From Plectonema cf. radiosum LEGE 06105 (GTDB taxonomy: Bacteria; Cyanobacteriota; Cyanobacteriia; Cyanobacteriales; Nostocaceae), in assembly GCF_015207665.1 (NCBI RefSeq), contig NZ_JADEWL010000034.1, positions 1-51,342 of the forward strand: DNA of 51,342 nt. Reading direction: 5' to 3'. Under the pieces are notes generated by a model that was not told where the DNA came from, ran no database searches, and saw only the letters and a list, made by a program, of their open reading frames with translations. A program made the translations under genes and the position numbers. Positions 1-51,342 of this stretch are shown here, piece by piece (within the stretch, counting starts at the first letter, position 1; every line of letters starts with the position of its first letter).

Positions 1-35
1 GGGATGGGGAGATGGGGAGACAAAGTAGAATTTTG

Positions 36-95
36 ACCTTTAACCTTTGACCTTTAACCTCTAACCTCTAACCTCTAACCTCTAACCTCTAACCT
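36..95. repeat. Short tandem repeat array (7-bp STRR)
   Basis: Five exact copies of the heptamer CTAACCT occupy 61-95, preceded by diverged copies (CTTTAAC/CTTTGAC type). The array ends directly against the stop codon of the leftward gene at 96-98. Such heptamer arrays are typical of filamentous cyanobacteria. Confidence 0.9.
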
Positions 96-746
96 CTATT
101 TCCACTTAACTTGGACAAAATAAGCTTTGTGTCCCATTGCATCATATTGCTGGGTAATATTTTCAATTCCGAGGTTAAAAGGAATTGCAGTGGTAATATA
201 ACGTTGAAAAAAAGCACCAACATCGGGAGTCAGTTCGGTTGCGGTTGTTGTGGCTAAACCCAAACCAATTAATTGCTCAATCGGTCCTCGTGGTAATAAT
301 AAATGCATTCCCACAGCTAATCCTGCTGTTAATAACATGGCTACTGATGCATTTGTACCGCAGCGAGGATGTACGGCTAAATCCCATTCTCCACTGGTAA
401 GTCTTTGGAGAGCAAGGTTTACAGCCCGTCGTAAGTTGCTGATATTGACTTCACCATAAAGAAAAAATCCCGATTCTGTAGATAAGCCAGTGTGAAGCTG
501 ATTATCGATATTAATATTTTGACGGCTGACTTGGGGAGTTAATGCTGAATAGGATTCGCTTAAAATCCATACTGTAGCGTGTTCTAAAGCGTGAACCTGA
601 CGCAGCATCAAAATTTCTTTTAGCCCAGGAATAAAGGATAGTCGATCGAGTAAATCCTTATCTTGTGTGGGAGAGGGTGAGATTAAATCCAAATTCAAAA
701 AATCAAAGGAATTGTCGCTATCTTTGGCAAAAGTTGAGGTATTCAT
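96..746 (-). CDS. DUF6391-like cyanobacterial protein
   Basis: The protein is 216 aa with no signal peptide. The most recognisable motifs are HALEHAT (residues 52-58) and VHPRCGTN (125-132), followed by a hydrophobic stretch (about 133-151) that could be a membrane segment. This pattern matches cyanobacterial proteins annotated as DUF6391, whose function is unknown; the assignment is from memory of the motif. The His/Glu-rich HALEHAT motif could bind a metal, which is inference. A purine-rich GGGGGAG lies about 13 nt before the ATG. The gene appears monocistronic, and a heptamer repeat array touches its stop codon. Confidence 0.6.
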   Translation of the reverse strand: MNTSTFAKDSDNSFDFLNLDLISPSPTQDKDLLDRLSFIPGLKEILMLRQVHALEHATVWILSESYSALTPQVSRQNINIDNQLHTGLSTESGFFLYGEVNISNLRRAVNLALQRLTSGEWDLAVHPRCGTNASVAMLLTAGLAVGMHLLLPRGPIEQLIGLGLATTTATELTPDVGAFFQRYITTAIPFNLGIENITQQYDAMGHKAYFVQVKWK

Positions 747-957
747 ACCAACATTGCTCCCCCACCTGACGCGGGCAAAATATATTCCACTATCAATGTA
801 ACAAGCAGCAAAAGGAATTATTACTAATTTTTGTTGATTATTAAATTTATATTAAGTCTATTTTAAATAAATTAAATAAATAGCAATCAAAAATTTGATT
901 TTTTTTAATGCTGATTAACTTGAACGGGTTTAACCATAAATAAAAAATGAAAGTGTA

Positions 958-981
958 CCCGTCCGTTGCTAGTCGGACGGG
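958..981. other. Perfect 8-bp hairpin
   Basis: CCCGTCCG (958-965) pairs with CGGACGGG (974-981) across the 8-nt loop ttgctagt. Read leftward, a T-rich stretch follows about 10 nt later, so it could be a weak terminator for the LuxR-type gene that ends at 1130. It could also belong to a structured RNA (see 983-1098). Confidence 0.45.
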
Positions 982-982
982 G

Positions 983-1098
983 ATTGATTACTGCTAGCAA
1001 TAGAGCGCGTAGACCAATACCCTGTAATTACTGCGCGTCAAGGAAAAAACAACCATAAATAAGTGAAGCGTGAGGAGAACAACTAGCAGCAATCAATC
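983..1098. ncRNA. Possible structured RNA or regulatory region
   Basis: GATTGATTACTGCTAG (983-998) and CTAGCAGCAATCAATC (1083-1098) are inverted copies with one mismatch, enclosing 84 nt. The enclosed part contains GCGC-rich segments that could pair with each other. The region has no ORF of note and matches no cyanobacterial RNA family I can name. It could be the foot of a structured transcript on either strand. The call rests only on base complementarity. Confidence 0.25.
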
Positions 1099-1129
1099 AA
1101 GACTGACAAATAACCGTTTGTAATGCTGT

Positions 1130-1393
1130 TTAATCTTTCCGAGGAGGAATAGGACAGCAATTAACATCATTTAAACAGACCTTACCCCAGTGCAAAGCCC
1201 AACGGACAAGAGCTACTCGGTTTTCAGTTCCGGTCTTTGTAAGAATATTGCTGATATGGTTATCAACAGTACGCTTACTTATTTCTAGTTTGACTGCAAT
1301 TTGTTGGTTAGTTAAGCCAGTGGCCACTAAGTCGATAATTTGCAGTTCTCGGTCTGACAGACTAACAGGGGTCTGAGACTCGCCACCAGCCAT
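1130..1393 (-). CDS. Small LuxR/NarL-type HTH transcriptional regulator
   Basis: This 87-aa protein is almost entirely a LuxR-type DNA-binding domain. LSDRELQIIDLVATGLTNQQ (residues about 12-31) starts it, followed by the recognition region KRTVDNHISNIL and an RVALVRWAL end. There is no receiver or other sensory domain. Stand-alone LuxR regulators of this size occur in cyanobacteria; PedR of Synechocystis, which responds to photosynthetic electron transport, has this architecture, and orthology is possible but unproven. The short C-terminal tail has Cys residues (VCLNDVNCC) that could sense redox or bind metal, which is inference. The 343 bp upstream are free for regulation. Confidence 0.8.
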   Translation of the reverse strand: MAGGESQTPVSLSDRELQIIDLVATGLTNQQIAVKLEISKRTVDNHISNILTKTGTENRVALVRWALHWGKVCLNDVNCCPIPPRKD

Positions 1394-1736
1394 TTTAAAT
1401 TCATCCTCCCTTATTTGTGGTAAATGTACTTAATTGCTCTTTCCCATTGTAGAAGATTGTATGAAAGGTAGGCGTTTCAAGTGTTTAATGCAATACGATT
1501 GTCTATATTTTCTTTATGTTTTAGGTAGACCGCGATACAGTATTTTATATAAGTATTTATTTTAACTACATATAAAAAATAAAAATAACGCGATCGCCCT
1601 TAAAAACATTTGGGACAAGAGCAATAGAACACAATTATGAATGAATCTTGCTGTTTAATTGTATGAACGATTGCCAAATGAATGGTAAATATTATTGTAG
1701 GTTTTATGCAGAATTTAAGTTTAAAAATCAAATGAA
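1394..1736. other. Divergent intergenic region
   Basis: This AT-rich region separates the leftward LuxR-type gene from the rightward sugar kinase gene and presumably holds both promoters. A HIP1 octamer (GCGATCGC) lies near 1591-1598. I see no convincing operator, riboswitch or small ORF. Confidence 0.4.
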
Positions 1737-2714
1737 ATGAGCAATCCCCGTGTTTTATGTTTGGGTGAAATATTATATGATATGCTTGCCGATCAGTTAG
1801 GGCGATCGCCCTCTGAGGTTGAGTCGTGGACTGCTTATCCGGGAGGTGCGCCAGCTAACGTTGCTTGTGGTTTAGTAAAGTTAGGAACACCCTCAGCATT
1901 TATCGGTGTAGTAGGTGAAGACGAAGCTGGAAATAACTTACAAGCGCTTTTACAGGAAATTGGTGTAGATACAACCGGGGTACAGCGTCATCCCCAAGCA
2001 CCGACTCGTCAAGTTTTAGTAGTGCGGAAACAAAATGGCGATCGCGTTTTTGCGGGATTCAAGGATTACGACACCACCGAATTTGCTGATACTCATCTCA
2101 AGGCTGGGGAATTACCGGAAGAATTATTTGCATCTGCTGATTTTTTGGTTTTAGGAACTTTAGAATTAGCTTATCCCGATAGTGGTGCAGCAGTTCACCG
2201 CGCTTTAGAATTAGCTTGCCAATACGATGTGAAAATTTTGCTCGATGTTAACTGGCGCTCGGTATTCTGGACTAATCCCGATGCTGCTCCGGATCAAATT
2301 CGCGAACTAATTAAAAAAGTCGATTTTCTCAAACTCGCTAAAGAAGAGGCAGAATTATTATTTGATACTCATGATGCTGGAGCAATCACTTATCGTCTGA
2401 ATTCTGTGGAAGGAGTATTAGTCACAGATGGAGACAAAGGCTGTGCTTATTGTTTGGGTGAAAACGAAGATAAATTCTCCGCTTTTTCCGTACCCGTAAT
2501 TGATACAACTGGTGCAGGGGATAGTTTTGTCGCAGGCTTTGTTCACCAATTGTTAGATCATGGTGTACAAAATTTAAACAACCCAGAAATTGCGAAAAAA
2601 ATTATCGCTTACGCTTGTGCTGCGGGAGCTTTAACTACACTTAAACCAGGTGCGATCGCTTCCCAACCCACAGCTTCGGAAATAGAAAGTTTTCTCAAAG
2701 AACATCAAATTTAG
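1737..2714 (+). CDS. PfkB-family carbohydrate kinase, probable fructokinase
   Basis: This 325-aa cytoplasmic enzyme is expected to phosphorylate a sugar such as fructose with ATP. It has the two signatures of the ribokinase/PfkB fold: the N-terminal GGAPANVA motif (residues 36-43) that helps bind substrate, and the C-terminal DTTGAGDSF motif (255-263), whose Asp261 is the expected catalytic base and whose GAG forms the anion hole. Length is typical of bacterial fructokinases. No strong Shine-Dalgarno sequence precedes the ATG. The convergent neighbour is a gluconate kinase, so both genes may serve sugar or sucrose catabolism. Substrate specificity cannot be read from sequence alone. Confidence 0.85.
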   Translation: MSNPRVLCLGEILYDMLADQLGRSPSEVESWTAYPGGAPANVACGLVKLGTPSAFIGVVGEDEAGNNLQALLQEIGVDTTGVQRHPQAPTRQVLVVRKQNGDRVFAGFKDYDTTEFADTHLKAGELPEELFASADFLVLGTLELAYPDSGAAVHRALELACQYDVKILLDVNWRSVFWTNPDAAPDQIRELIKKVDFLKLAKEEAELLFDTHDAGAITYRLNSVEGVLVTDGDKGCAYCLGENEDKFSAFSVPVIDTTGAGDSFVAGFVHQLLDHGVQNLNNPEIAKKIIAYACAAGALTTLKPGAIASQPTASEIESFLKEHQI

Positions 2715-2722
2715 TTTCATTA

Positions 2723-2751
2723 TGTAGAGACGTTGCAATGCAACGTCTTTA
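2723..2751. repeat. Palindromic dispersed repeat, likely acting as terminator
   Basis: AGACGTTGCA and TGCAACGTCT form a long perfect hairpin that follows the kinase stop codon by about 10 nt and runs into TTTATTATTT on the plus strand. Related palindromes with GTAGAGA/TCTCTAC ends occur at 23460, 26399 and 42670, so this is a dispersed repeat that probably ends transcription between two convergent genes. Confidence 0.7.
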
Positions 2752-2799
2752 TTATTTGAATTATTTAAAATTTTTTACTTGTTCTCATCGACTTGCTGA

Positions 2800-3279
2800 T
2801 CACAAATTTTCTCTGATTTCTTGCACAATTGCTTCAAGAGGTTCTGAAATATCTACTACAATTACGTCTGTTGGTTCTTCAAGGATATCAAATTGACTTT
2901 TAAGAAGTTTTTCACTCATAAAATGATTGAGACGTTCTTGTAAGCGTTTTTGAATTAAGTCAAAAGAACCTTTGAGATAAACTAATTTGACAAAATTTTG
3001 ATTTACTAAAAGCATCTCACGATAATTTTCCTTCAAAGCCGAACAGCTTAAAACTAAATTTTTATTTACTGATAAATATTCTTTGATTACATCTTGAATT
3101 TTTTGCAGCCAAGGTAATCTATCCGCATCATCCAACGCGATACCGTGCAGCATTTTCTCAACATTTTCCTGGGAATGGAAATCGTCAGCGTCGCGGAATT
3201 CCCAACCTAAAGATTCGGCAAGTTTCTTCCCAACGGTAGTTTTTCCTGAACCCGAAACACCCATTACCAAAATAATCAT
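2800..3279 (-). CDS. gntK: Gluconokinase (gluconate kinase)
   Basis: This 159-aa protein is expected to make 6-phosphogluconate from gluconate and ATP, feeding the oxidative pentose phosphate pathway. The Walker A loop GVSGSGKTT is at residues 7-15. The segment RDADDFHSQENVEKMLHGIA is the family's substrate-binding region, and LSCSALKENYREML is another hallmark of GntK/IdnK enzymes. The length is close to the usual 160-175 aa. It is convergent with the PfkB-type kinase, with a palindromic repeat between them. Confidence 0.88.
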   Translation of the reverse strand: MIILVMGVSGSGKTTVGKKLAESLGWEFRDADDFHSQENVEKMLHGIALDDADRLPWLQKIQDVIKEYLSVNKNLVLSCSALKENYREMLLVNQNFVKLVYLKGSFDLIQKRLQERLNHFMSEKLLKSQFDILEEPTDVIVVDISEPLEAIVQEIRENL

Positions 3280-3510
3280 CTATCTTTATCTTTATATTTT
3301 TCTTTCTTTTTAAAAATATAATTAATTTTCGCCTTCCACAATCTTAATTTCTAAGATTTTCCAGCCCTATTAACAGAAATTCTAAACTGATTCTCAACTT
3401 AAATTCATTTAACTAATCAGAAAAAGCTTTAAATTGTCGTTAAAGTCAAACCTAAAGACTCTAAGTGTGGAATTCAAACATCTTGCTTTTATTAATCAAA
3501 TTACATAACC

Positions 3511-4110
3511 ATGAGTAGCTTTAAAATCAAAGATTTGCCAAAAAACCTACTCGCTGCAATGACTCATCATAATTTAGCTGATGGTGAAATACTTTTTTAT
3601 CAAAATGAAGTTGCCAATGCTGTTTTTGTTGTTGATTATGGTTGCATCAAGTTAATTCACTATATAGATGATGGTACAACTGTTAATCATTATGCAGTCA
3701 AACCAGGAGAATATTTTGCAGAAGTCGCATTATTTAACGAAACATATGTGTGTAGCGCCATTGCCAAAAATTTGACGCGGGTAATTTCTTTCCCAAAACA
3801 GTTATTTTTAGATGCTTTGCACTCAGATGCTAATTTATCGAGAAAGTTTACCGAACAATTAGCGCGACGATTGCACCAGACAAAATTGCTATTGGAATTA
3901 CGAGGAATTCGTTCAGCACGCGATCGCTTTCTTCATTATCTGCAAGTCATGATTCCTCCAGACCAAACAACTCTTGATTTAGAACAACCGTTAAAAGATG
4001 TTGCTAGCGATATCGGCATCACTCCAGAAGCATTATCCCGCGTACTGTCCCAATTACAAAATGAGGGTATTCTGACACGTTTCAAGCGAAAAATCATATT
4101 TCGTTATTAA
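3511..4110 (+). CDS. Crp/Fnr-family transcriptional regulator
   Basis: The protein is 199 aa. An N-terminal cyclic-nucleotide-binding beta-roll spans about residues 10-115, followed by a dimerisation helix and a C-terminal winged helix (about 150-199, with DIGITPEALSRVLSQLQNEG as the HTH). In the phosphate-binding cassette the stretch GEYFAEVALFNETYVCSAIA lacks the Arg that contacts the cAMP phosphate in CRP, and no N-terminal Cys cluster like that of Fnr is present. It therefore probably senses something other than cAMP or oxygen. It has its own promoter region; its target could be the secreted protein gene downstream, but nothing proves this. Confidence 0.82.
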   Translation: MSSFKIKDLPKNLLAAMTHHNLADGEILFYQNEVANAVFVVDYGCIKLIHYIDDGTTVNHYAVKPGEYFAEVALFNETYVCSAIAKNLTRVISFPKQLFLDALHSDANLSRKFTEQLARRLHQTKLLLELRGIRSARDRFLHYLQVMIPPDQTTLDLEQPLKDVASDIGITPEALSRVLSQLQNEGILTRFKRKIIFRY

Positions 4111-4289
4111 TTGTCATATAAATTAATGTTTTGATGAACAAATATTTCTATACCTAAACTTGTTCTGGAAAATTGATTCCAATCATGTCGGTTTGTGAGC
4201 CTCTCAGGCTATATTTCCTGTTACTAATGTTGCAGCAATCAAGGTATTGAGAATTAATTTCAGATATTTAAGAGTAATTAGGAGTAACA

Positions 4290-4670
4290 ATGATAAAACC
4301 AACTTCATTTTTCACAGTCTTGACTTTAGCGGGTATGTTTTTTGTTTGGGATGTTCCGACAAAGGTGATTAATCCGGGGTTGAAAGCAGCATCCGCTCAG
4401 GAAATGAAGGATGTAACTGGAATGACACCCCAACAACACATTGATATGATTGCCAAAAACAAAGGGCAATTTGGTAGCGCTGATGCAATGCGTCGTTTTT
4501 TCTTTGGAGATTTAGAACCAATCGGGATTCAACCAGGTGGTGCGGGTATGGTTGTTAATCTTTTCAACAAGAAAAATAACGTTACTTTTTCTTATTGTTC
4601 TACTTATGATGTAGTGGTTGCAGTTAAAAAAGGTAAAATTAATAAATTCCTTCCAGAGGAAGTTAAGTAA
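4290..4670 (+). CDS. Small exported protein of unknown function
   Basis: This 126-aa protein starts with a hydrophobic signal sequence (residues about 6-20) and has a plausible signal peptidase site after AAASA (about residue 36), giving a mature domain of roughly 90 aa. The mature part contains TGMTPQQHIDMIAKNKGQFG and a single Cys (FSYCSTYD). I do not recognise a named family. It has a good RBS (AGGAG about 9 nt before the ATG) and is followed by a hairpin. It lies directly downstream of the Crp-like gene, separated by 179 bp. Confidence 0.7.
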   Translation: MIKPTSFFTVLTLAGMFFVWDVPTKVINPGLKAASAQEMKDVTGMTPQQHIDMIAKNKGQFGSADAMRRFFFGDLEPIGIQPGGAGMVVNLFNKKNNVTFSYCSTYDVVVAVKKGKINKFLPEEVK

Positions 4671-4695
4671 TACTTTTAATATTTGAAAACGAAAA

Positions 4696-4726
4696 AATGG
4701 GGTAAAAAATCAAAAACTACCCCATT
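4696..4726 (+). terminator. Stem-loop after the exported-protein gene
   Basis: AATGGGGTA (4696-4704) pairs perfectly with TACCCCATT (4718-4726) around a 13-nt A-rich loop, 25 nt after the stop codon. The T-tract is weak (AATTC), so it may stabilise the mRNA end rather than act as a classical terminator. Confidence 0.5.
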
Positions 4727-4732
4727 AATTCA

Positions 4733-4795
4733 AGAAGTCGGGTTTTTTACCTCAAATATCGATAAAAAGATCACGATTGTAAAAACCTGACTTCT
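4733..4795. repeat. Inverted repeat AGAAGTCGGGTTTTT / AAAAACCTGACTTCT
   Basis: Two 15-bp arms (4733-4747 and 4781-4795) are inverted copies with one mismatch, separated by 33 bp. A single arm of the same sequence (AGAAGTCAGGTTTTT) recurs at 21999-22013, so this is a dispersed repeat rather than a gene-specific signal. Confidence 0.7.
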
Positions 4796-4925
4796 CACCT
4801 CCAGTCAGAATAAATATTAATATTTTTATTAACTGTACCAACTGCAATGTAATATTAAGCCTTGTATAAGTCAGGGGAGTACGCAATTAAAATAGGTGAT
4901 GGTAACTTGTAATCACTCAAATTAA

Positions 4926-5981
4926 ATGCGAATATCACGTTTTTTTGTCATTCCTAAATTTTCCGGTCAACTTTATCTTTGCTTTGCCATTATTATCTTT
5001 GGTGCAGCAAATTCTGTTACCCGTAAACTGACCGAAGTTGGAGCGCAAAGGTATGTTAATGGCAACAATCCTGTTTCGTTTTGTAATGTTTTATTTGTCG
5101 GCAACCTCTGCGCTTTATTCGTACTATTAATAGTTTATGGACGACAGTTTACACTGAGTAGATTGCAGCGAATTAGCAAAAATAGATGGTTTTACCTGAC
5201 TATTTCTGCAATTCTTGCAGGTGCATTAGCACCAGGGTTGATTTTTCAAGCCCTAGCAATTACAGATGTAAATAATGTTGTTTTAATTGGTCGATTGGAA
5301 CCACCTCTAACTTTAGCTCTTTCTGCTTGGTTATTGGGGGAACGAGTCAATCAGGGGCAAATAATTGGAGCAATTGTCTCTTTTATTGGTGTATTTCTGA
5401 CAATTTCTTTACCAGCTAATTTTCAAGAAATGATGAAAATGCAAAATTTCTTGAGTTTTGGTACCGGGGAAATCTTGACTGCGATCGCCTCTGTGGCTTT
5501 AGCGATTTCGACTATTATCAGTAAACTAAAACTTGCAACAATTCCGTTGGGAATTTTCACTATTTATCGCACCGCTTTAGGAACAGTAATATTTTTTTTC
5601 ACAGCTTTACTATTGTACGGACAGAATCATTTTATGGATGTATTCTCGCCGTTTTTATGGAAATGGATGTTGATTTACGGACCAGTAATAGTAGTAATTG
5701 GTCAGTCCTGTTGGATTACAGGATTGCGAGCAACTAGCGTAACCCAAGCTTCATTAATTGGCTCTTTTACACCGATTGCGGCTGTAATTGCTGCATACTT
5801 AATTTTAGGGCAAGCACCAAATTTAGCCCAATATATTGGTGGTTTTGTAATTTTAATTGGAATTATTTTTAGCCAGTTAGGTATTTTGCAAAAACTATCT
5901 TCTCAAAGTTCCAATGATCTTAAAAATTCACCAACTAAACTACAAGAACTGGAAAGTGAAGTTGGATTTAAGGGAATCTGA
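4926..5981 (+). CDS. EamA/DMT-superfamily permease
   Basis: This 351-aa integral membrane protein has about ten predicted transmembrane helices in two homologous halves. The EamA-type marker LIGRLEPPLTLALSAWLLGE falls in the first half (about residue 120-140) and TQASLIGSFTPIAAVIAAYL in the second (about 275-295). The C-terminal ~30 residues are polar and probably cytoplasmic. Such transporters export or import small metabolites; the substrate cannot be predicted. It is monocistronic, and the neighbours give no clue to its cargo. Confidence 0.82.
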   Translation: MRISRFFVIPKFSGQLYLCFAIIIFGAANSVTRKLTEVGAQRYVNGNNPVSFCNVLFVGNLCALFVLLIVYGRQFTLSRLQRISKNRWFYLTISAILAGALAPGLIFQALAITDVNNVVLIGRLEPPLTLALSAWLLGERVNQGQIIGAIVSFIGVFLTISLPANFQEMMKMQNFLSFGTGEILTAIASVALAISTIISKLKLATIPLGIFTIYRTALGTVIFFFTALLLYGQNHFMDVFSPFLWKWMLIYGPVIVVIGQSCWITGLRATSVTQASLIGSFTPIAAVIAAYLILGQAPNLAQYIGGFVILIGIIFSQLGILQKLSSQSSNDLKNSPTKLQELESEVGFKGI

Positions 5982-6526
5982 ACCCAAATTATTGTATTTT
6001 AAAAATCTTACCTATGGTTAAGATTGAGAGGAACTCAGAGGAACTCTTAACAAAAAATTGATTGTGACATTCACCCGTAGGATGCGGTTCCGAAGCGGCC
6101 ATTCCTGATGTGATTAAAAAAGTGATTCTTGCGTAGCGGTAATTCATGAATTACCGCTACTGTCGTTGGTTTTTACGTAAGTCATGTAACTATTTTTTGA
6201 TTGGTGATATAGAAGCAGTGGGAACATCTCCTTCTCTACTACCAAGATGTTCTAACTACAAGAATTAATTGGAAAGACTATAGCGATAAATCTACCTGTT
6301 TGAGAAGAGCTTCGCGATCGCAATACACTCGTTTTGCAAAAATTCGCCAAAAAAAATGCCAAGGGTTTAATCCCCAGGGCAAAATTACAACTAAATTTTA
6401 CAACACACAACCACACAAAACTCGTGAGGTCTATAACCATATTAAATAAATTCCACCATTTTGGTGTGTTAGTTAGTACTTTTATTTGATGAGCCTTGGT
6501 TTAAATAATATTAAATTAAAAAAAAT
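5982..6526. other. Intergenic region with palindromes, no supported gene
   Basis: The 545 bp contain a 28-bp perfect palindrome (6133-6160), an 8-bp hairpin (GAACATCT 6222-6229 with AGATGTTC 6245-6252) and a direct repeat GAGGAACTC near 6028-6050. The stretch 6252-6440 is open on the minus strand but looks non-coding. The plus strand around 6255-6440 reads like a decayed coding fragment with an internal stop, too weak to assign. Confidence 0.45.
6133..6160. repeat. 28-bp perfect palindrome
   Basis: GTAGCGGTAATTCA is followed at once by its exact reverse complement TGAATTACCGCTAC. There is no spacer. Its isolation in an intergenic region suggests a dispersed palindromic element. Confidence 0.75.
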
Positions 6527-7345
6527 ATGATGGCGATAGCTTCCCTTGCACTACGCGATCGCCATAATGCCATAAAATTATTGATGGTGCGTTATCAGGG
6601 TAAAATTTCCATGCCTCAAGTATTTCCTGGTGAAGTTTTCGCTCAAACTACCGATTTTGATACTGGTATTCGTCAACTGTTACCGAACTATGACGAAATG
6701 CTCGAAACTGTTGCTCGCTGCGTTCCTTCTAACTCTCGTCGGATTTTAGAATTGGGTTGCGGTACGGGTGAACTTAGCCTGAAAATACTCAATCGTTGTC
6801 CGGATGCTCAAATTATCGCTGTGGATTATTCCCCCAGGATGATTGAATTTGCTCGAACAAAAATGGCTGAAGCTGGTTATCAGCGATGGAATGGCATAGA
6901 AGCTGATTTTGGAGAATGGACAAATAATCCGGAAAACTTTGATATCGGTACAGAATTTGATGCTTGTGTCTCATCACTGGCAATTCATCATCTCAATGAC
7001 GAGATGAAAGCGAAGTTATTTCAACGTATCGGCAAAAGTCTCAAGAGTGGTGGTTGTTTTTGGAATGCAGACCCGATTTTACCAGAATCACCAACATTAG
7101 CAGAAATTTACAACGCTGCAAGGGAAGAATGGACTGAAAAACAAGGAACTACTATACAATCCGTTCGTTCTCGCTTAGCAAGAAATAGCAATTCTGTAGA
7201 TTGCGTTGCTAGTTACGGTTATTCTAGTCAAGATCAATTAGCAACCTTAGATGTACAATTGCAAATGCTGGTCAAAGCTGGATTTAATACCGTAGCAGTA
7301 CCTTGGAAATATTATGGATTGGCGGTTTTTGGAGGAATTGTTTAA
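6527..7345 (+). CDS. Class I SAM-dependent methyltransferase
   Basis: The C-terminal ~240 aa form a Rossmann methyltransferase: motif I ILELGCGTGELS (73-84), acidic motif II VDYSPRMI, and the post-motif CVSSLAIHHLNDEMK. The acceptor substrate is unknown; it loosely resembles small-molecule or tRNA-wobble (CmoA-like) methylases. The start is doubtful. The first ~28 residues cover a low-complexity stretch with a HIP1 site, and the sequence typical of such proteins begins near MPQVFPGEVFAQ. The ATG at 6611 may therefore be the true start, giving about 244 aa. A heptamer array starts right after the stop codon. Confidence 0.8.
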   Translation: MMAIASLALRDRHNAIKLLMVRYQGKISMPQVFPGEVFAQTTDFDTGIRQLLPNYDEMLETVARCVPSNSRRILELGCGTGELSLKILNRCPDAQIIAVDYSPRMIEFARTKMAEAGYQRWNGIEADFGEWTNNPENFDIGTEFDACVSSLAIHHLNDEMKAKLFQRIGKSLKSGGCFWNADPILPESPTLAEIYNAAREEWTEKQGTTIQSVRSRLARNSNSVDCVASYGYSSQDQLATLDVQLQMLVKAGFNTVAVPWKYYGLAVFGGIV

Positions 7346-7380
7346 CAGTTATCAGTTATCAGTTATCAGTTATCAGTTAA
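7346..7380. repeat. Heptamer array CAGTTAT
   Basis: Four exact copies of CAGTTAT plus one variant follow directly after the methyltransferase stop codon (7343-7345), with no spacer. Confidence 0.9.
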
Positions 7381-7509
7381 ATTCCTGAATTTAAGTCATC
7401 CTTGATCAACTTGTACATACTGGTAACTGTTTACTATATGTCATAAAGGACACGCTACTAAAATCACCGGATTGTATCCATAAATCGATAATTAACAATT
7501 GAAAACAAT

Positions 7510-8592
7510 ATGGCTCGAAAAAAACAGAAAAAATCACTTGGGTTCGGGTATAAACATTCACTTCATTACAGATGCCCGATTTGTTGTATTATCCCACCTC
7601 ATATGTTGGAACAAATGGCGGTTAATGGTACTCCAACCCAGCGAGAATGGGCTTTTGAGACTTTAAACCTTTCAGCGCAAATTCGGGGAAGAAGGATTAA
7701 TTTGGGCGGTATCGAATTAACGTCTCAAGCTGGTGAGAAACGCCGTACTATATATGATGCGAAAAATACTGAAAATCTTCCAGGGGAATTAGTACGCGAT
7801 GAAGGTGATGCTCCTACAGAAGACGAAGCTGTAAACGAAGCCTACGAAGCAGCTGGTGCGACTTACGACTTTTTCCAAGAAATTTACGATCGCAATTCTA
7901 TTGATGATAAAGGTTTGCGTTTGGATTCTACTGTACATTACGGTGAAAAATATGAAAATGCCTTTTGGAACGGCACTCAAATGGTTTACGGTGACGGTGA
8001 CGGGGAACTATTTAACCGTTTTACCAAGTCGGTTGATGTCATCGGACATGAATTAACTCACGGTGTTACCCAGTATGAAGCCGATTTAATCTATTTTGGC
8101 GAATCCGGTGCGCTTAATGAATCGTTTTCTGACGTATTTGGTTGCTTGGTCAAACAGCGAATCAACAATCAAACTGCGGATAAAGCAGATTGGTTAATTG
8201 GTGTAGGATTATTTACCGAAAAGGTCAAAGGTGAAGGAATTCGCTCAATGAAAGCACCAGGTACAGCTTATGACGACCCGGTACTTGGTCAAGACCCCCA
8301 ACCCGCCCATATGAGAGACATCTATACTGGTGCGAAAGACAACGGCGGAGTACATATAAATTCGGGTATACCCAACCGTGCTTTTTACTTAGCAGCAACG
8401 GAAATAGGAGGTTACGCTTGGGAGAAAGCTGGAAAAATTTGGTACATTAGTTTATGCGAAAAATTGCTTTCAAAATCAAACTTTAAACAAGCCGCAGAAG
8501 TAACGATTAAAGTAGCGGGAGAACTTTACGGTGAAGCAAGCAGTGAACAAAAAGCCGTAATTAATGCTTGGAAAGAAGTTGGAGTCAATTGA
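7510..8592 (+). CDS. M4-family (thermolysin/protealysin-type) zinc metalloprotease
   Basis: This 360-aa neutral protease has the zinc motif HELTH (H180, E181, H184), the third zinc ligand E204 in GALNESFSD, and the catalytic His282 in GGVHINSG. It lacks a signal peptide. Its ~50-aa N-terminal extension carries a PPHML motif (29-33), like the short propeptide with PPxxL seen in the protealysin subgroup of M4 peptidases, which act inside cells. Cys22, Cys25 and Cys26 add a possible metal or redox site. The probable cognate inhibitor (emfourin family) is encoded about 490 bp downstream at 9081, separated by an inverted four-helix-bundle gene. Confidence 0.9.
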   Translation: MARKKQKKSLGFGYKHSLHYRCPICCIIPPHMLEQMAVNGTPTQREWAFETLNLSAQIRGRRINLGGIELTSQAGEKRRTIYDAKNTENLPGELVRDEGDAPTEDEAVNEAYEAAGATYDFFQEIYDRNSIDDKGLRLDSTVHYGEKYENAFWNGTQMVYGDGDGELFNRFTKSVDVIGHELTHGVTQYEADLIYFGESGALNESFSDVFGCLVKQRINNQTADKADWLIGVGLFTEKVKGEGIRSMKAPGTAYDDPVLGQDPQPAHMRDIYTGAKDNGGVHINSGIPNRAFYLAATEIGGYAWEKAGKIWYISLCEKLLSKSNFKQAAEVTIKVAGELYGEASSEQKAVINAWKEVGVN

Positions 8593-8612
8593 CAGTTGAC
8601 AGATCGAAAAGG

Positions 8613-8975
8613 TTAAAGTTTTGGGTTGAGCTTTTGTTTGGTTGTTTTGATGATGCTCGTTAGTAATTTTAGGAGTTCTTTTAGGCCATTTAATATTGAC
8701 TCGCTTTCTTTTGAGGTGAGATAATCTGTTTCACGGAGTAGCAATATCCAGTATTCGCTTTCGTTGGCTTCTTTGAGGGCAATAGCTAGTTTATGAATAA
8801 AATCGGGCTTACTTTCGGCTTCTTCCGCTTCTCTGAGTAATGCACCAATAGCTGTTCCAGACCGAAGTATTTGTTTTGACAATACATATTCTTTTTTAGT
8901 TGAAGATAAATATTTATTCAGGTTAATGATTCGGACTGCAAAGTTAAAGGACTTATCTTTTAGTGGAGTAGACAT
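8613..8975 (-). CDS. Four-helix-bundle protein (rRNA intervening-sequence type)
   Basis: The protein is 120 aa if it starts at the ATG at 8975 (MSTPLKDKSF). A longer reading frame to 9068 would only add translated tandem repeat (LTVDSGQWTVGS), so I reject it. The segments VLSKQILRSGTAIGALLREA and KPDFIHKLAIALKEANESEYW are typical of the four-helix-bundle family first found as ORFs in 23S rRNA intervening sequences; in other genomes the family occurs as free-standing genes of unknown role, often next to repeats. It lies opposite to its neighbours, inside the protease-emfourin pair, which suggests insertion. Confidence 0.82.
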   Translation of the reverse strand: MSTPLKDKSFNFAVRIINLNKYLSSTKKEYVLSKQILRSGTAIGALLREAEEAESKPDFIHKLAIALKEANESEYWILLLRETDYLTSKESESILNGLKELLKLLTSIIKTTKQKLNPKL

Positions 8976-9018
8976 TTTAGGGTAGTTAATATCTGATAAA
9001 TATTTGTATATTAAATAA

Positions 9019-9075
9019 CTGCCCACTGTCCACTGCCCACTGTCAACTGTCAACTGCCAACTGCCCACTGTCCAA
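9019..9075. repeat. Heptamer array (CTGCCCA/CTGTCAA variants)
   Basis: About eight degenerate copies of CTGTCCA, CTGCCCA, CTGTCAA and CTGCCAA lie between the four-helix-bundle gene and the emfourin gene and end 5 bp before the emfourin ATG. The array is on the edge of what looks like inserted DNA. Confidence 0.88.
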
Positions 9076-9080
9076 TCAAA

Positions 9081-9377
9081 ATGTTAATATCCCTAGAGCG
9101 TAGCGGTGGTTTTACTGGAATAGGAAAAGTGATAACGATTGATACGACAAAAATACCGCAACATCAAGCCGAGCAATTACCGATATTATTAGAATCTGCA
9201 AATTTCTTTCACTTACCCACATACATAGCCGCCGATTCTACCCCGAATCGCGATCGCTTTCAATATACAATAACTGTAGAAGATGAAGATAAGCAGCACT
9301 CGATAACAATAGAGGAAAGTTCGATACCAGGAACTTTAAGACCTTTGATTGATTGGATCAACTGTAATGCAAAATAG
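9081..9377 (+). CDS. Emfourin-family inhibitor of M4 proteases (probable)
   Basis: This 98-aa protein matches the pattern of protealysin inhibitor emfourin: an N-terminal ERSGGFTGIG strand, an LLESANFFHLP segment (36-46), a central DRFQYTITVEDEDKQHSI hairpin, and a C-terminal LRPLIDWI helix (87-94). In other bacteria, emfourin genes lie beside protealysin-like M4 protease genes and the inhibitor blocks the protease active site. Here the M4 gene at 7510 is the obvious partner, which supports the call. The assignment is from motif memory plus context. The ATG follows the tandem array by 5 bp, with no clear RBS, so a start a few codons later is possible. Confidence 0.75.
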   Translation: MLISLERSGGFTGIGKVITIDTTKIPQHQAEQLPILLESANFFHLPTYIAADSTPNRDRFQYTITVEDEDKQHSITIEESSIPGTLRPLIDWINCNAK

Positions 9378-9431
9378 AAAATAGGGTAAAGTTAGGAGTT
9401 AAATTGATAGCTCCTAACTCAGTACAAAGCA

Positions 9432-9551
9432 TTACATATCGCCACCGCGAAATGCTAATACGAAAATTACCGCAGGTCCAGCTAACATGATTAGTGCTAC
9501 AGACGTTAGCTGAAAAATAACTTCCCAATTGACGTTGGCTAAAGCTTCCAT
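9432..9551 (-). CDS. psb30: Photosystem II protein Psb30 (Ycf12)
   Basis: This 39-aa single-helix protein reads [20 protein letters not shown] (residues 8-27) and ends with FRGGDM. The pattern W/L-EVI-QL, an LIxLAGPxVI core and the terminal R-GG/K-G are those of Psb30/Ycf12, a small intrinsic subunit near PsbJ/cyt b559 at the edge of photosystem II. AGGAG lies 7 nt upstream of the ATG, supporting expression. It stands alone on the minus strand with 264 bp upstream. Confidence 0.88.
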
Positions 9552-9815
9552 TAATTTCTCCTAGTTGTCTTAAAAAATGAAAAAATGAATCCGCATAAAA
9601 TTATCTTCCTGGATATAGATCATATCCGGCAATCAACGCTCAATTTTAATTTACTTAACAAAATTATAGAAAAATACATAAAAAAACTCAAAAAATGAAA
9701 TTGATTTTAAGAACCTAGAGTGTTTGATAATTGAGACAAGCAGAGAAAGCATCGCAGATAACTGGTAATCTGACTCTCATACTATTTGTTACTTATTATT
9801 GAAGCAAAGAAAACA

Positions 9816-10166
9816 ATGGCAACTTGGCAATGTGTAAAGCAATGTGGAGCCTGCTGCTATCTTGAGCCAGCAGAACGTCCTGATTTAGAAGAATATTTAT
9901 CATCCCAAGAATTAGAACAATATCTCAGAATGGTCGGCGAAGATGGATGGTGCATAAACTACGACCATAGTCAGCGAGAATGCAGTATTTATGCTGAACG
10001 TCCGCGTTTTTGTCGTGTAGAGCCAGAAGTATTTAAAGACTTATTTGGGATTGAATCCGAAGAATTAAACGACTTTGCCATCGAATGCTGTCATCAGCAG
10101 ATAGAATCAATATATGGCGATCGCAGTTTGGAAATGTTGCGATTTGATCGAGCAGTGGGAATTTGA
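9816..10166 (+). CDS. YkgJ-family cysteine-cluster protein
   Basis: The protein is 116 aa from the ATG at 9816 (MATWQCVKQC). A TTG 30 bp upstream is possible but adds nothing conserved. Eight to nine Cys residues form the family pattern: CVKQCGACC at the start, then GWCINYDHSQRECSIYAERP with FCRVEP, and a final ECC. This is a predicted Zn- or Fe-S-binding module (UPF0153/YkgJ, sometimes annotated Fe-S oxidoreductase) of uncertain biochemical role. It lies upstream of clpC but is separated by a repeat array and about 220 bp, so it is probably not in the same operon. Confidence 0.85.
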   Translation: MATWQCVKQCGACCYLEPAERPDLEEYLSSQELEQYLRMVGEDGWCINYDHSQRECSIYAERPRFCRVEPEVFKDLFGIESEELNDFAIECCHQQIESIYGDRSLEMLRFDRAVGI

Positions 10167-10168
10167 AT

Positions 10169-10226
10169 GGGTAATTGGTAATGGGTAACTGTCAACTGTC
10201 AACTGTCAACTGTCAACTGTCAACTC
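10169..10226. repeat. Heptamer array (GGTAATG, then CTGTCAA x5)
   Basis: The array begins just after the YkgJ-type gene stop. Two or three GGTAATT/GGTAATG units are followed by five exact CTGTCAA copies (10189-10223). The change of unit inside one array suggests two repeat families abutting. Confidence 0.88.
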
Positions 10227-10388
10227 CGGAGCAACGGACGGCAACTACACCCTAGAGCTTACGGGTCTCCCCACTGCCACTGTATTTAAAATAAAGATAC
10301 ATTATCCTTAAGAAAAGTAGACAAATGTTCAGAAAAAAGTGAATTTGATTTCACTGTTAACCGTTCAGCGAGGGAGCAAGAACCCATT

Positions 10389-12842
10389 ATGTTTGAACAC
10401 TTTACTTCCGAAGCAATTAAAGTAGTAATGCTCGCCCAGGAGGAGGCACGTCGCCTGGGACACAATTTTGTAGGCACGGAACAAATTCTCTTGGGATTGC
10501 TGGGAGAAGAAACGGGTGTTGCTGCTAAGGTGCTGACGGATATGGGTGTGACTCTTCGAGATGCACGCCGCGAAGTTGAAAAAATTATTGGTAGAGGTTC
10601 TGGTTTTGTTCCACCGGAAATTCCTTTTACTCCTAAAGTTAAAACTCTATTTGAGCAGTCCTTTAAGGAAGCTCGTTCCCTAGGACACAATTATATTGGT
10701 ACGGAACACTTACTTTTAGGTTTGACAGAAGCTGGAGAAGGTGTTGCTGCCAAAGTACTACAGAATTTAGATGTCGATTTGAAGCAACTTCGTACTGCTG
10801 TGATTCGCCGTTTGGGTGAGGTTGCATCTGTTGGGGCTGGAGTTGGTGGTGGTAGTACCAGACGCAATCAATCGACAACTTTAGAAGAATTTGGGAGAAA
10901 TCTGACTAAATTAGCTGCCGAAGGCAAATTAGACCCCGTAGTTGGTCGCGAAAAAGAAATCGAGCGTACCGTTCAAGTTCTGGGACGACGCACTAAAAAT
11001 AACCCTGTGTTAATTGGCGAGCCTGGAGTTGGCAAAACTGCGATCGCCGAAGGTTTAGCGCAGCGAATTTTCAATCAGGATGTACCCGATATCTTGCAAG
11101 ACAAGCAGGTTATCAGTCTTGATATGGGTTCGATAGTCGCGGGTACTCGTTTCCGTGGTGATTTTGAAGAACGAATTAAGAAAATCATCCAGGAAATCCG
11201 CTCGGCAGGAAATATCATTATTGTGATTGATGAAATTCACACTTTAGTGGGTGCGGGGGGTATGGAAGGTGGTATGGATGCCGCCAATATCCTCAAACCA
11301 GCATTAGCCAGAGGTGAACTTCAGTGTATTGGAGCCACCACACTTGATGAATACCGCAAACACATCGAGCGTGACGCAGCTTTAGAACGCCGTTTCCAAC
11401 CGATTAAAATTGGTGAGCCTTCGGTACAAGAAACCGTTGAGATTTTACAGGGTTTGCGTGGTGCTTACGAGCAGCATCACAACTTAACGATATCCGATGA
11501 TGCATTGGTTGCAGCCGCAGAGCTTTCCGATCGCTACATCTCAGACCGCTTTTTACCGGATAAAGCGATCGACTTGGTTGATGAAGCTGGCTCTCGCGTG
11601 CGTTTGCGTAACTCGATGATTTCAGAGAATCGGGATTTGAAACGTCAAATTGTTGCGGCTGCTAAGCAGAAAAACGAAGCGGTTAAATTACAAGATTTTG
11701 ATAGAGCCGCCGAACTGCGCGACAAAGAGTTAGAGCTAGAAGCACAGTTACAAGAAGCACAAGCAGGGGAATCTGTCAATAGACCTGTAGTCAACGAAGA
11801 AGATATTGCTCAAATCGTTTCTTCTTGGACTGGTGTACCCGTTAATAAGCTTACCGAATCCGAATCTGAGGTGTTGCTGCATTTAGAAGATACTCTGCAC
11901 CAAAGATTAATTGGACAAGAGCAAGCAGTCAGTGCAGTTGCCAAAGCAATTCGCCGCGCTCGCGTTGGCTTGAAAAATCCCAATCGTCCGATTGCTAGCT
12001 TTATTTTCTCAGGTCCGACGGGAGTTGGTAAAACAGAATTAGCGAAATCCTTGGCTTCCTATTTCTTCGGTTCCGAAGAATCGATGATTCGTTTGGATAT
12101 GTCCGAATACATGGAACGTCACACCGTCAGCAAGCTGATTGGTTCACCTCCGGGTTTTGTGGGATACGATGAAGGGGGACAATTAACCGAAGCGGTGCGA
12201 CGCAAACCTTATTCAGTAATACTTTTCGATGAAATCGAGAAGGCGCACCCCGATATATTCAATATGTTGCTGCAAATGTTGGATGACGGTCATCTTACCG
12301 ATGCTAAAGGTAGGAAAGTAGACTTCAAGAATACTTTGATTATCTTAACTTCCAATATTGGTTCGCGAGTTATTGAAAAAGGTGGTGGTGGTTTGGGCTT
12401 CGATTTAGAAAACGAAGCAGAAGCTAATTACAACCGCATTAAAACTTTGGTTAACGAAGAACTCAAAAACTACTTCCGTCCCGAGTTCCTTAACCGTCTC
12501 GATGAGATTATCGTCTTTACTCAACTCAAGAAAGACGAAATCAAAGAAATCGCCGAAATCTTGCTCAAAGAAGTTACTAGCCGTTTAGCTGAGAAGGAAA
12601 TCAGCTTGCAAATCAGCGAAAGCTTCAAAAATTTGGTAGTGCAAGAAGGATACAACCCCAGCTACGGTGCGAGACCATTACGTAGAGCAATTATGAACCT
12701 TTTAGAAGATTCATTAGCAGAAGCAATGCTCTCAGGTCAAATCGCACAAGGTGATACAGCGGTTGTAGACGTTGACGACGACGGAAAAGTCAGAGTAGTT
12801 AAATCCGAAAAATCCGCATTAGAATTGATAAATGTAGGCTAA
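10389..12842 (+). CDS. clpC: ClpC, AAA+ ATPase subunit of the Clp protease
   Basis: This 817-aa Hsp100 unfoldase feeds proteins into ClpP. It has two N-terminal Clp repeats (about 1-145; [15 protein letters not shown] and [14 protein letters not shown]), AAA1 with Walker A GEPGVGKT (210-217) and Walker [13 protein letters not shown], a middle UVR-type segment ([20 protein letters not shown]) that marks ClpC rather than ClpB, and AAA2 with Walker A GPTGVGKT and sensor region [19 protein letters not shown]. The C-terminal AAA2 part carries GGGLGF, matching the ClpP-contacting loop. Length is normal. It is followed by a strong terminator and is monocistronic. In cyanobacteria ClpC is a major, often essential, housekeeping chaperone. 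Confidence 0.97.
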
Positions 12843-12885
12843 AAATTATACCACAATTAAATTTGGTGGTAACATTCGGATAACA

Positions 12886-12914
12886 CCCCTAGTAGCGATA
12901 CTAGGGGATTTTTA
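12886..12914 (+). terminator. Intrinsic terminator of clpC
   Basis: CCCCTAGTA (12886-12894) pairs perfectly with TACTAGGGG (12899-12907) around GCGA, followed by ATTTTTATT. The structure lies 44 bp after the stop codon. Confidence 0.88.
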
Positions 12915-12960
12915 TTAACAGCTAAAAACCCGAATTCTGTGGTTGTGATTATGGGGATTT

Positions 12961-13030
12961 ACCTATTCCCTATTACCTATTACCTATTACCTATTACCTA
13001 TTCCCTATTACCTATTACCTATTACCTATT
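12961..13030. repeat. Heptamer array TTACCTA
   Basis: About ten copies of CCTATTA/CCTATTC lie between the clpC terminator and the leftward REC-EAL gene, ending a few bp before that gene's stop codon. Confidence 0.9.
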
Positions 13031-13033
13031 TAC

Positions 13034-14245
13034 CTAAATATGCAAACCTTGCTTACTTACCAGCATTTGTTCAAAATCAAAACTTGATAAGGGTTGGCTG
13101 AACAAATAACCTTGCATAGCATAACATCTGAGTTCGCGCAAAATCTTCAGTTCACTAACACTTTCTACTCCCTTAGCGACAACCTTCAAATTGAGATTTT
13201 GCCCCATTTGAATTAAAGCTTTAGTAATTGCTAATTTTTGACAATCTTGAGAGAGATTATATATAAAATATTTGTCGATTTTGATAGTATGTAACGGTAT
13301 TTTTTTCAAGTAAATTAAAGAAGAATTACCAATACCAAAATCATCCATTGTGATTTTGACACCTAATGATTTTAATTGTTGCAAAATATCAATAGTTTTA
13401 TTTATATCTTGCATGATTGTAGTTTCAGTAAATTCTAATTCTAAATAATGGGGTGCTAAATTATAATTTGATAGTATATTTGCAACTTTTTCAACGAAAT
13501 TAGGTTGAATAAATTGACTTGTGGAGATGTTAACGCAGCTTGGTAAAACATCTAAACCATTATCTAACCAAGTGCGTGTTTGTTTACAAACAGTTTCTAA
13601 AATCCAATCGCTTAAAGGTATAATTAAACCCGTAGATTCGGCTAAAGGAATCAACTCCGCAGGAGAGACTAAACCCAATTTATGACTCCACCAACGAATC
13701 AAACTTTCCACTGCAATCATCTCACCAGATTTAATATCAACGATGGGTTGATAGTACATTTGAAATTCGCGAAATTTGCCTTCTTCGATAGTGCGACGTA
13801 AAGCATTTTCGATAATTCGCATTTCTCTAGGGTGTGCTTTAACTTCTGCATGAGAAGGTGGATTTTTGAGAATTGCCGCTTGTCGTTGTAACCTCACAGA
13901 AATTGCAGTTAACAATTCTGCACGGGTAAATGGTTTAGTTAAATAATCATCAGCACCTAATTCCATGCCTTGACGAACATCTACTTTTGCAGAGCGGGCA
14001 GTTAGAAAGATAAAAGGTACAGCAGAAGTGCTAAATTTTTCCCGCAATAGGGCTAAAACAGCAAAACCATTAATTTCAGGCATCATTAAATCACACAAAA
14101 TCAAATCTGGTGACTCACTGAGTGCTAAATCAACTCCTAATCTACCGTTAGGAGCAGCAATAACTTCAAAATCTTCCGCTTCTAACAAATCTAAAATATT
14201 TTCCCGTACTGATTCTTCATCTTCGATTACTAAAATCTTAGTCAT
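13034..14245 (-). CDS. Response regulator with EAL domain (REC-EAL)
   Basis: This 403-aa protein has a receiver domain (1-120; phosphoacceptor D52 in LCDLMMPE, switch Thr in FLTARS, Lys in YLTKPF) and a C-terminal EAL domain (about 150-400) of the cyclic-di-GMP phosphodiesterase family. Retained residues include E180 (read ESL instead of EAL), N239 (NIS), E271 and E274, D301/D302, K322 and Q378. However, the usual A-E-G-V-E motif is A-K-G-V-E (Lys at 358), and loop 6 reads DDFGIGNSSL instead of DDFGTGYSSL. Activity is therefore doubtful and the domain may only bind the nucleotide. No kinase gene is adjacent. Confidence 0.88.
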   Translation of the reverse strand: MTKILVIEDEESVRENILDLLEAEDFEVIAAPNGRLGVDLALSESPDLILCDLMMPEINGFAVLALLREKFSTSAVPFIFLTARSAKVDVRQGMELGADDYLTKPFTRAELLTAISVRLQRQAAILKNPPSHAEVKAHPREMRIIENALRRTIEEGKFREFQMYYQPIVDIKSGEMIAVESLIRWWSHKLGLVSPAELIPLAESTGLIIPLSDWILETVCKQTRTWLDNGLDVLPSCVNISTSQFIQPNFVEKVANILSNYNLAPHYLELEFTETTIMQDINKTIDILQQLKSLGVKITMDDFGIGNSSLIYLKKIPLHTIKIDKYFIYNLSQDCQKLAITKALIQMGQNLNLKVVAKGVESVSELKILRELRCYAMQGYLFSQPLSSFDFEQMLVSKQGLHI

Positions 14246-14556
14246 TGCTAACCTCTGATTGTAAAAATTAAATTAATCTCAAAGCAATTTCAAAAGCTTT
14301 TGTTTGAGGAACTTTGGTGAAAAATCTAATTTCGTTTTGGTACATAGATATATACCGTTTTACAATCGCTAACCTGAAATATCTATCAGTAATAATACTA
14401 AGATTACCTATTTGAAGTTTCTCAACAATACCTGTTTTCAGATTTTATCAAATACAGGACAATAGGATGGAGTTAAAAAAATAATTTGCAAAAGGTTTCA
14501 ACATTAAAACCCAATCTTTAATTACAACAATTACAACATTAGAAATATAGTAAATT
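14246..14556. other. Intergenic spacer
   Basis: This 311-bp AT-rich spacer lies between two leftward genes. It presumably contains the promoter of the REC-EAL gene. I see no strong hairpin, repeat array or small ORF in it. Confidence 0.4.
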
Positions 14557-15267
14557 TTACAACCCAGCAAACCATTCATAACCTTGGTCTTCCCAATAGC
14601 CTTGATATCGGGATAAATGACTAACTAAACTAACTTTAGTAACCCATTTACTTTGTTTATAACCAAGTTTAATTGGGGAAGCCAAACGTAAAGGTGCGCC
14701 ATTTTCAACAGGTAACGATGCGCCGTTTTTCTGATAAGCTAATAAAGTTTGAGGATGCAAAGTAGAAGCAATATCCCAACTTGAATAATAACCATCGGCT
14801 GATTGAAAATAAGCATATTTAACGCTGTTTTTAGGTTGTGCTAAAGCCACAAGTTCCCGCAAAGAAATACCACCCCATTGGACAATTGCAGCCCATCCTT
14901 CTACACATACATGACGAATAATCATGGAAGTTAACGGTAAATTTTGAATATCTTCCATGCTCAAACTCAAGGGATTTTCTACCTCACCATCAACGATTAA
15001 ACGATATTTTTCTTGGTCAATAGCTGGAGTAAATCTATATGTATTAACTATCAATTTTTCTGGTTCTATTTCATGGGGAGAAAATTCTGGTACAAGTGTT
15101 TGAGGTTTTAATAATAAAGCTTGAAAATTTTGATTTAGCGGTTCTGAAAGCGTACCCACCACATCTTCAAATATCGGAGTACCGCAGCCACCTAAAAGTA
15201 AACTGATACTTGATAAACCAGAAATTTGTAAGAATTTACGACGAGTTAAATGTAAATTTGGTTTCAT
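14557..15267 (-). CDS. Exported molybdopterin-dependent oxidoreductase (sulfite oxidase/MsrP-like)
   Basis: The protein is 236 aa from the ATG at 15267; a further upstream ATG adds 20 residues with no export logic. The N-terminus TRRKFLQISG is a twin-arginine signal, followed by LLGGC (Cys28), a lipobox, so it may be a Tat-exported lipoprotein. The Mo-cofactor domain has the signature RHVCVEGW, whose Cys121 is the expected molybdenum ligand of the sulfite oxidase fold, and RLASPIKLGYKQSKWVTKVS near the end. The short single-domain form resembles MsrP (YedY) rather than full sulfite oxidase. The substrate is unknown, and no MsrQ-type membrane partner is next to it. Confidence 0.85.
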   Translation of the reverse strand: MKPNLHLTRRKFLQISGLSSISLLLGGCGTPIFEDVVGTLSEPLNQNFQALLLKPQTLVPEFSPHEIEPEKLIVNTYRFTPAIDQEKYRLIVDGEVENPLSLSMEDIQNLPLTSMIIRHVCVEGWAAIVQWGGISLRELVALAQPKNSVKYAYFQSADGYYSSWDIASTLHPQTLLAYQKNGASLPVENGAPLRLASPIKLGYKQSKWVTKVSLVSHLSRYQGYWEDQGYEWFAGL

Positions 15268-15512
15268 AGTGTTAATAGTTAGTATTCGTAGGGTGTGTGA
15301 CGCAGAAGATAAATGCTGTAACAACAATTAAGGTTTTTAGATTTGTGAAAATAATGATTGTTTATCGTTGTATATAATAAGTATATTTTAACGAATGCGC
15401 TGCTGGTGCTTGTGTTTTTTATGGCGTTAAGGGTTTGATTTAATAATAAAACAAACCTTACTAGACGCAGAGTACGCAGACGAATAAGAAAACAATTGAG
15501 AGTTTGTTTTAA

Positions 15513-16352
15513 TCAAGCCACACCATATTTTTTAAACCAATTTTGTAACAACAACCAACCATTTTTCGCTGCTGCTTCGCGGTAGCTGGGACGATAATCG
15601 GCGTGGAATCCGTGGGGTGCGTTGGGATAAACTATTATCTGAGTTGCTGTCTTATTTTGTTTCAAAGCTTCTCGCATTTTTTCCACATCACTAACGGGAA
15701 TATTTTTGTCTTCACCAGCGTAAAGTCCTAGTACTGGTGCTTTAATCAAAGGTGCGATATCAATGGGATACTGTGGCTGTAAAGGATTGCTATCACCCGT
15801 TAATCTTCCATACCAAGCTACACCTGCTTTTAATTGCGGGCTGTGTGCTGCGTACAACCAAACGATTCTACCACCCCAACAAAAGCCTGTTATACCAAGT
15901 TTATCTATATCAGCTTTACCCGAATTATTAGCCCAAACTACCGTTGCATCTAAATCTGAAAGTACTTGTGTATCGGGAACCTTGGAAACAACTTTACTGA
16001 TGATTTCTTGAGTATCACTTAATTTAGAAACATCACCATAACGCGCAAACAACTGAGGTGCGATCGCAATATATCCGAGCTTAGCAAAACGCCGACAAAC
16101 GTCTTGAATATATTCATGTACACCGAATATTTCTTGCACTACCAGCACTACTGGAAATTTATCACCTAACCTTGGCATGGCACGATAAGCAGGAATTACT
16201 CCATCAGCAACGGGAATTTTCACTTCACCCGCAACTAATTCAGAAGTTTCTGTGTTGATAACTTGAGCATAAATCGGATGTACCGCCATCGCAAATCCTG
16301 CTGTTAAACTAGCGATAAGTAATTCCCGTCTACCAAAGTTGTTTTGTGTCAT
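15513..16352 (-). CDS. Dienelactone hydrolase family protein, exported
   Basis: This 279-aa alpha/beta hydrolase has the Cys-Asp-His triad of dienelactone hydrolases: Cys158 in GFCWGG, Asp215 in AGEDKNIP and His247 in [24 protein letters not shown] is also typical. The N-terminus carries paired Arg (FGRRELL, 8-9) before a hydrophobic stretch and AQ cleavage site, so Tat export is likely. The natural substrate is unknown; many cyanobacteria have such proteins without the aromatic catabolic pathway. The leftward molybdopterin oxidoreductase is about 245 bp downstream; a shared operon is uncertain. Confidence 0.87.
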
Positions 16353-16372
16353 TTTCAGTAAAATTATAAATA

Positions 16373-16864
16373 CTAAGCATTAAAATATTCTATATTTAAC
16401 ATGGACATAATAACCAAAGATTCCCATGTATTTGAAATGTTGAGACATTCACGCAAACAACCTTCTACAGTAAAACCTTCTGATTCATAAAGCCTTTTAG
16501 CACGGTGGTTATCTTCTTTTACATCTAGCCATAAACGATGTGCAGAAAACTCTTCAAAAGACAGTTTTTTGATTAATTTCAAAGTTGCTCTGCCGTATCC
16601 TTTTCCTTTATCTGTAATTACAATTCGTCGTAATTCTATGCTTTGATAAAAGTTCATTAAGTCTGCTAATATCGCGTATCCCACAGGACAATTATCTGTA
16701 GTTCTTTCAACAATAAAGTGAGCTATATTACTATTTGATAAAGATTCACGGTGCTGTTGTTTTGTCCATGGATTCACAAAAGAACGATTTTCTTGATTTT
16801 GTTCTGCTTGCAATACAAAATTAAGGTCGTTGTCATCTGTAGGTTTTAAACGAATATTTTCCAT
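16373..16864 (-). CDS. GNAT-family N-acetyltransferase
   Basis: The protein is 163 aa. The acetyl-CoA-binding motif A is [19 protein letters not shown] (about 95-113), followed by [20 protein letters not shown] with the usual GF, the motif B region of RimJ/RimL-like GNATs. The acceptor could be a protein N-terminus, an amino acid or a small amine; sequence does not decide. It ends 21 bp before the dienelactone hydrolase start, so the two may be co-transcribed. Confidence 0.87.
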
Positions 16865-17116
16865 TTTTCATATTTTTTCAAGTTAATAAGAAACACAATT
16901 CAAGGTTTGTATAAATTACGAAGAGCGATACCGTACCTTAAATATGAATTATGAGGGTTAAACCCTTGAGTGCAAACTAATAAAAATTTAATTCATCAAA
17001 ATTTAATATAATCGTCTTAAATATGAATTTTTAGTAAAGCTTGTTTAATTAAAGTGAATATGCTATCAGTAAAAATACCCTATTTATCGCATTTTTTAAG
17101 AGAATATTAAGTCAAT

Positions 17117-17836
17117 ATGAATCGCAAATTAACATTAGGCTTCATTTTACCTTTTCTATTTTCTACAGCAATCCCTGCCACAGCGCAATCTCGATTGTTG
17201 GATAAAAATACTGCTTTACAAACTGTTGCTGCACGAATATTAAATGATAGTCAATATCGTAATGTCCAGATGAATTGTCTTTCTTTTGTCACGGTTAATT
17301 CTAATGCATCATTTTTCGATTTTATTGTGCATGAAAAACACGGTTCAGGATGTCCTAGTGCTTCCAATCCTAAACTGATATTTGAGCGTTTCAGAATCAA
17401 TCGTAATGATTTACGAATCGAACAATTCGATAAAGTTGGCAATCGTTGGATAGCGGAAAATAAAGTTGAATTAAAAAAAACAAACGTTCCAATATTTATT
17501 GGAGAAATTAATAAAAATCCTCAAGCATTTAATAATTTTATGCAAGATAATATCGGTAAAACTGTTTATTTAGAAATAGTTTTTGGTGAGACAATACCAC
17601 AAGGTTATCGTTCCCAAGAAAGTGTACCTTTTTTTGAAGTTACTGAAACACCAACAAAACAAAATTCTAAGTATCACACTTACTTTATGCAGCAAGCCGG
17701 AAACGGTTATAACTGGGGTAAAGTTACCAATTATGACGAAAAAAATCGTAAGTTATCCGGCTTTTTTAAAGTTGGAACACCAAAGAAAATAAATGACGAA
17801 TGGACTTCTTTTGATATTACTTTTGTACCGCAGTAG
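17117..17836 (+). CDS. Exported protein of unknown function
   Basis: This 239-aa protein begins with a clear signal peptide (MNRKLTLGFILPFLFSTAIP then ATAQ, cleavage near residue 24). The mature part is beta-rich with two Cys (MNCLSF and GSGCPS) that could form a disulfide. No catalytic motif stands out and I cannot name a family. It is divergent from the GNAT gene with 252 bp between them, and its stop codon is followed at once by a heptamer array. Confidence 0.7.
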   Translation: MNRKLTLGFILPFLFSTAIPATAQSRLLDKNTALQTVAARILNDSQYRNVQMNCLSFVTVNSNASFFDFIVHEKHGSGCPSASNPKLIFERFRINRNDLRIEQFDKVGNRWIAENKVELKKTNVPIFIGEINKNPQAFNNFMQDNIGKTVYLEIVFGETIPQGYRSQESVPFFEVTETPTKQNSKYHTYFMQQAGNGYNWGKVTNYDEKNRKLSGFFKVGTPKKINDEWTSFDITFVPQ

Positions 17837-17888
17837 AAGGGAGTTAGGAGTGAGGAGTTAGGAGTTTTGAGTTAGGAGTTTTGAGTTG
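17837..17888. repeat. Heptamer array (AGGAGTT/GAGTTTT)
   Basis: Degenerate GGAGTTA, GGAGTGA and GGAGTTTTGAGTT units start immediately after a stop codon, as with several other arrays in this window. Confidence 0.85.
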
Positions 17889-17973
17889 GAATAATATTCT
17901 TCTGTATTTAACGTGAGTACCCCAACCCTGTTCCCTATCTAAACGAAATGTTTAATTAATTTTCCACAAGTAC

Positions 17974-18549
17974 TTACCATAGAATTGACAAATCCAAAAC
18001 AAACCCCGGTAAGATATCTTCTCCGGATAAACTTGTAGGAGAATCCAATACTTCTACTGCTTGCCCTTGACGATAGATTTCTACCCGACGATTTTTACGG
18101 TTAAAAAGCCAGCCTAATTTGACACCCGCAGCCATATACTCAACCATTTTTTCTTGAACATCGCTTAATTGATCTGAAGGTGACATCAATTCTAATACAA
18201 AATCTGGGGCGATAGGAGGAAACTTTTCTCGCTGTTGTTCGCTAAGTGTATTCCACCTGTCTAATTGTATCCAAGATACATCTGGAGAACGGTTGGGACC
18301 ATTGGGGAGTTTAAAGCAGGTAGAAGAATCGAATACTTTACCAAGTAAAAATTTGCGGTTCCAAAGTACAAATTCCGCATTCAGTTCTGAGTTACGGTTT
18401 CCTGTTTCTCCTCCCGTTGGTGGCATTACGATTAATTCTCCCCATTGATTGCGTTCTAATTTGACATCGGGATTATCCTGACATAGTTGGTAAAATTGGT
18501 CGTCAGTAAGTTTGACAACGTTGTTAAAGTTGATGGTGATGGCAGTCAT
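17974..18549 (-). CDS. Uma2 family protein (DUF820)
   Basis: This 191-aa protein has the restriction-endonuclease-like Uma2 fold seen in large cyanobacterial families. Hallmarks are LTDDQFYQLCQDNPDVKLER, ELIVMPPTGGETGNRNSEL, SPDVSWI, FVLELMSPSD and AGVKLGWLFNRKNRRVEIYR. The Asp of PDVSW and the Glu of FVLELMSP are the expected active-site acidic residues. Members are multiplied in cyanobacteria and often linked to mobile DNA, but their biological role is unsettled. It ends near a DUF445 gene in the same orientation. Confidence 0.9.
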   Translation of the reverse strand: MTAITINFNNVVKLTDDQFYQLCQDNPDVKLERNQWGELIVMPPTGGETGNRNSELNAEFVLWNRKFLLGKVFDSSTCFKLPNGPNRSPDVSWIQLDRWNTLSEQQREKFPPIAPDFVLELMSPSDQLSDVQEKMVEYMAAGVKLGWLFNRKNRRVEIYRQGQAVEVLDSPTSLSGEDILPGFVLDLSILW

Positions 18550-18601
18550 AACTATTTATACCTTTTTGTTAACTATTTATTGTTAACTGTTAACTGACAA
18601 A

Positions 18602-19834
18602 TTATCGATTAAATAATAATAGTATTGTTTGAAATGAACCTACCAATAAACCTAAAACGCCACCTAAACTTACAATAGCTTGTAACTCATTTTTAACTAT
18701 TCCTTCAATGGCATTTTCTAAGTCAGCAGGTGATGTTGATTTGATTCTATCGATAATTACTTGGTCAATTGATAAAATGGGAATTGTTTGAGCAACAAGG
18801 TTTTCTAAATCTTTTTCCAAGTAACGTTCTAAAAGTAATGCTAATTCTTTACTAACTACTTCTAAAGATGAACTCATTACTTGTGAATTACTCAAACGAT
18901 TTAACAGTAAACTTGCTATTTTTTCCCAATCTAAGGATTTACTGAAACCTTCTAGTAACTCACCACCCCGCGTTTGGATATAATGACGAACGCTGTCTCC
19001 CGTGGTTTTCCGTAACTGACGAACTGTACCCATCGGTAAGTTTTGTAACGAAACATTTTGCACGATTTTGCGAATGCGATCGCGAACTTGTAAATCTTGA
19101 GTTAATTCTGTGATGCGAGCGTTGGTTGCGTCTTTTTCATCCAAGCAATAGGTACGTAAACGAGTTAAACTGTTGCGTAAACCGAAGAGGTTTGCGACTA
19201 CCCAGTATGTACCGCTGGTTCTTTCGCGGAAACTTTCATCGATGGTTTGAATGGTGCGGTCTGTGAGAAAATCAATTATGGCTAAACGAATAGTATCTGC
19301 GGGTAAAACGACTTGCAATAACCAATCAGCTAAACGGTAAGCTTGAACCTCACTCAGTTGGAATTCTAGTAATATTTGGTCGAATATCTGATCTATTTGC
19401 GCTTCTAAAAAATCTTCTCGTCGTGCTAAAACTTTGAGTAGACGGGGTAATGATTCTCCGAGCAAATCTTTGAGAATTCCTGCTAGGATTTTAGTCGTTT
19501 TCTGCTCTCTATCATCTTTAATTTGATTGATAGCCATTTGCAGTAACCAGAGAATTCCTGACTCTACTCGTTCTCTTTCTAACAAGCGTCGTGCCAATTT
19601 TTGCAATTCTTCTGGTGTCAGCAGCGACTGCATTATGGTTTTAGAAACATTCTTAGCTAAACGCTCTTGATTACGAGGTATCAATCCAGGGGTAAATGGA
19701 ATCCTTTTCCCACCGATATAAATTGCTCGGTAAGGACGAAATAACATTTTTATCGCTAAATCATTGGTGAAATAGCCGATAATTGCACCTGCTACGGGGG
19801 GGGTAATATATAACCAGAGATTAGATAAATCCAC
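18602..19834 (-). CDS. DUF445 family membrane protein
   Basis: The protein is 410 aa with one hydrophobic helix at each end (about 5-25 and 385-407) and a long, charged, mostly helical middle. The N-terminal [19 protein letters not shown] and [20 protein letters not shown] are diagnostic of DUF445 (YheB-like) proteins. The family is of unknown function; its topology suggests a membrane-anchored tether. The upstream start at 19834 is supported by the conserved N-terminal motif. Confidence 0.87.
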
Positions 19835-19835
19835 G

Positions 19836-20124
19836 ATAGGAATTAGGAATTAGGAGTTAGGAGTTGGGAGTTAGGAGTGAGGAGTTGGGAGTTAGGAGTG
19901 GGAAAAAAGTAGAAATTCTCAAGTTAAATATATAATTCTTTTTTCTCAGATAAATTATTTTTACAAATTTATAATTTGGTCAAAATGGAATAGTAATCAA
20001 ATAATCATGGGATAAATTCCCTAATTTTTCAATTCAACTACTTTTTTCATTAACTCTTAAATCTTAACTCCTAACTCTTAACTCTTAACTCCTAACTCTT
20101 AACTCCTAACTCCTCACTCTTAAC
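19836..20124. repeat. Inverted pair of heptamer arrays around 140 bp
   Basis: GGAGTTA-type units (19846-19903) face AACTCCT/AACTCTT-type units (20047-20115). The two arrays are complementary, so the transcript or single strand could fold into a long hairpin. The AT-rich 140 bp between them (19904-20046) contains no visible gene. The right array runs up to the ubiE stop codon. Confidence 0.8.
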
Positions 20125-20809
20125 TTTTTGTTAGTACTAGCACTCCCATCATACCGTTTGCGATGGGATAGTGTACCGCAGAAGCAAAACCAACTTGATT
20201 AGCTATCTTAATTTGCTCTTTACCTGATGGGAAGCGTTCCAAGCTGGGATTAATATAAGCATATTCTTCTTTTAAACCCATTTGACTGGCTGCGGGAACT
20301 ACGAGATTATCTAAATACCATTGCTGAAAGCTACGTATTACAGGATTTTCGGGACGATGAAAGTCTAATATTGCAGCTTTCGCTTTTGGTTGTAAAACTC
20401 GATGTAATTCGCTTAAACAACGGGGAATATCTGTAACATTTCTTAATCCATAACCCATTGTAGCGGCGTTAAATTGATTATCATCAAAAGGTAATTCTAG
20501 GACATCAGCTTCTGTCCAAGTAATAGAAGGAATAGAATAATATTGCTTATAACGTTGTTTAGCTACTTCTAATAACTCTGGAGAAAAGTCTACAGCCTCT
20601 ACCTTACCACTTTTCCCGACTCTACGAGCGATGCGAAAAGCCAAATCACCGCTACCGCAACACAAATCCAGACAGGTGTCTCCCGTCTTGGCTGCGCTCC
20701 ATTTAACCGTCATTTCCTTCCATATCCGATGTTGTCCGAAACTCAACCAATCATTTAATTGATCGTAAACAGGTGCAATGCGGTTAAAAATGGAGCGAAT
20801 TTCAGACAT
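20120..20809 (-). CDS. ubiE: UbiE/MenG quinone methyltransferase
   Basis: This 229-aa SAM methylase of the UbiE/MenG/COQ5 family has IFNRIAPVYDQLNDWLSFGQ at the start, motif I LDLCCGSGDLAFRIA (47-61), VDFSPELLEVAKQ, and AATMGYGLRNVTDIPRCLSE. In cyanobacteria this enzyme is expected to methylate the naphthoquinone ring of phylloquinone (as MenG), the photosystem I electron carrier. Length is normal. It is downstream of the REC-GAF gene in the same orientation, separated by repeats. Confidence 0.92.
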   Translation of the reverse strand: MSEIRSIFNRIAPVYDQLNDWLSFGQHRIWKEMTVKWSAAKTGDTCLDLCCGSGDLAFRIARRVGKSGKVEAVDFSPELLEVAKQRYKQYYSIPSITWTEADVLELPFDDNQFNAATMGYGLRNVTDIPRCLSELHRVLQPKAKAAILDFHRPENPVIRSFQQWYLDNLVVPAASQMGLKEEYAYINPSLERFPSGKEQIKIANQVGFASAVHYPIANGMMGVLVLTKS

Positions 20810-20810
20810 A

Positions 20811-20950
20811 GCAGTGAGCAGTTAACAGTTATCAGTTATTAATTATCGGTCATCAGCTATCAGTTATTTTAAAAATTTCAACCCCTCTCTCCGATAAGGA
20901 AAGAGGTTTACATTCTCTTCGAGTTAACTGTTTGCTCACTGTTAACTGTA
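20811..20950. repeat. Diverged heptamer arrays in inverted orientation
   Basis: CAGTTAT/CAGTTAA units (20818-20868) and AACTGTT/CTGTTAA units (20925-20950) flank about 55 bp. They lie directly upstream of the ubiE start and over the stop of the REC-GAF gene. Confidence 0.7.
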
Positions 20951-21886
20951 ATGGGCGCAATTAAGTATAAGTGCTAAGACTTGTCCGGAAAGGTGAATCA
21001 ATTTTAATTCATCTTCTTGTAAGGTACAAGGTTTTTTCCACTGTAACGATAGTACTGCGGTAACTTGATTTGCGTGAACGACGGGGATAGTCAAATGTGC
21101 TTGTGTATTTGTATCTGAATAATGAGCTAGGTCTTTGAGCTGCTCTGATGCAAGTACATTTACGCAAACTTTTACTTTTTTAGTTGCAATAGTTTCCTTG
21201 ATTAAAGGGTCTCGATCCAACCAGTTATCTAATATTCCGTCTTGACTAAAGGTACCACTAATAGAAGTCAAACTGTCGTTTTCTACTAATTGCAAAATAC
21301 AACCATCAGCAGCAAAAGTTTCTCCATAGATTGCGGCAATTGGTGCTAAAGTTTCCTCTACACTGGAAACAGTTTGGCTAATCTGTACCGATGAAGTTAA
21401 TAACGCCATTTGGGAATTTGCGCGACGTAATTCTTCAGTACGCTGTTTAAGCAAATCGTAAGTTTCAGCAGCCCGTTGTACAACTCCTTTGAGTTCTTCG
21501 GGGTCCCAAGGCTTGGTAATATATCTGTAAACTTGTCCAGCGTTAATCGCGTCTACAAGGTCTTCAATATCGGTAAAACCAGTCAAAATGATGCGTACTG
21601 TATCGGGAAATTGAGGTAAAGTTTTGCTAAGAAATTCAGTTCCCTTCATTTCTGGCATTCTTTGGTCAGAGATAATTACAGCAACTTCTCCTTCCTCAGC
21701 TAATACTCTTAAAGCACTAGTACCGCTATCTGCTTTCAACACTTGAAAGTCACGACGAAAAGTTCGGTACAACAAATCTAGATTATCAGGTTCGTCGTCT
21801 ACCACTAAGATTTTTTGTTTTTTACGTCTTTCTGAAGTCATTAATTTACTCTGGATATTATTTAGTTCGTTTGGAAGATTTTTCAT
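20942..21886 (-). CDS. Response regulator with C-terminal GAF-like domain
   Basis: The protein is 314 aa. The receiver (about 25-145) has the DDEPDNLDLLYRTFRRDFQV start, phosphoacceptor D74 (IISDQRMPE), T in LTGFT and K in ITKPWDPEEL. A coiled-coil (YDLLKQRTEELRRANSQM) links it to a GAF-like domain (about 165-314) with FAADGCILQLVENDS. No output helix-turn-helix, HD-GYP or GGDEF is present, so it may work through protein contacts. The ATG at 21841 (MTSERRKK) is a possible alternative start. It is divergent from raf1. Confidence 0.87.
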   Translation of the reverse strand: MKNLPNELNNIQSKLMTSERRKKQKILVVDDEPDNLDLLYRTFRRDFQVLKADSGTSALRVLAEEGEVAVIISDQRMPEMKGTEFLSKTLPQFPDTVRIILTGFTDIEDLVDAINAGQVYRYITKPWDPEELKGVVQRAAETYDLLKQRTEELRRANSQMALLTSSVQISQTVSSVEETLAPIAAIYGETFAADGCILQLVENDSLTSISGTFSQDGILDNWLDRDPLIKETIATKKVKVCVNVLASEQLKDLAHYSDTNTQAHLTIPVVHANQVTAVLSLQWKKPCTLQEDELKLIHLSGQVLALILNCAHYS

Positions 21887-22308
21887 TATACGTATTCCTT
21901 CACATCATCATAGGTGCTTTTTTATATTTGATACAAATCTATTTTGTATTTTTTCTGTAATCTTTTTAATGATTAACCTAAGTTAGATGAAAATCAAAGA
22001 AGTCAGGTTTTTAGGATAAATATCTGTAATCTCAGAGAACAGTCAAACTGAGGTTAATCATTAATTTCAAAGGGTTATTATCTAAATTAAGGTTGATATT
22101 AACCGCGAAAACACGGAGTTAAAATTATTGTCCGATGCTGGATTATTCTTTGATAACTCATAATTTTAACTAACGGTAGAGTATTCACCCCAAGATTGAA
22201 GTTGATTTTTTTTACTTTCAGAGAAAATCTGTAACCATGAGTTTTGTCTAGTTACGCCGTTACATCATAAAATTGTATTTACTACCGTGAATTTTCCTAT
22301 CCCCAGTT
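21887..22308. other. Divergent intergenic region (REC-GAF / raf1)
   Basis: These 422 bp hold the promoters of two divergent genes. One arm of the AGAAGTCAGGTTTTT dispersed repeat is at 21999-22013. No small ORF or clear operator is visible. Confidence 0.4.
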
Positions 22309-23397
22309 ATGACAGATTTCCCATCCCCAATTCAAAATACTGAAAATCAACCAGATCCGGAAGTAGTCCAAGAATTACTACAAAAACTCAGACAAAAAGA
22401 AGGAAACTGGGTGGAATGGGGACAAGGTTGTGCTTATTTGCAAAAAGTCGGTTACAATCCTCAAGACATTTTTGAAGCTACTGGTTTTGAACCCATTCAG
22501 CAGAATCAAATTATTGTTGGCTCTCAAGTTTATAATTCTTTGAAAAAAGGTGGTGCGCCGCAGGAAGTACAATCATATTATTCCCAACGAGGAAGCGATA
22601 TCTTATATGAGTTGCGTTTGCTCACTGAAGAAGAACGTGCAAGTGCTGCTGAGCTTACCTTTGAGCATAAAGTTGATGCAGATGAAGTTAAAGAAGTAGC
22701 TAGAGCAATCAAAGATTTTTCCCGCTTGCGTAATTTACCGGAAGGGTTTTCCGCACATCCTGGAGATGCGGTGGCTTATCAAACTTGGAAACAAGCCAGA
22801 CAAAAATCAGATTTGCAATTGCGATCGCGTTTTATTGCTAAAGGTTTAAAGTTTGCTCATACTGAATCAGCGCGGAAAAAAATCGAACATTTATTAACTG
22901 ATTTTACCGTTGTTCCCCAACGTCCCGCACCGTTGTTACCCTTTTACCGTCTGGAATCTGATGCAGAAATGTCTCGTGTAGTTCCGGTGGTGGGTGAGTT
23001 ACCATTGACACCGAATGATTTGCAAGCGGTGCCTATAGTGGAAGAAAATGGACCATTTAACATGGTAAAATTTGCAGGTGAGGGCGCGTGGGTACCTTTA
23101 CCAGGTTGGCAAGTGGTGTTAGCTGCTCAAGACCCTGTGGTAATATTGTGTAACAGCGACAGATTTCCCAACCAAGACCAAAATACTCCACAACCAATAA
23201 TGGTAGCCATAGATCGTTCCCAAAGGAAATGGGATTCTGGTAGTTATTTTGTCGTAGAAAATTCGGGAGAATTAGATTTTCAGTGGTTTGAAACCGAACC
23301 AGAAGTAGACTTATTAGGAAGAATAATTGTGATCGTCAAGCCGAAGAGAATTTTGGATGAAGAATTTACCAAAGATTCTTGGCAAATTGATGAATAA
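22309..23397 (+). CDS. raf1: Rubisco accumulation factor 1 (Raf1)
   Basis: This 362-aa chaperone stabilises the RbcL dimer during Rubisco assembly. The N-terminal alpha-helical part (about 15-200) has EGNWVEWGQGCAYLQKVGY and KGGAPQEVQSYYSQRGSDIL, characteristic of Raf1; the C-terminal beta domain (about 210-355) has RPAPLLPFYRLESDAEMSRV and EGAWVPLPGWQVVLAAQDPV. Both domains are intact and the length is normal. It is monocistronic here and not next to rbc genes. Confidence 0.95.
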   Translation: MTDFPSPIQNTENQPDPEVVQELLQKLRQKEGNWVEWGQGCAYLQKVGYNPQDIFEATGFEPIQQNQIIVGSQVYNSLKKGGAPQEVQSYYSQRGSDILYELRLLTEEERASAAELTFEHKVDADEVKEVARAIKDFSRLRNLPEGFSAHPGDAVAYQTWKQARQKSDLQLRSRFIAKGLKFAHTESARKKIEHLLTDFTVVPQRPAPLLPFYRLESDAEMSRVVPVVGELPLTPNDLQAVPIVEENGPFNMVKFAGEGAWVPLPGWQVVLAAQDPVVILCNSDRFPNQDQNTPQPIMVAIDRSQRKWDSGSYFVVENSGELDFQWFETEPEVDLLGRIIVIVKPKRILDEEFTKDSWQIDE

Positions 23398-23440
23398 GGA
23401 GTAGGTTTAAGGTTAAAGGTCTAAGGTTAAAGGTTAAAGG
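23398..23440. repeat. Heptamer array (GGTTAAA)
   Basis: AAGGTTT/AAGGTTA/AAGGTCT units follow within 2-3 bp of the raf1 stop codon. Confidence 0.85.
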
Positions 23441-23459
23441 TTAAAATTCCGGTGGTACC

Positions 23460-23488
23460 GTAGAGATGTAGCATTGTTAGGTCTCTAC
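23460..23488. repeat. Degenerate GTAGAGA...TCTCTAC palindromic repeat
   Basis: GTAGAGA and TCTCTAC form perfect 7-bp arms around a diverged centre (tgtagcattgttagg). It is the same repeat type as at 2723, 26399 and 42670 and lies between convergent genes. Confidence 0.65.
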
Positions 23489-23499
23489 AATTCATAACT

Positions 23500-26184
23500 T
23501 TACTGTTGTGGAACTTTAACAAAATTACAATTAGGCTGCAATGAAAGAGTGTCGCATTTTACTTGGACTAGTACGCCGATTTGATCATCGTTTTCGGGGG
23601 GGATTTTGCGTTCATCTTTGATGCGTCGTTCATCTTTGATGCGTCGTTCATCTTTGATGCGGCGTTCATCTTTGATGCGTCGATCGCCATTTTCAAATTC
23701 TACTTTTCCTACTGCACCTTCGATAGAAAAATCCGGTGCAGATAACTCCTTTTGAAGTCCTTCGCGAGTTGGATTGTTACCCATACGTCGCAAACCTTCA
23801 GCAATTGCTATAGTGGCATCATATGACATAGCGGTACGCCAGTTTACTTGAACATTCCAAAGCTTTTGAGCATCTCTTTCAAATGAACTTTGATTCGCTT
23901 GATTTTCGTTTGGAAACCAAGGAATTGCAATCATCAGATTTTTGGCTTTCTCACCCTTATTCTCTACTGCTTGGCTATGCAAAGAATCTCCACCGAAGAG
24001 TGTCAGATTTGAAGTTTTATTGCTATCTAAAATTTCCAAAGCTTTATTCAAAGTTATACCTGTTTCAGGAACAAGCACTAATACACTTACTATTTCATTA
24101 GCCTTTTTGACGCAATTTTCGAGATTGGGATTATTGAAAAGGTCACATTCGCTAAGATTAATCAATTTACCATTTTGTATTGATTGCAGTTGATTATTCA
24201 ATTCTTCGCGATAACTTTTGCTGTAGGGACCACTAGAATCATAGGCAATAGCTGCTTCTGTTTTACCTAATGTTCTAACCATATAAGTAACTAAATTTTT
24301 AATTGCAATCCCGTCATGTGTTGGTGTACGGAAAACATATTTATTCAAATCAATTCCATAGTCTCTGTCTCTATTAAGAGAGTTTCTCACAGCAGTGCTG
24401 GTAGGAGAAACTACAACCATTTGGTTTTCTTTATAAACTTTTCCAGCTTCGAGAGTTGCTCTAGTTGAATAATGACCAACTACAGCTAAGATATCCTTCT
24501 TATTTGCCAATTTTGTAGCTACTTGTGCAGATGTAGAAGCCTTATCTTTATCATCAACAATAACGATTTGTAACAGCCTACCTTCAATACCACAGCTTAA
24601 ATTAATTTGATTTTGAGCTTGGGCAACTCCTTGCAATATTTCTTCATTGATTTGGTTTGTTGTATTGCCAAAAATAGGAGCAATTACAGCAATTTTTAAA
24701 GGCTCTAGATTTTTTTGAATAACGCAACGTTGAGTACCTGTAGTTAAAACCGGAAGCTTAACGCTTTGTGAAGGTTCCATCGCTACAGCATTATTCAGAT
24801 AAATTAGTGTTTCTGGGTCATTCTGATTTAGTTTAAGCGATTTTTCCAAATATCCGATTGAATCTTCGTAATTCTTTTGGGAAAAAGCTTCTATACCTCT
24901 TTGTTTCCATATATTGGAATTATAGTCGATTAATATTTTTTCTCCCCAACTAAAATTATCGCCTAAGTTTTCTAAAGTATCTCCGGAATCTGATATTACT
25001 TCTGATTGTTTTAGAGGAAGATTTTCGTTAACAGTTTCAGGTTTAGGTAAATTTAAATAAGTGAACATAACTACGAATATTACACTTGTGAAAATTGCTA
25101 TTTTCTGAAGTGAAATTGTTTTTTTAGCCCAAATTAAAGGACGTGCTGCGGGGTTTTGACAAATGACAGGTAACGAAGAAGCACAAGGAAATTCTTCTTC
25201 CATCCATTCAAGACGTTGACGTGCATTTCGTACCGCTAAATACAAAGAATGTCCTTGGGAAAAATCTTCTAAAAAGTATTGCAAAAACTGTCTTGCTACT
25301 TCATCGGGTACAGGTTCACGCATTACAATTATTTGCGGAATTTTCACACCACTCAATTCATCCGCTAAACCCAAACCATCACAGGAATTAAAAATTGCTA
25401 ATTTTAAACCATTTTTAACCGCAGTTCTTAACGCATTTCTCAACCGATTTAATGAAATACTCTCGCTATCATTAATTTGAATTTCTCCGCTGTTACATTC
25501 TTCTCTAGAAGAACTATGTCCCGCAAAAAATAGAATATCCCAATGTTGCTCCCACAAACTGTGACTAAGTTGTTTTATTTGAGGTTTTTCTAAAAAAGTA
25601 ACTTTCGCTCCCCGCTTGCGTAAATTTATTAATAACTGTCGATCTAAAGATAAATCTAATCCTTCACTACCACCGAAAATTGCCAAAATTTTTATAGGAC
25701 GTTTTAAAGGTTCACTAGAACGTGAATACTCTGCACTCAAAGCAAATTCGGCTTGAGGACGATTGTGAAATAATTTCCATAAATGCCAAGGAAGCTTTTT
25801 TAAATAAATATTATTAGTATCTATGATTACTCTTATTAATTCATTTGGATAAGTTTTTTCTTCTATCCTTACCTGTAATTCTCGGAAGGAAAGTTGAGCA
25901 AACCACTGAATCAAATATTTTTCAAATCGATTTCTAGCAATATTTTCATCTTCAATTACAGAACAATTAGTAATTTGAGCCGCAGGAATATTAATTTGTC
26001 TAGTTTTACCCAACTCGCGGTATTTGTCTTGCCAATCTCGATATAATTGGGGAATATCCGGTGCCGGAGCAAGTGTAATCTCTTGTTTAAAGAATCTTCG
26101 ACCATCTTCACCAATTTCAAGCATTACACGAAACCCTTGGTCAAAACTGCCTTCGTAAATATTCAATACAACAAACTTGCTCAT
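23500..26184 (-). CDS. CHAT-TM-TPR-periplasmic binding protein (receptor-type caspase-like protein)
   Basis: The protein is 894 aa. Residues about 100-345 form a CHAT (caspase-like) domain with the His-Cys pair His223 (FAGHSSS) and Cys268 (FNSCDG). One transmembrane helix follows (about 359-379). Residues about 425-470 look like a TPR unit (AFSQKNYEDSIGYLEKSLKL), and about 495-880 form a type 1 periplasmic ligand-binding domain of the branched-chain amino-acid receptor kind (LKIAVIAPIFGN, AVVGHYSTRATLEAG, VVSPTSTAVR). Lys/Arg just before the helix and acidic residues just after predict CHAT inside and the binding domain outside. A four-times-repeated RRIKDE lies at 835-858. It is the last gene of a cluster with sigma-like and DUF1822 genes. 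Confidence 0.88.
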   Translation of the reverse strand: MSKFVVLNIYEGSFDQGFRVMLEIGEDGRRFFKQEITLAPAPDIPQLYRDWQDKYRELGKTRQINIPAAQITNCSVIEDENIARNRFEKYLIQWFAQLSFRELQVRIEEKTYPNELIRVIIDTNNIYLKKLPWHLWKLFHNRPQAEFALSAEYSRSSEPLKRPIKILAIFGGSEGLDLSLDRQLLINLRKRGAKVTFLEKPQIKQLSHSLWEQHWDILFFAGHSSSREECNSGEIQINDSESISLNRLRNALRTAVKNGLKLAIFNSCDGLGLADELSGVKIPQIIVMREPVPDEVARQFLQYFLEDFSQGHSLYLAVRNARQRLEWMEEEFPCASSLPVICQNPAARPLIWAKKTISLQKIAIFTSVIFVVMFTYLNLPKPETVNENLPLKQSEVISDSGDTLENLGDNFSWGEKILIDYNSNIWKQRGIEAFSQKNYEDSIGYLEKSLKLNQNDPETLIYLNNAVAMEPSQSVKLPVLTTGTQRCVIQKNLEPLKIAVIAPIFGNTTNQINEEILQGVAQAQNQINLSCGIEGRLLQIVIVDDKDKASTSAQVATKLANKKDILAVVGHYSTRATLEAGKVYKENQMVVVSPTSTAVRNSLNRDRDYGIDLNKYVFRTPTHDGIAIKNLVTYMVRTLGKTEAAIAYDSSGPYSKSYREELNNQLQSIQNGKLINLSECDLFNNPNLENCVKKANEIVSVLVLVPETGITLNKALEILDSNKTSNLTLFGGDSLHSQAVENKGEKAKNLMIAIPWFPNENQANQSSFERDAQKLWNVQVNWRTAMSYDATIAIAEGLRRMGNNPTREGLQKELSAPDFSIEGAVGKVEFENGDRRIKDERRIKDERRIKDERRIKDERKIPPENDDQIGVLVQVKCDTLSLQPNCNFVKVPQQ
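23611..23682 (-). repeat. In-frame 18-bp minisatellite inside the CHAT-receptor gene
   Basis: Four tandem copies of TTCATCTTTGATGCGTCG (plus strand; the third copy has one change) encode RRIKDE x4 in the ligand-binding domain. The 18-bp period keeps the frame, so copy-number change would lengthen the protein without disrupting it. Confidence 0.95.
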
Positions 26185-26484
26185 GACGCTTGGGGAGTAA
26201 TGGTTTTTCTTAAAAATTCGTCTAATTTATAACCGTAATTATACTGAAGAATAGATTATAGATGCTAATGTTTCCATTTTTAATAATATTTGTAATAATA
26301 TTTGTAATAAATTTATTCTTTTTTACACCATAGGAATAAAAAACTTTGCGTCCCTTTGCGTATACCTTTGCGTCCCTTCGCGTTAAAAATATCAAAAATG
26401 TAGAGACGAATTGTATCACATCTCTACAAATAAAAATATTGCTTTGAACAGAGAAAAATCGGCGCATACAAATTATCTGAATAA
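26185..26484. other. Spacer between CHAT-receptor and DUF1822 genes
   Basis: These 300 bp hold a palindromic repeat (26399-26428) and a direct-repeat tract of TTTGCGTCCC / TTCGCGTTA type (26342-26388), a dispersed cyanobacterial repeat. An open frame at 26222-26467 (minus) is low complexity and consists largely of these repeats, so I do not call it. The CHAT gene may have its own promoter here. Confidence 0.5.
26399..26428. repeat. Palindromic repeat TGTAGAGACG...CATCTCTACA
   Basis: TGTAGAGA and TCTCTACA are perfect inverted arms around a short centre. It is the third member of the dispersed GTAGAGA family in this window. Confidence 0.7.
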
Positions 26485-27576
26485 CTAAACAATAAATCTC
26501 TCTGTAATATTTGCATCTCCTAAAGCAACCTGAATGTTGAATTTATCTCCTAATTCAGCAGTAAATTTAAACTGAATATAGTTATCTTTATTTCTAGATT
26601 GTACTGTAAAAAACGAGTTTCCCTCTGCATCTAAACCGCTGAGTTGTAATCCTAGGGGAAGATGAATTTTACCACCTCCCGGATATACTCTAATTAAAAT
26701 TGCCAAGCTTTCATCCGGTTTGGGTAAAATTGCCACCATCAAAGCCACAGCATTTTGATCAAAGTGTATACCCAAGTCAATTGCTTTTCTGATTCCTCCT
26801 GCGGGATTTTGTGGATTTATTTCCCAAAGTAATTCGGCGGCTTTCCAGCGAATTTCTTCATTGTGAGTATTTTTTAATAGATGAATTAAAGCTTTTTCAG
26901 AATCGGAATCAACTTTAGTTATCTCATCTTGGCTAGAATATAATTCTGTTACTATATCTTCCATTTTCTCAGAATTCGCAATTTTAGGAGAAATATCTGC
27001 AAATACAAAAAGAGGATTAATTGTTCGTTTATCTATGATTTCTTGAATATTTCGCCAGTTTGTATCAATCGCATTTTCTAACCATCTATTTAACTGGATT
27101 ACAGTTTGATTAGAATGTAGAAGTTCAAATAAATTATCTAAAGATTGCAACTTGTTAAGATTAAGCATAGTGCTGTTAACTTGCGGCACAAATCCGAGTA
27201 AATTTCCTTGTTTACAATCTTCATCAAGCTGCACTACAACATAACCAATACGGTTATTCCAGACATCTTGAGGAACGTAACAAGTATCATTACCTTTTAA
27301 TATTGAACGACATTCTAAATGTCCCTTTTCTGGTAAATTTAAGTCCGCAATATTAGTACTTAATCGAGCAACAGTATTCCAGCTATAACTCTGTTCTAAT
27401 GAAGTCGCTATGTCTAACATTTGTAAATAGTTATTAGTTACTAATACAGCCAAAGTATTATGGTAAACTTGCTTGGCTTTTTCGGGATTTGATTGTTCTT
27501 GAGCAAATTTATTTGCCTGATTTCGCTCAGATTGAGTAATCGGAATAGAAATGATTAGCTGTTCTGTTGATATCAT
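26485..27576 (-). CDS. DUF1822 family protein
   Basis: This 363-aa protein has no membrane segment. The N-terminal pattern ISIPITQSERNQANKFAQEQ followed by NPEKAKQVYHNTLAVLVTNNYLQMLDIAT is that of cyanobacterial DUF1822 proteins. The C-terminal part is beta-rich with LAILIRVYPGGGKIHLPLGL, also shared by the family. The function is unknown. From general recall, DUF1822 genes lie next to CHAT or sigma-factor-like genes in other cyanobacteria, as here; the gap to the upstream sigma-like gene is 27 bp, so the two are probably co-transcribed. Confidence 0.85.
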   Translation of the reverse strand: MISTEQLIISIPITQSERNQANKFAQEQSNPEKAKQVYHNTLAVLVTNNYLQMLDIATSLEQSYSWNTVARLSTNIADLNLPEKGHLECRSILKGNDTCYVPQDVWNNRIGYVVVQLDEDCKQGNLLGFVPQVNSTMLNLNKLQSLDNLFELLHSNQTVIQLNRWLENAIDTNWRNIQEIIDKRTINPLFVFADISPKIANSEKMEDIVTELYSSQDEITKVDSDSEKALIHLLKNTHNEEIRWKAAELLWEINPQNPAGGIRKAIDLGIHFDQNAVALMVAILPKPDESLAILIRVYPGGGKIHLPLGLQLSGLDAEGNSFFTVQSRNKDNYIQFKFTAELGDKFNIQVALGDANITERFIV

Positions 27577-27603
27577 CAGTAAATACCGTAAAAATAACTT
27601 TTG

Positions 27604-28251
27604 CTACGTGTCTATATATCCTTGTTCTCTGCCAAAAGCTAGCAGACAAGGAAGACATTTGTGGTTGTAAAAATGATTGAGAGTACTTTCTCTTTTCCCA
27701 AATTTTTCCGCTAATTCACGCCAAGTTTTTGCATCAGGAGGTAGTTTATATTTGAGCAATACTTGACAGTTAATATGCGGAAATGAACGAATATGAAGAC
27801 GACGTAATTCACTACCTTGTGTTTCAATCCATTCTAGAGTTTCTTCTAAAATTGGTTGCGGTTTGTCAGGTGCAGGTAACTTATCAATTGGATCTATCGG
27901 ATTTGATTCTTCAGATTTTAAATTAGCTGCTTTAATTTTCATTTCTTCAGCTATTTGTTGCCGAATATCTAAAAGTCTATACTTTAGATGGACATTAAAC
28001 CAAGTAATTACATTCGCTTGAGATGCATCATATTTATGAATATTTTTGCAAAACCAAAACCAAGTTTGTTGTAATCCATCTTCATAATATTGCTCCCGAA
28101 TATCGCTACCTTTCCAAATTTTTCCTGAGTGCTGCATTTGAGAAATCAATTGATTTAACAATCGCTGTCGTTTCAGGCTACCATTCGGATGTTGACAAAC
28201 TTCTGTTGCTAATTTATTTAGCTGCCCGTTTAAATCTTCAGAATGTGTCAT
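27604..28251 (-). CDS. Sigma-70-like protein
   Basis: The protein is 215 aa from ATG 28251 (MTHSEDLNGQ). A longer frame to ATG 28347 adds 32 residues that do not look conserved, and neither start has a clear RBS. Region 2-like sequence is DGLQQTWFWFCKNIHKYD with ANVITWFNVHLKYRLLD (about 68-105); a C-terminal helix-turn-helix of region 4 type reads TWRELAEKFGKRESTLNHFY. The linker is longer than in ordinary ECF factors and holds a Pro-rich stretch. It probably controls expression of this cluster or acts as a diverged regulator. The -10-binding residues are not obviously intact, so real sigma activity is unproven. Confidence 0.75.
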   Translation of the reverse strand: MTHSEDLNGQLNKLATEVCQHPNGSLKRQRLLNQLISQMQHSGKIWKGSDIREQYYEDGLQQTWFWFCKNIHKYDASQANVITWFNVHLKYRLLDIRQQIAEEMKIKAANLKSEESNPIDPIDKLPAPDKPQPILEETLEWIETQGSELRRLHIRSFPHINCQVLLKYKLPPDAKTWRELAEKFGKRESTLNHFYNHKCLPCLLAFGREQGYIDT

Positions 28252-28555
28252 ATGCGTAATGCTAATATGTGACAGAAAAACGATTGATATATCGGGTGTT
28301 GCTCTAACACAGCTGCTCCTACAATGATTTTGAATTGTCTGCTTCATTAGGTTGTCAGATGTAAATTCAAAAATCCGCTCAATTCTTTACAAAACTTTAC
28401 ATTTAGATATAGATAGGGAATAGTTTTATAACTGAGTGGTAATTATATAAATCATCAAGGCTTAACTACTTATCACGTCTCCCAAGGATTTCAAAATCAC
28501 GCAAAATCATTTTCATACATCTTTTCAGCAACGCCCAAAATTATATATTTTTTTA

Positions 28556-28595
28556 ACGCAGAGGAGCGCAAAGGAAGGCGCGGAGGTACGCAGAG
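28556..28595. repeat. Dispersed ACGCAGAGG...ACGCAGAG repeat
   Basis: ACGCAGAGGAGCGCAAAGGA and GGTACGCAGAG form a direct repeat of a common cyanobacterial intergenic element. Related tracts occur at 15464-15482 and 40571-40600. It lies just downstream of the GT39-like gene end. Confidence 0.6.
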
Positions 28596-28613
28596 TTTTT
28601 TGTGCGGAATAAC

Positions 28614-30377
28614 CTAGTTGTTTTTTTGACAGCGATAAAGTTGATAAGGAATGCCGATACGATAATGTTGGTTAGTGTCGATGTTGCAAGATAATGATGG
28701 AGAAACTTGAATTTGTTGGGGATAATCGTTTCGGATTCTTCCGGGTGCAAATATCCACAAATTAAGTTGAGAAATATTTTGATTGGGTAATTGGGAAAGG
28801 TTTTTAAAAACCGATTCTAATCCAACGGATTGATTAAAGAAAGCAAAATTATGATAATTTGATGCAGGAATATTGCTATTTTGAAAACTCTTAACTTCCC
28901 TTTCCAAACCCAAAGCAAAACTTAAACCCAAAGCCACATCTTGATAATTACGATATGCCATTACAGCCATTAAAGGAACAGTTGGTTGTTGGTAAATATT
29001 TTGTGCTACTTGTTGGGGTAAATATGGTTTTTGAAAAGCTAAGTCAGATACTACGAATAGACAGCTAATAAAGCTAGTTAATAAAACGATTGGTAAGAAT
29101 AATTTTTGAGTGCTAAATTTGAGAATATTTTGTTTTGTTAGAGAATTTTCAGCGAACAAAATAATCCGACTACTATTGTTTTCAGAAATCAAAGCGGCTG
29201 CAATTAAAGCGCTGAAGCTGGGATAATAAATGAAATTATAACGGGGTGCGACTGTAATATCTTTACCGAATATGTAAGAAATCGCCAAGATTCCTAACAA
29301 TACGAAAGTTGTAAAACTCAATAAAGTTAAAGTAGGTAAACGAGTTTGTGGTTCTTTTAACAAAAACTTAATTCCTCGAAATACTTTCCATCCCAACCAA
29401 CCCGCAAATAATAACATTAACAAACCAGAAATAATTGTTATTGGTAAAGGCTGTTTTTCTACTGGTAGAATAACTACCATGATAATCCAATTAATCAAAG
29501 TTTGATATAGCGGTTCAATGTGTTGAGGAATAGGTAACCAATTGGTTTCGGAACGATTTAAATGATTTTGCATTACCCGAAACCAGGGAATTAAGCTAAT
29601 CAAAACTACACTATTAGATAAAATCATTGTTAGCAAAACTTTTCGGATTTTGAGAATTTTCAGCTTTCTCCAAATCAACAGCACTAAAGTTGCAACTTGA
29701 GCGATAAAGACAATAATGCAAAAATAGTGAATATAAATACTGATAATATTAATCATTGTCCATGACAGCCAAACCCAAATCCTGATCTTAATTTGCTGTG
29801 ATGCAAAAATATCTCGTTGAATTTGTATAAGTGCTAACAAAGATAAACTTATTGTCAGCATTGGTAAAGTATAGTGTCGCGCTTCTTGGGATAAATAAAC
29901 CGCAAAAGGTGAAACAGCAACAATTGCAGCACCCATCAATCCAGCTTTACGGGAAAAAGCTAATCGGTTAAGAAAATATACCGTCACAACTAAAGTTACA
30001 CCAAACCATACAGATGGCGATCGCAATTTACTTACCCAATCATCTCCCAAGGGTTTCATCCATCCCAGAAGCCCATACATCCCGCAAAAAAACAGCGGTG
30101 GATGGGTAGAATCAGTAGCAATATTTTGAGCAATTTGACTACAACTTACCCCAGTTTGATAGGTAAAAACATCTCGCAAACTTTCCACAGAAAATACTAT
30201 ATCCAAAGGAATAGAACTATAATTTTTTCCTAAACTAAAGATAGCGGTGATAACTTCATCCATCCACAAAGGCTTAAGTTCCAAATTGCAAAAACGCAAA
30301 ATAATCGCGATGGCAATAAAAAAAGTTAAACCCAGATAATGTAAATAATGTAAATTAAATTTATGATTTGTCATCAT
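28614..30377 (-). CDS. GT39-like membrane glycosyltransferase
   Basis: The protein is 587 aa with at least ten transmembrane helices. The first loop carries LKPLWMDEV, matching the acidic catalytic loop of GT-C (dolichyl-phosphate-mannose-type, GT39) transferases. The segment FSRKAGLMGAAIVAVSPFAV and YLSQEARHYTLPMLTISLS also match PMT-like bacterial proteins. It probably moves a lipid-linked sugar onto a lipid or protein at the outer face of the membrane; the acceptor is unknown. The C-terminal ~120 residues are soluble and probably outside. It is divergent from the helicase gene. Confidence 0.83.
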   Translation of the reverse strand: MMTNHKFNLHYLHYLGLTFFIAIAIILRFCNLELKPLWMDEVITAIFSLGKNYSSIPLDIVFSVESLRDVFTYQTGVSCSQIAQNIATDSTHPPLFFCGMYGLLGWMKPLGDDWVSKLRSPSVWFGVTLVVTVYFLNRLAFSRKAGLMGAAIVAVSPFAVYLSQEARHYTLPMLTISLSLLALIQIQRDIFASQQIKIRIWVWLSWTMINIISIYIHYFCIIVFIAQVATLVLLIWRKLKILKIRKVLLTMILSNSVVLISLIPWFRVMQNHLNRSETNWLPIPQHIEPLYQTLINWIIMVVILPVEKQPLPITIISGLLMLLFAGWLGWKVFRGIKFLLKEPQTRLPTLTLLSFTTFVLLGILAISYIFGKDITVAPRYNFIYYPSFSALIAAALISENNSSRIILFAENSLTKQNILKFSTQKLFLPIVLLTSFISCLFVVSDLAFQKPYLPQQVAQNIYQQPTVPLMAVMAYRNYQDVALGLSFALGLEREVKSFQNSNIPASNYHNFAFFNQSVGLESVFKNLSQLPNQNISQLNLWIFAPGRIRNDYPQQIQVSPSLSCNIDTNQHYRIGIPYQLYRCQKNN

Positions 30378-30684
30378 TGAATTATGAAATAATTGAGGAA
30401 ATGATTTGTCTATTCAAATAAACCTCAATGTTTTTATCAGTAAGTAAAAGCAGACTGTAAAGTTTATTTAGCAAGGATTTTAGGATTATGAGCTTGAAAA
30501 AGATAGGTGCTTTTTATACATTTTCAGCAAACCAACAATTAGGTTGCCATGATGTTGTTATTGAGAAATTAGGCAATAATAACCTGCATACAAACTTATA
30601 ACTTTTTATGTAACAATAGCTGCTTGTAACCCACATATCACCCCTAGCTTTTGAATATATAAAATCTATAATATAAATTCGCAT
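30378..30684. other. Divergent intergenic region
   Basis: This 307-bp AT-rich region holds the promoters of the GT39-like and helicase genes. I see no array, hairpin or small ORF worth calling. Confidence 0.4.
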
Positions 30685-33105
30685 ATGTCAGACACTAATT
30701 CCATCTATCCAGTGCCAGATAATCCTTTGTCAGTAGCAAAATTACCGACGTTGCACACATCTAATTCCCGTGAAGCCGCAATTGCAAATATCCGTAATTC
30801 TTTACGTTGCGGACAACAACAAATGGCTGACTGGAAAAGTGGTCCTTTAGCAGTTTCTGCGGTACCCGGTGCCGGTAAATCTACAGGGATGGCTGCTGCT
30901 GCGGCAATTGCCATCGCCCGTCAGTACCAAAATCATAACTCTCTACGTCCCCAAATTCGCCGTCAATTAGTAGTTGTCACTTTCACTCGTTCCGCTGCTG
31001 CTAATATTAAAGCCAAAATCCGTAAATACCTCAGAGAAGGTTTATCTTTACCTCAAACGGGTTTTGTAGTATATACCTTGCACGGTTTAGCATTAAATAT
31101 TGCCAGCCGTCATCCCCAATTATCCGGTTTAGAACTAGACTACGTAACATTAATTACCCCAAATCAAAGTCACCGCTTCATCCGTACCGCAGTGGAGAGA
31201 TGGATTACCAGCAATCCTCGACTGTATGCAAAATTGATGGAAGGTATGCAATTTGACGGAGAAGAAACAGAAAGATTGCGTCGTCAATCGGTTTTACGCA
31301 CAGAAGTATTACCAGAATTAGCAACAACGGTAATTCATGAAGCCAAAAGTTCGGGAATGTTACCCGAAGACTTACATCAATTAAGCGAGCAAAGCACCGA
31401 TGCATATGAAGTTTTGAAAATTGCCGCCGGATTATACGAACAATATCAGAACTTGATGCGCGATCGCGATTTTATTGATTACGATGACATGATATTAGCA
31501 GCATTGCGAGTATTAGACAACGAAAGCGCCAGAAAAATCGAGCAAAATCAAGTTTTCGCAGTATTTGAAGACGAAGCACAGGATTCCAGTCCACTTCAGA
31601 CAAAGTTGTTGGAAATATTAGCTAGTGAAGGAGAGAGGGAAAGCTCACTTCCAATTACCAATTACCAATTACCAATTACCAATTCCCAAATTAATTTAAT
31701 CCGTGTTGGTGACCCGAATCAAGCGATTAATTCTACTTTTACTCCCGCCGATCCAATTTATTTTCGTCAATTTTGCCAAGAATGCGATTCTCAAGGACTT
31801 TTGGCGACTATGAATCAAGCCGGTCGCAGTAGTAGAATTATTATCGAAACTGCAAACTTTGCCCTCGAATGGGTAAACAGCCTCTACCAAAAACACCAAA
31901 AAACCCACACACAATCCTCCCCCCATCTTCCCCTCCCATTCCGCAATCAAAGAATCCTGAGTGTTGACTTCAATGATCCGCAACCAAATGCGAACCCCGC
32001 AGCAGTGGGAAGAGGAGTTGAAATTTATACTCCTAGAGACATTCATCACACCGTTGAATTACTGTCAAAGAGAATCATCGAACTATTTCCCCAAGACAAT
32101 GAAAACAACGGTAGTGCAGCGATATTAGTCAGAGAAAATCGTCAGGGAACATGGTTAAGTGAAGCACTCAGACCAATTTGTAAACAGCATAATATTTCAC
32201 TTTATGACGTAGGAGAACAAGACCGACATTCTCATGTACCAGAAGAAATATTGGCAATTTTACAATTTTGCGATCGCCCTCATTCTGCCGATTTTCTCAA
32301 AGCAGCATTAGGAGTGTTAGTCAAAAGAAGATTAATTGAACCCCAAGATTTAAATGCTTTAGCTTCCTTACCCGAAGAATTCTTATATCCTTCTCCCCTA
32401 GCACCACTACAAACCGAAGCCGTTAAAAAAGCCGGTGATTTGTGCCGAGATTTACTCAACGCTCGTTTAGAATTACCTCTTTATCAGTTAATATCATTTA
32501 TTGCTTTAAAGCTAGAGTATCAACAAGCAGAATTAGCCACCGCAGATAAACTTTCAGAAAGAATTAATCAGCAAATTTTCGGTAACATTTCCATGGGGAC
32601 AATGTTGGTAGTACTCAGCGAAATCGTCAGTTCCGAACGCTTTGAACCAGTAGACACCGAAGACTCAGAAGCCCGTTATACAAGACGTAATCAACTGACA
32701 ATCATCACCATGCATAAAGCCAAAGGTTTGGATTGGGATTACGTATTTTTACCCTTTTTACACGAAAACTTAATACCAGGTAAATTTTGGGTACCACCGC
32801 AAAGAAAATTCCTGGGTGACTTTACCTTATCAGAAGTAGCCCGCGCTCAAATCCGTGCTGCATTGCATGGAGAAAGAACCTTACCCGACGTAACCGCAGC
32901 ATGGGAACAAGCAAAACATTTGAAAATCGCTGAAGAATACCGTTTATTTTATGTTGCCATGACGCGAGCCAAACGTTTGCTGTGGATATCAGCAGCCCAA
33001 GAAGCACCTTTTACCTGGAGTAAACCAAATAATTTGCAAAAACAACCAGCTTCTCCGGTATTTAATGCCTTGAAGCGAGAGTTTACTGAGTGTGTGGTGG
33101 GGTAA
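30685..33105 (+). CDS. UvrD/PcrA-like ATP-dependent helicase
   Basis: This 806-aa superfamily 1 helicase has motif I VPGAGKST (60-67), motif Ia VVTFTRSAAANIKAKI, IYDDMI-like DYDDMI, Walker B FEDEAQD, motif III VGDPNQAIN, motif IV NQAGRSSRIIIETANF, motif V ITMHKAKGLDWDYVFLP and motif VI EEYRLFYVAMTRAK. It likely unwinds DNA during repair; no nuclease domain is seen. Between motifs II and III a translated heptamer array gives a duplicated LPITNYQ/LPITNSQ (about residues 323-336) that is unusual in helicases. A further low-complexity stretch (KHQKTHTQSSPHLPLP) lies near residue 405. Confidence 0.9.
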   Translation: MSDTNSIYPVPDNPLSVAKLPTLHTSNSREAAIANIRNSLRCGQQQMADWKSGPLAVSAVPGAGKSTGMAAAAAIAIARQYQNHNSLRPQIRRQLVVVTFTRSAAANIKAKIRKYLREGLSLPQTGFVVYTLHGLALNIASRHPQLSGLELDYVTLITPNQSHRFIRTAVERWITSNPRLYAKLMEGMQFDGEETERLRRQSVLRTEVLPELATTVIHEAKSSGMLPEDLHQLSEQSTDAYEVLKIAAGLYEQYQNLMRDRDFIDYDDMILAALRVLDNESARKIEQNQVFAVFEDEAQDSSPLQTKLLEILASEGERESSLPITNYQLPITNSQINLIRVGDPNQAINSTFTPADPIYFRQFCQECDSQGLLATMNQAGRSSRIIIETANFALEWVNSLYQKHQKTHTQSSPHLPLPFRNQRILSVDFNDPQPNANPAAVGRGVEIYTPRDIHHTVELLSKRIIELFPQDNENNGSAAILVRENRQGTWLSEALRPICKQHNISLYDVGEQDRHSHVPEEILAILQFCDRPHSADFLKAALGVLVKRRLIEPQDLNALASLPEEFLYPSPLAPLQTEAVKKAGDLCRDLLNARLELPLYQLISFIALKLEYQQAELATADKLSERINQQIFGNISMGTMLVVLSEIVSSERFEPVDTEDSEARYTRRNQLTIITMHKAKGLDWDYVFLPFLHENLIPGKFWVPPQRKFLGDFTLSEVARAQIRAALHGERTLPDVTAAWEQAKHLKIAEEYRLFYVAMTRAKRLLWISAAQEAPFTWSKPNNLQKQPASPVFNALKREFTECVVG
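31651..31687 (+). repeat. Heptamer array CCAATTA inside the helicase gene
   Basis: Five copies of CCAATTA (the last CCAATTC) lie within the open frame and are translated as LPITNYQ LPITNSQ. Three 7-bp units make one 21-bp coding period, so the frame stays open. Confidence 0.93.
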
Positions 33106-33151
33106 AGAAATCAGCCTTTAATATCAATTCGTGTTTACAGTTCCCTGTTCC

Positions 33152-33952
33152 TTACTCTATACTCGCAACCGAACCACCATCAACTCGATAATTCGCACCA
33201 AGCACAAAACTAGCTTGCTGGGAACACAAAAACGCAATTACCGCAGCTACTTCTTGGGCTTTTCCACGACGGTTTAATTCGAGATGAGGACGATTTTTTG
33301 ACAAAAATTGGGAAATTGCTTCTTCAAAACTAATGCCTTTTTCTTCCGCTTGCTGTTTCATCATCTTGTCTGTCATAGGAGTTGCAATGAATGCAGGAGA
33401 AACTGAATTTACCAACACACCATCTTTTCCGTAAGCTTTTGATAATCCTTTGGCTAAGTTGAGTACTCCGGCTTTCGCAGCACAATAAGGTAATTCTTCC
33501 GGGTAAGGTTGTAAAGCATCTTCGGAACTTATTAAAACGACTCTTCCCCAACCCTCTGCGCGCATCGATGGAATGAAAGCACGACAAACCCGTACTGCTG
33601 ACATCAAATCTACTTCAATTGCTTCGTGCCAATCTTCATCGGATATTTCGAGAAAATCTCCCGTTGCACCAGTAATTCCGGCTGCATTAACTAAAATATC
33701 AACTTTGCCAAAATGTTCTAAAATCTGATTTTTAGCAGCTTCAACTTGCTTGAGTTCTCTTAAATCTGCTTGCCAACCTTTTACTTCGCCGATTTTTCCA
33801 ACTTCCTCAGCCGCTTGTTTTAAATTATCGTCAGTTTTATCAATTAAAGCTAGTTTCACACCTTCAGCAGCGAGCAGTTTCGCTGTAGCCATACCAATAC
33901 CAGAATCACCACCAGTAATGACAGCAACTTTATCTTTAATCCCAAAATCCAT
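33152..33952 (-). CDS. Short-chain dehydrogenase/reductase
   Basis: This 266-aa NAD(P)H-dependent oxidoreductase of the classical SDR group has cofactor loop TGGDSGIG (13-20), NAAG, catalytic Ser in VLISSED, and YCAAK (catalytic Tyr and Lys). The C-terminal substrate loop includes a Lys/Glu-rich stretch. The Asp at the end of the second strand (LIDKTD) suggests a preference for NAD(H). The substrate is not predictable. It lies leftward, convergent with the helicase. Confidence 0.9.
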   Translation of the reverse strand: MDFGIKDKVAVITGGDSGIGMATAKLLAAEGVKLALIDKTDDNLKQAAEEVGKIGEVKGWQADLRELKQVEAAKNQILEHFGKVDILVNAAGITGATGDFLEISDEDWHEAIEVDLMSAVRVCRAFIPSMRAEGWGRVVLISSEDALQPYPEELPYCAAKAGVLNLAKGLSKAYGKDGVLVNSVSPAFIATPMTDKMMKQQAEEKGISFEEAISQFLSKNRPHLELNRRGKAQEVAAVIAFLCSQQASFVLGANYRVDGGSVASIE

Positions 33953-33954
33953 AA

Positions 33955-34000
33955 TAAATCAATTATCAACTAACAGTTATCAATTATCAGTTAATAGTTT
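33955..34000. repeat. Short heptamer-like array (ATCAATTATCA / CAGTTATCA)
   Basis: Degenerate TATCAAT, TATCAGT and AACAGTT units lie directly upstream of the SDR gene start. Confidence 0.7.
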
Positions 34001-34105
34001 TGATATTGTTATCGCTCTGGAGTTTTATTTTTTTGGTGGTGTGGAACAAGGATTTACATAACTTTTGATAGTTGAATTTTTCTTGTTGTTAGGGTTTTGA
34101 TGAAA

Positions 34106-35305
34106 CTATATTTTGTTTTCGCGATAAATAAAGTTAGTGGAAATAATGCATCCGAAGACAAGTGAAAATGCGATCGCACTCATGAAAGCCGCGAATTGTG
34201 GTGTAATCCCTTGGGGTTGATTAAACACCGAACCAAAAATACTCATAGCTAAGCCAACACCACCAAAATACATTCCGATACCCAATCCTCCACGATGGGG
34301 TGGAACCATTTCTAAAGCGAAGGGAATTGTACCGTTCAAAACGAAGCTAATCCCAATTGCCAAAAAAGCAAGAATTACTACATTCGCACCAACAAAAGGT
34401 AGCAATAACATTAATAAGATAGCCGCACAAATACCACCAAGCATAGCGTTACGATTACCAATTTTAGAAGCAATCAAACCAGCAGGTAAAGCCGCAAAAG
34501 CCACAGCAATACCGAATATCACCATTTGTAACTGGATATTATCGCTCGAATCCTGAAGTTTCAAAAATTTACCTACTCCATCAAACAATGAGCGATAACC
34601 CCAAGCAAAACTACCACCTAAAACAAAAATTAGTCCCAATGCTGGAATTGATATTGGTAAAGGTGATGCTGCTTGATGTTTATCAACTGGTTCTTGCGAT
34701 ACAATTTGCGGAGGATGGATAAATCTTAATACAGCTGCTGAACCTAATAGCACAAAAGAACCAAAAGCAAAAGTAATAATCGGACCAAAACTAAGCAGTA
34801 AATCATTAGCAGCAATTCTAAAAGAACCGATAGTTCCACCAATTAACGTCAGTACGCTGGCAGCCATTGGTAAACTTTTTGGCATTGCATACCGTCCCAA
34901 CAAAGACAGCACCGGACTGCGAAATACAGTCATAGCCAAAGCCCAAGCGACTACTAGTACTGGCAAAATAAATTTTAATACTGTTGTCGGTGGAACAAAA
35001 GTAACAACACATGGAATAGCAATAAACAAAGCTGAGGAAAGCAACACCCCAACTGTAATAAAAGGGAAACGGCTAGCAAACCAACGTTGATTTTGATCGG
35101 AAAGGGAACCCATCACAGGTTCCATGAATACAGCTAAAGCATTTTCTAAAATTAGCAGACTTATCGCCAAAGATTGAGAGAAACCGAATTGTACTAATAA
35201 TTTAGGTAAATAAAAATTGTAAATTACCCAGCTAAGTGTAATTGCTCCCTGTACCATCGCTAAACCGAAAACCTGCAACCATAAGACTTGTTTGCTGTTA
35301 TTCAT
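34106..35305 (-). CDS. MFS transporter
   Basis: This 399-aa membrane protein has about twelve predicted helices and the loop motif EPVMGSLSDQNQRWFASRFPF (loop 2-3), followed by a second half with ALPAGLIASKIGNRNAMLGG. The pattern resembles SLC45/sucrose-type or polysaccharide-related MFS members, but the substrate is unknown. The N-terminal MNNSKQVLWLQVFGLAMVQG is a natural start, and it is divergent from rpmI. Confidence 0.87.
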   Translation of the reverse strand: MNNSKQVLWLQVFGLAMVQGAITLSWVIYNFYLPKLLVQFGFSQSLAISLLILENALAVFMEPVMGSLSDQNQRWFASRFPFITVGVLLSSALFIAIPCVVTFVPPTTVLKFILPVLVVAWALAMTVFRSPVLSLLGRYAMPKSLPMAASVLTLIGGTIGSFRIAANDLLLSFGPIITFAFGSFVLLGSAAVLRFIHPPQIVSQEPVDKHQAASPLPISIPALGLIFVLGGSFAWGYRSLFDGVGKFLKLQDSSDNIQLQMVIFGIAVAFAALPAGLIASKIGNRNAMLGGICAAILLMLLLPFVGANVVILAFLAIGISFVLNGTIPFALEMVPPHRGGLGIGMYFGGVGLAMSIFGSVFNQPQGITPQFAAFMSAIAFSLVFGCIISTNFIYRENKI

Positions 35306-35465
35306 TTCCTATATACTATTCATCCTTAAAATAGTATTTGTTAAAACTATTATCAGAATAGTTGATCGGTTGGGTTGAGGAAAGTATTTTAACGTGGATT
35401 GGTCTACAATCTCTATTTCATCCATAAATTAGTAACTTAGTTTAGCTTTCGCTCTAATTACCAAC

Positions 35466-35471
35466 TATAAT
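35466..35471 (+). promoter_or_regulatory. Probable -10 box of the rpmI-rplT operon
   Basis: A perfect TATAAT lies 35 bp upstream of the rpmI ATG. The expected -35 position (about 35443-35448) reads TAGCTT, a weak match. AGAAGAAA upstream of the start is a purine-rich RBS. Confidence 0.5.
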
Positions 35472-35505
35472 ATGGGTTTGTGTTTAAGTATAGAAGCAGA
35501 AGAAA

Positions 35506-35703
35506 ATGCCTAAGCTAAAATCTCGTAAAGCTGCTGCGAAACGATTTCGTGCCACAGGTACTGGTAAAATCGTTCGTCGCAAAGCCTTCAAAAACCACAT
35601 TCTAGAAAAGAAGACTACCGCTAAAAAGCGTAATTTGTCCAAAGCTGTGATTGTTAACGATCGCGATGCCGATAATGTACGCGGTATGCTTCCATATTTG
35701 TAA
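35506..35703 (+). CDS. rpmI: 50S ribosomal protein L35
   Basis: This 65-aa, strongly basic protein has the classic L35 start [20 protein letters not shown] and the NHILEKK motif. It is the first gene of the rpmI-rplT pair, 49 bp upstream of rplT. infC, often linked in other bacteria, is absent here. Confidence 0.97.
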
Positions 35704-35752
35704 ATCCTAAAATATTAGGAAACTATTGCCAAATTTCTGAGAAACTAAAACT

Positions 35753-36109
35753 ATGACTAGAGTCAAGCGCGGTAATGTAGCTCGCAAACGCCGCAAAAAA
35801 ATCCTTAAACTAGCTAAAGGCTTTCGTGGTTCTCATTCTACCTTATTTAGAACCGCTAACCAACAGGTAATGAAAGCCCTACGTCACGCTTATCGCGATC
35901 GCAAAAAACGCAAACGCGATTTCCGTCGTCTGTGGATTACTCGTATCAACGCTGCTATCCGTCAGCACGGTATGAGTTACAGTAAATTCATGGGCTATTT
36001 GAAAAAATCCAACATCGAAATTAATCGTAAAATGTTGGCTCAAATGGCGATTTTAGATCCCGATGGTTTTAGCAAAGTTGCCGAAATCGCCTCTCAAGCC
36101 AAAGGTTAA
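35753..36109 (+). CDS. rplT: 50S ribosomal protein L20
   Basis: This 118-aa protein starts [20 protein letters not shown] and contains [20 protein letters not shown], both diagnostic of L20, which is needed for early 50S assembly. It is co-transcribed with rpmI. In other bacteria L20 represses its own operon through mRNA folds; the short leader here shows nothing obvious of that sort. Confidence 0.97.
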
Positions 36110-36211
36110 CTATCAACACCCCAACAAATTTAAGATTTTAGATATCAAGGAAAATCCAAAATCCAAAATCTACTAACGGATGTATACGGATGTAACTACT
36201 GTTGCTCTTCT

Positions 36212-37081
36212 ATGATTGATTGGTTGAAATTACGGTTAATTTATCGACAGAATCGGCAATACAATCAGCAGCATAAGTTACATCTGCTACTATCCGCTGT
36301 AATTTTTCTATGTTTAACTTTTTTGTTCCTCAATGTCGGAACATCATCTGTATCTGCTGCAACATTAAAAGAAATTCAGCAGCGCGGTTATATAATTGTT
36401 GCAGTCAAAGATAACTTTCCGCCTTTAGGATTCAAAGACGAAAGCGGTAACTTACAAGGATTAGAAATCGAACTAGCACAACGGTTAGCACAAGATTTGT
36501 TAGGTAAATCAGACGTAAGTAATTCCGATAATTTAGATAATTTAGTCAAATTCAAACCTGTAACTAACTTAGAGCGACTCCAAGCGGTTATAGAAGGTGA
36601 AGTTGATATCGCGATCGCCAAAGTAACAGCAACTCCTTCACGAGAACGCATCGTCAATTTCAGCGTTCCTTACTACTTAGATGGCGGATTTATAGCAACA
36701 AAAGACACATCAATTCAAAAGCTGACAGACTTACAAAACAGTAAAATAGCCGTTCTGAAAAACTCCAGCACCATTGCCCCGCTAAGATATTACCTCCCCA
36801 AAGCCGAATTAGTCGGAGTTGAATCTTACTTAGAAGGACAAAGCCTCATCGAGAACAACCAAGTAATAGCCTTCGCCGCCGATATTACCAGCCTCAGCAA
36901 CTGGATAAAGCAAAACCCCCAATATCGATTACTCCCAACCAAAATATCAACACAACCATTATCAGTAGTCATGCCCAAAGGATTACAATATGATGAACTA
37001 AGACGACAAGTCAGCCAATTAATTGCTAGTTATATAGAAAAAGGTTGGCTCAAACAACGCGCTGAATATTGGGGCTTATAG
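36212..37081 (+). CDS. Extracellular solute-binding protein (amino-acid type)
   Basis: This 289-aa protein has a positively charged N-terminus, then a hydrophobic segment (about 24-45) acting as signal or anchor with a possible cut after VSA. The mature part is a family 3 solute-binding fold: TLKEIQQRGYIIVAVKDNFP, PLGFKDESGNLQGLEIELAQ and VDIAIAKVTATPSRERIVNF. A polar amino acid is the likely ligand; no permease or ATPase gene is adjacent, so it is an orphan or shared binding protein. Confidence 0.86.
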   Translation: MIDWLKLRLIYRQNRQYNQQHKLHLLLSAVIFLCLTFLFLNVGTSSVSAATLKEIQQRGYIIVAVKDNFPPLGFKDESGNLQGLEIELAQRLAQDLLGKSDVSNSDNLDNLVKFKPVTNLERLQAVIEGEVDIAIAKVTATPSRERIVNFSVPYYLDGGFIATKDTSIQKLTDLQNSKIAVLKNSSTIAPLRYYLPKAELVGVESYLEGQSLIENNQVIAFAADITSLSNWIKQNPQYRLLPTKISTQPLSVVMPKGLQYDELRRQVSQLIASYIEKGWLKQRAEYWGL

Positions 37082-37194
37082 TTACTACTCCCTCAAAATT
37101 GATAAATCGTAATTTTTTCTCACCGACAATTCTAGTATCCTAAATAGTAGACTGGAATAAGTAATAACTGATAATTGAACATTAATAAAAGCTC

Positions 37195-37740
37195 ATGAAT
37201 AGTAATTTAGCAGTTATTTATCTATCTATTTTAGTAGGCTTGCTGTTTTTAACAGTTATAAGCGTTTTTCGCCAAATTTTTAAATCTCGCAAACAAGAAG
37301 GCTCTTTTTCTAAACTGCGTTCTAAATTAAGCAAAGAAACAGGTTCGATTGCAGAATATTACCAATTAGGCAGTATTTATTCACAGAAAAAACTATTTAC
37401 TCAAGCAGTTAGCCTATTTCAAAAAGCAATCAAAGCAGCAGACGAACAACAAGAAGAAACAGATGCTGCAACAGCAGATTATGTAACCTTAGCTTATAAC
37501 GGATTAGGTTATGCTTACTTTGCTCAAGAACAGTACGACTTAGCAATTCGTAATTACAAAGAAGCCTTGAAAAGACAACCAGATTACGTCACAGCCTTGA
37601 ATAATTTAGGTCATGCTTACGAACGTAAAAAATTAAATGCTCAGGCTTTAGAAAGTTACGAAAAAGCATTAGAATTAGATGCGAAAAATGCCGTTGCTAA
37701 ACGTCGCGCTCAATCATTAAGAAGGTTGGTTACAGCTTGA
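37195..37740 (+). CDS. TPR-repeat membrane-anchored protein
   Basis: This 181-aa protein starts with a single transmembrane helix (about 5-25), then has three TPR units: AEYYQLGSIYSQKKLFTQAV, AYNGLGYAYFAQEQYDLAIR and ALNNLGHAYERKKLNAQALE. It is probably anchored with the TPR face in the cytoplasm and mediates protein contacts; cyanobacterial proteins of this type include photosystem assembly factors (Ycf37-like), an unproven possibility here. Its stop codon touches a long heptamer array. Confidence 0.8.
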   Translation: MNSNLAVIYLSILVGLLFLTVISVFRQIFKSRKQEGSFSKLRSKLSKETGSIAEYYQLGSIYSQKKLFTQAVSLFQKAIKAADEQQEETDAATADYVTLAYNGLGYAYFAQEQYDLAIRNYKEALKRQPDYVTALNNLGHAYERKKLNAQALESYEKALELDAKNAVAKRRAQSLRRLVTA

Positions 37741-37826
37741 ATTGGTAATGGGTAATTGGTAATGGGTAATAGGTAATGGGTAATAGGTAATAGGTAATAG
37801 GTAATGGGTAATAGGTAATGGGTAAT
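37741..37826. repeat. Long heptamer array (GGTAATG/GGTAATA/GGTAATT)
   Basis: About twelve units of GGTAATn-type heptamer begin right after the TPR gene stop. Variant third-position bases are mixed along the array, suggesting slippage and exchange between units. Confidence 0.92.
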
Positions 37827-37882
37827 TAAAATCCGTGTAATCCGTGCAATCCTTTTTAATCCGTGATTGGTAATTGTGTAAT

Positions 37883-37910
37883 GGGAGCCGAAAAGCTCCC
37901 TTGTTATTTT
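37883..37910 (+). terminator. Intrinsic terminator-like hairpin
   Basis: GGGAGC (37883-37888) pairs with GCTCCC (37895-37900) across CGAAAA, followed by TTGTTATTTT. It may end transcription from the TPR gene on the plus strand. Confidence 0.6.
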
Positions 37911-37966
37911 AAGCGAATGAGTAATATTTCCTGTATTAATTGACGGTATTTTGTTAGTTTATCCAT
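37904..37966 (-). pseudogene. N-terminal remnant of an xisI-type gene
   Basis: A 20-codon frame starts MDKLTKYRQLIQEILL, closely like the beginning of XisI proteins (fdxN element excision controlling factor family, widespread in filamentous cyanobacteria), then stops. GGAG lies about 8-10 nt upstream, so the original RBS is still visible. The remaining ~90 residues of XisI and any xisH partner are missing. The remnant overlaps the end of the terminator-like hairpin. The call rests on the short N-terminal match only. Confidence 0.5.
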
Positions 37967-38183
37967 TCCATAATCTCCTCACGCTCTATATCATGTTACT
38001 TAACTTATTAAATTGCTTCAAAAATATTCAATTGTTAGAAAAATTAACCGTTAAATCAACTTCTATTAACTTCTCTGTTTCATAACTACTTATTTTGCGA
38101 CAATTGAGAAGGTTAATAAATTAAAGCACTTATAGTCCAATCATCGGACAACTTTATTTTCTATAAAACGGAGAAAACTTTCC

Positions 38184-39710
38184 ATGAAATTAGCTTACTG
38201 GATGTATGCAGGTCCTGCTCACATTGGTACCCTGCGCGTTGCCAGTTCTTTTAAGAACGTTCATGCTATCATGCACGCACCGATTGGTGATGATTATTTT
38301 AATGTAATGCGATCGATGTTGGAACGGGAAAGAAATTTTACTCCGGTGACGACTAGTGTTGTTGATCGTAACGTTCTTGCTCGTGGTTCTCAAGAAAAAG
38401 TTGTAGATAACATTACCCGTAAAGACTCCGAAGAAAGTCCCGACTTAATCGTATTGACTCCCACTTGCACCTCCAGTATTCTCCAAGAAGACTTAGAAAA
38501 CTTTGTCGAAAGAGCGCAAATGGATGCTAAATGTGATGTAATGCTGGCAGATGTCAACCATTATCGCGTCAACGAATTAGAAGCTGCTGATAGAACTTTG
38601 CAGCAAGTTGTAAAATACTACATCGAAAAAGCACGTAAAAAAGACGAACTTCCCCAGGGAAAGACAGAAAAACCTTCTGTAAATATCATTGGTATTTCAA
38701 CTCTTGGTTTTCATAACCTGCACGATTGCACCGAGTTGAAAAAACTGATGCACGATTTGGGAATTGAAATTAATGCCGTTATCCCCGAAGGAGCTTCAGT
38801 TCATGAATTGAAAAACTTACCCCGTGCTTGGTTCAACTTAGTACCTTACCGCGAACTTGGGATGATGTCAGCCAAGTATTTGCAAGCAGAATTCGCAATG
38901 CCTTACGTTGATATTGCCCCAATGGGTGTAGTAGAAAATGCTCGTTGCATCCGTAAAATTCAGCAGGTAATTAATCAACAAGGTGCAGAGGTAAATTACG
39001 AAGAATTTATCAACGAGCAAACCTTATACGTATCTCAAGCTGCATGGTTTTCCCGTTCAATTGACTGTCAAAACTTAACTGGTAAAAAAGCCGTTGTATT
39101 TGGTGATAACACCCACGCAGCAGCGATAACCAAGATATTAGCGCGGGAAATGGGAATTCACGTAGTTTGGGCTGGAACCTATTGTAAATATGATGCAGAA
39201 TGGTTCCGCGAACAAGTTAGTGAATACTGCGACGAAATTTTGATTACCGACGATCACGGAGCAATTGGAGACGCGATCGCAAGAGTTGAACCTTCAGCAA
39301 TCTTCGGTACACAAATGGAACGTCACGTAGGTAAACGCTTAAATATTCCTTGCGGTGTAATAGCCGCACCAATTCACATTCAAAACTTCCCCATTGGTTA
39401 CAAACCCTTCATGGGTTACGAAGGAACCAATCAAATCGCCGACTTGGTATATAATTCCTTTACCTTGGGAATGGAAGACCACTTATTAGAAATCTTCGGT
39501 GGACATGATACCAAAGAAGTAATTACCAAAGGAATTTCTGCTGAATCTGACTTAGGTTGGACAAAAGATGGATTAGCAGAATTAAACAAAATTCCTGGAT
39601 TTGTCAGAGGTAAAGTCAAAAGAAATACCGAGAAATTTGCCAGAGAAAGAGGAATTAAAGATATTAACGTTGAGGTATTGTACGCAGCAAAAGAATCTGT
39701 AGGAGCTTAA
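38184..39710 (+). CDS. chlB: Light-independent protochlorophyllide reductase subunit B
   Basis: This 508-aa subunit of the ChlNB catalytic component reduces protochlorophyllide in the dark with electrons from Chl[39 protein letters not shown] and [20 protein letters not shown] are diagnostic of ChlB; the Cys in TPTCTSS is an Fe-S ligand shared with ChlN. The C-terminal helix region ([20 protein letters not shown]) is intact. chlN and chlL are not in this window, and the chlB gene stands alone with a terminator downstream. Confidence 0.97.
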
Positions 39711-39739
39711 TTGAATAATTAACTTATCAATACTATTTG

Positions 39740-39763
39740 AGCATCCTTCAACGATGCTCTTTT
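39740..39763 (+). terminator. Intrinsic terminator of chlB
   Basis: AGCATC (39740-39745) pairs with GATGCT (39753-39758) around CTTCAAC, followed by CTTTT, 30 bp after the stop codon. A second hairpin (GCGGGC 39773-39778 with GCCCGC 39785-39790) lies just downstream. Confidence 0.75.
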
Positions 39764-39841
39764 CATTGTAGTGCGGGCCGGAAAGCCCGCTAAAATATGA
39801 TAATAAGTTCTGAAAAGATAGTGTATGTAATGGAGAAAAAA

Positions 39842-40066
39842 ATGATAAATGAATCAGCATCTTTACAAACAGTTATTGAATATGTAGAAGCACTATCCGC
39901 AGAAGAACAAGATATGTTGTTTGAACTAATTAAGAAAAGACGTATTGAAAAGCGACGCGAAGAAATTGCAGCAAGTGCAACCGAGACTTTACAGGAATGG
40001 AAATTAGGTAAAGCTAAACGCGGTAATTTTTCTGATTTAAAAGCCGATTTATTAGATGAAGAATGA
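39842..40066 (+). CDS. Type II antitoxin of a RelE-type pair (probable)
   Basis: This protein is 74 aa from ATG 39842, chosen because TGGAGAAAAAA places GGAG about 7 nt ahead. ATG 39830 and 39797 are possible earlier starts. The SLQTVIEYVEALSAEEQDML start and long helical, charged body with KRGNFSDLKADLLDEE at the end match antitoxins found with cyanobacterial RelE/YafQ-like toxins. It overlaps the toxin frame by 4 bp (ATGA), the usual layout of such pairs. Its toxin is interrupted by a stop codon. Confidence 0.68.
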   Translation: MINESASLQTVIEYVEALSAEEQDMLFELIKKRRIEKRREEIAASATETLQEWKLGKAKRGNFSDLKADLLDEE

Positions 40067-40341
40067 TAACTTTAATTTGGGGTACAAGTTTTAAACGAGC
40101 TTTTAAGCGTATTACTCGTAAAAATCCTCAGTGAGAAGAAAAAATATTAGCTGTTTTAGAACTGTTAGCTAACGATCCATTGACGAATTCCTTGAAATCG
40201 CATAAACTGCGAGGTCAGTTAGAGGGATTATGGGCTTGTGCAGTTGAATATGATTGCCGAATTATTTATACATTTGAAGATAGTGAAAACGAACAAATAA
40301 TTATATTAATTAATATTGGTAGTCATGATGAAGTTTATTGA
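40063..40341 (+). pseudogene. RelE/YafQ-type toxin gene with an in-frame TGA
   Basis: The frame reads MITLIWGTSFKRAFKRITRK with NPQ, then TGA at 40132-40134, then continues EEKILAVLELLANDPLTNSL, SHKLRGQLEGLWACAVEYDC and RIIYTFED to TGA 40339-40341 (92 aa if read through). SHKLRGQLEGLWACAV and the RIIYTF strand are diagnostic of RelE/ParE-fold mRNA interferases. A TGG codon (Trp) at the stop would restore it with one base, and many relatives have W or L here, but that is inference. The gene is probably a freshly inactivated toxin; a base-calling error is the alternative. Confidence 0.8.
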
Positions 40342-40417
40342 GCGATATATGATCAAATTTTGGCTGAGTTTGACTATGCTTTCACTCGCAAAAAATTAAA
40401 TTTATTCACTTTCACCA

Positions 40418-40534
40418 ATGAACAATACATCCTTAATACTTCCCCCTAACTGGCAAGATTGGATAACTGTATTTAGCTACGTAGGATTTACCATATTTAT
40501 TCTTGCTTGCATACTCGTCGCCCAAAACAAATAA
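40418..40534 (+). CDS. Small single-helix membrane protein (possible)
   Basis: A 38-aa frame starts MNNTSLILPPNWQDWITVFS and continues with one hydrophobic helix (about 16-36) ending VAQNK. Composition resembles small membrane subunits of photosynthetic or respiratory complexes, but no clear RBS is seen and I cannot identify a family. It could be chance. Confidence 0.4.
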   Translation: MNNTSLILPPNWQDWITVFSYVGFTIFILACILVAQNK

Positions 40535-40604
40535 AATCCCAACAACCAGCAATACCTCTGTACTTCTTTACTCAGCGTCCTCAGCGTCTCTGCGGTTTTT
40601 TTTA

Positions 40605-40904
40605 CTACTTCTTAAAAAACTTACAAATCAAATTACCAACACCATCTTCCCCAAACCTGACAATCTTACCATCATTTTGAATCTTAAACTCTCCACGACA
40701 ATTATAGATTTCTGACGGTTGTTTTTCACCGTCAATACTAATAGTTGTCCGATAATTCCAATATCTCTTAGCACTACGCTTAATATCAAGAATACAAACT
40801 TCGTGTCCGTTAAAATCGCGACAAGTTACAGCAGCATTTGCGGGAAAAGCCAATGAAAAATTCGTACTCAGCAAAAGTAATATTAAAGCAATTAATTTCA
40901 TCAA
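40605..40904 (-). CDS. Small exported protein of unknown function
   Basis: The protein is 99 aa (or 98 from the second ATG). A strong signal peptide (LIALILLLLSTNFSLAFPAN) with an ANA cleavage site gives a ~75-aa mature protein with four Cys (TCRDF, EVCIL, YNCRG, LICKF), likely two disulfides. No family is recognised. The plus-strand frame in the same place is the shadow of this gene. Confidence 0.68.
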   Translation of the reverse strand: MMKLIALILLLLSTNFSLAFPANAAVTCRDFNGHEVCILDIKRSAKRYWNYRTTISIDGEKQPSEIYNCRGEFKIQNDGKIVRFGEDGVGNLICKFFKK

Positions 40905-40980
40905 CTTGATTTATATTTATACAGGTGGCTATAAATTTAGATTACCTCTTCTTAACCACACTACGATAAAAATATCACAA

Positions 40981-41655
40981 TCATTCTGCCCTTGCTAGCG
41001 GTGAATTATCATAGTTTTCTACCAAATCGGCAGCATCATTGTAAATAGCGATCGCACTTTTGAGTTGAGAATCATCAAAACCACCACTACGAACTGCAAT
41101 TGCTTCAATTCCAGCTTTGTTTGCTGCTTCAATATCGTAAGGAGTATCACCGATCATCACAATTTCGTCGGGCAGCATTTCAAACTTTTTCAAAGCAACT
41201 TGTACGATATCTGGTGCTGGTTTCGAGTTTTCCGCATCGTTGGAACTTGTAGCGTCATCTTGACTAAGAATATCGTCTACTTTCGCCACTTTGAGTAAAG
41301 ATGTAAGTACTTTAGAACTTGCTGAAGTTGCAATTACTAAACGCTTTCCCTGTTCTTGCAGTTTCAATACCATCTCTCTAGCACCATTAGCAGGGGACAT
41401 TTGTGGTACAAATTTATCAAGCACTAATTCCTTACGGTAATCAGTAATTTCCTTACCTTTCCCTTCACTATCAGAAAGCCCTGGCGCAAATTTAGGAATA
41501 ATTTGGTCGCCACCCATACCAATTAATGGTCGAACTTCCTCATATTTTACCTGATAACCGAATTTTGCAAATGCTTCTACCCAAGCTTGGGCATGAACAT
41601 CATTACTAAGAACGAGGGTTCCATCAACATCCAAAATTACACCTTTAAATGCCAT
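40981..41655 (-). CDS. HAD-family hydrolase (phosphoglycolate phosphatase-like)
   Basis: This 224-aa protein has motif I DVDGTLVLSND (9-19), motif II ATSAS, the Lys in SKPAPDI and motif IV GDTPYDIEAA. The cap is of the C1 helical type seen in phosphoglycolate phosphatase and beta-phosphoglucomutase. The exact phosphoester substrate cannot be read from sequence. Confidence 0.88.
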   Translation of the reverse strand: MAFKGVILDVDGTLVLSNDVHAQAWVEAFAKFGYQVKYEEVRPLIGMGGDQIIPKFAPGLSDSEGKGKEITDYRKELVLDKFVPQMSPANGAREMVLKLQEQGKRLVIATSASSKVLTSLLKVAKVDDILSQDDATSSNDAENSKPAPDIVQVALKKFEMLPDEIVMIGDTPYDIEAANKAGIEAIAVRSGGFDDSQLKSAIAIYNDAADLVENYDNSPLARAE

Positions 41656-41833
41656 TGTATTGTTTAGATATGTAAGTTATAAAGTGCAAACAAAATTATT
41701 CTTTACCAATAAGTTAACAGTTAAATTTTGTTACTAAACTGCTCTAAAGACAGATATAGAAGTATTAATAAATCATTCTTAGTAAGTAGTTAAAATATCT
41801 AATACCGTTTAATTATGAATATGCACTAAACCA

Positions 41834-41850
41834 CTTCCGGTGGGCTTTGC
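41834..41850 (-). terminator. Weak terminator-like hairpin after the DUF1400 gene
   Basis: Read leftward, CCAC and GTGG pair around CGGAA and are followed by TTTAG. It lies about 50 bp downstream of the DUF1400 gene and 170 bp upstream of the HAD gene. Confidence 0.3.
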
Positions 41851-41896
41851 TTGTTGGTTCCCCAGGATAACCATCTGAGGGAAATATAGCTAATAA

Positions 41897-42433
41897 TTAG
41901 CGGATACCTAACCATCCTCGTAAACCTTCCGTCAAAATACTCAGTTGATTATAAGTCCGCGCTAAATTATCAGCCCTAACATAAACTTCATTAGTTGGAT
42001 AATTTTGAATTATTTCAATCAGTGAAACTTGATTATCTTCACTGCTAGATAGTACTATTGCCGAACGTAAAGCTTGTCTGTTAGCTTGATTTGAGGAAGT
42101 ATGAATTGTTTGACTGATTTGGTCTAATAAAAATTCACCAATCTTACTATTTAACGTGCGGTCTAAAGTCACAGTATCAACATTTACTTGTCTATTCAAC
42201 ACATCTCGAACTGCTTGAGGTTCTTGTTGCGTCTGCTGCAAATAATAATTCAACGTTGGAGAAACTTCTCCTGTTTCCGACAATTTTGTTAATTCACTGA
42301 CTGGCAAAGTTCTACGAAATGTTTTGTATGTAAAGACAACCGTTTCAGCAGCATTTACGCTGCTATTACCAAATATAAAAATATTGGTCATCAGAAAAAA
42401 TAGACTCTGCCAAAAGTAATATGAAATTTTCAT
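41897..42433 (-). CDS. DUF1400 (alpha/beta-hydrolase-associated) exported protein
   Basis: The protein is 178 aa with a signal peptide (hydrophobic 5-27, cleavage near VNAAE). The mature part, ETVVFTYKTFRRTLPVSELT to the C-terminus, is the DUF1400 domain that in cyanobacteria usually precedes an alpha/beta hydrolase. Here the protein ends soon after DUF1400, so either it is a stand-alone form or the hydrolase has been lost. No hydrolase remnant is visible in the 240 bp downstream. Confidence 0.82.
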   Translation of the reverse strand: MKISYYFWQSLFFLMTNIFIFGNSSVNAAETVVFTYKTFRRTLPVSELTKLSETGEVSPTLNYYLQQTQQEPQAVRDVLNRQVNVDTVTLDRTLNSKIGEFLLDQISQTIHTSSNQANRQALRSAIVLSSSEDNQVSLIEIIQNYPTNEVYVRADNLARTYNQLSILTEGLRGWLGIR

Positions 42434-42496
42434 TTTAATATATCTATATAATATTTAAACAGTAAATATTTTGCGTAATTTCTCATAGTATATTGT

Positions 42497-42525
42497 CAAA
42501 AAAAAGCCTTGACTTCTAGCCAAGG
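42497..42525 (-). terminator. Intrinsic terminator of the Ro transcription unit
   Basis: On the minus strand CCTTGGC and GTCAAGG (7 bp, with one G-U) flank the loop TAGAA and are followed by CTTTTTTTT. It lies 24 bp beyond the second Y-like RNA and is the best terminator-shaped sequence near the locus. Confidence 0.88.
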
Positions 42526-42548
42526 TTATATACAAGGTTATATATAAA

Positions 42549-42657
42549 GGCGGGTACGGGAATTGAACCCGTTCATCCCCAAATTGGTGGAGATTTAACC
42601 GATAATCCTAAGTCCATCGTCCCGATATGGGCAAGTTGCGAACCAGGAAACCCCGCC
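42549..42657 (-). ncRNA. Y-RNA-like RNA with tRNA-type acceptor and T arm (downstream of Ro)
   Basis: This 109-nt RNA closes with an acceptor-like stem (GGCGGG 42652-42657 with CCCGCC 42549-42554) and a perfect T arm (ACGGG-TTCAATT-CCCGT, 42556-42572). There is no D arm. After the acceptor, TCCTGGTTC pairs with GACTTAGGA (one mismatch) to form the base of a stem whose upper part has ACUUGCC (42630-42636) and GGACGAUG (42615-42622), capped by 7 nt. A second hairpin ATCTCCA/TGGGGAT (42575-42594) stands where a variable arm would be. ACUUG-CC and GG-ACGAUG resemble the Ro-binding helix of Y RNAs. No CCA is encoded. It follows the Ro gene by 62 nt and precedes the terminator. Confidence 0.72.
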
Positions 42658-42669
42658 GTGATTAATTTA

Positions 42670-42698
42670 GTAGAGACGTTGCACTGCAACGTCTTTAC
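42670..42698. repeat. Palindromic repeat between Ro gene and Y-like RNA
   Basis: GTAGAGACGTTGC and GCAACGTCTTTAC are inverted arms around ACT. It is nearly identical to the copy at 2723. Within the transcript it would form a strong hairpin that could separate the mRNA from the RNA by pausing or processing. Confidence 0.78.
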
Positions 42699-42719
42699 AA
42701 GGGTGAAACGCAATACACT

Positions 42720-44342
42720 TTACAATCCACCATTTGCCAACATTTGAATCAAACGCGGCGCACCGGGATCAAATCCGCCGATATCCCATGATAAGGGGTC
42801 TAATGGATCAATCAAGGTAATCTGATAAGGTGCAAGGGTGACGTATATCGCTTTAATATTAGGGTTGATTTTTTTGCGATATCGTGCAAGCGCTTGTGAC
42901 GGATGACTGCTACCAGCCCAGCTTTCGGAGTCAGTCCAAAAACAAATTACATCAGCTTTGAACTTGTTTTTAATCATCCAATTGTAAGCTACTGTTGCAT
43001 CGGTTCCACCGAAATTTTGATTACTAGCTTTACGAATCGCCGAACTAAAACTATCTTTGGCAGTAATATCCAAATCGCGAAAGTCTTCAGCAAAGCCGCG
43101 AATCATATAGTTTTTTTCAGCTTTTGCGGTGACAAGTGCCATTGTGGTGGCAATTTCACAGCAGGTAAGTCCTACCGAACTCACGGTGCTGCAAGACATG
43201 GAACCGGATACGTCAACGGCGTGCATGAACACTTTACCCGTAGGTTCAACCACATCAAAAGACAGTTCTACTGCTTTTTCTAAAATTCCTACTATGCGGC
43301 TAACTGGATTCCAAGTCTTCTTGCTGCGTCCTAATTTCCCTCCCGACTGATAAGTTTTGAGTGCTTTTAAAACATCAATGGGATGGATGTGTCCTTTTCT
43401 CAGACGTTCTTTACTGTTGAGAACTGCTGCAACGCGATCAATGTTTGCAGGTTCATCAGTTCGCAATACACCTAACTCAGTCAGCGAACCCAGGTTACGC
43501 AACATTGCACCGATTGGCATTTCGTTGAATAACAACTGCCAAGCTTGTTTATCCATTTTACCCACGGGGGCAGCCATTTCATGGGTTAAACGTCCTTGGA
43601 TAATCGCTTCATGGGTTTGATCTGGGTTGCGTTTCAACCATTCGTACCACCAAATTTGTGATAAAGCTTCAGTGGGAATATTACTGGGTAATTCCTCCCA
43701 ACCCTTGATTACCCAATGAAACAGTAATTCATGGTCGATAGTTGGTGGTTTAACGTGAAACAAGCGTAAAGCATCACGGTTAGTGAAATCATGACGTTGC
43801 TGATATTTCAACAATTGATATGCTAAACCCTTAGCATCGGAATTAGACAACCAAGTTTTACCAGCTTCCCGGACAATTTTACCAAAACCACGCAGCGATT
43901 TGGTATAACTCAACCATTCATAAAAATGACTACCAGTACGGACTACTTGCGGAAAAATTTCGGTAAAAGCTGCTTTCGCTTCTGGTGTTTTACCCATTGA
44001 GAGCAATACTAAAGCAAATATTGGCGCACTGTTATTAATGGCTCTTCCATCGCTAGCGTAGAGAATTTCTTCGGCTACACGAGCGGGATTCTCCGTAACA
44101 GCTTGTTGAACGGTTGAGACAAAATCCTCAGTTAATTCATTTTTTCCAGCATAATAAGTGCTTTTTGCGGTACCAATTAGCAAACAGCGTCGCAGCATTT
44201 GCCAGATACCAGCATCAAACATATAACCCCCACTACGCCCCGGAATCATTTCTGTTTCTCTTCCAGGAATGGGTTGATTTTGTGGTGTTTTATTATTTTG
44301 ATTATTTTGATTAATATTTTGAGTAAAAAATTTATAGTTCAT
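42720..44342 (-). CDS. rsr: Ro60/Rsr orthologue (TROVE plus vWA domain)
   Basis: This 540-aa RNA-binding protein has the length of human Ro60 (538 aa). After a Gln/Asn-rich start (1-22), helical TROVE repeats run from about 40 to 360 (VAEEILYASDGRAINNSAPI, YEWLSYTKSLRGFGKIVREA, NMPIGAMLRNL-type NEMPIGAMLRNLGSL). A vWA domain follows with MIDAS residues D377, S379 and S381 (DVSGSMS), the Thr of GGTDAT (447) and Asp in FWTDSES. Ro proteins bind Y RNAs and misfolded RNAs and, in bacteria, help RNA decay and stress survival. GGGAG lies 8 nt before the ATG. RtcB, a frequent partner, is not in the window. Two tRNA-like RNAs flank the gene. Confidence 0.94.
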   Translation of the reverse strand: MNYKFFTQNINQNNQNNKTPQNQPIPGRETEMIPGRSGGYMFDAGIWQMLRRCLLIGTAKSTYYAGKNELTEDFVSTVQQAVTENPARVAEEILYASDGRAINNSAPIFALVLLSMGKTPEAKAAFTEIFPQVVRTGSHFYEWLSYTKSLRGFGKIVREAGKTWLSNSDAKGLAYQLLKYQQRHDFTNRDALRLFHVKPPTIDHELLFHWVIKGWEELPSNIPTEALSQIWWYEWLKRNPDQTHEAIIQGRLTHEMAAPVGKMDKQAWQLLFNEMPIGAMLRNLGSLTELGVLRTDEPANIDRVAAVLNSKERLRKGHIHPIDVLKALKTYQSGGKLGRSKKTWNPVSRIVGILEKAVELSFDVVEPTGKVFMHAVDVSGSMSCSTVSSVGLTCCEIATTMALVTAKAEKNYMIRGFAEDFRDLDITAKDSFSSAIRKASNQNFGGTDATVAYNWMIKNKFKADVICFWTDSESWAGSSHPSQALARYRKKINPNIKAIYVTLAPYQITLIDPLDPLSWDIGGFDPGAPRLIQMLANGGL

Positions 44343-44379
44343 TGATTAAACTCCCAGCCTGGAAAGGCAAAATGGAAGG

Positions 44380-44502
44380 TGGCGAAGCAGGACTCGAACC
44401 TGCGACATCCCGCATTACAAGCGATAACCTTTATTCATCGTCCTTTTCAGGCAAGTTTTGAACAAAGACGTTTAGGCGCTCTACCAACTGAGCTACTCGC
44501 CA
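44380..44502 (-). ncRNA. Y-RNA-like RNA on a tRNA body (upstream of Ro)
   Basis: This 123-nt RNA has full tRNA outer parts: acceptor TGGCGAG/TTCGCCA (7 bp), U8-A9, D arm GCTC-AGTTGGTA-GAGC (44478-44493) and T arm GCAGG-TTCGAGT-CCTGC (44387-44403). In place of a normal anticodon arm are about 73 nt: a long stem CTTTGTTCA/TGAATAAAG (44467-44459 with 44437-44429; nine pairs, one G-U) whose top holds ACUUGCC and GGACGAUG around UGAAAA, then a small hairpin CGC-TTGTAAT-GCG (44411-44423). The same ACUUGCC/GGACGAUG pair occurs in the RNA at 42549. No CCA is encoded and U1-A72 is unlike a normal tRNA-Thr. It ends 37 nt before the Ro start codon. Confidence 0.75.
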
Positions 44503-45071
44503 CATCAGAATTGAACACGGATTAAAGGATTAAAGGATTACACGGATTTGTGGTGCTAAAAGCCGATAAACCTTCGTAAAAACAATTCAAAATTTTAATT
44601 TTTACTCAACATATTTCTGGTTTACTCCCAATTAATTTGTTTTAACAAGATTGAAAAATATCGTGCAACAATCAAACATTTTTATGGCATTTGATTGATT
44701 TACACTGTGTTTTTTGCTCTGTAACATTAATGTAGTATATGTACTATAGATTGTCAAGAGGTTTAGAAATTAATTTTCGTGGTGTTCGTATCTCTCGGTG
44801 GAGCAACTTATATATGTATTATTAATTACTTACTTTTCCAAGTTTAGTCTAAATGGCATGAGATTAAGTTTTTTTGCCAAATACCCTTCAAACTTGAGAA
44901 TACTGCTGAGCAAGGATTTTTTAGCTAAAAATTGGCGAATTTACGAGTATTAATAAAATCAAATTTTCCCAAATATTTTCCTGTAAATCGACAAACAATA
45001 CAAATTAGTGTCCCAATTTTTGCCAAGATGATATTATTTCCTAAAATAAATCACTTAGCAAATACACAGGC
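44503..45071. other. Intergenic region upstream of the Ro unit
   Basis: The 569 bp separate the leftward Ro unit from a rightward membrane-protein gene. They hold a promoter-like sequence on the minus strand (44729-44757), a GGATTAAA direct repeat with AATCCGTGTAATCC relatives (44519-44547), and AT-rich DNA. No protein gene is visible. Confidence 0.5.
44729..44757 (-). promoter_or_regulatory. Sigma-70-type promoter of the Ro unit (probable)
   Basis: On the minus strand TTGACA (44757-44752) is followed after 17 bp by TACATT (44734-44729), a consensus -35 with a four-of-six -10. Transcription would start near 44722, about 220 nt ahead of the first Y-like RNA, whose 5' end would need RNase P or other processing. 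Confidence 0.48.
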
Positions 45072-45818
45072 ATGAGTGAAACAACACTAGAAACTTCGGG
45101 CAAAGGTTTTTTGCTTCTACTTTTGCCATTATCGTTTGTAATTATTTTCCTAGTTAGTACCTGGCGATTTTTGTTGGGAGTGTTTGCCATACTTATTGCA
45201 TTCAATTTGTGGCGAACCTTTCAATGGCAACAATGGTGCAACAAGGTTAATCCGGTTTTCCAGCAGTTAGTTCGGGAAAATCAAGGCAGAATTACCCCTA
45301 TGGATTTAGCGTTGCGGGGTAATTTTCATGGAGGTAAGGCAAAACGCTATTTGGATAGTAAAGCTTCTGAATTTGGCGCGACTATTGCTAACTTGGATGA
45401 TGCTAATAAAGTATATTACTTTATGAGTGCTAATACTTTGGGTAGCATTCTGGACAGTAGCGAACCAGAAATCGACTTTAGAAACGCACCGGGAGTAACT
45501 TTAAACAAAGAATTTCTCGAACCGATTCCGGTAAAAGTTGAGCAGGAAGAATCAGTTGTTGAATTAGCAAATCGAGAGGAACAGTTACCAAAAGAAACTG
45601 TAGAACACCTAGAGAAACCTTTAGAAAAACAACTGTTTTTAGGTTCTTTAATTCAATCAGAACTTGCTAAACGTTTGGGAGTTTATTCCAGCACAGTTTT
45701 CAAGCGTAGAGATGATCCAGAATTTCCCGAATGGAGTCGTAATAAAGATCCAGATGGAATTGCTTGGACTTTTTCTCCCGATACCAAGGAGTTTTTCCCC
45801 GTGGAAGATCAAACTTAG
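45072..45818 (+). CDS. Cyanobacterial membrane protein with C-terminal DNA-binding-like segment
   Basis: The protein is 248 aa. Two close hydrophobic helices (about 12-55) form a hairpin anchor; the rest is soluble. Residues about 70-115 (ENQGRITPMDLALRGNFHGG) resemble a small winged-helix scaffold, and a C-terminal segment (SELAKRLGVYSSTVFKRRDD, then PEFPEWSRNKDPDGIAWTFS) looks like a helix-turn-helix that reads DNA or a peptide. I do not recognise a named family. It is single, with a divergent Ro unit upstream. Confidence 0.62.
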   Translation: MSETTLETSGKGFLLLLLPLSFVIIFLVSTWRFLLGVFAILIAFNLWRTFQWQQWCNKVNPVFQQLVRENQGRITPMDLALRGNFHGGKAKRYLDSKASEFGATIANLDDANKVYYFMSANTLGSILDSSEPEIDFRNAPGVTLNKEFLEPIPVKVEQEESVVELANREEQLPKETVEHLEKPLEKQLFLGSLIQSELAKRLGVYSSTVFKRRDDPEFPEWSRNKDPDGIAWTFSPDTKEFFPVEDQT

Positions 45819-46295
45819 TCTCAAGCTAAAAAATTTGATTTTTATTTGTTTGGGTGCATTTATGTAGCAGTTTTAACTTGAGAAACAGTAAATACGCCCA
45901 AAGATTTTTTTGGTTCTAAATTAACTAGTCCACGCAGGTGGACTTTGTTTATGTAGTCGCGGTTTAAACCGCCCTCTTTTTAAACCGCTTTTATAGACAT
46001 CTTCTAAGGCTTGGATGTTTGAAAAATCTAAATTAATACTATACCTGGCGACTAGAAGTCGCGGCTACACAAACGAAACCCGTCTGCACGGGTTTCAAAT
46101 ATATTAGTCCACGCAGGTGGACTTTGTTTATGTAGTCGCGGTTTAAACCGCCGGATATCGGTGGACTTTGTTTATGTAGTCGCGGTTTAAACCGCCGGAT
46201 ATCGGTGGACTTTGTTTATGTAGTCGCGGTTTAAACCGCCGGATACAGGTAGACTTTGTTTATGTAGTCGCGGTTTAAACCGCCGGATACAGGTG
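45819..46295. other. Repeat-rich intergenic block
   Basis: The 477 bp hold one isolated 44-bp-type unit (45937-45975), an inverted relative (46046-46090, GGCGACTAGAAGTCGCGGCT), and a 4-copy tandem array (46116-46291). The whole block is made of one dispersed repeat family with GCGGTTTAAACCGC palindromes. No gene lies inside. Confidence 0.65.
46116..46291. repeat. Tandem array of a 44-bp unit (four copies)
   Basis: Exact or near-exact copies start at 46116, 46160, 46204 and 46248; a truncated fifth (46292-46301) runs into the adhesin remnant. Each unit has GGTGGACTTTGTTTATGTAG, then TCGCGGTTTAAACCGCCGGA with the palindrome GCGGTTTAAACCGC. Units are head to tail with no unique spacers. Confidence 0.95.
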
Positions 46296-46998
46296 GACTT
46301 TTACTCGTGGTGCATCTGATAATCAAGCTAGATTAAATGCTGAATCTACATCCGTTAACGGTGGTAACATCAACCTGAACGTGAGTGAATTACTCCAACT
46401 CCGTCGCGGTAGTCAAATCACCACCAATACAGGTACTACTCAACAAGGTGGTAATGGTGGCAACATCACAATCAACGCCCCTAATGGCTTTATCGTTGCC
46501 ATACCCAAAGAAGACAGCGACATCAGCGCCAATGCTTTCGCAGGTAATGGTGGTAAGGTTGAAATTAATTCTCAAGGTATCTTTGGTATCGAACCTCGCA
46601 CACAGCAAACTGCTCAAAGCGATATTACAGCCAGTTCGCAATTAGGAGTTGCGGGAAATATTAATCTCACCACTCCAGACAATAGCGGTATCCAGAATAG
46701 CCTCACAGAATTACTAGAAAGCCCAATTGATAGCGAAGCTTTAATTGCAAGCAGTTGCGTAGTCAGAAGTAACGAAAGAAACGGTACTTTCTTTATTACT
46801 GGCGCTCAAGGTTTCCCCTATCGTCCCGGTGATGCAGTACCCTCTGTCTACTCTACCGTTGAAGTGCAATCTGTACCAAATAATACATCTGAAAAGCCGC
46901 TTCGTCGCTGGAAAATTGGAGATCCCATTGTGGAACCATCTGGGGTTTATCGTTTGGAAAATGGACAACGTATACTTAGTCGGGAGTGTGGGAGGTGA
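46296..46998 (+). pseudogene. C-terminal remnant of a large two-partner-secretion/hemagglutinin-like protein
   Basis: The open frame starts inside the 44-bp repeat (preceding stop at 46276-46278) and runs to 46998. The visible protein is rich in N/G/T beta-helix repeats (ESTSVNGGNINLNVSELLQL, QGGNGGNITINAPNG) and ends with ESPIDSEALIASSCVVRSNE and RENGQRILSREC-type tail (ENGQRILSRECGR), the usual C-terminal end of cyanobacterial filamentous-hemagglutinin-like exoproteins. The N-terminal secretion domain and the bulk of the helix are missing, so the gene has been cut, and the cut end abuts the repeat array. A GTG at 46381 could start translation, but a functional product is unlikely. Confidence 0.82.
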
Positions 46999-47074
46999 GG
47001 TAAAATTTGTATTCCACTCAAGTGAAAACCACTATATTTCCGATCTCAGACAATCATCCTAAAAACACGACTTC

Positions 47075-48208
47075 TTAATCAGTTGCTAATCCCACAGCTT
47101 CCGAGATATTACTTAAGCCATTTTGTTCTAATTTTAACAGTAAACCTTGGAGAATACGACGTATCATACCCGGACCTTGGTAAACCCAACCAGTATAAAC
47201 TTGAACTAAGCTTGCACCAGCAGTAATTTTATCCCAAGCGTCTTCTGCGGTAAAAATACCACCAACACCGATAATTGGTATTTCACCTTGGGTTTGCTGC
47301 CAAATATACCTAATTATCTCCGTAGAACGTTCACGCACTGGTTTTCCGCTGATTCCACCCGCTTCTTCTGATATTAATTTACCAGTTTGAGCAAGTATTT
47401 GCGTATTTAACCCTTCACGCTTGATTGTAGTGTTAGTGGCAATAATTCCCGCCAATTGATAACTTTGAGCTAAAGAGACAATTTCTGTAATTGCTTCCCA
47501 CTCCAAATCCGGCGCAATTTTCACAAATATTGGTTTTTGTAAATCATTTTCTGCGTGCAAAGCATCCAATATTGAAGCGAGCATAGCTGCATCTTGTAAT
47601 TTTCGCAATCCTGGCGTATTAGGCGAAGAAACATTTACTACAAAATAATCACCGTAATTTTTCAGTAATTTAAAGCTGTGACCGTAATCATTGGCGGCTT
47701 CTGTTAACGGTGTTACCTTAGATTTGCCTAAATTTATACCTATAGGAATTAAGGAGTCTGACTTTGAAGTGAGTTTTGCCAAACGTGCAGCCATTGCAGC
47801 CGCACCGCAGTTATTAAAACCCATACGGTTAAGAGCAGCTTCGTCTTTCGGTAAACGAAACAAGCGGGGACGGGGATTTCCCGGTTGTGCCAGGGATGTG
47901 ACAGTTCCGACTTCTGCAAAACCGAAACCCAAACTAGACCAGATGGGAATAGCCACACCATCCTTGTCAAAACCCGCAGCTAAACCTACGGGATTGGGAA
48001 ATTGCAGCCCAAATAGGGATTGTGACAACCGGGAATCTTGTAAGCAGAACGATTGTTGCAAGCGATTTTTGAGCAAATTTGCAAAAGGTTGTTTGTCACC
48101 TTCTCCCAACCATTCCAAAGTGCGAATTGTTTGAGAATGCAAATTTTCGGGATCTGCTTTTAACAGATTGAATAATAGCGGACGAAATACAACTTGATAA
48201 ATATCCAA
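47075..48208 (-). CDS. pyrD: Dihydroorotate dehydrogenase (quinone), class 2
   Basis: This 377-aa FMN enzyme oxidises dihydroorotate to orotate in pyrimidine synthesis and passes electrons to quinone at the membrane. It has the N-terminal helix region of class 2 enzymes ([20 protein letters not shown] with HSQTIRTL), [13 protein letters not shown], the catalytic Ser loop [26 protein letters not shown] and [20 protein letters not shown]. Length and motifs are normal. It is divergent from the GAF protein gene. Confidence 0.95.
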
Positions 48209-48211
48209 TTT

Positions 48212-48238
48212 AGTTTAATTAGTTTAATTAGTTTAATT
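48212..48238. repeat. 9-bp direct repeat (AGTTTAATT x3)
   Basis: Three exact tandem copies lie just upstream of the pyrD start, in the leader or promoter region of pyrD. Confidence 0.85.
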
Positions 48239-48384
48239 TTAGAAAATTGAATTACAGATTTTATTGACGATTATATTTTGACAAATATTTGACAAATAAA
48301 TAAAAGTTAAATAATCAACAGCTTAAGTCAAGGTAGTTTTATGGGCATCTTATATATTAACAGGCTATATTTACCGATAATCAG

Positions 48385-51225
48385 ATGAGGCAGCATCAAA
48401 ATTTTTCAGTCGCCGAACAGCAAATCTTTACATTAGGACGCATCCTTCAAACTTTGAGGGAAGAGGATGATGCTGACATTCTGATTGAAACGACTATTTC
48501 ATATATCAAAGAGCAGTTTGATTATTCTTTAATTTGGATTGCTCTTTACGACCGTCTCAATCATATATTGTTCGGTAAAGGCGGTGTGATACCCTCAAGC
48601 GATGATAATAATTATTTACAGCAACGGGTGGTTTTGAGTCCGGGAGATTTGTTAGAACAAGTAGTGATTCAGCAGCGTCCGATGGGTGTAGCTGATTTAC
48701 GATTAGAGAAACGGGCTGAAGGGTGGCAAGAAATTGCCGTAAAGTTGGACATCCAGGGAACAATTATGTTACCCATCCGCTACAAAGACCGTTGTTTGGG
48801 TGTGATTATGCTCGGTTCCAAACGCTGGGGTTACTTAATCGGTAGCGAAGCTAAGGCACTGGTAATGATTGTAGTAGGAGAACTGGGTGCGGCACTTTTT
48901 CGATTGGAAATGGATTTACAACACAAACAAACCAAGCACCCAGACGAAGTGTTATTGCGACTGTTGGAAAAATTAAGAACTCTAGCAACTTTAGAACAAA
49001 GGTTAGAGGCTGTAGTATCTGCTACTCATCAATTTATCGTTCCTAATCGCACCAACGTTTACTGGTTTGACCCCAAGGAACATTCCTTTTGGCAGAGGAT
49101 TAGTACTCAACATTTGAATATCGGTAAATTAAGTCAAAATAAAGCCGAAAATACCGTAACCGTAGAAGATTTGAGCGACTTTTATTATGCATTGTCCGCA
49201 AATCAACTAGTTTGGATTGGAGAAGGGCGTAGTTCGCTGAAAAGTTATAGTACCCAAAAGCTGCTGAAGCGTCTTGATGTCCGCAGTCTTCTGGTTGCTC
49301 CAATTCTTTGGAAAAAAGACTTATTGGGATTTTTGGCAGTAGAAGGTAAAGAACCTCGTATTTGGTCTGAAGCAGATAAAAAGTTTGTCAAAGGTGCTGC
49401 TGGCTTAATTTCCTTGGTTTCCCTCACCGAAAAGATGGAAACCAGTATCCAACAAATTCAAGAAGACGCAATTCTTAAAAGTCAGATTGTAGAAAGCATT
49501 TATAACGATGAAAATATAGAACAAGTTTTACATAGCTGTTCGGCAAAAGTTTTAAATCGATTAGCTGCAACTCGATTTTTATTATTGTTTCGTGAGCGCG
49601 AAGAATCTGAATACAACTTTTTTTACCAAAGTCAACCGCATAATCGCCGATGTTTAAAATTTAGTTTGGATAAATTAAAAGAGGTAGACGCAGAACTTTT
49701 AGAACGTTCTACCCAAGCTGTAGGAGTAGAGAACTTAGAAGATGATTTACGATTTTTCAACTGGCGTTCATCTTTACTTACAGCGGGAATACGTTCGATT
49801 TTAGTTAGCAATTGTACCAATCAAAAGATACCCGATGCCATTTTAATGATTGCCAGCGAAAACAATCGTTCGTGGACAACAACCGAAAAGGAATTAATCC
49901 AAGTCGTTGCTCAACAATTAGGAGTAATTGTCCGTCAATGGCAACTAACCCAACAAAATCAACATCAACAACAAATTTGGCAAACCTTTGAGCAAAGCCT
50001 ACGGATTCTCGAACCCATTCAAAATACAAACCTTAGTCAAGAAGAAGAAAAACAACCTGAAATTATAGTCCTCGAACAAATCGCGGCAATTCTCAACTGT
50101 TCCTTAACTGCACTATTATCCTGGAATCCCGGTGAAAAATTTGCCCAAATTCTACCTGGATTTGTTGCTGGCGATCGCTTGATCATAAACACCGATACGA
50201 CTATCTCAATCCAAACTGATGTACTGATTCACTCAGCTATAACTACATCTGGTTTAGTAAGCGTTAATGCTGAGGATTTACCGGAATCGACTAAACAATG
50301 GCTTTGCGGTAGCGCAATTGGGGAAATTTTAGTCATAGCCCTACGCACCGCTGAATATGAACCCACCGGCGTAATATTAATGGCAGACTATCACCAACGC
50401 AAATGGTTGCCAGAAAATTTGGATGCTGTGAAAACTCTCGTCAACCAACTCGCCTGGTTGCGTCGGCAAAAACAAGTTACACAACTTCTTCACTGCAAAA
50501 CTGAGGAATTACAACAACTCAACTGGTACAAACATCGGCGTTTTGAAGATATCCGGAATAACGTAGTGATGTTACTCAGTCAAATGCACGATTTAGGTAT
50601 TCCCAATAACCAACTAACTCTGACACGCTATCAGCAATTATTAAGACAGTTAGATAATACCGTTGCTTCTACAACTGCGTTATTAAAGCTAGAGCAGTGG
50701 CAATTAATTTTTAATCGAGAAACAATATCAATCGCAAGTTTAATTAAACAGTCTTTGAAAGGAGTTAACAAACTACTCAAACAACATAAACTCTGGGTTG
50801 GAGTACATGGTTTGGGACAAAAATTAGAAGATGAACAATCATATACAGATGACTCGCTGATATCTAACTCACAATTAACGATAAACGGCGACATTGTGAA
50901 AATTGAATTAATTCTCAGCGAATTATTAATTGGTGCTTGTCACCGCTCTCAAGAAGGTGGAAGAATCGATATTTGGTGTCGTCGTCTAGAACCGCAAATT
51001 ATCGAAATATCTATTACAGATAACGGTTCCATTCATCCCCAATTATTAGAAGAATTACAACAAGATATGAACTCCGATATACTTGTTCCTTCCAAACTCA
51101 AACAACCACCGATGAAGCACCTAATAATATGCAAAAAACTCATAAAAAAACTTCAAGGACAATTGGATTTTTATCAATTACCAGATGGTAGGGTAGTTAG
51201 TCGTTTGCTTTTATCAATTGAATAG
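48385..51225 (+). CDS. Multi-GAF signalling protein with degenerate histidine kinase end
   Basis: This 946-aa soluble protein has at least three GAF-like domains (about 20-165, 190-345, 360-510 and possibly a fourth at 560-695), linked by coiled coils. The C-terminus (about 710-946) looks like a histidine kinase but is decayed: the phosphoacceptor region reads HRRFEDIRNN without the H-E pair, the N-box Asn is replaced (ELLIGACHRSQEGG), while the G1 motif TDNG (D879, G881) remains. It probably lacks kinase activity and works as a sensory or scaffolding protein. No classic chromophore Cys motif is obvious. It is divergent from pyrD. Confidence 0.82.
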   Translation: MRQHQNFSVAEQQIFTLGRILQTLREEDDADILIETTISYIKEQFDYSLIWIALYDRLNHILFGKGGVIPSSDDNNYLQQRVVLSPGDLLEQVVIQQRPMGVADLRLEKRAEGWQEIAVKLDIQGTIMLPIRYKDRCLGVIMLGSKRWGYLIGSEAKALVMIVVGELGAALFRLEMDLQHKQTKHPDEVLLRLLEKLRTLATLEQRLEAVVSATHQFIVPNRTNVYWFDPKEHSFWQRISTQHLNIGKLSQNKAENTVTVEDLSDFYYALSANQLVWIGEGRSSLKSYSTQKLLKRLDVRSLLVAPILWKKDLLGFLAVEGKEPRIWSEADKKFVKGAAGLISLVSLTEKMETSIQQIQEDAILKSQIVESIYNDENIEQVLHSCSAKVLNRLAATRFLLLFREREESEYNFFYQSQPHNRRCLKFSLDKLKEVDAELLERSTQAVGVENLEDDLRFFNWRSSLLTAGIRSILVSNCTNQKIPDAILMIASENNRSWTTTEKELIQVVAQQLGVIVRQWQLTQQNQHQQQIWQTFEQSLRILEPIQNTNLSQEEEKQPEIIVLEQIAAILNCSLTALLSWNPGEKFAQILPGFVAGDRLIINTDTTISIQTDVLIHSAITTSGLVSVNAEDLPESTKQWLCGSAIGEILVIALRTAEYEPTGVILMADYHQRKWLPENLDAVKTLVNQLAWLRRQKQVTQLLHCKTEELQQLNWYKHRRFEDIRNNVVMLLSQMHDLGIPNNQLTLTRYQQLLRQLDNTVASTTALLKLEQWQLIFNRETISIASLIKQSLKGVNKLLKQHKLWVGVHGLGQKLEDEQSYTDDSLISNSQLTINGDIVKIELILSELLIGACHRSQEGGRIDIWCRRLEPQIIEISITDNGSIHPQLLEELQQDMNSDILVPSKLKQPPMKHLIICKKLIKKLQGQLDFYQLPDGRVVSRLLLSIE

Positions 51226-51342
51226 GGAATTGGTAATTGGTAATTGGTAATTGGTAATGGGGAATAGGGAATAGGGAATAAATTCTAACTCAAAACTCAA
51301 AACTCAAAACTCAAAACTCCTAACTCCTAACCTCCCCATCTC
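51226..51342. repeat. Two heptamer-type arrays at the window end
   Basis: GGTAATT units (51230-51257) and GGGAATA units follow closely after a stop codon; then AACTCAA units (51288-51318) with AACTCCT/AACCTCC end the window. The first and second arrays use complementary-type units, like other pairs in this window. Confidence 0.88.

Follow-up and report, generated by a model that had tools for sequence, protein, structure and literature searches.

Ro-adjacent RNAs of cyanobacteria appear to embed a putative Ro-binding hairpin in a native-order tRNA shape

Introduction

What are the tRNA-shaped RNAs that stand on either side of the single-copy Ro60 gene of Plectonema cf. radiosum LEGE 06105? 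The window analyzed here is the whole stretch of 51,342 nucleotides that contains this locus (contig NZ_JADEWL010000034.1). In animal Y RNAs (RF00019), the termini lie in the Ro helix and no tRNA body is known. In that helix a GGnCCGAAG-like strand faces CUUG, with U-G and U-A pairs and a bulged nucleotide. Among bacterial Y RNAs, the tRNA-like body of YrlA has been reported as an effector-facing module. An earlier note on this DNA proposed that the two RNAs are Y RNAs built the other way round, in which a tRNA acceptor holds both ends and a loop closes the Ro helix. Our results bear this out through recurrence beside Ro, covariation and a rotation test: tRNA shapes whose anticodon arm incorporates a putative Ro-binding hairpin appear to lie beside Ro in cyanobacteria and in a few other microbes.

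In the literature searched, which was available only in part, no description of a native-order Y RNA or of cyanobacterial Y RNAs was found, although an earlier description in Chen 2014, Wang 2018, or Sim and Wolin 2018 is not excluded. The available portions of PMC8394870, PMC7790460, PMC11277228, PMC8058203 and PMC11472068 describe neither.

The Ro locus

The features at the level of the locus are as follows.

44729..44757, minus strand: promoter-like TTGACA-17-TACATT, about 225 nt upstream of RNA1 (consensus match only)
44379..44503, minus strand: RNA1, putative tRNA-embedded Y RNA, 125 nt with an 8-bp acceptor, 123 nt with a 7-bp one (model R1, covariation)
42720..44342, minus strand: Ro60/Rsr orthologue, 540 aa (Pfam, PDB matches, alignment)
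42549..42657, minus strand: RNA2, putative downstream tRNA-embedded Y RNA, 109 nt, without D-arm and with a long variable arm (R1, alignment with nine downstream relatives)
42615..42635, minus strand: putative Ro-binding core of RNA2, CTTGCC-loop-GGACGATG (motif scan)
42507..42525, minus strand: terminator-like hairpin and T-run, about 24 nt past RNA2 (consensus match only)

The protein matches the Pfam families vWA_Ro60 (E 7.3e-37) and TROVE (E 9.5e-15) and the structures of D. radiodurans Rsr (2nvo, E 2.3e-70) and Xenopus Ro (1yvp, E 2.6e-69). The Y RNA contacts K170, R174 and H187 of Xenopus Ro align with K179, R183 and H196 of the window protein (numbering counted by hand on the alignment), and these three residues are invariant in 31 of 31 aligned Ro proteins.

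The placement of the RNAs previously read from the sequence, 37 nt and 62 nt from Ro and with the motifs ACUUGCC and GGACGAUG, was reproduced throughout. The only two matches to the pattern ACTTGCCN{3,12}GGACGATG in the 7.6-Mb genome lie at this locus, and the reversed control matches nowhere. Over the window, ARAGORN called no tRNA and Rfam reported no family at gathering thresholds. Promoter-like and terminator-like sites are no commoner in the window than chance (8 versus 6.1 and 2 versus 2.3 expected from shuffles, respectively).

Architecture of RNA1 and RNA2

RNA1 can be divided into the following parts.

44496..44503, minus strand: 5′ strand of the acceptor stem, GTGGCGAG (3′ strand at 44386-44379; 8 of 8 pairs double-changed among 40 aligned RNAs)
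44478..44493, minus strand: D-arm, GCTCAGTTGGTAGAGC (sequence; helix 2 of the 40-RNA alignment)
44424..44474, minus strand: Y-arm insert at tRNA positions 28/29 (CC, insert, CGC), ending 3′ in a conserved GGTTAT (sequence, survey)
44436..44455, minus strand: putative Ro-binding core, CTTGCC-TGAAAA-GGACGATG, loop-closed (motif scan)
44409..44423, minus strand: anticodon-like hairpin CGC-TTGTAAT-GCGGG (5′ half CC at 44476-44475)
44387..44403, minus strand: T-arm, GCAGGTTCGAGTCCTGC (sequence; helix 8 of the 40-RNA alignment)

RNA1 had been described as 123 nt long; its locus and tRNA shape hold, and its length is refined to 125 nt (44503-44379) by the 8-bp acceptor. The split anticodon stem-loop, with five of five Watson-Crick pairs, a 7-nt loop and U33, was absent from that description. 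The covariance model R1 matches RNA1, which is among its 40 training sequences, at 123.8 bits (E 4.1e-24 in its own genome), and a core pair of the Ro-binding helix changes from G-C to A-U in 7 of 40 relatives. Folding of the single sequence only mildly beats shuffles (z -2.37, with 6 of 200 shuffles equally good; z -0.87 without the first three bases), and the minimum-energy fold contains the acceptor, D-arm and Y-arm and lacks the T-arm and anticodon hairpin. RNA2 is matched by R1 at 29.6 bits and likewise folds only slightly better than its shuffles (z -1.99; 8 of 200 as good).

Recurrence and covariation

Around Ro genes, a motif scan of 50 fetched stretches identified such RNAs in 37 of them, 111 in all; the count includes the two of the window and one doubtful call (at L080, score 11, overlapping another call). 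All 111 lie on the strand of Ro, 99 upstream and 12 downstream, with up to 10 copies per stretch (L050) and at distances of up to 3.1 kb. Their arms follow the order D-arm, loop-closed Ro hairpin and T-arm, the ends pair in the acceptor, and the Ro-helix motif CUUGYC/GGnCGAnG is conserved. The observation of the earlier note is confirmed and extends beyond what it described. Among the criteria for a Y RNA in the broad sense of a Ro-bound small RNA, being encoded with Ro and having a conserved Ro-binding helix motif are fulfilled; a Ro helix formed by the 5′ and 3′ ends is absent, as a short loop closes the helix. Physical binding by Ro, a further criterion, is inferred.

An alignment (A1, made with MAFFT, its structure drawn from the single row L060) took in 40 of 47 'standard' RNAs. 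Pairing in it reached 97.4% compared to 86.4% in shuffles, and 22 of 33 pairs showed double changes compared to 16.0. Because the RNAs were selected by a motif and a pairing test, the pairing of acceptor and T-stem among the 111 is partly by construction. The claim that covariation supports a real structure is upheld for these 40 RNAs and hardly for the class of RNA2 (n=10), which is conserved with little covariation (double changes in 2 of 23 pairs, a level reached by 132 of 500 shuffles).

Distribution and co-occurrence with Ro

At the level of the order, R1 found matches in 44 of 44 genomes whose Ro gene is full, near-full or split, 28 of which gave training sequences and 16 of which did not, and in none of 151 others. 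At the level of the phylum, R1 matched every one of the 32 genomes whose Ro is at least 69% identical, each time with 66 bits or more; 19 of these genomes were new and had contributed nothing to training. Three genomes with divergent Ro (G210, G226 and G284) gave no R1 match at E 1e-8, and the R2 model described below found none in G210 and G226. In the drafts G162 and G107, the best R1 matches lie on contigs without Ro, and the draft G177 has one match on such a contig. R1 matches of 74 nt that were read as plain tRNAs score up to 57.3 bits. Much of the R1 score thus reflects general tRNA character, and matches of 30-57 bits, together with RNA2 at 29.6, rest on motif and position.

Outside ordinary cyanobacteria, the native-order form was found in Chloroflexota, Lihuaxuella and a viral contig, and also in Gloeobacterales. 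A pattern scan of viral contigs gave 38 stretches, of which R1 confirmed L183 only. The corresponding scan of genome contigs gave at least 117 stretches (80 listed with titles), with Ro inside the fetched stretch in 71 of 117. R1 was applied to 28 of them, namely those listed outside ordinary cyanobacteria together with L253, and the other 89 were left unscored. It confirmed L194, L253, L270 and L271, gave one match of 28.9 bits in L248, and found none at E 0.001 in the remaining 23. On plasmid pAQ7 of Picosynechococcus sp. PCC 7002, three R1 matches (103.5, 62.4 and 44.8 bits) lie upstream of the Ro gene SYNPCC7002_RS15900. A plasmid search with RNA1 returned 20 records, none covering 80% of the query; among the 10 matches listed, 22-26% was covered.

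Relation to YrlA and animal Y RNAs

YrlA resembles the native-order RNAs in adjoining Ro, in its CUUGnC and GGnCGAnG-like strands, and in the circular order of acceptor, D-arm, Ro helix and T-arm; the Ro-helix strands of animal Y RNAs also resemble the motif. The difference lies in where the circle is opened. The Rfam YrlA consensus (RF02553) reads Ro strand, T-arm, acceptor, D-arm, Ro strand, so that YrlA ends in the Ro helix, has a loop-closed acceptor and places the T-arm before the D-arm, whereas native-order RNAs end in the acceptor and have a loop-closed Ro helix. They therefore do not meet the YrlA criterion of order (T-arm, closed acceptor, D-arm). The tRNA-like crystal structure of YrlA has itself been described (PMC11472068) as a circular permutation of tRNA.

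The Rfam YrlA model, proposed earlier as a check, did not recognize the window RNAs (23.4 bits versus a gathering cut-off of 69). Over 11 loci its best score was 37.1 bits, so the score criterion is not met either, and its two best matches (L006 and L007) span adjacent copies. A model built from rotated cyanobacterial RNAs (R2) was set beside the unrotated R1. R2 recognizes YrlA in each of the two Rhizobium plasmids tested, at 56.4 and 49.9 bits for the first YrlA-like copy and at 39.9 and 36.8 bits for the copy that Rfam confirms as YrlA (98.4 and 94.9 bits), which meets the criterion of a tRNA-like module joined to a Ro helix. It also scores 68.5 bits in Gordonia phage Forza, whose permuted relative, examined by eye, retains GGTTATCG and the split anticodon hairpin, and 58.5 bits at L147. 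R1 on YrlA-type loci matches mainly junctions or plain tRNAs, and its best Rhizobium matches (42.5 and 37.5 bits) straddle the junction of neighbouring copies. Junctions between native-order tandem copies attract R2 scores as well (61.3 bits in L270 and 58.2 in L341), so topology was decided by asking which of the loops is tight, a judgment made in part by eye. These results support the idea of a circular permutation of the usual Y RNA plan and identify the permuted partner as YrlA specifically.

Locus L144 has both forms. The YrlA consensus had no match in E. coli genomes at the search sensitivity used. An unrooted Ro tree requires two changes of topology, with L092 as a long branch, and does not settle the direction of permutation. 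It omits the partial Ro of L270 and L194, and its topology labels come from R1/R2 matches and reading by eye, those of L344-L347 resting on R2 scores of only 28-35 bits.

The anticodon arm and rival explanations

The native-order RNAs share with tRNA the acceptor and T arms and usually the D arm, and RF00005 exceeds its gathering score for several intact RNAs. They differ in an anticodon arm that is interrupted or replaced, in an unconserved anticodon and often in an 8-bp acceptor. In 39 of 111 RNAs, the anticodon stem is intact except that the hairpin enters it between nucleotides 28 and 29; as these RNAs keep the whole stem-loop, the Ro hairpin in them is an insert in an otherwise complete tRNA. 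Such an insert could belong to a tRNA gene with an unknown kind of intron, spliced from the anticodon stem with the aid of Ro to leave a working tRNA. Removing it in silico turns all 39, RNA1 among them, into sequences that ARAGORN calls tRNAs, compared to 2 of 111 intact RNAs (84 with the intron option); U33 is invariant in the 39, and CCA is encoded in 35 of 111. We nevertheless regard splicing as quite unlikely. The other 72 RNAs, RNA2 among them, fail the split-stem rule, 61 of 111 have an eighth acceptor pair, G(-1):C73, and of the 13 pairs whose bodies agree to at least 90% a single one shares its anticodon, so that neither a conserved anticodon identity nor an uninterrupted anticodon arm, as expected of a decoding tRNA, is found. 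The genome has an ordinary tRNA-Tyr(GTA) and tRNA-Thr(TGT) (among the 30 matches listed of 57 tRNA matches). Even with E values of up to 1 allowed, the window matches no Rfam intron family, and the only intron-type matches among 11 loci (L022, 910-1009, plus strand) are below their cut-offs and away from the RNAs there; the criterion for a group I or II intron, a match to an intron model, is not met.

The RNAs could instead be cis-acting tRNA-like elements of the Ro mRNA that serve as processing or regulatory signals. The 99 upstream copies on the Ro strand would suit this, as would the promoter- and terminator-like sites bracketing RNA1, Ro and RNA2, which are no commoner than in shuffles. 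We give this little credence, in view of the 12 downstream RNAs, the arrays of up to 10 copies as far as 3.1 kb away and the Ro-less contigs of G162 and G107. Their closest relative, YrlA, is moreover described as a free RNA (PMC8394870). Decay of tRNA pseudogenes that lie beside Ro by chance might explain why anticodon triplets in 26 pairs of close copies differ about as much as flanking DNA (0.54 versus 0.45-0.52). In the same pairs, however, differences amount to only 5% in the anticodon stem and 8% in the acceptor, and the strong double changes and invariant U33 do not fit decay. This reading, which we consider barely tenable, is already contradicted by the covariation and by the co-occurrence with Ro in 44 of 44 genomes versus 0 of 151.

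Proposed mechanism and implications

The analysis establishes computationally the architecture, the covariation, the co-occurrence with Ro and the relation to YrlA by rotation. It is highly probable, in our judgment, that RNA1 and RNA2 are native-tRNA-order Y RNAs whose capped hairpin is bound by Ro; transcription, processing, binding, effector and autoregulation are inferred. Such a molecule would start and end in the tRNA acceptor stem and carry a T-arm and usually a D-arm. Its predicted Ro-binding helix is a short-loop hairpin that, where the anticodon stem is kept, would leave the 5′ strand of that stem between nucleotides 28 and 29. Ro is inferred to bind this hairpin, and tRNA-processing enzymes would probably trim the tRNA-like body from a transcript that also encodes Ro. 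The body may then serve as the effector-facing module, by analogy with YrlA as the same molecule circularly permuted. The best reading of the native-order RNAs is accordingly as tethers of Ro to a tRNA-mimic body, for which there are no expression or binding data.

A further view, in our estimation improbable, treats the RNAs as tRNA decoys tethered to Ro, forming a panel that diversifies. A complete tRNA body would display an anticodon loop with U33 and changing triplets that absorbs or reports attackers of tRNA, anticodon nucleases among them, and Ro on the adjoining hairpin would pass damaged molecules to repair or decay. Native order may be ancestral, and circular permutation, by way of tandem arrays with both registers transcribed, could have turned it into YrlA.

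The native-order RNAs are the unpermuted counterpart of YrlA, which makes the tRNA-like portion of bacterial Y RNAs readable as a real tRNA fold with a Ro-binding arm grafted beside the anticodon. The form may bear on the relationship of Y RNAs to tRNAs; their origin from tRNAs by circular permutation becomes testable by phylogeny, and native-order ends should come from tRNA-processing enzymes. Since the RNAs occur in the model cyanobacterium Picosynechococcus sp. PCC 7002, their function can be tested there.

The Ro leader

A smaller hairpin resembling the Y-arm core lies before the Ro gene.

44351..44370, minus strand: Ro-leader hairpin TTGCC-TTTCCA-GGCTGGGAG, overlapping the Shine-Dalgarno sequence (sequence)

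Through this copy over the ribosome-binding site, Ro may repress its own translation, an inference only. By a rule made post hoc, after the leaders had been viewed, and with four divergent Ro leaders excluded and five stretches lacking a start codon, a similar hairpin was present in 34 of 46 Ro leaders compared to 26 of 430 other ORFs.

The Ro gene and its flanking RNAs

The window is part of one contig of a 7.6-Mb genome in which its Ro gene is the sole TROVE match; its product is homologous over its full length to D. radiodurans Rsr (E 2.3e-70) and Xenopus Ro (E 2.6e-69).

42549-42657, minus strand: RNA2, tRNA-shaped Y-RNA-like RNA
42720-44342, minus strand: Ro gene
44351-44370: Y-core-like leader hairpin, overlapping the Ro ribosome-binding site
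44379-44503, minus strand: RNA1, tRNA-shaped Y-RNA-like RNA

The spacing described in the earlier note is correct, RNA1 lying 36-37 nt upstream and RNA2 62 nt downstream of Ro, and a whole-genome scan found their motif pair nowhere else in this genome. Taken alone, RNA2 is weak: R1, a covariance model built from 40 sequences of native order (termini in the acceptor, Ro-binding Y-arm closed by a loop), gives it only 29.6 bits, and covariation in its class is slight. For both RNAs, folding on its own is mildly better than in shuffles and no more.

Recurrence beside Ro genes

In an order-level set of 195 genomes, Ro matches were found in 47. A motif scan and pairing test of 50 stretches fetched around these matches identified 111 RNAs, spread over 37 of the stretches; this count takes in the two of the window and one doubtful call. 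All lie on the strand of Ro, 99 upstream and 12 downstream. R1 detects RNAs in some of the 13 stretches left without one by this rule. The recurrence near other Ro genes on which the earlier note had staked its reading was borne out: with E up to 1e-10, R1 matched 44 order-level genomes, exactly those with a full-length, near-full or split Ro, and none of the 3 with only 63-72-residue Ro matches or the 148 without Ro. Training sequences came from 28 of these 44 genomes; 16 gave none.

At the phylum level (386 genomes), R1 matched 32/32 genomes with a Ro of at least 69% identity, each with a match of at least 66 bits; 19 were new, being unused in training and absent from the order-level set. 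Among four genomes with a 34-37% identical Ro, only G228 has a match (63.9 bits). The other 12 R1-positive genomes score 53.7-57.3 bits; in 11 the match covers 74 nt and is taken to be a plain tRNA, and in the remaining one it covers 118 nt. The best matches of genomes G162 and G107, and one match of G177, lie on Ro-less contigs.

Anatomy of the RNAs

The RNAs run from acceptor and D-arm through a lower helix (CCUU.UUC/GAA..AGG) enclosing the core (CUUGYC, a short loop, GGnCGAnG), followed by the conserved GGUUAUCG, often an anticodon-like hairpin, the T-arm and the acceptor. In 40 MAFFT-aligned sequences, pairing holds in 97.4% of cells compared to 86.4% in shuffles, and falls to 50-52% when partners are slid by one column. 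Both sides are altered in 22 of 33 pairs (16.0 in shuffles).

In 39 of the 111 RNAs the anticodon stem is split: nt 27-28 and 29-31 flank the Y-arm and together pair with 39-43, all five pairs forming in 33/39. The 3′ part begins directly after GGUUAU and the loop is exactly 7 nt. The rule defining these RNAs is blind to loop letters; U33 is present in 39/39 and A37 in 31/39.

Decoding tRNA or Ro ligand

A rival reading is that the RNAs are normal decoding tRNAs. ARAGORN calls a tRNA in 39/39 split-stem RNAs once the insert is taken out; of the intact RNAs, 2/111 are called, and 84/111 with the intron option. This reading is disfavoured, however, because anticodons drift, being common to only one of 13 pairs with bodies at least 90% identical, and because 61/111 RNAs carry an eighth acceptor pair, G(-1):C73. 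Across 26 pairs at least 88% identical, the anticodon triplet shows 0.54 differences per site and the DNA flanking the RNAs 0.45-0.52, against 0.05 for the anticodon stem, 0.20 for the variable loop and 0.27 for the Y cap loop. Thus, the loop retains its shape while the anticodon changes, either by drift or by diversification, and the data cannot separate the two.

In the favoured reading as Ro-associated RNAs, Ro would grip the capped hairpin, for which there is no binding evidence; residues aligned to the known Y-RNA contacts are invariant in 31/31 aligned Ro proteins. Maturation of the tRNA body by tRNA enzymes is predicted, without evidence of expression; CCA is encoded in 35/111 RNAs. The body may present a tRNA-mimic surface to an effector. 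The known effector of bacterial Ro is PNPase, contacted via Y RNA (PMC8394870, PMC7790460).

Relation to YrlA

The Rfam consensus of YrlA (RF02553), a bacterial Y RNA family, runs Ro strand, T-arm, closed acceptor, D-arm, Ro strand. It is the same circle as the native-order RNAs, cut at another place. According to a published comparison of structures (PMC11472068), 6CU1, the structure of a bacterial Y RNA, can be superposed on tRNA by way of a circular permutation. The YrlA model matches junctions between neighbours in native-order tandem arrays (loci L006, 37.1 bits, and L007, 37.0; cut-off 69), and the best R1 matches in Rhizobium tandem YrlA arrays span junctions (42.5 and 37.5 bits).

R2, a model of rotated cyanobacterial RNAs, matches Rhizobium units (56.4, 49.9, 39.9 and 36.8 bits), a Gordonia phage Forza RNA (68.5 bits; below the Rfam cut-off) and the RNA beside a divergent Ro at locus L147 (58.5 bits). 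It also scores on junctions of native-order tandem copies (L270, 61.3 bits; L341, 58.2). Topology therefore cannot be read from the R2 score by itself and was assigned by arm spacing and by which loop is tight. By eye, the acceptor is closed by UUCG in the Forza RNA, which retains GGTTATCG and the split anticodon hairpin, and by GCAA in the L147 RNA. One tRNA array after Ro (L144) holds both forms, native-order at 2799-2919 (R1 63.9) and permuted at 4910-5030 (R2 39.8). On an unrooted tree of 21 Ro proteins, native and permuted order require 2 changes each (shuffles, ~5.7).

Spread beyond ordinary cyanobacteria

Among the matches listed, named motif carriers are mostly cyanobacteria. These matches also include native-order RNAs, confirmed by R1, in Chloroflexota MAGs (L271, 99.5 and 69.0 bits; L194, 70.6 and 59.0), Lihuaxuella thermophila (L270; 58.5, 55.4 and 53.9), Gloeobacterales (L253, 81.9; fetched stretch without Ro) and a viral contig (L183, 87.6; Ro 32% identical). 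All these examples come from the motif scan and are hence biased toward the CUUGYC/GGnCGAnG-type motif. The L270 scores overlap or approach those of plain tRNAs, but the RNAs bear the motif and GGTTATCG and adjoin a Ro fragment. This fragment is 64% identical to the window's Ro; its occurrence with native-order RNAs in a member of Bacillota suggests horizontal transfer.

The Ro leader and tRNA arrays

In 34/46 Ro leaders, compared to 26/430 other ORFs, a UUGCC-loop-GGCYG-like hairpin extends into the Shine-Dalgarno sequence, by a rule fixed after the leaders had been viewed. Given its resemblance to the Y core, the hairpin could be a site at which Ro binds the Ro mRNA, and so a candidate autoregulatory site; this is an inference from sequence without binding data.

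Ro lies beside or within tRNA arrays at L144, L147 and L194 and in phages (L343, L345); in Forza, Ro is followed by a tRNA, tmRNA and further tRNAs. The divergent L147 Ro (5461-7011; 34% identical) belongs to a genome from the same family as the window's. In the tree it clusters with the Ro of Streptomyces phage Comrade (support 99/100); it neighbours tRNAs, HSP20 and an endonuclease VII gene, and is possibly of phage origin. Anabaena PCC 7120 reportedly carries a tRNA operon of 26 genes that is repressed (PMC10272220). In the window's own genome, contig C213 has a second site rich in tRNA matches (40125-49977), seemingly a long tRNA array.
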